IMG/VR virus record: IMGVR_UViG_3300018080_000473
Coordinates: 1-28,659 of that record
Source of the DNA: a virus
Length of the DNA stretch: 28,659 nt
Reading direction: 5' to 3' (one strand)
In this document: positions 1 through 28,659 of the stretch, piece by piece
Position numbering within the stretch: the stretch's first letter is position 1
How the letters are laid out: each line of letters starts with the position of its first letter
Position numbers and translations under genes: made by a program
Notes under the pieces: generated by a model
The model's input: the letters and a program-made list of their open reading frames with translations, nothing else
Databases searched by the model: none
Told to the model about the DNA's origin: nothing

Positions 1-505
1 CGTCCTTGTATTTGCAAGTGTTGGCATACGGAGGGTCGCAATATATTAAACTGTGTTCAGGTATCTCTAGCTCCAAGTAACTACCAGATTTAAACACTAC
101 TCCGTCCAAATTTTTTGCCTGTTTAACAAGACAGCGACTCCCTCTATCAGCGTAATTATCTCCCTTTGCATTGAACGCATACCCACCCCACCACTTTCCG
201 CCAAAACTACAAAGGAAGCCAACAAACCCAACCAACTCTTTTGGGTAGTCCGTGGGGTTTGATTTGATTGCATAATACAGGTCTTTACTGATATTGGTTG
301 GTGGGATATACCCGTCTCTTAATGCAATTAAGAGGGCAATAAGAAACTCATGACTATCATTTCCAATCCTTTTCCCACCTACTTTATCAATCATATTTGC
401 ACCACCAACAAAAGGCTCTACCCAAAATTGTTCAGGTTTCCTTTCAGCAATCATGATTGGCAGAATGTGTTTCGCTATTCTATTTTTACTTCCCATGTAT
501 TGCAT
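1..505 (-). CDS. D12-class N6-adenine DNA methyltransferase, 3' end cut by window edge
   Basis: The reverse strand reads an open frame from an ATG at 505 to the window edge without a stop (168 residues seen). It begins MQYMGSKNRIAKHI, the N-terminal GSK motif of Dam/D12-type methyltransferases. VEPFVGGANM (residues 29-38) is the AdoMet-binding motif and DPPY (157-160) is the catalytic motif IV. Such enzymes (PF02086) transfer a methyl group from AdoMet to N6 of adenine in a short target site. Phage copies usually protect phage DNA from restriction or tune gene expression. The start overlaps the end of the small upstream ORF by 20 bases, with AAGGAG ten bases upstream inside that ORF, so translation is probably coupled. 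Full D12 enzymes are about 260-300 residues, so roughly 100 C-terminal residues lie outside. Target specificity cannot be read from this part. Confidence 0.92.
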   Translation of the reverse strand, partial: MQYMGSKNRIAKHILPIMIAERKPEQFWVEPFVGGANMIDKVGGKRIGNDSHEFLIALLIALRDGYIPPTNISKDLYYAIKSNPTDYPKELVGFVGFLCSFGGKWWGGYAFNAKGDNYADRGSRCLVKQAKNLDGVVFKSGSYLELEIPEHSLIYCDPPYANTCKYKD

Positions 506-653
506 TGTCTTTTAACTCCTTAATTATTTTTTCGTTAGCATTCACAATCTTCTGCATATCCTCAACGGATATTTCTTTTTCCAAAGGCTCGAAGAAATAA
601 ACCTTCTCGTCCTCTGTCTGAAAATACTCTTTCGTTACTTTGATTACTTTCAT
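486..653 (-). CDS. Small hypothetical protein (55 aa) leading the methyltransferase operon
   Basis: A 55-residue reverse-strand ORF begins MKVIKVTKEYFQTEDEKVYF and ends KDNAIHGK. It has a good ribosome site (TAGGAG, six bases before the ATG at 653). It is acidic to neutral, predicted helical in its second half (EDMQKIVNANEKIIKELK), and has no membrane segment. I do not recognise a family. Its 3' end overlaps the methyltransferase start by 20 bases, and it directly follows the promoter at 667-695, so it is the first gene of a leftward operon. Lysine- and glutamate-rich composition and coupling to a real gene support coding. Confidence 0.6.
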   Translation of the reverse strand: MKVIKVTKEYFQTEDEKVYFFEPLEKEISVEDMQKIVNANEKIIKELKDNAIHGK

Positions 654-666
654 ATTTCACTCCTAT

Positions 667-695
667 AATATACTACATCTCGGGTTAAAAAGCAA
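667..695 (-). promoter_or_regulatory. Leftward promoter for the methyltransferase operon
   Basis: On the reverse strand, TTGCTT (690-695) and TATATT (667-672) are separated by 17 bases. The expected start of transcription is close to the ribosome site of the 55-residue ORF. The -35 box falls in the loop of the inverted repeat at 683-707. Confidence 0.45.
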
Positions 696-707
696 GTGAT
701 TTTAACC
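683..707. promoter_or_regulatory. Operator-like inverted repeat over the -35 box
   Basis: Perfect 8-bp arms GGTTAAAA (683-690) and TTTTAACC (700-707) flank a 9-base loop containing most of the -35 box of the leftward promoter. A dimeric repressor bound here would occlude RNA polymerase. There is no T-run, so it is unlikely to be a terminator. The rest of 708-935 is AT-rich and shows only weak promoter-like matches for the rightward terminase genes. Confidence 0.4.
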
Positions 708-935
708 GATTTCTTTTGATTTTGTTGGATTTTCATAAGCAGTTATAACCTCCATAAACAAGTTTATATTCTTTATATACATACTTTCTTTGGTAAAAAG
801 TTTTATCAAAAGATATCATGTTTTCCCATTTTAGGCTAGTAGTATTTATTCTTTTACTTTTTTATCCACTTCTATTATAACAATTTCTAATAGGATTATT
901 AAGGTTTTAGCTTAATTAAACAAAAGAGTTGATCA

Positions 936-1367
936 ATGGCCGCTGCTAAAGGTAATGGTTATGCTAAGAAATTTTCTGATGAAGATATTCAAAAAATTAT
1001 TGATGACTTGTTAGATTGGGCTCATAATGATAATGGAATTTATATCGCTTCTTATCTATATGAAAAATATAAAAAACATAAAGGGTGGCTTCATGATCTA
1101 GCTAGAGCTTATCCTCAAATGAATCTGGCAATTAAACAATGTAAAGATTTAATAGGAGCAAAAATCGCGTACCATTGCTTCCTAGGGGATCGTAACAGCT
1201 CTTTTGGTGAAAAAATATTGCCTTTGTATGATGAAGATTATAAAGCACTTCTTAAATGGAAAGCTGAAATAGCTAAAGAACAGCCAATGAAAGAAGATAA
1301 TAAAGGCGCCTTCAACCAATGGAAAGAACAACAACTAAATGAAAATGACAACGAAAAAACAAATTAG
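936..1367 (+). CDS. Putative terminase small subunit
   Basis: 143 residues, basic, no membrane segment, immediately upstream of TerL. Residues 36-80 (IASYLYEKYKKHKGWLHDLA, then a helix ending KDLIGAKIA) have the pattern of the helix-turn-helix in phage small terminase subunits: a short recognition step followed by a helix like 'AIKQCKDLIGAKIA'. The small subunit recognises the packaging site on concatemeric DNA and hands it to TerL. The C-terminus is charged (EQQLNENDNEKTN). It starts at ATG 936, with only a weak purine-rich site (AAGAG). The last 29 bases overlap the next ORF. The assignment rests on position and helix pattern; the 73-residue ORF that follows is the alternative candidate. 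Confidence 0.6.
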   Translation: MAAAKGNGYAKKFSDEDIQKIIDDLLDWAHNDNGIYIASYLYEKYKKHKGWLHDLARAYPQMNLAIKQCKDLIGAKIAYHCFLGDRNSSFGEKILPLYDEDYKALLKWKAEIAKEQPMKEDNKGAFNQWKEQQLNENDNEKTN

Positions 1368-1560
1368 CTATAACAATAAAATAGACCGCCTCCCCCAAAA
1401 AGAATTAGACCAAATCATAAATCTCCGCATTCATGATCATCTCTCTTATGCTAAAATAGCAAAAAAACTTAACATCTCCCCATATTTCGTATTTAAGGTT
1501 ATTAAAAAACATATCGGCTTAAAAACTCATACCTATAGCAATGTTCAACCTAAGCCCTAA
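1339..1560 (+). CDS. Small helix-turn-helix protein between terS and terL
   Basis: 73 residues, strongly basic. LSYAKIAKKLNISPYFVFKV (about residues 35-54) is a clear helix-turn-helix of the homeodomain-like/sigma-region-4 type: a first helix with alanine in the AKIAKKL turn, then the recognition helix. It overlaps the preceding gene by 29 bases and TerL by 20 bases, so it is translationally embedded in the packaging operon. A second in-frame ATG lies at 1345. It could be an accessory packaging-site binder, the true small terminase, or a transcription regulator. TerL has no ribosome site of its own, so translation through this ORF probably feeds TerL. Confidence 0.6.
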   Translation: MKMTTKKQISYNNKIDRLPQKELDQIINLRIHDHLSYAKIAKKLNISPYFVFKVIKKHIGLKTHTYSNVQPKP

Positions 1561-2785
1561 ACAAAAATTATCAATAAAAGAATCTATCAATAGAATAAAT
1601 CTGTGGGAAGGAGCTGTTCGATCAGGCAAGTCCTTCGCCTCACTCATTCGCTGGCTAGAATATGTTCAGCATGCACCTCCCGGTAACTTGGTTATAATAG
1701 GTAGAACAGCTACCACCATCAAGCATAATATTATAGACGAAATAGCTAGGCTCATCGGTATGGATTCACGCCACTATATAGGTAAAAATGAACTCCATAT
1801 TTGGGGAAGACGTATATATCTAATAGGTGCTTCCGATGAACGAGCTGAAACAAAAATAAGAGGATCTACCTTCGCAGGAGGATATATAGATGAAGCTACA
1901 CTCATACCAGAAAGCTTCTGGGTTATGCTGCTATCACGTCTCTCCATAGAAGGATCTAAGCTGTTCGCTACAACTAACGCCGACAGCCCCTTTCACTGGC
2001 TGAAAAAGAATTACTTAGATAGACAAAATGAGCTCAAATTATCTACGTGGCACTTCTTCATTGATGATAATCCTTCGCTTACAGAAGACTTTAAGGATAA
2101 CTTAAAGCGTGAGTATCAAGGGCTATGGTATAAACGTTATATTGATGCTGAATGGTGTCTAGCAGAAGGAGCAGTCTTCGACTTCTTCGATGATAGCCTC
2201 CACATCATCGACTTTCCACTAAATCCAGCAGAATATTATATCGTCGGCATAGATTACGGAACAACTAATCCATGCTCCTTTTCTCTCATTGGATACAACA
2301 GCGGAGCTTACCCCAACCTGTGGCTAGAAAAAGAGTATTACTATGAATCACAAAAGCATTGTAGGCAGAAGTCTGATTACGATTATGCTCTGGACTTGAT
2401 AGACTTTATAAAAGGTTATAACATAGAAGGGATATATATAGACCCGTCAGCCTCATCGCTTAAACAAGAGCTAAGACGTAATAGTATATTCAACGTGATC
2501 GATGCAAAGAACGATGTCCTCCCGGGCATACGCTACATGTCGCAGCTCCTCAGCAATGGTACATATAAGATATGTTCGAATTGTGTTAACGCAATAAAGG
2601 AATATCATACTTATCTGTGGGATAGTAAGGCTATAGAGAAAGGTGAGGATAAGCCTTTAAAGAAGTATGATCACTCAATAGATTCTCAAAGATATGCTCT
2701 TTTCACACATTTCTTTAAGCGTGATCTATCTTATAACTTTACTGAGGAAGACGCTAAGTACTTAGAGAGATTGTATAGAAAATAA
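1541..2785 (+). CDS. terL: Terminase large subunit (ATPase and nuclease)
   Basis: 414 residues, the normal size for PBSX/Terminase_3-type TerL. The ATPase half shows Walker A GAVRSGKS (residues 24-31), Walker B YIDEAT (115-120, catalytic E118) and the coupling motif TTNAD (144-148). The nuclease half shows three acidic positions of the RNase H-like site: GIDYG (D238), IYIDPSA (D301) and DHSIDSQRYA (D377/D381). It pumps DNA into the prohead through the portal and cuts concatemers. The ATG at 1541 has no visible Shine-Dalgarno sequence and lies inside the 73-residue ORF, which suggests translational coupling. The start is supported because residues 5-24 (SPKQ...INLWEGAV) match the usual TerL opening. 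Confidence 0.95.
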   Translation: MFNLSPKQKLSIKESINRINLWEGAVRSGKSFASLIRWLEYVQHAPPGNLVIIGRTATTIKHNIIDEIARLIGMDSRHYIGKNELHIWGRRIYLIGASDERAETKIRGSTFAGGYIDEATLIPESFWVMLLSRLSIEGSKLFATTNADSPFHWLKKNYLDRQNELKLSTWHFFIDDNPSLTEDFKDNLKREYQGLWYKRYIDAEWCLAEGAVFDFFDDSLHIIDFPLNPAEYYIVGIDYGTTNPCSFSLIGYNSGAYPNLWLEKEYYYESQKHCRQKSDYDYALDLIDFIKGYNIEGIYIDPSASSLKQELRRNSIFNVIDAKNDVLPGIRYMSQLLSNGTYKICSNCVNAIKEYHTYLWDSKAIEKGEDKPLKKYDHSIDSQRYALFTHFFKRDLSYNFTEEDAKYLERLYRK

Positions 2786-2960
2786 TGCCAGCTAACAAGC
2801 GCCAGCTGGAACGTTTCTGTCTCAGGAATGGAATGATTAATATAAAATATATTTATTAATTAGAGTCTTATAAAGAGATACTATATGTGGTATGTATTTA
2901 AAGAAATGTCTTTACTTTGTTCTATCATGTGGATATATACGACGCTCTAATCTTCTCAAC

Positions 2961-3137
2961 TCATTTAATGTAAGCCTTACAGACCTTCTTTCCCAATAAA
3001 ACGTAGGTCTGTTTTTTGGAAGCTTTTTCAACTACCCTTTTATACTTTTTAGTCCAAAAGCGATCTAAATCTTTTCGTTGGTGTTTACATGCTGGTGATT
3101 CTTGCATTTCTTGATAGATCTTTTTACATATGCCCAT
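2961..3137 (-). CDS. Hypothetical 58-residue basic protein, antisense to the late arm
   Basis: Reverse-strand ORF from ATG 3137 to a stop at 2961. It begins MGICKKIYQEMQESPACKHQ and is lysine-rich (KKYKRVVEKASKK), with cysteines at 4 and 18. It has no membrane segment, and I recognise no family. The Shine-Dalgarno sequence is poor, but a promoter with a perfect TATAAT lies 58 bases upstream (3195-3224). The composition looks like real phage protein rather than frame noise. It would be the only gene on this strand between 653 and 17182. Within it, ACAGACC/GGTCTGT (2979-3012) followed by T's on the plus strand could instead be a terminator for terminase mRNA. Confidence 0.4.
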   Translation of the reverse strand: MGICKKIYQEMQESPACKHQRKDLDRFWTKKYKRVVEKASKKQTYVLLGKKVCKAYIK

Positions 3138-3194
3138 AATTACTTTAAATTAAAATAATTTCTATATATTCGGGATAAAATTTCTTTCTCTATT

Positions 3195-3224
3195 ATTATA
3201 TATTCTTTATTTAGAGAATACCAA
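3195..3224 (-). promoter_or_regulatory. Leftward promoter before the 58-residue ORF
   Basis: On the reverse strand, TTGGTA (3219-3224) is followed after 18 bases by a consensus TATAAT (3195-3200). The surrounding DNA is very AT-rich, which raises the chance of a random match. Confidence 0.35.
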
Positions 3225-3310
3225 TATCTAAAGAAAGTACCTATCTTAACAAACTCTACTAATCAAAGAGAGAAGAGAGAGAATATAACAATTCTTTGTA
3301 TCTTTCTTTT

Positions 3311-3348
3311 GAAAGGAGGTGTTTCACACCTGTACCTTTCTTTTTTTT
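3311..3348 (+). terminator. Strong intrinsic terminator
   Basis: The outer stem GAAAGG/CCTTTC and inner stem AGGTGT/ACACCT close on a TTC loop, with a 3-base bulge (GTA) on the 3' side, followed by eight T's (3341-3348). It would end rightward transcripts of the packaging genes before the portal operon. The 5' arm also contains an ideal anti-16S sequence (AAAGGAGGTG) that would be buried in the hairpin. Confidence 0.75.
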
Positions 3349-3380
3349 AGTCTATAGAGAATGTAATATATACGCTTTTT

Positions 3381-3480
3381 CCTCCGCCGGAAGGCAAAAG
3401 CTTACGCAGTCTTCGCCTGCTGCCCTCGTTTCACTCGGGGCTTTTGCTCGTCTTCCGTCTTCGCAAAAAGCTCGCTCCTT
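3381..3480. repeat. GC-rich palindromic island
   Basis: About 100 bases much richer in G+C than the flanks. CGGAAG (3388-3393) and GCAAAAGC (3394-3401) pair with GCTTTTGC (3440-3447) and CTTCCG (3452-3457), with four unpaired bases (3448-3451) on the 3' side. The loop includes a smaller CCC...GGG fold. Open frames through it do not look like protein. It could be a structured RNA, a REP-like mobile repeat or a remnant of foreign DNA. Nothing in the sequence decides between these. Confidence 0.5.
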
Positions 3481-3603
3481 AGTATTTTAACGAAATATTA
3501 AAAAGTCAAGTATAAAATTATTTTTATATACCAATAAAAAGTTTTGCATTGTTAATTTAAATATTTAATTTTATTGTAAACATCCACCTTAAACGGAGGT
3601 TAT

Positions 3604-3759
3604 ATGCCCTTAAAAAGAGGTAAATCAAAGAAGGTTATTTCCGAAAACATAAGAGAAATGATTCATGCAGGCCATCCGCAAAAGCAGGCAATAGCGGCTT
3701 CATTAAATGAGGCACGCAAAAGTGGTGCAAAGATCAAAAGGAAGAAAAAGAAGAAATGA
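3604..3759 (+). CDS. Small basic phage protein (51 aa, DUF6496-like)
   Basis: 51 residues: [20 protein letters not shown], then [20 protein letters not shown] and a lysine-rich tail. The '[22 protein letters not shown]' pattern is a recurring family of tiny proteins near portal and packaging genes in podophages, usually unannotated. The function is unknown; the net positive charge suggests nucleic-acid contact or a minor virion role. GGAGG lies five bases before the ATG at 3604. The stop at 3757-3759 overlaps nothing of note, and the next gene is about 190 bases on. Confidence 0.75.
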
Positions 3760-3881
3760 ATGATATGGTCATGAAACAGATTTAAGCGATAAGGCCAATT
3801 AAAGCCCCATAAATCGATTATTTTTTGAAAAAGCTATATTGGCAGCCCTAAATAATTTTAAAGCTTTAAAGAAAATAATTC

Positions 3882-3910
3882 TTGAATAACTAATAAATAT
3901 TTATTTTAAC
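3882..3910 (+). promoter_or_regulatory. Possible late promoter before the 63-residue gene
   Basis: TTGAAT (3882-3887), a 17-base spacer, then TTTAAC (3905-3910). The bases around the -35 (ATTCTTGA) recur at 4165-4171 before the portal gene, which favours a shared element. A perfect 14-bp palindrome (TTTAAAGCTTTAAA, 3857-3870) lies just upstream. Confidence 0.3.
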
Positions 3911-3945
3911 TTAACTCCGTTGTTAATAATAACACGAGGTTAGAG

Positions 3946-4137
3946 ATGGCTAAGAAGAAATGGATACAAGATATTGGTCTTAAAAAAAATGCTTTATCCA
4001 AACAAATGGGTATTCCAGAGAAAAAGAATATCCCCATCAAAAAGCTTAAAGCAGCTGCTAAAAAGCCTGGCAAGCTGGGAAAGAGGGCGCGGTTAGCTTT
4101 AACATTAAAAAAGATGCATTCTAAGAAGAAAGCTTGA
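3946..4137 (+). CDS. Small lysine-rich phage protein (63 aa)
   Basis: 63 residues, extremely basic: MAKKKWIQDIGLKKNALSKQ at the start and LALTLKKMHSKKKA at the end. It has no membrane segment. Similar short lysine-rich ORFs beginning 'KKWIQ.A.KKGALSKQLGIPE..NIP' are common beside portal genes, where they are unannotated. Possible roles are DNA condensation in the capsid or a minor virion component, but nothing in the sequence proves either. GAGG lies seven bases before the ATG. The gene stands alone between two promoter-like intergenic regions. Confidence 0.75.
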   Translation: MAKKKWIQDIGLKKNALSKQMGIPEKKNIPIKKLKAAAKKPGKLGKRARLALTLKKMHSKKKA

Positions 4138-4167
4138 GTGCGATATATTTCGTAAGTAAACAAATTC

Positions 4168-4196
4168 TTGAGATAATTATAAAAAAGATTTATTAA
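4168..4196 (+). promoter_or_regulatory. Possible late promoter before the portal operon
   Basis: TTGAGA (4168-4173), 17 bases, TATTAA (4191-4196). ATTCTTGA at 4164-4171 repeats the sequence around the -35 upstream of the 63-residue gene. The AT-rich context makes this tentative. Confidence 0.3.
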
Positions 4197-4251
4197 TAAT
4201 TAAAATTATAATTGGGTTAAAGTTATAACCTATTACATGAGAGGAAGGTTG

Positions 4252-6339
4252 ATGAATGAACGCGACATTATTCATGAGTACGATCAATATTATCAACAAG
4301 CGTATTATGCCCTCAATCCTATTTACCCTCGAGCCCAATTAGACTTGCGTCAATATTTAGGGGATCAGTGGGATGAAGAAGAAAAAGAGAAGCTCTTTAG
4401 TGAAGGCAGGAATGCCTTAGTCTTTAATTTTATTAGAACGAACATCAATGCTCTTATTGGTTATCAGATTAAGCACATGACCAGTCCGGTAGTTGTCCCG
4501 ATTGAGAACTCCGACCAGCTTGGTGCGGACCAGGCTACCCAGCTTTTGCTGCATGCTTTTAATTTTGGCAATGGTTATTCGAGCGTAACCCAAGCGTTTG
4601 GGGGAGCTCTTAAGACAGCCATTAATTTACTTACTGTATGGGTGGATTATCGCGACGATCCAGTAAATGGAGACATTCGTTTTGGAAGAGAGCCCTATTG
4701 TGGCTTTATTTTTGATCCTAACTTTACTCAACTAGATTTTTCTGATTGTTCGTATGTAATACGGAGAAAGTACCTGACGGAAGAGCAAGTTGTTTCTCTT
4801 ATTCCTTCTCAAGAGAAAGAAGTAAGGGAGTTAGCTGCTTTTGGCTGGAGCCGTGACGATAAATTCCCGTGGCTTCCTTACCAACAAGAGATAGACAGCA
4901 AGCGTTATATGGCCTACAACGAATTTTTTAGACTGAGATGGAAAACCGTTCCTGTGATTGTTAATCAGGAATCGGGTCAAAGCATGGAGTGGGATACTAA
5001 TCGTCAGGGAATGAAGCTTCTTCTAAAGCAAAACCCTCAGCTTAAGCTCATATCCAAGCAAAAAAGGTACATAGAACAGAATATTATTCTTAATAATCAC
5101 TACATGCGGACTGAGATTAACCCATACGGTCTTGATGAATATCCATTTACTCCTGCTGTAGGCATATTTGATCCAGAAGCGGAGGTTTGGTCGCTCAAGT
5201 TGCAGTCATTAGTGCGATGCATGATTGACCCGCAGAAAGAAGCCAACAAACGTCGCTCTCAGATGATAGATATTCTTGATTCACAGATAAATTCAGGGTG
5301 GATTGCCACAAAAGAGGCTGTTGTTAATCCGCAATCTCTTTTTCAGACGTCTCAAGGTAAAGTTATCTGGAAGAAGCCTGGAGCCGAACCGAACGACTTA
5401 GTTCAGATTCAGCCGGCTAATATTCCTGCCGGCATGTTTGAACTGCAACGGCAAATGGATCAAGACATAATGAGAGTATTAGGCACAAACGAATCGATTT
5501 TTGGCATAGCCGAAAGCGCACAGGAGTCCGGACTTATGATGATGATACGGCAAAGCTCCTCTATTGTTAATTTACAAGATGTCTTTGCCAATATACGTGA
5601 TGCTCAAAAGAATATTTCTCGAAAAGCTCTTAAGATCATGCAGGGATGGAAGCCTGAGAAGGTTGCGCGCATTATTAACCAGCAGCCGTCTCCTCAGTTC
5701 TTTAATCCTAATTTCACCAAATATGACATATCCGTGCAGGAAGGCGTTCTCACAGACACACAAAAACAACTTTATTTTCGACAGCTTACCGATCTTTACC
5801 AGCTTACGGGAGGACCACAAAGCAGCGTAGTCACACCAGATATGTTAGCGAAAGCAGCTCCTCTTCAAGGCAAATCTGAATTTAACCAACAAATTGAAGA
5901 GAACTTCAAGGCCCAGCAACAGAGGGCGCAGCAAGCCCAACAAATTCAACAAGCCGAGCTTACCTCTATTCTTAATTACAATAAAGCTGCATCTGTTGAA
6001 AAGATGGCTGGCGCTAAAGAGAGATATACGCGGGCTGTGGCCAATATGGGGTTGGAAGATGAGAGGGCATCTAAAGCTATCGATGACAGGTCTTCTGCTG
6101 CTCTTGATCGTGTTAAAGCTATGAAGGAGTTGGCCTCTATGGACAATGACGAGATATTAAAATATTTAGAGATAGTAAGAGCGCTAGAAGAGATGAGTAG
6201 GCAAAAGGAAGAGCAAGTGAAGAGTGATGACGTAATGATTTCAGCACGAGGAGAGGCAGCGGCAAACCCTCCTGCTATGAATATTCCTGGTCAAGAACAA
6301 GTTGGCCAGATGATGCAAGAAGAGCCACAAACTATTTAA
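4252..6339 (+). CDS. Portal protein, P22-like family
   Basis: 695 residues from ATG 4252. An in-frame ATG at 4237 is less likely because GAGGAAGG lies six bases before 4252. The N-terminal pattern LDLRQYLGDQWDEEEKEKLF, GRNALVFNFI (residues 52-61) and NALIGYQIKH is typical of the P22-type portal family, and about 700 residues is the family size. The dodecameric portal is the DNA entry and exit ring at one capsid vertex and docks TerL during packaging. The C-terminal part (about 540-680) is glutamine/alanine/glutamate-rich and helical, like the P22 barrel extension. It opens the operon of portal, two small genes, scaffold and capsid. Confidence 0.9.
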   Translation: MNERDIIHEYDQYYQQAYYALNPIYPRAQLDLRQYLGDQWDEEEKEKLFSEGRNALVFNFIRTNINALIGYQIKHMTSPVVVPIENSDQLGADQATQLLLHAFNFGNGYSSVTQAFGGALKTAINLLTVWVDYRDDPVNGDIRFGREPYCGFIFDPNFTQLDFSDCSYVIRRKYLTEEQVVSLIPSQEKEVRELAAFGWSRDDKFPWLPYQQEIDSKRYMAYNEFFRLRWKTVPVIVNQESGQSMEWDTNRQGMKLLLKQNPQLKLISKQKRYIEQNIILNNHYMRTEINPYGLDEYPFTPAVGIFDPEAEVWSLKLQSLVRCMIDPQKEANKRRSQMIDILDSQINSGWIATKEAVVNPQSLFQTSQGKVIWKKPGAEPNDLVQIQPANIPAGMFELQRQMDQDIMRVLGTNESIFGIAESAQESGLMMMIRQSSSIVNLQDVFANIRDAQKNISRKALKIMQGWKPEKVARIINQQPSPQFFNPNFTKYDISVQEGVLTDTQKQLYFRQLTDLYQLTGGPQSSVVTPDMLAKAAPLQGKSEFNQQIEENFKAQQQRAQQAQQIQQAELTSILNYNKAASVEKMAGAKERYTRAVANMGLEDERASKAIDDRSSAALDRVKAMKELASMDNDEILKYLEIVRALEEMSRQKEEQVKSDDVMISARGEAAANPPAMNIPGQEQVGQMMQEEPQTI

Positions 6340-6357
6340 GTGTGGAGGATTTTAATT

Positions 6358-6555
6358 ATGGCTGAATATAAGCAAACACTGAGAGATCGTATGCATGAGT
6401 CGGCAGGCATGAAAGCTCGTCTTAAAGACAATCAGCATGCTAGTCCTGTTAAGAAGATTAACTGTGATGCTGAGAAATACGATCTTAATAAGATAAGAGA
6501 ATACCAATGTGGAACTAAGGGGTATCCTAGTGAAGCATTAAAAGACTGGATTTAA
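6358..6555 (+). CDS. Small conserved-type phage protein (65 aa) after portal
   Basis: 65 residues from ATG 6358, with GGAGG eight bases upstream. An earlier GTG at 6340 would place the ribosome site inside the gene and is unlikely. The product (MAEYKQTLRDRMHESAGMKA ... KGYPSEALKDWI) is charged and soluble, with two cysteines (C43, C55). No family is recognised. The tight position between portal and scaffold suggests a minor morphogenesis protein. Confidence 0.65.
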   Translation: MAEYKQTLRDRMHESAGMKARLKDNQHASPVKKINCDAEKYDLNKIREYQCGTKGYPSEALKDWI

Positions 6556-6567
6556 ATAAGGTAATAT

Positions 6568-6939
6568 ATGGTTCAACAGGTAGGGGAGACACGCGATGCT
6601 ATCATTGAAGACGACAATAAAAGAATAGAATCAATAGTAGCCGCTAATAAAAACAAAAAAGACCTCTATTGGATCGTTCTATTCGCTACTCCGGCCAAGA
6701 TGAGCATTGACGGCAAGCCCACCATGATGAAGCATATTAAAGCGTACGACATTAAACCCATGTCTCAGGTAGGCATGATTATTGGGGAAGTTGACAACAA
6801 GTCAGGAGTTATCCGCTGGGAGATCAACATGCCTCAAAAGCCGTTTAATTATGACGCTTTATCCAAATTTGGAGTTGAGCCCACGAATGATGTCGTCTAT
6901 GAAACGACAACAATCGCTGAGGCTTACATAACGAGATAG
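6568..6939 (+). CDS. Hypothetical virion-operon protein (123 aa)
   Basis: 123 residues with a helical acidic N-terminus (EDDNKRIESIVAANKNKK) followed by a beta-rich part: DLYWIVLFATPAK, MMKHIKAYDIKPM, VGMIIGEVDN and VIRWEINMPQKPF. It has no membrane segment or catalytic motif. It begins 12 bases after the preceding gene with a modest AAGG site. Genes of this size often lie between portal and scaffold in podophages, but I cannot assign a role. Confidence 0.7.
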   Translation: MVQQVGETRDAIIEDDNKRIESIVAANKNKKDLYWIVLFATPAKMSIDGKPTMMKHIKAYDIKPMSQVGMIIGEVDNKSGVIRWEINMPQKPFNYDALSKFGVEPTNDVVYETTTIAEAYITR

Positions 6940-6987
6940 TGTCGCCAACTAAGAAAGGGCGTAAATGTTAAGGAGAAAAGATAAGAT

Positions 6988-7704
6988 ATGTCAGAAGAAC
7001 TTAATAATACGGGCGAACAGCAAACGGAGGCCGCCGCTCCTTCAGCTAATGTTGAGAAGCAAGCTTTAACCGAGCAAGAAAGTGGTCAATCTGTTTCTAA
7101 TGATGGGCAAGTTGTTCCGCTATCGGCTTTGCAATCGGAGAGAGCGAAGAGGCACGAAGCTGAAGAAAGAAATAAACGATATGAAGAAGAAAACAAGATG
7201 ATGAGGGAGCATTACGCCTTATATTCCCAGCAGCAAAAGCAACAGCAGCAAGCTAGAGTGCAAGATGATTTTGCTGGACTTGATGACAATGAGCTTGTGA
7301 CGGTAGGCGAATACAAGAAGCATACCGCTCGTATGGCTGATCAATTTAAGATGACGTTAGCTGAGATGCAAATGGCACAAAAGCACCCTGATTATCAGCA
7401 GGTAATAACTAAATATTTACCTGATGTTTTAAAACAAAATCCGAGATTAAGACAAACCCTTGAATCCACCCAGGACTATGAATTGGCATACCATTTGGCA
7501 ACGAATTCTGAAGCTTATCGCTCAGATAAAGATATGGGGGCAAATAAGTCTGCTGATGCTAAACGCATAGTTGAGAACGCCGAAAGGGCTGGTTCATTAT
7601 CGAGTATGGGGACAACCGCTCCTGTTGCTGATGCCAAGAGATATAAGGATATGTCTGATAGTGAGTTTAGAAAGTTGGTCAACAAGAATCTCGGTTTAAT
7701 TTAG
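6988..7704 (+). CDS. Putative capsid scaffolding protein
   Basis: 238 residues directly upstream of the capsid gene, the standard place for scaffold. The N-terminus (1-45) is acidic and disordered. Residues 48-95 form a charged coiled coil ending in a glutamine run (QQQKQQQQ, 81-88). The middle is helical, and the C-terminus (about 215-238) is a short basic helix, the part that binds coat protein in scaffolds such as that of P22. It guides procapsid assembly and leaves before DNA fills the head. AAGGAG precedes the ATG. There is no protease motif, so release is probably by exit rather than by self-cleavage. Confidence 0.75.
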   Translation: MSEELNNTGEQQTEAAAPSANVEKQALTEQESGQSVSNDGQVVPLSALQSERAKRHEAEERNKRYEEENKMMREHYALYSQQQKQQQQARVQDDFAGLDDNELVTVGEYKKHTARMADQFKMTLAEMQMAQKHPDYQQVITKYLPDVLKQNPRLRQTLESTQDYELAYHLATNSEAYRSDKDMGANKSADAKRIVENAERAGSLSSMGTTAPVADAKRYKDMSDSEFRKLVNKNLGLI

Positions 7705-7717
7705 GAGAATAAAGGCA

Positions 7718-8656
7718 ATGAACACAACCGCAAACATACCTCCTGCTGTTCGGGAATATTATGATAGGCTTTTATTGATGACGGCTTATCCTACTCTTAT
7801 CCACACTAAATTTGCTCAGATAAGAGTACTTCCTGAAAAGGAGGGTGATACTATTGTTTTCCGTAGATATAACCGATTAGCTACTGTGCCTATACCATTA
7901 TCTGAAGGAATTACTCCTCCTGGGGCAGCTCTTTCTGTTAATGACATAAAAGCAACAGTTGATTTCTATGGAAACTTTGTCACTATTACTGACCAAGTTC
8001 AGCTAACCGTACAGGATCGTGTATTAAATGATGCATCTCGTCTGTTGGCACAAAATTTGGGAGAAAGTCTTGATGAAGTGACAAGAGATGTGCTTAGGTC
8101 GACAACCTCTGTTTATTTATGTGCTAATGGAGTCAATGGCAATACTCCTACTGAATTGACTAAGACAGATTTAGATAGTGCAGTAAGAGTATTGTTGGGA
8201 CAAAATGCCAAGATGATATCAGAAGTAGTAACTGCTTCTACTGGCATTGGAACGAGCCCAACACGCCCTGCTTTCTGGGGACTATTGCATACAGACTTAA
8301 TCGATGATTTAGAGAACAACGTTACTGGCTTTAATAGCACAACTAATTACCCAGGACAAGAGACAGTGCTGGATGCTGAATGGGGATCGACCGGAAATAT
8401 CAGATGGCTTTATACATCTGTTGGATCGGTATCATCGGCAACACCTCCTGTCTATAATAACTTTGTCTTAGGGCAAGAAGCATATGGCGTTATTTATTTA
8501 GGATCGCCATCAGGTGAATTCTATGTTGAGCCACTAGGTTCAGCAGGGTCGGCTGATGCTTTACATCAAAGGGGAACAGTTGGCTGGAAAAAGCCATTTG
8601 TTGCTCGAATATTGAATGATGCATTTATGTTAAACGTAATGGCAACCCATAGCTAA
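7718..8656 (+). CDS. Major capsid protein, N4-gp56 family
   Basis: 312 residues. DTIVFRRYNRLATVPIPLSE, followed by GITPPGAALSVNDIKATVDF and YGNFVTITDQVQ, is the signature of the N4-gp56 major capsid family (HK97 fold). LAQNLGESLDEVTRDVLRST is the long spine helix. The C-terminus GTVGWKKPFVARILNDAFML matches the family's closing strand, 'G.VGWK...A..ILN..WM'. It builds the icosahedral head. GGAG lies before the start, and the gene is preceded by scaffold. Length fits the shorter members of the family. Confidence 0.92.
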   Translation: MNTTANIPPAVREYYDRLLLMTAYPTLIHTKFAQIRVLPEKEGDTIVFRRYNRLATVPIPLSEGITPPGAALSVNDIKATVDFYGNFVTITDQVQLTVQDRVLNDASRLLAQNLGESLDEVTRDVLRSTTSVYLCANGVNGNTPTELTKTDLDSAVRVLLGQNAKMISEVVTASTGIGTSPTRPAFWGLLHTDLIDDLENNVTGFNSTTNYPGQETVLDAEWGSTGNIRWLYTSVGSVSSATPPVYNNFVLGQEAYGVIYLGSPSGEFYVEPLGSAGSADALHQRGTVGWKKPFVARILNDAFMLNVMATHS

Positions 8657-8670
8657 GAAGGAGGATAAAT

Positions 8671-9270
8671 ATGTCACAGATGAAGGTTTTTGGCTGGACA
8701 AATCCTGCTTTGGGAACAGCCGCACGTAATCAAGAAATTGGATTTACTGTAGGTGAAATTACGGTAAGCAACTTAACGGTAGGAGTTCAGTATTACTGGA
8801 ATTCATCAATGCCTTCAGGCTCATGGATCCAGGTAGATACAGGAGCTTATACCGCTGCTAATGGGTTTACTCCTTTAGCTCAGTCAACAGCTGTTGGAGC
8901 TACTATTAGTGGTTTCACTAATGCTAACCCTGGTGTTATTACTGTTAATGACACAGCTATCTTTGGGTTTGCTGCGGGCGATACCATTAAAGTATGTGCT
9001 CTTGCTGATGACCTATCTACTGCTAATAGCCTTAATGGAACATTTACTGTAGCTTCTATTACTTCTACTACCATTACTCTTGTTGAAGACACTACTTTAT
9101 ATAGTGTTTATGTATCAGGAGGGGATGTTTTTAGGGTGACGGACAGCGCAGGCGACCCTGTTCCTATTGATAATTTAGCTATTAGGGGTGTAACTATTGG
9201 ATCCAGCGTTGTTGGTACTAATAGTGATGTCATGGTAGGCGTAGCTAAAAGTGAAGAACCTGTTGTTTAA
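8671..9270 (+). CDS. Capsid-associated (decoration-like) protein with E1-FCCH-type insertion
   Basis: 199 residues directly after the capsid gene, with a strong GGAGG site. The N- and C-terminal portions (SQMKVFGWTNPALGTAARNQ; TNSDVMVGVAKSEEPVV) are short beta-rich segments. Between them, residues about 79-157 form a domain of the pattern 'I.GFTNANPGVITVND...F..GDTIKV...NGTFTVASITSTTITL', resembling the ubiquitin-activating-E1 FCCH-type beta domain (PF16190) often found in phage structural proteins; no ubiquitin chemistry is implied. Position suggests a head decoration or stabilising protein. The same domain type occurs twice in the tail-hub protein at 11138. Confidence 0.65.
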   Translation: MSQMKVFGWTNPALGTAARNQEIGFTVGEITVSNLTVGVQYYWNSSMPSGSWIQVDTGAYTAANGFTPLAQSTAVGATISGFTNANPGVITVNDTAIFGFAAGDTIKVCALADDLSTANSLNGTFTVASITSTTITLVEDTTLYSVYVSGGDVFRVTDSAGDPVPIDNLAIRGVTIGSSVVGTNSDVMVGVAKSEEPVV

Positions 9271-9279
9271 TAGATAATT

Positions 9280-9300
9280 GGAGGGGCAATGAACCCCTCC
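9280..9300 (+). terminator. Hairpin after the capsid genes, weak terminator or attenuator
   Basis: Perfect 7-bp GC-rich stem GGAGGGG/CCCCTCC with a 7-base loop. The T's follow only after nine bases (TTTTTT at 9310-9315), so termination may be partial. A hairpin here is typical of the drop in expression after capsid genes. Confidence 0.5.
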
Positions 9301-9333
9301 CTTATTAACTTTTTTAATGAGGAATAAAAGACT

Positions 9334-9675
9334 ATGAGTCAACAAGAAAAGATGAAGCCTAGCGAACTGCAAAAACTACCTATTTTTCCTAAGCCTAAAG
9401 GTGAGAAAGAAGAAAAATATTTAAGAGAATTAGAAAAATATGAATTTATTAACCTGGAAGAGCCTGGTGTCAGCCACCAATGCACATATGCCGGCCATTC
9501 GTTATTGCTTCTTCATGGGGGAACGTATAAGTTTCCGCGCTTTTTAGCCAGACACATAAATAATGCTAGCAGCCCAAAATGGAAGTGGACGCCTGATGGT
9601 GACGGGCATTTAATTAAATCAAGGATGGGGACTAAACCACGCTTTCAGATGAGGCAAATCATGGAAGGAGATTAA
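9334..9675 (+). CDS. Hypothetical structural-operon protein (113 aa)
   Basis: 113 residues with a charged helical N-terminus (KPKGEKEEKYLRELEKYE) and a beta-rich core: FINLEEPGVSHQCTYAGHSL, LLLHGGTYKFPRFLARHINN. The 'INLE.PG......YG......GGTY..PR..ARHIN' pattern recurs in unannotated proteins between capsid and connector genes of related podophages, as I recall. It may be a head-completion or DNA-binding factor, but the function is not known. It is cotranscribed with the connector gene, which starts three bases after its stop. Confidence 0.65.
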   Translation: MSQQEKMKPSELQKLPIFPKPKGEKEEKYLRELEKYEFINLEEPGVSHQCTYAGHSLLLLHGGTYKFPRFLARHINNASSPKWKWTPDGDGHLIKSRMGTKPRFQMRQIMEGD

Positions 9676-9678
9676 CAT

Positions 9679-10578
9679 ATGTCTACATGGACATTATCTG
9701 ATATTAGAAGAAAAGTTAGACAAGTTACCGGCAGATTTACTTCTGCTGAGATGACTAATGCTGAGCTCGATAAAAGGATTAATCAATTTTATAATTTACG
9801 TTTCCCTGCTGACGTTAAACTGGAGCAAAAGCATACCTATTATTCTTTTCAGACATCATTTAATCAGCCTTATTATGATGCTCCCTTGACGCAATATACT
9901 AACTTTGAGCCGAGAGCCACTGTGAATAACTTTCCTCTTTATTGGTACCAAGACCCTATTAAATTCGAAACGGAAAACCAAACTAATTTATCTTATACTT
10001 TTTCTAATCCATGGACCGGAGATGGAGCAACGATAACATTTACAACAACTGTTGGAGACACACCTATTTATCCGGGCACATTAACTATTACCGATAATAC
10101 TGAAACTTTTGAAGATACCAATAAAACGTGGACATCATCGGATGTAGCAATTGTTGGGAGCTTAACAGGGACAGCGACTATTAATTATAATACTGGAGCA
10201 GTAAGCGTTACTTTCAATGCACCTCCTGCCAATGGTCAGCTTATCTATTTAAATTACATATTATTCAAGGCAGGACGTCCTCAAGCCATCTTGTATTATA
10301 ATAACCAGTTTCAGCTATACCCTGTTCCAGACCAACTTTATTTGATTAAGATGAAAGCTTATCAAATAGTGACTCCTTTAGTTAATGCCACAGACACTCC
10401 TGATTTGAGTGAATGGGGGCCTGCTATTGCTTATGGAACATCTTTAGACATATTTGCTGATTATGGCGAAAACGATGCCTATGCAGAAACATTGGCTTTT
10501 TATAAAGAGCAAGTTGGTATTATACTGACGCGAACGGTACAAGATTTATTAAATGTAAGATCAACTCCACAATTTTGA
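9679..10578 (+). CDS. Putative head-tail connector/adaptor protein
   Basis: 299 residues. The N-terminus LSDIRRKVRQVTGRFTSAEM ... LDKRINQFYNLRFP is helical, as in podophage adaptor (gp4-like) proteins that bind under the portal. The C-terminus (LSEWGPAIAYGTSLDIFADY, then YAETLAFYKEQVGIILTRTV) is helical as well. In between, about residues 105-195 (TFSNPWTGDGATITFTTTVG ... GTATINYNTGAVSVTFNAPP) form a beta sandwich insertion with repeated Gly/Thr strands. This helix-beta-helix plan fits a portal adaptor that carries an extra external domain. It is preceded by GGAG and followed with a 2-base overlap by the next gene's ribosome site. Confidence 0.6.
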   Translation: MSTWTLSDIRRKVRQVTGRFTSAEMTNAELDKRINQFYNLRFPADVKLEQKHTYYSFQTSFNQPYYDAPLTQYTNFEPRATVNNFPLYWYQDPIKFETENQTNLSYTFSNPWTGDGATITFTTTVGDTPIYPGTLTITDNTETFEDTNKTWTSSDVAIVGSLTGTATINYNTGAVSVTFNAPPANGQLIYLNYILFKAGRPQAILYYNNQFQLYPVPDQLYLIKMKAYQIVTPLVNATDTPDLSEWGPAIAYGTSLDIFADYGENDAYAETLAFYKEQVGIILTRTVQDLLNVRSTPQF

Positions 10579-10586
10579 GGTGAATG

Positions 10587-11141
10587 ATGACGTGGAATAA
10601 AAGCAAGCCTGCAGATAATGAAAGGGTAAGAAATTTGGGTATAGTTATTAGACCTAATTGGCAGGCAATAGAAGAAGGTGATTCTACATTAAAGATGGAA
10701 GCCTCAAATTTGAACAATCGTACGCCTTTGGTTGTTCCTAATGATCCTACTGCTATTACTGATGCATGTATTCTTTATTGTAAAGATGATGCTGCTGGAA
10801 ATGCTCATATGTTTGCAATAAATGAACAATCAAAAATTTATCAACTAACAGGAAATACTTATAAGCAGGAAGTAGATAATCCTGGGTCGGCAGGAGGAAC
10901 TAGATATACAGTAACTAGATATATAGAAGGTGATAATACACGTATCGTAGAATATTCAGGAACGACTGTTACTCAAGGATTGATAACATTTATTACTCCA
11001 TTTGATGAGATTTTTACTGCCGTTGTTTCTCCTCTTACTTTGTCCTTGGCATTTTCAGTTGTAAAAACAGTAAATGACTTAAATATTTTTACTACTGGAC
11101 CTGTTAGTTTTAGTTGGTTTGCACAAGGAAGGATAGGATGA
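10587..11141 (+). CDS. Phage structural protein (184 aa), tail region
   Basis: Translation probably starts at the second of two adjacent ATGs (10587), since GAGG at 10577-10580 then has a six-base spacing; 10584 is also possible. The opening TWNKSKPADNERVRNLGIVI RPNWQAIEEGD is split here for length; the pattern 'W..SKP..N..V..LG..IR.N..AIE.GD' is a common start of tail or baseplate proteins in podophages. The rest is beta-rich (TRYTVTRYIEGDNTRIVEYS; VSFSWFAQGRIG). It likely contributes to the tail tube or hub, but no partner can be named. Its stop overlaps the next start by four bases (ATGA). Confidence 0.6.
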   Translation: MTWNKSKPADNERVRNLGIVIRPNWQAIEEGDSTLKMEASNLNNRTPLVVPNDPTAITDACILYCKDDAAGNAHMFAINEQSKIYQLTGNTYKQEVDNPGSAGGTRYTVTRYIEGDNTRIVEYSGTTVTQGLITFITPFDEIFTAVVSPLTLSLAFSVVKTVNDLNIFTTGPVSFSWFAQGRIG

Positions 11142-13318
11142 CATTAATTGCCCCGTTTCAAAGCGGTCTCGTTGCTGATATTGAGCCATGGCTAGCTCCT
11201 GCCGATTCTTTTTCCAAGTTCAATAACATGCATATTCATCATGGCTACGTAGAAAAGAGACAAGGTTATCGTTTGTTTGGCGCTCTTGCTGCTATTGCAG
11301 CGGGTGCTGCTATTATTAATATAACTCAAGCTAATCCGGGAGAAGTTACTTCTGCAGCGCCTCATTTGCTAACGACTGGAGACATGGTTTATCTTGTATC
11401 AGTAGGTGGTATGACTTCTGTTAATAATAAAATATTTACTATTACCGTTATTGACGCTACTCACTTTACTATTGATTTAAATACTACTTCATTAAGTCCT
11501 TATACTGTTGGAGGAACTTTCGCTAAAGTAGATCCTATTACTGACCGAGTTATGGGAATAGACAGGCATATAGATGCTACTGGAATAAAGACGACATTAG
11601 CTTTTAATGCAAGACGTGCTTATAGCTACAATGTAGGCACATCTATCTTTGATCAATTAGATGGGGTAGATATTTTTACTTCTGGAGAATATGATTATGT
11701 ATGGACAGCTAACTGGCAGTCATCCGGAGGAAATAATAGACTTTATTTTACTAATGGGCTGCCTGGAGTTCTTCAATTAGCCCCTCCTCCTCCGCCACCT
11801 GTTTTTGTAACAGACGGCATACGTTATTTTGATCCATCTGTTAGCCTAGTGAATACTTTTGAATTTTCTCCTAAGCTGGACAGTGTTGCCCTTTGGCCTT
11901 ATCGTGTTCTTACTGGAGCTAAGCTAATATTTACTCTAGGCCAACGTTTACTCTGCTTGAATACATATGAATATGAACCGGCATCTGGAGTAAGCGTAAA
12001 TTATCCTCAAAGAGTAAGGTGGTGCGCCAAACAAGACCCAGGCAATTGGAATGATAGTATTGCTGGAGGTGGTGGCTACGCAGATGCAGCTACTGGAGAT
12101 CATATAATATCTGCACGAGCCCTTCAAAACCAGATTATTGTCTTTTTCACTAATTCTGTGTGGACCTTGACTACTACGCCTGATCCAGCTAAACCTCTTC
12201 GTTGGCAAAAGATCAATTCATTTCGCGCATGTGATGGTAAGATGGCTTCTGTTGCTTATGATAGATATGCTGTAGCATTAGGCACACGGGGGATAACGGC
12301 AACAGATGGTGTAGAGACGAGACGTGTCGATGAAAAGATATCTAAATTTACGGTTGATGACATTAATGTAAATGAGTTTCAAAAAGTCTTTTGTGAGAGA
12401 AGTTATTCGAATAGACGCATGTGGTCGTTATTTAATGCTATAGAGACAGCTAGCGGTGCAGAAAATGATTCAGCCTTGATCTATGATGATGATAGTTCCT
12501 CTTTTTCTACTTATTCTATTAATATGAATTGTTTGGGGTATGGGAATTTTTCTAAAGACTTTGCATTAGATGATTTTACTGCTGCCACAAGTATGGACTT
12601 TTCCTTAAATGACTTTAATGATGAAGACCTCTTCTCTTTTTTCTGGCAAGAGAACCAAGAAACTCTTTTAGGTGGAGACATTTATGGTAATGTCATGACT
12701 ATGGAAGCAGGTAATGATGATAATGGCGTCATTATTGAAGGTGAGTTCATATCAGCTGCATGGAACCCATTCAAGGAAGAAGGAGCTGAATGCCGTCTCA
12801 ATTTTGTAGACCTATTTATATCGACGGATGTTGCTACCAAAGCTACTATTTCTTTTTACAAAGACACACAAAGAACTCCTTATTGTTCTCAGGAGATTGA
12901 TTTACTTCCTGATTTAGACTACGTAGCAGAAATTATTGATGCTACTCAAACTAACCCTGTGGTAGTTAATGCACCTTCTCATGGACGAACTAGTGGAGAT
13001 ATTATCTATATTTATGGAAGTCAAGGGATGATACAGATAAACAGTGGAGAAGCAGCTCCTTCATATACAGTTACTGTCATTGATGAAAATAACTTTAGTC
13101 TCAATGGTATAAATGGAACTACCTTTAATGCATATACAACTGGAGGAAAAGTTTACTTGCGCGAATTTTATCGAACCAAAACCTATAAACGAGCTTATGG
13201 TGGAGGTATTGGCTTCCAGCATCGCATTCAGTTAATGACTGAGGGATTGGATTGTCCATTAATTGTTCATGGAATTAGACCTAATTTTATAAAAAGGGGC
13301 AAAAGGAGTATTAGCTAA
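11138..13318 (+). CDS. Large tail hub / stabilisation-type protein (726 aa)
   Basis: The start is taken at ATG 11138 (GGAAGGA upstream, ATGA overlap with the previous stop). The opening APFQSGLVADIEPWLAPADS, followed by FNNMHIHHGYVEKRQGYRLF, has the 'G......P......A......N......G....R.GY..FG' pattern of podophage tail hub/gp10-like stabilisation proteins. The middle has repeated beta blades (RLYFTNGLPGVLQLAPPPPP; GTRGITATDGVETRRVDEKI) as expected for a propeller-like hub under the connector. Two E1-FCCH-like domains lie at about residues 58-131 and 598-676. A proline run (six P) sits near residue 215. Its likely role is closing the head and forming the tail stub. Confidence 0.65.
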   Translation: MTLIAPFQSGLVADIEPWLAPADSFSKFNNMHIHHGYVEKRQGYRLFGALAAIAAGAAIINITQANPGEVTSAAPHLLTTGDMVYLVSVGGMTSVNNKIFTITVIDATHFTIDLNTTSLSPYTVGGTFAKVDPITDRVMGIDRHIDATGIKTTLAFNARRAYSYNVGTSIFDQLDGVDIFTSGEYDYVWTANWQSSGGNNRLYFTNGLPGVLQLAPPPPPPVFVTDGIRYFDPSVSLVNTFEFSPKLDSVALWPYRVLTGAKLIFTLGQRLLCLNTYEYEPASGVSVNYPQRVRWCAKQDPGNWNDSIAGGGGYADAATGDHIISARALQNQIIVFFTNSVWTLTTTPDPAKPLRWQKINSFRACDGKMASVAYDRYAVALGTRGITATDGVETRRVDEKISKFTVDDINVNEFQKVFCERSYSNRRMWSLFNAIETASGAENDSALIYDDDSSSFSTYSINMNCLGYGNFSKDFALDDFTAATSMDFSLNDFNDEDLFSFFWQENQETLLGGDIYGNVMTMEAGNDDNGVIIEGEFISAAWNPFKEEGAECRLNFVDLFISTDVATKATISFYKDTQRTPYCSQEIDLLPDLDYVAEIIDATQTNPVVVNAPSHGRTSGDIIYIYGSQGMIQINSGEAAPSYTVTVIDENNFSLNGINGTTFNAYTTGGKVYLREFYRTKTYKRAYGGGIGFQHRIQLMTEGLDCPLIVHGIRPNFIKRGKRSIS

Positions 13319-13866
13319 TGACGCTGCCAACTACCATTATCCTTCCTCTTCGAGTAGACACAAAAGAAACAAAAGATGTCGATAGATACTTGGATGATTT
13401 AGTCTTTGAATTACAGAATATATACGAAGATATTGCTGAAAACGTCAATGGCTTCATCAGGAATGAAGCAGATGTTGACGACACCCAGTGGATACCTACC
13501 CTTAATGGAAGCACGCCTGGGTTATTTACATATGTTCATCAATATGGATGGGCGATAAGACAAGGTATTTATACTGAGCTATTCTTTGATATAGAATGGT
13601 CAATGACGACTGCTGCTAACAATCTTTATATTGAGTTGCCATATAAAGTAATAACGACGAACGGTATGCCTTTTGTTGGAATCTTACAGACATCGAATAT
13701 AGCGTTTGGTGCTGGCGTCACTAATCTATTAATGAACGCTATCTCCAATACTTATCGTGGCGAGATATGGACGATGGGCTCAGGCATTGCTTCTGCCAAT
13801 TTTAGCGTAGTGGGAAGTGGAAGAATGATGGGAAATATTAAGTATATAGGACAAGAGGATGAATAA
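13318..13866 (+). CDS. Tail fibre/appendage-like protein (182 aa)
   Basis: 182 residues overlapping the previous stop by one base (TAATG). The N-terminal helix, about residues 15-48 (KETKDVDRYLDDLVFELQNI), looks like a trimeric stalk. The C-terminal half (WIPTLNGSTPGLFTYVHQYG, then WAIRQGIYTELFFDIEWS ... LYIELPYKV) has the pattern of a C-terminal fibre knob domain ('W.PTL.G.T.G...Y..Q.G.....G..V.......W......LYI.LP'). It is probably a short tail appendage or a fibre anchoring to the hub. It overlaps the following GNAT-like gene by eight bases. Confidence 0.6.
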   Translation: MTLPTTIILPLRVDTKETKDVDRYLDDLVFELQNIYEDIAENVNGFIRNEADVDDTQWIPTLNGSTPGLFTYVHQYGWAIRQGIYTELFFDIEWSMTTAANNLYIELPYKVITTNGMPFVGILQTSNIAFGAGVTNLLMNAISNTYRGEIWTMGSGIASANFSVVGSGRMMGNIKYIGQEDE

Positions 13867-14473
13867 AAAGATAGACGAACTTAGGTGGGTACGCATATTT
13901 ACCCCTGACCATATTCCTAAATATTTAATAGAGCAGGTAAGGGACAGAGACTATTCTGTCGACGAGTTCTTCCGTTATCATCAGATTAACAGCATGGTTC
14001 AGACGGAGGACGGAATTAAGCTTAATCCTTTTTCCCATCTATATGTTCTTGCCAATAAGAATAATGAAGTTAAAGGCATGCTTTGGTTTTCGGTAGACCC
14101 TTTATCTAAAGATATTTTAATACAAACATTCTCTGTAGATAAAGAATACTGGTATAAAGGAGAAGCTGTTAAGAAATTAGCTGAACATATAAAAGAAATT
14201 AGAGAAAAAGCTAAACTAAATAAAATTTACTGGATTACAAATTATGAGAAGCATTCAATGAGATATGGCTTTAAAAGAAGCAAGTCGATACTCATGGAAT
14301 ACGACCCACAAAAGGAGGGAGCCAATGGGCAAGACATTAATGGGATCAACGGAGCAGGTGGGGAACATAAACCTTTTGACACCCCAGCAGCAGCAGTTCC
14401 TGTCGAGTGTGATAAACCCACAGACGAGCTCACTAGCGGGACAGTCGTTTCAACAGTTCCTTCAGCCGTATAG
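13859..14473 (+). CDS. GNAT-like acetyltransferase-fold protein with out-of-frame overlapping tail
   Basis: 204 residues. Residues 58-148 show the strands and helices of a GNAT fold: SHLYVLANKNNEVKGMLWFS, DILIQTFSVDKEYWYKGEAV, then VKKLAEHIKEI and IYWITNYEKHSMRYGFKRSK. The expected Q/R-x-x-G-x-G/A acetyl-CoA loop is replaced by EYWYKGEAV, so catalysis is uncertain. Similar GNAT-like genes lie among tail or ejection genes of many podophages. The fold ends near residue 150; the last 50 residues are low-complexity and overlap the next gene in a different frame for 149 bases. A lost stop codon is the simplest explanation. The ATG has GAGG immediately upstream. Confidence 0.65.
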   Translation: MNKKIDELRWVRIFTPDHIPKYLIEQVRDRDYSVDEFFRYHQINSMVQTEDGIKLNPFSHLYVLANKNNEVKGMLWFSVDPLSKDILIQTFSVDKEYWYKGEAVKKLAEHIKEIREKAKLNKIYWITNYEKHSMRYGFKRSKSILMEYDPQKEGANGQDINGINGAGGEHKPFDTPAAAVPVECDKPTDELTSGTVVSTVPSAV

Positions 14474-14846
14474 TCCTGAACAATATGAACAATTCTTTCA
14501 AAAGTCTTTTGTTGATCCGGCAACCCAGACTTTGCAAAGGCAAATTATTCCCAGCTTAAAAGAAGCATATCTGGGAACGGAAGAAGCCGGATCGTCTGCA
14601 TTGAATCAGGCTCTTGCTCAATCAGCGACAGACTTATCGACAGCATTAGGCCAGCAATATATGGGACAGTATAATCAGATGATGGGCAATCAGTTAAGCA
14701 CATTAGGGCTCTTAGGAGGGATTGGAACTCAAAAGACGTATGAACCTATGGTTCAGCAAACTCAGGGCATTCTTGGGCCGTTGCTTGCAGCCCTCGGTCA
14801 AATTGGAGGAGCTGGTATATACGGAGGCTTAATAAGAGGAAGATGA
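14325..14846 (+). CDS. Putative ejection (internal virion) protein, 173 aa
   Basis: The start is set at ATG 14325, with AAAGGAGGG upstream. A longer in-frame extension to 14265 uses an unlikely start inside the GNAT region. The product is glutamine/serine/alanine-rich and helical: LLTPQQQQFLSSVINPQTSS, AEYLG-like helix LKEAYLGTEEAGSSALNQAL, and a glycine-rich hydrophobic C-terminus (LLGGIG, LLAALGQIGGAGIYGGLI). That composition is typical of small podophage ejection proteins that leave the head with the DNA and help form a channel across the cell envelope. The first 149 bases also encode the tail of the GNAT-like protein. Confidence 0.65.
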   Translation: MGKTLMGSTEQVGNINLLTPQQQQFLSSVINPQTSSLAGQSFQQFLQPYSPEQYEQFFQKSFVDPATQTLQRQIIPSLKEAYLGTEEAGSSALNQALAQSATDLSTALGQQYMGQYNQMMGNQLSTLGLLGGIGTQKTYEPMVQQTQGILGPLLAALGQIGGAGIYGGLIRGR

Positions 14847-14854
14847 GGTAAAAT

Positions 14855-15838
14855 ATGGTTTTATTTTTTCAAGACCCATCAGGGTTAGCGCAGGGAATAA
14901 CCCAAGGTGCAGGGGCATTAGCTCAGGCATTGGGAGCAGGGTTAAAAGAAAGAGCAGAGGCACAACGGCTTAAACGTATACTTCAACCTGTAATGTCTCC
15001 TGAAGAGCAAAGAGCACAATTAACAGAAAATGAAGCTTTTAGGGATAAATTTATAAATATGGTTCAGGATGTTGAAGCGACTCGTATGAAGGATGAATCT
15101 ATTCCAGAAGATCAAAAACAATTAACTCCTAACCAATTAGACTTTTTATGGCAATCGCAATTACAACAAGCCACCAAAACTCAACCAGAAACATCTCAAG
15201 GTGTTCCTCAATATTCTCAACAACAAATATTAGCCATTGGACAGAAATACCCTCAACTTGCCTCTTTATTACAGCAAGGACAAATAGCTAAGGAGAAAAT
15301 GGGGATTGCCAGAGAAAAACTAGAATTAGAAAAAAGAAAACAATTATTGGAAGAAGGTGTTATTCCTGAAACAAAAAGACGATCTTATGCTGGTGTTGCT
15401 GACCAAGTAGAAAAATTAATGAAACAAGCTTCTTGGTCAAAAAGAATAACTCCTTTTTCAGAAGAAGGAGCAGAGATTAAAGCATTAGGTGAGCAAATGT
15501 TTGCTGCTATTCGAGACAAAGTAGTCAAAGGTAATATGAGCAAACCAGTTTTCGATTATATTAAAAATACCATAACTGTAAAACCTACTGATACAAATGC
15601 AATGATCCAAGGTAAATTGAATGCATTTCGAAGATATATTAATTCCTTTAAAGAAGGAGAAGATTATAGCAATTTGAGTGTAGCTGATGTAATGAAGATC
15701 GGTGGTAAAAGGAATAGTGACCTTATTGAAAAAGAAACAACTCTTAATAAAAATCAAGCTCAAAAATTTTTAGAAGCAGCTAAAGGAGATAAAGAAAAAG
15801 CAAGACAAATGGCTCGAGATGCGGGATATACTTTTTAG
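14855..15838 (+). CDS. Putative internal virion/ejection protein, 327 aa
   Basis: 327 residues, mostly helical, glutamine-rich (ILQPVMSPEEQRAQLTENEA; QQILAIGQKYPQLASLLQQG). Residues 9-29 (GLAQGITQGAGALAQALGAG) form an amphipathic or hydrophobic glycine/alanine segment that could touch membrane. A coiled coil lies near 145-170 (KEKMGIAREKLELEKRKQLL). It starts 8 bases after the preceding stop, with GAGG upstream. Position between two other helix-rich proteins makes an ejection or internal core role likely; there is no lysozyme or transglycosylase motif. Confidence 0.6.
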   Translation: MVLFFQDPSGLAQGITQGAGALAQALGAGLKERAEAQRLKRILQPVMSPEEQRAQLTENEAFRDKFINMVQDVEATRMKDESIPEDQKQLTPNQLDFLWQSQLQQATKTQPETSQGVPQYSQQQILAIGQKYPQLASLLQQGQIAKEKMGIAREKLELEKRKQLLEEGVIPETKRRSYAGVADQVEKLMKQASWSKRITPFSEEGAEIKALGEQMFAAIRDKVVKGNMSKPVFDYIKNTITVKPTDTNAMIQGKLNAFRRYINSFKEGEDYSNLSVADVMKIGGKRNSDLIEKETTLNKNQAQKFLEAAKGDKEKARQMARDAGYTF

Positions 15839-15847
15839 GAGGATAAT

Positions 15848-17185
15848 ATGGGAGATATATTTGATACAATTGAGACTGCACAAGAACCATCAAAAGGAGC
15901 TCAAGCTGCTTCTAAAGCATTAAGCTTTTATGGATGGAGACCTTCTCCTGAAACTCTTGAGCCAATAAGACATCAGTTAATGCAAAAACTTGTATATCCT
16001 GCTACTGAACTCACTTCTTCATTTTTAGGAGGCATAGGTGATCTTCTAGATTTTGCTAATGAAGTTGCAGTTCGTCCCATTACAGAAAAAATTAGTGGAA
16101 AAGAAAGTTTACCTTTTAAAGAAACCCCATTGGGAAAAATTCTTCCTACTAGTGAAAGAATGCATAGAGGAATAGAAGAATTTGCAGGAGAAAAAATAAA
16201 ACCAGAAACCTTAGGAGAAGAGTTACTTGGAACAGGAATGGGCTTTCTTGGTTCTATTGCTGGACTGGGAGGTTTAAAATATCTTAAAGAGCCTGGAGTT
16301 ATACCTTTTACGAGAAAAGTTATTTCTCCTGCTTTTAAGACATTTCTTACAGCTTTTGCTCCCTCTACAGCTTATGTAGCTTCAAAGAGGGCTGATTTGC
16401 CTCCTGAATTGCAAGTGGCAACTACGTTAGGAACTTCTTTATTGACCCATAAGCTTACAAATAAATCTTTATTTCAAATTAATAATGAACTTTATTCCCT
16501 TGTCGATCAAATGGCTAAAGGTGTAATGCTTCCAACAGAAGAATTAACTGCTCGTTTAAACCGATTACAAGGATTAGTAAAAGGTAAAGGACTTACAACT
16601 GGACCCAAAGGTAAAATCAATGGCCTTATTAATGAAATGCTTGCTAAATCAGAAGGTGGCGCTATACCTCTTGAAAATATGATTCAATGGAGAAAAGACA
16701 TAATTGATGCAAGTAAAGAGTTTAGCAAAGCTGAATTTAAAGGTTCTGAAGGCTTATGGAAACTGCTAAGAGGAACGGTAGATGAAACAATTGGCGATTA
16801 CGAGAAGCTTAACCCTAAGTTTGGCAAAGTTTATAGAGAAGCAAATTCTCTTTATCGTGGTTTGAAAGAATCTAGAAGAATGGAAAGCTTTTTAAAAAAG
16901 AATATCAAAGAATCAGCACTTGGAATAGTTGGTTCACATGTACTTTCTTATTTAAGTGGAATGACAGGAGCTCCAGAAGCAATTTTAGTGGGAGGTAAAC
17001 TTTTCAATTTTGCAAGAGCATTAAAAAGAAATCCTGGTTTCAGAAATGCCTATAAAAATTTGCTTAAAAGTGCAGTTAGAGAGAATGTAAAAGGAACAAC
17101 ACGAGCATTAAGGTCTCTTAATGAACAGGGGAAAAAAGAAGGTTTAAAAGAAGAAAAAAAAGATATTTTTGATGAATTAGATTAA
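15848..17185 (+). CDS. Putative DNA ejection protein, 445 aa
   Basis: 445 residues, helical, with two hydrophobic glycine-rich regions at about 125-145 (LLGTGMGFLGSIAGLGGLKY) and 355-387 (ALGIVGSHVLSYLSGMTGAP). Such regions are typical of phage ejection proteins that insert into the host envelope. GGAGG lies six bases before the ATG. The protein begins MGDIFDTIE and ends KDIFDELD, a short similarity at both termini. I see no lytic enzyme signature. It is the last gene of the assembly operon; its stop overlaps the convergent minus-strand peptide gene by four bases. Confidence 0.65.
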   Translation: MGDIFDTIETAQEPSKGAQAASKALSFYGWRPSPETLEPIRHQLMQKLVYPATELTSSFLGGIGDLLDFANEVAVRPITEKISGKESLPFKETPLGKILPTSERMHRGIEEFAGEKIKPETLGEELLGTGMGFLGSIAGLGGLKYLKEPGVIPFTRKVISPAFKTFLTAFAPSTAYVASKRADLPPELQVATTLGTSLLTHKLTNKSLFQINNELYSLVDQMAKGVMLPTEELTARLNRLQGLVKGKGLTTGPKGKINGLINEMLAKSEGGAIPLENMIQWRKDIIDASKEFSKAEFKGSEGLWKLLRGTVDETIGDYEKLNPKFGKVYREANSLYRGLKESRRMESFLKKNIKESALGIVGSHVLSYLSGMTGAPEAILVGGKLFNFARALKRNPGFRNAYKNLLKSAVRENVKGTTRALRSLNEQGKKEGLKEEKKDIFDELD

Positions 17186-17271
17186 TCCAAAAATTCATTT
17201 TCTTTAGCCCATACATCGCATATAACTATCACAATAATTGTGCCAATTAAAATAAAAAGAAAATAGTTCAT
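17182..17271 (-). CDS. Single-helix membrane peptide (29 aa)
   Basis: Reverse-strand ORF MNYFLFILIGTIIVIVICDV, then WAKENEFLD. Residues 3-19 are one uninterrupted hydrophobic segment, followed by a charged tail. A GAGG site at the end of the upstream RHH gene sits seven bases before the ATG, and the two genes are two bases apart, so they form an operon. No family is recognised. Possible roles are a superinfection-exclusion peptide, a toxin-like peptide or a lysis regulator; the sequence does not say which. It overlaps the end of the convergent ejection gene by four bases. Confidence 0.55.
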   Translation of the reverse strand: MNYFLFILIGTIIVIVICDVWAKENEFLD

Positions 17272-17273
17272 TC

Positions 17274-17435
17274 TTATTCCTCTATATGTTCACCTTTATG
17301 TTTAGTCAAAAACTCTCTTACAGCCTGTACAATTATGTGGTTGATAGATTTGGTATAAATAAAACTTAATTTTCTTAACTCTTTTTCCATATTAGACGGA
17401 AAACGAACCAAGATTCTATATATCCGATTTTCCAT
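17274..17435 (-). CDS. Ribbon-helix-helix (Arc/CopG-type) DNA-binding protein, 53 aa
   Basis: Reverse-strand ORF from ATG 17435. It has the three-part RHH pattern: a beta strand with alternating residues (YRILVRFP, 6-13), helix A (NMEKELRKLSFIYTKS, 15-30) and helix B (INHIIVQAVREFLTKH, 31-46). RHH proteins are dimers that insert the paired strands into the DNA major groove and usually repress. 'RFP...E.EL...A......S.N..I..AV..FL' is the classical signature. It is first in a two-gene operon with the membrane peptide. A near-consensus promoter lies directly in front, leaving almost no 5' leader. The inverted repeat at 17522-17545 is a candidate operator for the fibre genes. Confidence 0.8.
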   Translation of the reverse strand: MENRIYRILVRFPSNMEKELRKLSFIYTKSINHIIVQAVREFLTKHKGEHIEE

Positions 17436-17441
17436 AATATC

Positions 17442-17470
17442 ATTATATCACATTCTTTCTAAGACTACAA
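17442..17470 (-). promoter_or_regulatory. Near-consensus leftward promoter for the RHH gene, leaderless transcript expected
   Basis: On the reverse strand, TTGTAG (17465-17470), exactly 17 bases, then consensus TATAAT (17442-17447). Only six bases separate the -10 box from the ATG, so transcription should start at or next to the start codon. Confidence 0.65.
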
Positions 17471-17521
17471 TAATACTTAGTTTTTTAATAATTAAAATAA
17501 TACTTTGCATGTAAATAGCCA

Positions 17522-17545
17522 TTTTAATAACGGGCTGTATTAAAA
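17522..17545. promoter_or_regulatory. Inverted repeat just before the first fibre gene
   Basis: Arms TTTTAATA (17522-17529) and TATTAAAA (17538-17545) around an 8-base GC-rich centre (ACGGGCTG). It lies 6 bases before the GAGAGG ribosome site of the first fibre gene and about 90 bases from the RHH start. It is a candidate operator for the RHH protein or an RNA hairpin over the leader. Confidence 0.4.
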
Positions 17546-17559
17546 ATTGAGAGGAAACA

Positions 17560-19047
17560 ATGTCAAAAAAAATATATCATGCATATGGCTTAGAGGCTGC
17601 TTTAATAGAAGTCCCAAGCATGCCAGTGATAGCTGATCGAGCTCCTACCGCTAGTGATGATAACTTTGCGTTAGGACAGTCTTGGGTTCACGCATCTGCT
17701 GGCAATATTTATTTTATGGCAGATAGTGGCACGTGGGTAGCGGCCGGCGGTGCTGCTGGAACGGTTGCTTCTCTTCGTGGGGATGATGGAGCATCAGCTC
17801 TACCGACAGGAGGAGGAACGATTAATATCTATGGAACAGCTGCTCAAGGGATAACTACTTCAGGAGCTGTTGCCAACACTATAACAATTACCGTTCAAGA
17901 TGCTACGACTGTCGTCAAGGGTGTGACAAGACACGCAACCACTGCAGAAACTCAGACAGGAACAGCTACTAATATATCAGTAACTCCTGATGGGCTTAAC
18001 GCTAAGTTGTTAGACTGTCCACAATACCGTGTTCCTTATGGAAACGGGGCAGCTAGCGCGTTAGGTTATGTAGCTAACTTGTTGGATGGTGAATTTGTTG
18101 GTGGAGTAACAGGAGCTGCTCCTGCTGCTGGTTCTATCACTTCAACTGGTGGAACGATAGCGATAACTACACCTGCTGCACCGGACATTAACTTAGAAAT
18201 ATCTGGCGCTGTCATTAATCAAATTGCTGTTGATTCAGGCGCTGCTATTAGTGGAGTTGCCGGTAATGTTAATCTCCAGGGGCCAACACTTATTACTGGC
18301 GCTGGTGTAAGGACAAGGAATGTAGGAGGTTCCCCTAATGTAGGTTTAGAGCTTTATTCGCCATATACTGGTGGAGATTTTGCTTTTCAAGAGACAACTG
18401 GCGGTTCTACTCGAAGAGTAACTGTGGAATCCACAGTCGATGCGGGTGGATCGGCTGCTACCTTTAGAGCACAAGTTGCTGGAGGAACTTCTGATGATGC
18501 ATATTCTGAGTATGGAGTTACTGGCGGTCTTTACTATTCTTCTGGTATCGACAATTCAGATGGTGATCGCTACAAAGTTACAGGCAATAATGCTGCTGTC
18601 ACTCCTTCGTCTGGTACTGACTGGTTAGAAATAGACCACACTGGAGGACAGCTTATTTTCCATGATCAGATTAGGTTTGAATCATCTGTTGCTAACACGG
18701 TAGATGAAGTAAAAGTTCAGTCGGCTGTTCAGACAGTGGGAGCCGTTACTTCTACCTTATGGTCATATACCTTATTAGCTGGGGAAGCTATCCAGTTCAA
18801 TGCAGACTTTCTCGGATTTGATTCAGTTGGAGGAGAAGCCGGCGGAGGTAGGGCTATTGGTGTGGGAACACATACTGGCGGTGTCGCTGTAAAGGTTGGC
18901 GAAGATATTAGTTACAGTGAAAACTTTAGCGGAGGAGCTGGAGTTATAGCTGTTGATGTTAATGGTAACGATATTAGGTTAAGGGTGACTGGAATTGCAG
19001 CTACTACCATTGATTGGAAAGCAACTATTAGATACATGTTAATTTAA
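17560..19047 (+). CDS. Tail fibre protein 1 (495 aa)
   Basis: 495 residues, Gly/Thr/Ala-rich and beta-repetitive. The N-terminus contains DNFALGQSWVHASAGNIYFM, a common fibre-anchor motif. Residues about 120-155 (VKGVTRHATTAETQTGTATN ... VTPDGLNAKL) are the 'ATxAE.xxG.xxxxxVTP..L' fibre repeat. The module YSSGIDNSDGDRYKV follows, and the protein ends in the shared terminal domain '[VLI]RVTG....T..W.....Y'. The second half is clearly paralogous to that of the next gene. It probably forms a trimeric fibre that binds the host surface. GAGAGGAAACA precedes the ATG, with the inverted repeat just upstream. Confidence 0.8.
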   Translation: MSKKIYHAYGLEAALIEVPSMPVIADRAPTASDDNFALGQSWVHASAGNIYFMADSGTWVAAGGAAGTVASLRGDDGASALPTGGGTINIYGTAAQGITTSGAVANTITITVQDATTVVKGVTRHATTAETQTGTATNISVTPDGLNAKLLDCPQYRVPYGNGAASALGYVANLLDGEFVGGVTGAAPAAGSITSTGGTIAITTPAAPDINLEISGAVINQIAVDSGAAISGVAGNVNLQGPTLITGAGVRTRNVGGSPNVGLELYSPYTGGDFAFQETTGGSTRRVTVESTVDAGGSAATFRAQVAGGTSDDAYSEYGVTGGLYYSSGIDNSDGDRYKVTGNNAAVTPSSGTDWLEIDHTGGQLIFHDQIRFESSVANTVDEVKVQSAVQTVGAVTSTLWSYTLLAGEAIQFNADFLGFDSVGGEAGGGRAIGVGTHTGGVAVKVGEDISYSENFSGGAGVIAVDVNGNDIRLRVTGIAATTIDWKATIRYMLI

Positions 19048-19058
19048 GAGGTAAAAAT

Positions 19059-20687
19059 ATGAGCTTAAGTACAAGATTTACTGATGGCGATCCGTACTAT
19101 TCTATGCAATTACCTGCTGGTGGCCAACAATGGGTCATTGGTATTGATGATTCGGATGGTGATCGCTGTAAACTTTTGCCTGCTGCCAATCCATCTGTTG
19201 CTGGGACGAGAGCATTTTCTGCTGATCCAACGACAGGGGTTATGGCGGTAACTAACCTATCCTTTGACGACCACGTATCCACATTAAGTGCGGATGGCCA
19301 AGTCTGGATAGGAGCTGCTGGTGGCGTACCAACGCCTGCCACCATTACGGCCGGGACTGCTGCTAGCGTAGTTAACGCTGCCAATTCCATTACTATTGGA
19401 GTAGATGGAACTGTCGCCACTACTTATACATGCGATGGGGCGTCATCAGCAACACCTGCTGCCAATAACCTGAACATATTGGGAACAGCAGCCCAAGGCA
19501 TATCTACTGCTGGGGCTGGTTCTACCGTTACTTTAACGATTCAAGATGCTACTGATGCTTTAAAAGGAGTAGTTGAATTAGCCACAGGAGCAGAAGTAAC
19601 CACTGGTACTGATACTTCAAGACCAGTCGTTCCTAGCACATTAACTACTAAATTAGGAGCTCAAACATTACATGGTGTTCCTTATGGAGGAGGCGCTGGT
19701 ACTAATTTGAGTTGGCTAGGAGAAGCTAGTGATGGTCAGCTTATAATTGGGCAGACAGGAGGAGTTCCTGTTTTAGCTACCCTTACAGCAGGAGCTGGAA
19801 TAGGTATTGCTAATGCTGCAGGATCTATTACTATCTCCAATACTGGAGGAGTTGCTTCCACATTTACTGCGGAAGATGCTACTACTTGTACTCCTGCTGC
19901 TGGTAATACTAACTTTGTCGGAACTGGAACAAATGGTATCTCAACAACAGCTGCTGGCAACACGATGACTATCTTGATGGATTCGCCTTATGCTGATGGG
20001 GACTTTTCATTTGAGTCTCAGGTTGGAGGAGCTACAAGAATACTTACTGTTCAGAATACTGTAGACCAAGCCAATTCTGAAGCAGAAGTTCTGATCCAGG
20101 TAGCTGGAGGTTTGTCTTATGATGCGTATGTTGAATATGGAATTGCAGGAACCAAGTTTTATTCAACAGGTATCGATAATTCCCAATCAGATATCTGGAA
20201 ATTAACGACCGATACGGCATCAACAGATCCATCTTCTGGAACTACGATGATGGAAGTAAATTCTACTACTTCTGTTAAGTTCTACAGAGAACTTCAGTTT
20301 GATGGAGTTTCTGCAGGTTATACCGGATCAGAAGAGCATTTAGTACAAGCTGCTGTTCAGACAACAGATGCAGTTCAATCGACCCTTTGGTCATTAACAT
20401 TGGCTGCTAACCAAGCAATCACTGTCGAAGCAAGGATATGCGCACCAAATTCAACTCATGGAGCTATGGTTGGAGGCAATCTTTTAGTTTGTGCAAGACG
20501 AGCTGGTGCTGGTGCTGCTTTAGCACAAGCGCCTGTTGTTAATGTCTTAGAAGATGCAGCTGGTGCCCCAACATTTACTGCTGATGTTAACGGCAATGAT
20601 GTAAGAATTAGAATAACTGGAGAAGCTGGTACAACATACAACTGGGTAGGAACTATCAGATATCATTTGGTTAATACTAATGCTTAA
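19059..20687 (+). CDS. Tail fibre protein 2 (542 aa), paralogue of fibre 1
   Basis: 542 residues with the same module set: VIGIDDSDGDRCKLLPAANP near the N-terminus, two 'DGQ..IG..GGVP..AT.TAG' modules (starting SADGQVWIGAAGGVP and SDGQLIIGQTGGVP), an 'LATGAE...G......VP..L' fibre repeat, YSTGIDNSQSDIWKL, and the terminal domain ending IRITGEAGTTYNWVGTIRY. From about residue 310 onward it aligns with fibre 1 through equivalent motifs. Several fibre genes in series usually means a branched or heterotrimeric host-recognition apparatus. It starts 11 bases after fibre 1, with GAGG upstream. Confidence 0.8.
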   Translation: MSLSTRFTDGDPYYSMQLPAGGQQWVIGIDDSDGDRCKLLPAANPSVAGTRAFSADPTTGVMAVTNLSFDDHVSTLSADGQVWIGAAGGVPTPATITAGTAASVVNAANSITIGVDGTVATTYTCDGASSATPAANNLNILGTAAQGISTAGAGSTVTLTIQDATDALKGVVELATGAEVTTGTDTSRPVVPSTLTTKLGAQTLHGVPYGGGAGTNLSWLGEASDGQLIIGQTGGVPVLATLTAGAGIGIANAAGSITISNTGGVASTFTAEDATTCTPAAGNTNFVGTGTNGISTTAAGNTMTILMDSPYADGDFSFESQVGGATRILTVQNTVDQANSEAEVLIQVAGGLSYDAYVEYGIAGTKFYSTGIDNSQSDIWKLTTDTASTDPSSGTTMMEVNSTTSVKFYRELQFDGVSAGYTGSEEHLVQAAVQTTDAVQSTLWSLTLAANQAITVEARICAPNSTHGAMVGGNLLVCARRAGAGAALAQAPVVNVLEDAAGAPTFTADVNGNDVRIRITGEAGTTYNWVGTIRYHLVNTNA

Positions 20688-20699
20688 CAAACGTAAAGG

Positions 20700-20719
20700 G
20701 AGAGGGTATATACCCTCTC
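20700..20719 (+). other. Perfect 20-base palindrome between fibre genes
   Basis: GAGAGGGTAT followed by its exact complement ATACCCTCTC. As RNA it forms an 8-bp hairpin with a 4-base loop. There is no T-run after it, so it is not a standard terminator; it may stabilise or separate the upstream mRNA, or partly attenuate the next genes. Confidence 0.5.
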
Positions 20720-20734
20720 TCTTGTGGAGATAAT

Positions 20735-22144
20735 ATGACTAGATTTTATACAGACAATATAACCTTTGATGATGGAACTTCCTTTCTTGATACTACGGGA
20801 GAAATATGGCTTGGTCAGACGGGAGGGAATCCAACAGTTTCCCAATTGTCTGCGGATTTTGATACAAGTGCAGGCACAAAGATAACTGACAGCACTAATA
20901 TATTTTATGTAGATAAAGGAGGAAATGATTCAAATGATGGAAAAACTTTATCTCGAGCTAAACTAACTATTGGGTCAGCTATCACTGCTGCTGGAGTTGG
21001 TCCTGCTGTCATTTTAATTAATCCTGGAACCTATGTAGAAAACATTTCGTTAACATCTTCTGTCTCATTAATAGGAATGCAGTCAGGTGTTGATGATCGT
21101 ATCGTTCAGGTGACAGGAGGTCTTACTATCAATTTAACAGGAAGAGCCTGTATTGAGAATATTAACTTCATGCCACCAAGTGGAGTTGTCGGTATAACGA
21201 TGACGGGAGCTAATGTATGTACAGCTTCTATTACTAACTGTAATTTTGAAATGAACAATGCCGTAGGTATCAATTTAACTAACGACAATATGGATTTACT
21301 TTGTACTCATATTAGGTTAGTGGGTGCCGTTGGGAGCAATACTATTACTGCTACTGGCGGATGTATAGCCATCCTTCATGGAGAGCTTGAAGGAGGTGAT
21401 GTTATTGCTCTTTCTGGAACGAATGAATATAGCCAACTTGGAGGGGTTATTAATGACGTAGGATTTACATTAGCTGACACCTCAGTTCTTTCTATCTTTC
21501 AAGGAGTGGTAAGTAGTGGTGCAGATGTAGCTATTGATATTGGGGCAACAGCTGAAGTCACTTTAAGGGGAACGGCTATTTTCTGTAATCATGTTGGGGG
21601 AAATGCTATCACTGGAACAGGAACATTGATTTGGGCATCTGTTACTTTGGCGGGAACAGCGACATCTATTCAAGCTGGTCTTTTACCAGGAACTATGAGT
21701 TGGCATCCATTTGGTTCAACTTCAGTCGTTGGTGTTAATAGTTATAATTCAGATTACTTTTCGGCAAATAGTGCAACAGGTGAAGTAACGTTAGCGCAAT
21801 ATGAAACTGATACTGGTCAAACGATAGGTGCTGTTAACGATGATGTGCTTACATTAGACCTAGGAGGGACGGCTGGTGGCTATATTCTTGAAGCAGAAAT
21901 AATTGGCTTTGAATCAAGCGGGCCAGCTATAGGATGGATAAAATTAGTTGGTGGAGCAAGAACAACTGGAGCTGCTTCAACTGTTGTTGGAACGACTGGT
22001 AAAGACATTGGTTGTGATACATCGTTAGATGGAATAACAGCTCAATATGTAGCTAGTGGCAACGATATTATTGTTCGTGTCACTGGGGTAGTCGCTTTAA
22101 CTATTAATTGGAAGGTTAAATTAACTTATACATTTATATCTTAA
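20735..22144 (+). CDS. Tail fibre protein 3 with right-handed beta-helix (469 aa)
   Basis: The N-terminus has the cassette FDDGTSFLDTTGEIWLGQTG shared with fibre 4. Residues 57-105 (FYVDKGGNDSNDGKTLSRAK ... VILINPGTYVENISL) are the classical entry of a pectate-lyase-like right-handed beta-helix, which continues to about 330 in repeated strands (IENINFMPPSGVVGITMTGA; ASITNCNFEMNNAVGINLTN). The C-terminus (about 375-469) is the shared terminal domain, including IIGFESSGPAIGWIKLVGGA and VRVTGVVALTINWKVKL. Beta-helix fibres bind and sometimes cleave surface polysaccharide; no catalytic residues can be assigned by eye. GGAG lies before the ATG. Confidence 0.8.
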   Translation: MTRFYTDNITFDDGTSFLDTTGEIWLGQTGGNPTVSQLSADFDTSAGTKITDSTNIFYVDKGGNDSNDGKTLSRAKLTIGSAITAAGVGPAVILINPGTYVENISLTSSVSLIGMQSGVDDRIVQVTGGLTINLTGRACIENINFMPPSGVVGITMTGANVCTASITNCNFEMNNAVGINLTNDNMDLLCTHIRLVGAVGSNTITATGGCIAILHGELEGGDVIALSGTNEYSQLGGVINDVGFTLADTSVLSIFQGVVSSGADVAIDIGATAEVTLRGTAIFCNHVGGNAITGTGTLIWASVTLAGTATSIQAGLLPGTMSWHPFGSTSVVGVNSYNSDYFSANSATGEVTLAQYETDTGQTIGAVNDDVLTLDLGGTAGGYILEAEIIGFESSGPAIGWIKLVGGARTTGAASTVVGTTGKDIGCDTSLDGITAQYVASGNDIIVRVTGVVALTINWKVKLTYTFIS

Positions 22145-22167
22145 AATAAAATTATGAGGTAAAATTT

Positions 22168-23244
22168 ATGACAACAAGTCCTGTTGGAAACATTAACAGA
22201 GTATCTAGAGTAGACAATATCTCATTTGATAATGGTACATCTATTCTTGATACTGACGGACAAGTGTGGATAGGCAATAGCGCTGGTAATCCCGGTCCTG
22301 CTACCCTAACACAACCTGCTGCCGGTATAACTATTACTGGTGGGGCTAATTCAATAACATTTGCTTTAGCTAATGATTTATCAGCAGTTGAGGGCATAGC
22401 TACTACTGGTGTGGCTTCTCGAACAGCTGCTGACACGTGGGCTACTTCATCTATAACTCAAAATGCAGTTATTGTTGGAGCTGCCGGAGAGCTTCTTTCA
22501 AATATAGGACCCTTAACTGATGGACAACTCCCAATTGGCTCAACGGGAAATCCGCCTGTCGCTGCGAGCCTTACTCAACCAGCTGCTGGTATAACTATTA
22601 CCGGAGGAGCTGGAAGCATAACATTTGCTTTAGCTAATGATTTAGCTGCTGTAGAAGGTCTTGCGGGAACTGGTCTTTCTAGCAGAACAGCTGCTGATAC
22701 ATGGACAACTTCTTCTGTTACCCAGAATGCTATACTTTATGGGGGAGCTGGTCAGACTGTATCTAACCTTGGTCCTTTAACCGATGGACAATTGGTGATT
22801 GGGTCAAGTGGGCTGGCGCCAAACGCAGCAACTCTTGCTACGGGAACGGGTATTACGGTAACTAATGGAGCGGGTGTAATTACGATAGCTGCTGCTGATG
22901 CTGCTGAAGGAACAGGCCAAACTATTGGTGCCGTTACTGATGATTTGGTCACTGTTGCATTAGGAGTCACTGCTGGAAATTATATCTTTAAGGCTTATAT
23001 TACTGGCTTTGAATCGACAGGGCCTGGAGGAGCTTTTATTGAACTAACTGGTGGCGGACGAACTACTGGAGCTGCTTCAACAAAAGTATCTACTACTGTT
23101 AAGAATATTGGATCTGATGCAGCACTAGTTGGAGTCACTGCTGACTATGTAGCTAATGTTAATTCAATTATTGTTAGAGTAACAGGAGTGGCTGGATTGA
23201 CTATTAACTGGAATGCTAAAGTTACTTATGCATTTGTATCATAA
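22168..23244 (+). CDS. Tail fibre protein 4 with tandem 88-residue repeats (358 aa)
   Basis: After the N-terminal cassette (ISFDNGTSILDTDGQVWIG) come two full 88-residue repeats (residues 30-117 and 118-205) and a partial third starting at 206. The repeat contains 'LTQPAAGITITGGA.SITFAL', 'ANDL.AVEG', 'SRTAADTW' and 'GPLTDGQ', motifs common in phage fibres. The C-terminal domain (about 250-358: AYITGFESTGPGGAFIELTG ... VRVTGVAGLTINWNAKV) is a near copy of that of fibre 3. It is likely a thin fibre whose length depends on repeat number. GAGG precedes the start. Confidence 0.8.
   Translation: MTTSPVGNINRVSRVDNISFDNGTSILDTDGQVWIGNSAGNPGPATLTQPAAGITITGGANSITFALANDLSAVEGIATTGVASRTAADTWATSSITQNAVIVGAAGELLSNIGPLTDGQLPIGSTGNPPVAASLTQPAAGITITGGAGSITFALANDLAAVEGLAGTGLSSRTAADTWTTSSVTQNAILYGGAGQTVSNLGPLTDGQLVIGSSGLAPNAATLATGTGITVTNGAGVITIAAADAAEGTGQTIGAVTDDLVTVALGVTAGNYIFKAYITGFESTGPGGAFIELTGGGRTTGAASTKVSTTVKNIGSDAALVGVTADYVANVNSIIVRVTGVAGLTINWNAKVTYAFVS
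22255..22782 (+). repeat. Two tandem 264-bp repeats in fibre gene 4
   Basis: Units 22255-22518 and 22519-22782 encode 88 residues each, in frame. Parts are identical at DNA level, such as a 27-base run covering ATAACATTTGCTTTAGCTAA in both. Elsewhere they differ mostly at third positions. A third, partial unit begins at 22783. Confidence 0.8.
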
Positions 23245-23255
23245 GTAGGTAAATT

Positions 23256-23480
23256 ATGGCTAAATCCACAAGTATTCTAGAGACAGATACAATTTCTTTT
23301 GATGAAGGAGATACTAATTATTTTACATTTGGAGGGGGTTACAAATTGTTACAAGCTGCTAGAAGTGATGGAGCGTTAGCTATTATGTTAGGGACACCTA
23401 CATTAATTACTCATGCAGATGCAACTCTTGCTGGATTACTTATTAAGTGGAAAAGCTTATTAAATTATATTTATGTATAA
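23256..23480 (+). CDS. Truncated fibre paralogue (74 aa)
   Basis: 74 residues: an N-terminal cassette like fibres 3 and 4 (TSILETDTISFDEGD) joined directly to the last strands of the shared terminal domain (AGLLIKWKSLLNYIYV, compare AGLTINWNAKVTYAFV in fibre 4). At DNA level GCTGGATT and TATTAA.TGGAA match the end of fibre 4. The middle of a fibre is missing, so this looks like an internally deleted copy that still has an open frame and a start with GTAGG nearby. It may be non-functional or a tiny adaptor. Confidence 0.6.
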   Translation: MAKSTSILETDTISFDEGDTNYFTFGGGYKLLQAARSDGALAIMLGTPTLITHADATLAGLLIKWKSLLNYIYV

Positions 23481-23505
23481 ACATATTAAATAAGAGGTAA
23501 AAATT

Positions 23506-24261
23506 ATGACATTACCAATTATGGGGTTTGAAGACTCCAATGGCGATCCTCAAATGAGACTTGCTATATCTGGAGGAAACCAGATGTCATTTGGTCTGGA
23601 TGACACAGACAATGATAATATAAAATTGACAGATGGAGCTAACCCTTCTTCTGGCAATGAGATTATATCTGTCGATTCAACAAGCTCTAATGCTATTAAG
23701 TTTAATAATGCATTTACTTTTCCTACAGCTGATGGAGGAGCTAATGAGGTTTTAGTAACTAATGGAGGAGGAGCCTTATCATGGGCAGCACAAGCTACTG
23801 CCGGAAATATCATTCAGGTAGTTAGTGCAAACACTACGGCATTAGTTACTTGTAATACGGCATTGCCTATAGATGATACTATTCCTCAGAACACAGAAGG
23901 ATCTGAAGTTCTTACAGTAGCTATTACTCCTGGCAATGTAAACAATAAGCTGCTTATATTATTTACAAGCGGTTATGCTCAAGGCGCTGCTGTAAATGCT
24001 GCTGTAGCCTTATTTCAGGATTCGACAATTAATGCTTTAGCTGCTTCTAGAATATTTTGTTCAAGCGCAGCCCAAGCTCCAGCATCTCAGATAGTATTAT
24101 CGCATTATATGACTGCTGGAACGACTTCTTCTACTACATTCAAAATAAGAGTTGGTCCTAACACAGGGTCTGGCAATGTTTACATAAACGGAGCTGGAGC
24201 TGCTCGTGAATGGGGAGGAGTGGCTTCTACTGTATTAACTGTTATCGAGATACAGGTATAA
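23506..24261 (+). CDS. Tail fibre/knob protein 5 (251 aa)
   Basis: The N-terminus (about 1-100) has the fibre module FGLDDTDNDNIKLTDGANPS, then FTFPTADGGANEVLVTNGGG, LSW. The C-terminus (about 105-251: NIIQVVSANTTALVTCNTAL, TEGSEVLTVAITPGNVNNKL, ALFQDSTINALAASR, STTFKIRVGPNTGSGNVYIN) has the strand order of the TNF/C1q-like jelly-roll knob at the tips of many phage fibres. It therefore probably carries a receptor-binding tip. GAGG precedes the ATG, and the stop shares one base with the chaperone-like gene. Confidence 0.75.
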   Translation: MTLPIMGFEDSNGDPQMRLAISGGNQMSFGLDDTDNDNIKLTDGANPSSGNEIISVDSTSSNAIKFNNAFTFPTADGGANEVLVTNGGGALSWAAQATAGNIIQVVSANTTALVTCNTALPIDDTIPQNTEGSEVLTVAITPGNVNNKLLILFTSGYAQGAAVNAAVALFQDSTINALAASRIFCSSAAQAPASQIVLSHYMTAGTTSSTTFKIRVGPNTGSGNVYINGAGAAREWGGVASTVLTVIEIQV

Positions 24262-24623
24262 TGACGCTAAAGTATTATATTAGAGAAAAAGGCAACGGTG
24301 CTTATTGCATAAGTGAAGGAGAGGACATTCTTTACAATAATGATTGTGTCGAAGTCCCTCCTTGTCCTGATGCATTAAGATATCGATGGGATAATAACTC
24401 AAATGAATGGGTATTGAATGAAGAGTTAATTATGGGCATTCTTCGATCAAAAAGAGATATGGAACTTAATCGAACTGATAAGTATATGACATTAGATTAT
24501 CCTATAAGTGATGAAGAAAGGAAAAAACTTATTCAGTACAGACGGGATTTAAGAAACTGTCCCAATAAAGACAACCTTGAGGACAGAGTATTGCCTGAAT
24601 GTCCTAAGAAATTTATCAATTAA
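24261..24623 (+). CDS. Tail-fibre assembly chaperone-like protein (120 aa)
   Basis: The start is taken at ATG 24261, which overlaps the previous stop by one base (TAATG). The C-terminal half, ILRSKRDMELNRTDKYMTLD, YPISDEERKKLIQYRRDLRN, CP, matches the 'R..RN..L..TD....D.P.....K..W..YRQ.LRD.P' signature of phage tail assembly chaperone proteins (PF16778-like). Encoded right after a fibre, these proteins usually help fold or trimerise it. The N-terminal half is a small beta domain (KYYIREKGNGAYCISEGEDI). It has five cysteines, rather many for a phage cytosolic protein. Confidence 0.7.
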   Translation: MTLKYYIREKGNGAYCISEGEDILYNNDCVEVPPCPDALRYRWDNNSNEWVLNEELIMGILRSKRDMELNRTDKYMTLDYPISDEERKKLIQYRRDLRNCPNKDNLEDRVLPECPKKFIN

Positions 24624-24637
24624 TAACCTGAGGTTAT

Positions 24638-24766
24638 ATGTTAAAGAAGATAAAAAGTTTTTTGATTAAATTAAAGAAGCCAGTATTATGGCTTTTGGTA
24701 ATTACGGCATTAGCTTTAATTATCTGGTATGCGTCCATAAAGATATGGGCAATTACTACATGCTGA
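24638..24766 (+). CDS. Small membrane protein (42 aa) at end of late operon
   Basis: MLKKIKSFLIKLKKPVLWLL, then VITALALIIWYASIKIWAITTC. It has a basic N-terminus (six lysines in the first 14 residues), then one transmembrane helix at about 16-36. GAGG lies six bases before the ATG at 24638, 14 bases after the chaperone-like gene. The positive N-terminus predicts N-in, C-out. Small size and the last position before the terminator would suit a pinholin- or lysis-type protein, but no endolysin is visible nearby, so the role is open. Confidence 0.6.
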   Translation: MLKKIKSFLIKLKKPVLWLLVITALALIIWYASIKIWAITTC

Positions 24767-24805
24767 TAAGAAAAGAAATTTTTATTATTCATATTTTCCT
24801 TTGTT

Positions 24806-24846
24806 AAGTCTGTAGTTTTCGAACACATTTCTACAGACTTTTTTAT
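24806..24846 (+). terminator. Intrinsic terminator of the rightward late operon
   Basis: Perfect 10-bp stem AAGTCTGTAG (24806-24815) / CTACAGACTT (24831-24840), 15-base loop, followed by TTTT ATTTAT. It ends transcription of the fibre cluster. Confidence 0.85.
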
Positions 24847-24850
24847 TTAT

Positions 24851-24880
24851 AAAAAAAAAGCCTACAAATTAATGTAGGCT
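24851..24880 (-). terminator. Intrinsic terminator of the leftward early operon
   Basis: Read on the reverse strand: perfect 8-bp stem AGCCTACA/TGTAGGCT (24873-24880 with 24859-24866), 6-base loop, followed by a run of T's (the A-run 24851-24859). Together with the preceding hairpin it separates the two convergent arms. Confidence 0.85.
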
Positions 24881-24919
24881 AACAATTATAAAACAGGCCT
24901 TCTATAAAAGAAGATATGC

Positions 24920-25246
24920 TTAGTCTACTGAAGAATTTTCTTTTTCTTCAACTGATTCTTTTTGGTCCTTTTCTTCTTCTGGTTTTTCTTCGACTATTTC
25001 TTCTTTAACTTCTTCAAAAGGCTTATCTTGATCGGTATTAATTTTAACAGAGACTGCTTCTTCTTCTGAAGTTAATAGAAAGGCTATAACATCTTTACAT
25101 CTGATGATAAGCGTTTTAAAGACAAAAAACTTATTATTCATAAGAATGGATGACATGTTTTCGGAAAGGGCTGCCTGTTCTTTTTCGGTTACTTCATATT
25201 TTATGTTTTGAGCTGTAGTAAAATAAAAGTTGATAAAGTATTTCAT
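24920..25246 (-). CDS. Hypothetical acidic-tailed protein (108 aa)
   Basis: The N-terminal domain of about 70 residues (MKYFINFYFTTAQNIKYEVT, LIIRCKDVIAFLLTSEEE) is small alpha/beta with no membrane segment. It is followed by a highly acidic low-complexity tail of about 35 residues (EEVKEEIVEEKPEEEKDQKE). The ATG overlaps the upstream stop by four bases (ATGA), so it is coupled. It is the last gene before the leftward terminator. Acidic tails are common in DNA-mimic and single-strand-binding-type proteins, but nothing else supports such a role. Confidence 0.65.
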   Translation of the reverse strand: MKYFINFYFTTAQNIKYEVTEKEQAALSENMSSILMNNKFFVFKTLIIRCKDVIAFLLTSEEEAVSVKINTDQDKPFEEVKEEIVEEKPEEEKDQKESVEEKENSSVD

Positions 25247-25509
25247 TTTTTCTTTCCTTTAATTTGTGGTTTAAAATCTTGATTAATTAATAAGTTATGG
25301 ATCTTTTCTAATTCTAAAAAAACATTCAATATATCTTTTTTCAGCTTATCTATTTCATCTTTATGATCGACAAAGGTTTTGCTTAATGTCTCATGCAGAT
25401 AAGAGAGCGACTCCATTAAGCGCTTAAGGCGGGAATGGACATAATATATGGCGACACTGGAACAAGCCAATGCTATTATGGCTATTAAAACAAAGTCTAC
25501 TGTATTCAT
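25243..25509 (-). CDS. Membrane-anchored coiled-coil protein (88 aa)
   Basis: The start is placed at ATG 25509 because GGAGG lies six bases upstream; a longer frame from 25551 would bury that site. An N-terminal transmembrane helix (residues about 5-24, DFVLIAIIALACSSVAIYYV) is followed by basic residues (HSRLKRL) and a coiled coil of about 50 residues (DKLKKDILNVFLELEKIHNL). The basic residues just after the helix predict a cytoplasmic C-terminus, which argues against an i-spanin. Holin-like or structural membrane roles remain possible. The stop overlaps the next start. Confidence 0.6.
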   Translation of the reverse strand: MNTVDFVLIAIIALACSSVAIYYVHSRLKRLMESLSYLHETLSKTFVDHKDEIDKLKKDILNVFLELEKIHNLLINQDFKPQIKGKKK

Positions 25510-25627
25510 TAGAAACCTCCGTATTCTTTCAGAAATGGCTTTTAAATCCATTATCTTTTAAATTTGGTATAATCCCATGCCTAAACAAAAGATAGCTCAT
25601 TTATGACCCCTTAAAATGCGAGTATGA

Positions 25628-25978
25628 TCATTTCTTAGCTTTGAGCCCTTGTTTAAATTTACTATACAGCCCTTCCTTCCATTTATCATGAGGCCAGACA
25701 TCTTTTATAACAAGTCTTGCTTTATCCAAAAAAGTATTGTATTGCTCTTGAGTTCCAAAGACAAAGGGAGAGTATTTAATGCCTTTAATCTTGGGGTGCT
25801 TAAGCTTGGGTAAGTAAATACAGTAAACGGGAGCACCAATGAACCGATACTGAACTAAGCACCCCTTGATCTTAAAAGAGAAGGTTTCTATGTCTATGTC
25901 AAAATCAGCAAAGCCGGATAAAGGCTTTTTTCGGACAGGAGGAAGGGGAGTGAATTTAGCTAATGTTATCTGCATCAT
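25628..25978 (-). CDS. Hypothetical protein (about 116 aa), possible SpoVG-like fold
   Basis: The frame is open from farther upstream, but the likely start is ATG 25978 or 25975 (MMQITLAKFTPLPPVRKKPL), close to the end of the preceding gene. The region LSGFADFDIDIETFSFKIKG, CLVQYRFIGAPVYCIYLPKL has the same strand pattern as the preceding protein's 'LKGYFNVRIPKW...IN...FE....WIGLPCKF'. The two may be diverged tandem paralogues with a small beta-sheet fold like SpoVG. The C-terminus is helical and basic (LYSKFKQGLKAKK). The function is unknown. Confidence 0.55.
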   Translation of the reverse strand: MMQITLAKFTPLPPVRKKPLSGFADFDIDIETFSFKIKGCLVQYRFIGAPVYCIYLPKLKHPKIKGIKYSPFVFGTQEQYNTFLDKARLVIKDVWPHDKWKEGLYSKFKQGLKAKK

Positions 25979-26291
25979 TATGCCCGTAAATATCATCCAT
26001 GCTAAAAAGTTTATCTTGCTCTTTTGCATACAGATATTCAGCCATTCTAGCAATACAAGCTTCTTGAAATTTAGCCATCATATCTGAATCAAATACGATA
26101 TAGTCATATTGCTTAATAAACTTATCTCCTTCTTTTTTAAACTTACATGGCAACCCAATCCATTTATCATTTTCTTTTTCAAAATAAGCTATATGATTAA
26201 TCTCCATATTCCATTTAGGAATTCTTACATTAAAATATCCTTTTAAAGCTTTATTTCCTGAAATGGGCTCATAATCAACTATTTCTATCAT
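25956..26291 (-). CDS. SpoVG-like phage replication-region protein (111 aa)
   Basis: 111 residues. NKALKGYFNVRIPKWNMEIN, HIAYFEKENDKWIGLPCKFK matches the pattern 'L.GF..V..P.....I....... ....W..LP.K', common in small unannotated phage proteins near replication genes and reminiscent of SpoVG, a small DNA-binding protein. The C-terminal half is helical (MMAKFQEACIARMAEYLYAK). It starts with GGAG six bases upstream and overlaps the end of the Hc1-like gene by 17 bases, so it belongs to the same transcript. Confidence 0.6.
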   Translation of the reverse strand: MIEIVDYEPISGNKALKGYFNVRIPKWNMEINHIAYFEKENDKWIGLPCKFKKEGDKFIKQYDYIVFDSDMMAKFQEACIARMAEYLYAKEQDKLFSMDDIYGHNDADNIS

Positions 26292-26466
26292 CTTTCTCCG
26301 CCTCTATTGATGCTTTTCTATACATTTTTCCATAAACAGCAAGCTTTAATGAGTTCTTTCTTGCCCTTTGAGCAGCAGCCTTATTGCCGCCTCTGGCTTT
26401 TGAAAGATTTAACTTAAATTCGTCAATATGATTAAAAAGAATATCGTAAAGTTCATCTAGATCCAT
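26275..26466 (-). CDS. Histone H1/Hc1-like DNA-binding protein (63 aa)
   Basis: The start is set at ATG 26466 (GAGG five bases upstream); an in-frame ATG at 26496 would overlap the promoter. A helical N-terminus (MDLDELYDILFNHIDEF) is followed by LSKARGGNKAAAQRARKNSL, KLAVYGKMYRKASIEAEK. This closely follows the core of the chlamydial Hc1 family as I know it ('L.KAERGNKAAAQRVRTDSIKL...AKVYRKESIKAEK'). Hc1 condenses the chromosome in chlamydial elementary bodies; related H1-like proteins occur in some other bacteria. The long lysine/alanine tail of cellular Hc1 is absent. It may compact phage DNA or modulate host nucleoid structure. Confidence 0.75.
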   Translation of the reverse strand: MDLDELYDILFNHIDEFKLNLSKARGGNKAAAQRARKNSLKLAVYGKMYRKASIEAEKDDRNS

Positions 26467-26494
26467 AATAACCTCTGTGTTTATATGTAGATGC

Positions 26495-26522
26495 ATTATA
26501 TGCTGTCTGATATTTTGTGCAA
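26495..26522 (-). promoter_or_regulatory. Leftward promoter for the Hc1-like gene
   Basis: On the reverse strand, TTGCAC (26517-26522), 16 bases, consensus TATAAT (26495-26500), about 29 bases before the ATG at 26466. It lies just after the stop of the preceding gene, so the Hc1-like gene can be expressed separately from replication. Confidence 0.6.
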
Positions 26523-26529
26523 GCTTTTT

Positions 26530-26820
26530 TTATTTAATATCTATTTTAGAACAACATCTTTTGTAAGTTTTTTTTAATAAATCATCAAACTCAAAAGGAG
26601 GATGTTCATAATCTAAAGAAATTCCTTCTGAGGACCTCTTATGATTAATAGCCCAAAGAAGAAGAAACTCAATGTGGCTTTCTCGTGCAGTTATCTTCAT
26701 AATGCTGTGCTCAACAGGATTATAATCAGATGCTGCTAATGTAAAGGGATCAAACTTCTCAGCAAATATCTTTGCCTTTTCACGGTTCTCATTAATCCAT
26801 GCCCAATTATGTTCGTTCAT
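26530..26820 (-). CDS. Hypothetical protein coupled to the replication initiator (96 aa)
   Basis: 96 residues: MNEHNWAWINENREKAKIFA, a helical tryptophan-rich start, then IMKITARESHIEFLLLWAIN, and a basic C-terminus (LLKKTYKRCCSKIDIK). The hydrophobic stretch FLLLWAI is too short for a membrane span. Its ATG overlaps the initiator's stop by four bases (ATGA), so the two are co-translated. Position next to a replication initiator suggests a helicase loader or accessory replication factor, but no Walker motif is present. Confidence 0.6.
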   Translation of the reverse strand: MNEHNWAWINENREKAKIFAEKFDPFTLAASDYNPVEHSIMKITARESHIEFLLLWAINHKRSSEGISLDYEHPPFEFDDLLKKTYKRCCSKIDIK

Positions 26821-27884
26821 AAATCACCTATCATCTTTTTAGCTTTTTCCATTAAAGGCTTACAGGAATTATAAAAACTTTCATCAGCATATTCCGTAGT
26901 TAATAAGTGGTAAAACTTTTTTAAAGAACGTTGGAATTTTACTTCTTTGTTATAAACCTCGAAATAATTAGGCTTCAAAACAAGAAAGCCCACTTTGTCT
27001 TGCCAATAAGCGTCGTTAGCCTTTTTACCATTAAACCATGAATAATATGAATTATAGAGCTCGTTTAAGACCTCTTCCTCTTGGTCTTTAAGGGAGGGGG
27101 GGCTGCCGGAACTTGGGGGGTGGGTTCTTTCTTTCTCTCTCATTGAACGGAAAGCTTCTTTATTACTTGCACGTTCATTAGCCCTTGAAAACCAATTTCG
27201 TAAAAAAGACCTCCACTTTTTCTTGTGTTTAGCTTTGGTAGGTTCAGACTTTATCCATTCAATAGCTTTTAATAGTTCTATTTCTAGGTCTATTGAAGGA
27301 TAAAGCTTTTTCCAAGAAAGCTTGTCTTGCTCAGTTATGTTGATAAAGTCATGTTTTATAAAGTCATAATTAATATCAAAATCAGGCTTCGAAAGTGTGA
27401 TTTCACTATTCGAAGCTATTATAGGAGTATTATTTATAATACTCGTTTTAGTATCTGGTTTAGTATCTGGTATAGGTGTGGGGATATCCCTTTTTCCATT
27501 TGGGGATATCCCTTTTTCCATTTGGGGATTTAGCCGTGGGGATTTTCCAATAAAATATATCTCATTAATAAAAGCATACCATTTTGTTCGATCATAATAA
27601 TTTTTACAAAGTAAAATGGGTTCATGGGCTTTATTTTCAGTTTTTCTAACTTTCTCAGTAACTAATTTATATAATAAATCCCTTACTTGATCTTTACTCC
27701 AATAAGGAAAAATAGCAGCAATTTCTTCTAAAGTTTGATATGTCCAAGTTCTTCCTTCTTTAAAGTTACGATTAAGTCTTTTGTTCTGATAGATCCAAAA
27801 TTGAAAATGATGAATTAGAATAGCTTCCTCAACAGAATATTGAGCAGCCAGTTCTATATCAAAAGAATGATGAATGGATCTCAT
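26817..27884 (-). CDS. Replication initiator, DnaD/lambda-O-like, with origin repeats inside the gene
   Basis: 355 residues. Residues 1-110 form a winged-helix domain (QYSVEEAILIHHFQFWIYQN; RTWTYQTLEEIAAIFPYWSK; DQVRDLLYKLVTEK; YYDRTKWYAFINE), a pattern common in phage and plasmid initiators of the O/DnaD type. A repetitive linker (about 112-148, containing NPQMEKGISPNGKRDI and PDTKPDTKT) is followed by a helical C-terminal domain (about 165-355). The gene has an AAGGAGG site five to seven bases before ATG 27884. The linker DNA carries iteron-like repeats and hairpins, as lambda O carries ori-lambda. It probably binds the origin and recruits the host helicase. Confidence 0.8.
   Translation of the reverse strand: MRSIHHSFDIELAAQYSVEEAILIHHFQFWIYQNKRLNRNFKEGRTWTYQTLEEIAAIFPYWSKDQVRDLLYKLVTEKVRKTENKAHEPILLCKNYYDRTKWYAFINEIYFIGKSPRLNPQMEKGISPNGKRDIPTPIPDTKPDTKTSIINNTPIIASNSEITLSKPDFDINYDFIKHDFINITEQDKLSWKKLYPSIDLEIELLKAIEWIKSEPTKAKHKKKWRSFLRNWFSRANERASNKEAFRSMREKERTHPPSSGSPPSLKDQEEEVLNELYNSYYSWFNGKKANDAYWQDKVGFLVLKPNYFEVYNKEVKFQRSLKKFYHLLTTEYADESFYNSCKPLMEKAKKMIGDL
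27386..27545. repeat. Iteron-type replication origin inside the initiator gene
   Basis: Plus-strand order: hairpin GCTTCGAA...TTCGAAGC (27386-27393/27409-27416), with inner AGTG/CACT; perfect inverted repeat GAGTATTA-TTTA-TAATACTC (27425-27444); a 12-bp tandem direct repeat TTTAGTATCTGG (27447-27458 and 27459-27470); then a 22-bp unit starting GGGGATATCCCTTTTTCC at 27480-27501 and 27502-27523, with partial copies GGGGATTT at 27524 and 27538. This matches the lambda layout of initiator iterons within the region between its two domains. Confidence 0.6.
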
Positions 27885-27926
27885 ATAACCTCCTTAAATT
27901 TTAAATAATTAATTCATTGTTTGTAA

Positions 27927-27955
27927 TATATAGTATGGTTATATATTATTGTTAA
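27927..27955 (-). promoter_or_regulatory. Possible leftward promoter for the initiator
   Basis: On the reverse strand, TTAACA (27950-27955), 17 bases, TATATA (27927-27932), about 45 bases before the initiator ATG. It lies in very AT-rich DNA and overlaps a rightward promoter-like match (TTGTTT 27917-27922, 17 bases, TATATA 27940-27945). Confidence 0.35.
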
Positions 27956-28080
27956 TGTAGTTTCATAGTACTCATTTGAAACTCCTTAGATTTTACAAGT
28001 TTGTATTTATTTCTGTAAAACCGTGTATGTGTCTTTTGAAAACTTTCTTTGGTTAGATTGCATTCAGTTTTCATACACAT
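27952..28080 (-). CDS. Possible small ORF (42 aa) or leader upstream of the initiator
   Basis: Reverse-strand frame MCMKTECNLTKESFQKTHTR ... MSTMKLH, basic, 42 residues. Its own upstream Shine-Dalgarno sequence is too distant (about 14 bases). Near its end an AAGGAG with good spacing precedes an in-frame ATG at 27975, which would give the 7-residue peptide MSTMKLH, a typical leader-peptide size. Either the 42-residue protein or only the short leader may be made. No family is recognised. Confidence 0.3.
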   Translation of the reverse strand: MCMKTECNLTKESFQKTHTRFYRNKYKLVKSKEFQMSTMKLH

Positions 28081-28091
28081 TTTTACATAAG

Positions 28092-28118
28092 AGACCTCCC
28101 AAAAAGAGGTCTTTTTTT
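28092..28118 (+). terminator. Intrinsic terminator for a short rightward RNA
   Basis: AGACCTC (28092-28098) / GAGGTCT (28106-28112), 7-base loop, followed by seven T's. No plus-strand gene lies upstream within 3 kb, so it should end a short RNA started in the 27.9 kb region, antisense to the initiator leader. Confidence 0.65.
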
Positions 28119-28173
28119 ATATATGATTGAGTTTAATTAAGTTATATATTGACGTTAAATTGACAAATCTTTT

Positions 28174-28236
28174 AAGCTCATTGCGCTAAGCTATTTAGCG
28201 AAACTTGAGCTTGTAGCGACAGCGCGAATTGAGCTT
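28174..28236. repeat. Nested inverted and direct repeats in the replication control region
   Basis: AAGCTCA (28174-28180) pairs with TGAGCTT (28206-28212), enclosing CGCTAA/TTAGCG (28184-28189/28195-28200). A second TTGAGCTT follows at 28229-28236. The segment is richer in G+C than its surroundings, and two TTGAC motifs lie just before it (near 28149 and 28160). No protein is apparent. It may be a structured leader, a regulatory element or a remnant of an inserted repeat. Confidence 0.45.
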
Positions 28237-28262
28237 ATTTCTTGTTTAACCATTTCTTTTTT

Positions 28263-28508
28263 TTATGTTTCAATTTCTGCTTCTAAGGTAGCAAATAAAA
28301 ATTCTCCACTTTCTCCGGGAGCAGAGGGAATTGCTAGCCAATGAGTCATTTCATATTGTCTTATTGCATCAACTGGATCAGTTTCAAATCCCCAACAATA
28401 AATTCCTATGTCTTTATTTAGATAGTTTATTCCAATACTAAATTGACCCACTAAAGGCTTAGCATTATTAATAGAAATCCACTTCATAAGGGGTTTATTT
28501 TTTCTCAT
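28263..28508 (-). CDS. DUF551-family protein (81 aa)
   Basis: 81 residues starting MRKNKPLMKWISINNAKPLV with GGAAG seven bases upstream; an internal ATG (28487) is the alternative start. KWISINNAKP...GQF and THWLAIPSAPGE are the two hallmarks of DUF551 proteins ('WI.V.D.LP..GQ.VL......' and '..THW.PLP..P'), small proteins of unknown function frequent in phage early regions. Here the usual 'LP' is 'KP'. It is followed by about 180 bases without a clear gene. Confidence 0.65.
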   Translation of the reverse strand: MRKNKPLMKWISINNAKPLVGQFSIGINYLNKDIGIYCWGFETDPVDAIRQYEMTHWLAIPSAPGESGEFLFATLEAEIET

Positions 28509-28539
28509 TATGTAACTTCCTTAATTTATCTATTTTCAT
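28495..28539 (-). CDS. Possible 14-residue linker ORF
   Basis: MKIDKLRKLHNEKK, with GGAAG upstream and an ATGA overlap with the partial gene on its 5' side. It runs over the start of the DUF551 gene. It may only couple translation of the two neighbours. Confidence 0.25.
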   Translation of the reverse strand: MKIDKLRKLHNEKK

Positions 28540-28659
28540 TTATGCTTCCTTTCAAATTCTAGTTGTTTAAAACGCTCATCTCTTTTTATTTCATTAAGCC
28601 ATTGCTCTTTCCATTTATAATCATCCTGCTGTTTCTTCCATAGCTTATATGCCTGATCA
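28536..28659 (-). CDS. C-terminus of a basic, tryptophan-rich protein, 5' end beyond window
   Basis: A reverse-strand frame entering from the right edge gives the last 40 residues: DQAYKLWKKQQDDYKWKEQW, then LNEIKRDERFKQLEFERKHK and a stop at 28536-28538. It is highly charged and helical. It is too short to identify; the tight ATGA junction shows that the leftward operon continues from beyond the window. Confidence 0.55.
   Translation of the reverse strand, partial: DQAYKLWKKQQDDYKWKEQWLNEIKRDERFKQLEFERKHK

Follow-up and report, generated by a model that had tools for sequence, protein, structure and literature searches.

Origins of replication that lie within initiator genes are known from phage lambda and from RepA_N plasmids, and for the majority of phages we know of no mapped origin. 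In lambda O and in the RepA protein of plasmid pSK41, the N-terminal domain binds iterons, adjoining A+T-rich repeats melt, and the C-terminal domain brings in the helicase or primase (PMC7466680, PMC5703833). The lambda origin, like that of Stx phages, places its iterons inside the initiator gene between the parts encoding the N- and C-terminal domains, followed by an A+T-rich tract and then by an inverted repeat (PMC7466680). In pSK41, the winged-helix N-terminal domain of RepA binds four Rep boxes in the center of the rep gene, the origin itself encodes the protein linker, and the C-terminal domain contacts the replisome (PMC5703833). A lambda-like iteron origin has also been proposed within the replication gene Fhv_0043 of Francisella phage KIRK (PMC7924643), and in the RepA_N replicons of the Vibrio cholerae PLE, origin specificity is set by the N-terminal domain of the initiator, which covaries with the semi-palindromic iterons (PMC8263062).

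Here we analyze a block of repeats at positions 27386-27545 of an IMG/VR virus record, within the linker of a replication initiator gene. We argue that this block is probably a phage replication origin carried inside the gene for its own initiator, a reading to which we assign a probability of about 85%.

A block of repeats within a phage initiator gene

The stretch of DNA that we analyzed, hereafter the window, is the complete IMG/VR record IMGVR_UViG_3300018080_000473, at 28,659 bp. Because it encodes a P22-type portal, a terminase, and a major head protein, we assign it to a tailed phage. We found no terminal repeat in the window, and the record may therefore be incomplete. Cumulative GC skew reaches its maximum at ~25 kb, at a switch in gene direction, and its minimum near 3.5-4 kb; given that skew largely tracks gene direction and that the record may be a fragment, it is uninformative about the origin either way.

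Several other features of the window are recorded here as observations. A partial D12-class adenine DNA methyltransferase gene runs off the left edge (2-505, minus strand), and positions 17560-23244 hold consecutive glycine/threonine-rich proteins, apparently paralogous and with common motifs such as DGQVWIG, which are possibly tail-fiber or decoration proteins. Close to the initiator gene lies a 73-amino-acid protein (26275-26496, minus strand) that matches Pfam Hc1 (histone H1-like) above the cutoff, with an E value of 1.1e-13. Hc1 is best known from Chlamydiae, so this protein may be a clue to the host, or it may be a chromatin protein of the phage. Repeated TTGAGCTT / AAGCTCA elements (28172-28240) lie upstream of the initiator gene, with a terminator-like stem near them (28089-28115).

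The initiator gene, P0001, and the parts of its linker are as follows, listed in the order in which they are read on the gene strand after the gene as a whole.

26817..27884, minus strand: replication initiator gene P0001, 355 aa; profile matches to phrog_11233 (replication initiation protein), E 2.8e-22, and phrog_6493 (DnaD-like helicase loader), E 2.3e-5
27546..27884, minus strand: N-terminal winged-helix DNA-binding domain, aa 1-113 (N-domain alignment, AF2 model, covariation)
27479..27543, minus strand: iteron array with four ATCCCC(A) half-sites and two perfect 22-bp units (repeats; 22-nt period conserved in the family)
27514..27535, minus strand: degenerate iteron GGCTAAATCCCC+AAATGGAAAA with one good half-site
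27492..27513, minus strand: complete 22-bp iteron AGGGATATCCCC+AAATGGAAAA, dyad at 27502-27513 (family model of a 12-bp dyad plus AAATGGA)
27480..27491, minus strand: dyad AGGGATATCCCC of the iteron nearest the A+T-rich region (register set by ACACCTATACC)
27464..27476, minus strand: junction element CCTATACCAGATA (ATA and CCA codons in 38/38 xIPx homologs)
27447..27470, minus strand: two tandem 12-mers CCAGATACTAAA, a putative unwinding element (family 12-nt period, A+T peak, low GC3)
27425..27444, minus strand: inverted repeat GAGTATTA-TAAA-TAATACTC with 8-bp arms, adjoining the putative unwinding element
27387..27415, minus strand: second hairpin CTTCGAATAGTG-AAATCA-CACTTTCGAAG, arms interrupted by one bulge
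26817..27370, minus strand: C-terminal part, aa 172-355, helical in the AF2 model

All 38 family members that we scanned, P0001 among them, matched PHROG replication-initiation families. The single-sequence AF2 model of P0001 was poor, and the alignment-based model was good for the N-terminal domain only (pLDDT ~92 across aa 10-70). The alignment, this model, and the covariation described below place the recognition helix at aa 64-76, with D65 and R68 as putative specificity residues. The C-terminal part would be the one that recruits the replisome. It has no named relative: a search with the last 167 aa found none in phages, and no helicase loader was recognized in the neighboring genes scanned. 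A sequence search of solved structures with P0001 returned no credible relative, and a search with the whole protein found no close relatives in viral or genome contigs, so we reached homologs through an alignment of the N-terminal domain.

A reading of this DNA from sequence only had reported two hairpins, a 12-bp tandem repeat, and a 22-bp tandem repeat with partial third and fourth copies in a 160-base block, and we find every one of these elements where it was placed. On the plus strand, TGGGGATATCCCTTTTTCCATT occurs as perfect tandem copies at 27479-27500 and 27501-27522, followed by a partial third copy of 7 nt and a displaced fourth, such that TGGGGAT starts at 27479, 27501, 27523, and 27537 (spacing 22, 22, and 14). 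The 12-bp repeat TTTAGTATCTGG occupies 27447-27458 and 27459-27470 on the same strand. Read along the gene strand, the order is ATCCCCACGGCTAA, two copies of ATCCCCAAATGGAAAAAGGGAT, ATCCCCACACCTATACCAGATACTAAACCAGATACTAAAACGAGTATTATAAATAATACTC, and the second hairpin. With the register of the iterons anchored on ACACCTATACC, following L011, the nearest homolog, whose iteron is GGGCATCTGCCC-ACACCTATACC (also given as GGGCATCTGCCC-ACACCTATACCAGATACTAAAACAGATACTAAG), the dyad reads AGGGATATCCCC and the spacer reads AAATGGAAAA. The junction element, as TATACCAGAT, is present in a single copy in the window. With its fourth half-site at a spacing of 14 and only two full dyads, the array is less regular than most in the family.

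This clustering of repeats exceeds chance. With 40 pairs of local direct repeats, the block ranks first among 160-nt segments of the window; the next separate cluster (~24.9 kb) has 22 pairs, and when the whole record was Markov-shuffled 60 times, the maximum was 18 (mean, 7). The repeat signal of the initiator gene was also above that of 100/100 of its codon shuffles. The second-strongest cluster (24841-25080) lies in a minus-strand open reading frame with a Glu/Lys-rich C terminus and looks like low-complexity coding sequence.

Closest described layouts

The closest layouts to that of P0001 are those of lambda O and of the RepA_N plasmids, represented by pSK41. The sequence-only reading had drawn the analogy with lambda O, and this holds for the layout, as the elements of the lambda origin share both order and orientation with those of our locus, and does not extend to the protein family: the N-domain profile had no significant match to lambda O, and P0001 did not match Pfam phage O. 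The repeats themselves are also distinct from those of lambda, as that reading had stated. Although the lambda iteron ATCCCTCAAAACGAGGGA resembles ATCCCCAAATGGAAAAAGGGAT of our initiator, lambda iterons are 18 bp long and spaced by 20, 24, and 23, whereas the P0001 linker has 22-bp units with another spacer, and both the AAATGGA spacer and the CCTATACCAGAT element are absent from the lambda origin.

The pSK41 rep gene shares with the initiator family the Rep-box-like position in the center of the gene, and it has a 23-nt period (22 in the initiator family), a dyad TGTCAAAAGGACA with a central AAAA, a spacer that contains AAATG, and, further downstream, 15-nt repeats rich in A+T. Its arms and unwinding repeats differ from those of the initiator family, however, and pSK41 is a plasmid whereas the family is a phage one. 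None of the 38 family members scanned matched the RepA_N Pfam entry PF06970, and a profile comparison with pSK41 RepA gave no significant match; RepA_N entries were among the top Foldseek matches of the P0001 model, although these matches were weak (E 0.08-1.4). Of the remaining systems, KIRK Fhv_0043 carries a different annotated domain, Phg_2220_C, and the PLE origin is intergenic with ~30-bp iterons.

Among annotated phages, the initiators of BcepMigl, phiLdb, elemoE, Bacteroides phages, and Vibrio 1.213.O (PHROG 11233/6493) have an N-terminal domain of the same family as P0001, with C-terminal parts that differ from it. In BcepMigl, phiLdb, and the Bacteroides phages, the corresponding position of the linker also carries significant repeats, and the regions that we examined in these annotated phages contain no origin annotation.

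Linker repeats are conserved as DNA across the initiator family

Our N-domain alignment reached 80 viral loci and later a further 80 viral and 80 bacterial-genome loci, the latter including Acetobacterium, Janthinobacterium, Chromobacterium, many Rhodobacteraceae, Bacteroidales, Gastranaerophilales, Spirochaetes, and Patescibacteria. Since homologs were sought by patterns in the N-terminal domain only, their linkers were not selected for. We tested 62 dereplicated homologs, with our own initiator excluded, for sequence matches at fixed lags. Lag 22 gave 339 matches in the linkers versus 4.0 expected (45/62 genes), and lag 12 gave 213 versus 8.0 expected (35/62 genes; z 48); neither period appeared in the DNA encoding the N- or C-terminal domains of the same genes. 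In 65 further independent genes held out from this set, the 22-nt period was found in 42 and the 12-nt period in 33, with every other lag in 9 or fewer. About one-third of homologs are without a clear 22-nt array. A per-gene codon-shuffle test was significant for 33/63 homologs versus 3/57 control open reading frames, a weaker result than that of the lag test because many arrays have diverged.

In a motif model, the family iteron consists of the 12-bp dyad NNCN-AAAW-NGNN and, after it, AAATGGA. This model identified 179 sites in 62 linkers, that of our initiator among them, distributed over the three reading frames as 62/66/51, and 55/59 of the genes with multiple sites used more than one frame, with successive 22-nt copies passing through frames 0, 1, and 2. 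In P0001, the 12-mer repeat is in phase with the codons and encodes PDTKPDTK, whereas the 22-mer, whose length is not divisible by 3, is translated in two frames, as QMEKGIS and PNGKRDI, so that the protein does not repeat at this place. Thus, the earlier suggestion that the repeats force the linker to be repetitive is borne out for the 12-mer and fails for the 22-mer. The two arms of the dyad show complementarity covariation at exactly four nested pairs (z 7.1, 6.5, 6.0, and 4.5), far above other pairs, and at least three of these four pairs are present in 45/65 held-out genes.

The common order of parts in the family is the winged-helix domain, 22-bp iterons, CCTATACCAGAT, A+T-rich 12-mers, inverted repeat, and C-terminal domain. 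The junction CCTATACCAGAT comes after the last iteron, and its xIPx codons are ATA and CCA in 38/38 homologs, where 15.8 and 13.1 are expected, a choice fixed beyond the usage of the genes (z 7.9 and 9.1). Directly past the junction, at +20 to +40, there is an A+T excess of 0.137, and the GC3 of the 12-mer segment is 0.077 compared to 0.298 in the rest of the gene, lower in 38/38 genes; an A+T-rich region therefore adjoins the iterons inside the initiator coding sequence. The slot after the 12-mers is occupied by an inverted repeat in 11/38 genes versus 0.8 expected, and the 8-bp hairpin of P0001 at 27425-27444 falls in this slot. Homologs show no matching excess of hairpins at the position of the second hairpin (27387-27415). 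Four diverged homologs (L011, L014, L027, and L050) have a small palindrome of the CCCC-TAAA-GGGG type directly past the unwinding region.

Recognition-helix residues covary with iteron bases

Two bases of the dyad arm are associated with residues of the initiator. Iteron base -12 is associated with residue 68 (MI z 14.3) and base -11 with residue 65 (MI z 11.8), and the predicted fold places the two residues in its recognition helix. Among 17 representatives with less than 55% identity, residue 68 was top of 332 tests, whereas residue 65 was weaker and not among the top. We fixed residue-base rules before new genes were fetched and tested these rules on the 65 independent genes. Predictions were correct in 31/37 cases at -11 and 26/37 at -12 (permutation p ~5e-5 and 1.5e-4, respectively), with individual rules performing as follows: R68->G, 21/24; K65->C, 14/16; R65->A, 11/14; and D65->G, 5/5. 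The E68->C rule was weak on the held-out genes (3/6), and a K68->T rule, learned mostly from one clade, was dropped after 0/3 correct predictions. Given these two outcomes, we regard the code as only partial. For P0001, D65 and R68 predict GG, which agrees with the four GGGGAT half-sites; in the left dyad half, AGGG, agreement is confined to -11, as the base at -12 is A where G is predicted.

Alternative explanations for the repeats

The repeats could instead serve as operators through which transcription is repressed or timed, whether by the initiator or by a different regulator of the phage, with no origin present. Winged-helix domains and palindromic dyads of 12 bp are typical of repressors too, and a protein of this kind can play both roles. 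However, the sites lie ~340 nt inside the gene, they are followed in relatives by A+T-rich repeats and often an inverted repeat, none of which an operator needs, and the layout is that of the mapped origins of lambda and pSK41, so we consider this explanation improbable. It is nonetheless the least improbable of those we weighed. A functional role in single-stranded form, with the hairpins and repeats working in the mRNA or as a packaging or assembly signal, has a very slim chance of being correct: the block folds strongly as a single strand (DNA z -5.6, RNA z -4.8), yet the DNA dyads account for much of this folding, an Rfam scan of the window gave no match, and the partner in the covariation is a DNA-recognition helix.

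The remaining explanations give the DNA no function of its own. Had slippage recently duplicated segments of a linker that is tolerant as protein, it would have left identical 22-bp copies flanked by short TGGGGAT repeats, as are seen here. At the level of the family, the comparison of sequences already contradicts this explanation, as the 22-nt period, the dyad, and AAATGGA recur in deeply diverged homologs with other arms and in all frames, and as the arms show compensatory changes and covary with residues of the helix; we give it very little weight. Equally hard to credit as the conservation of a peptide linker (PIPDTKPDTK, PNG, and QME motifs) of which the DNA repeats are a mere consequence is the RNA-level role above. 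The codon-phased 12-nt repeat and the frequent occurrence of PIPD among relatives are what such a peptide would produce, whereas the shift of frame between 22-nt repeats, the junction codons, and the GC3 drop in 38/38 genes are not. The sequence-only reading had named homologs with the same protein repeats and scrambled synonymous DNA as a finding that would refute an origin, and the outcome was the opposite: the DNA is conserved, while frame and peptide change.

Discussion

Our family comparison strongly supports reading the block at 27386-27545 as a likely replication origin. Tandem repeats of what appears to be the initiator-binding type sit within the initiator coding sequence, and the iteron-type origin that had been suggested between the N-terminal domain and the C-terminal part gains support from the PHROG matches of the scanned family and from the 22- and 12-nt periods of diverged phages. 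The suggestion of a new initiator-iteron pair is not supported if the pair is taken in isolation, as P0001 carries one version of an iteron that is widespread and common to its family.

We propose that the winged-helix N-terminal domain would bind the 22-bp iterons, each consisting of the 12-bp dyad AGGGATATCCCC (best half-site GGGGAT) and AAATGGAAAA, with R68 and D65 of the recognition helix contacting the two outer G bases of the half-site; the covariation described above lends such binding indirect support. The resulting nucleoprotein complex would then open the adjoining A+T-rich CCTATACCAGATACTAAACCAGATACTAAA segment, perhaps with help from the flanking inverted repeat, after which the C-terminal part could bring in helicase or primase machinery. 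Since the linker is tolerant as protein, its DNA would be free to serve as an origin.

We also think it somewhat better than an even bet that P0001 represents a class of intragenic phage origins that is very widespread and has yet to be named, with a fixed grammar and a readable residue-to-base code. Such a class would extend to phages and prophages of many bacterial phyla and would comprise 22-bp iterons, CCTATACCAGAT, 12-mers, and an inverted repeat, and in the proposed code the outermost base of the arm would be set by residue 68 and its neighbor by residue 65. A search of the literature, which did not cover the main review on phage replication modules by Weigel and Seitz (2006), found no description of this grammar or code, and a prior description is possible.

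Starting from a single linker, we arrived at a rule that points to the likely origin in ~100 diverse phages and prophages and that ties two recognition-helix residues to two DNA bases. If this holds, initiator-origin specificity would be predictable from protein sequence, which bears on the coevolution of initiators with their origins and on how phages that share a cell keep their replication separate.
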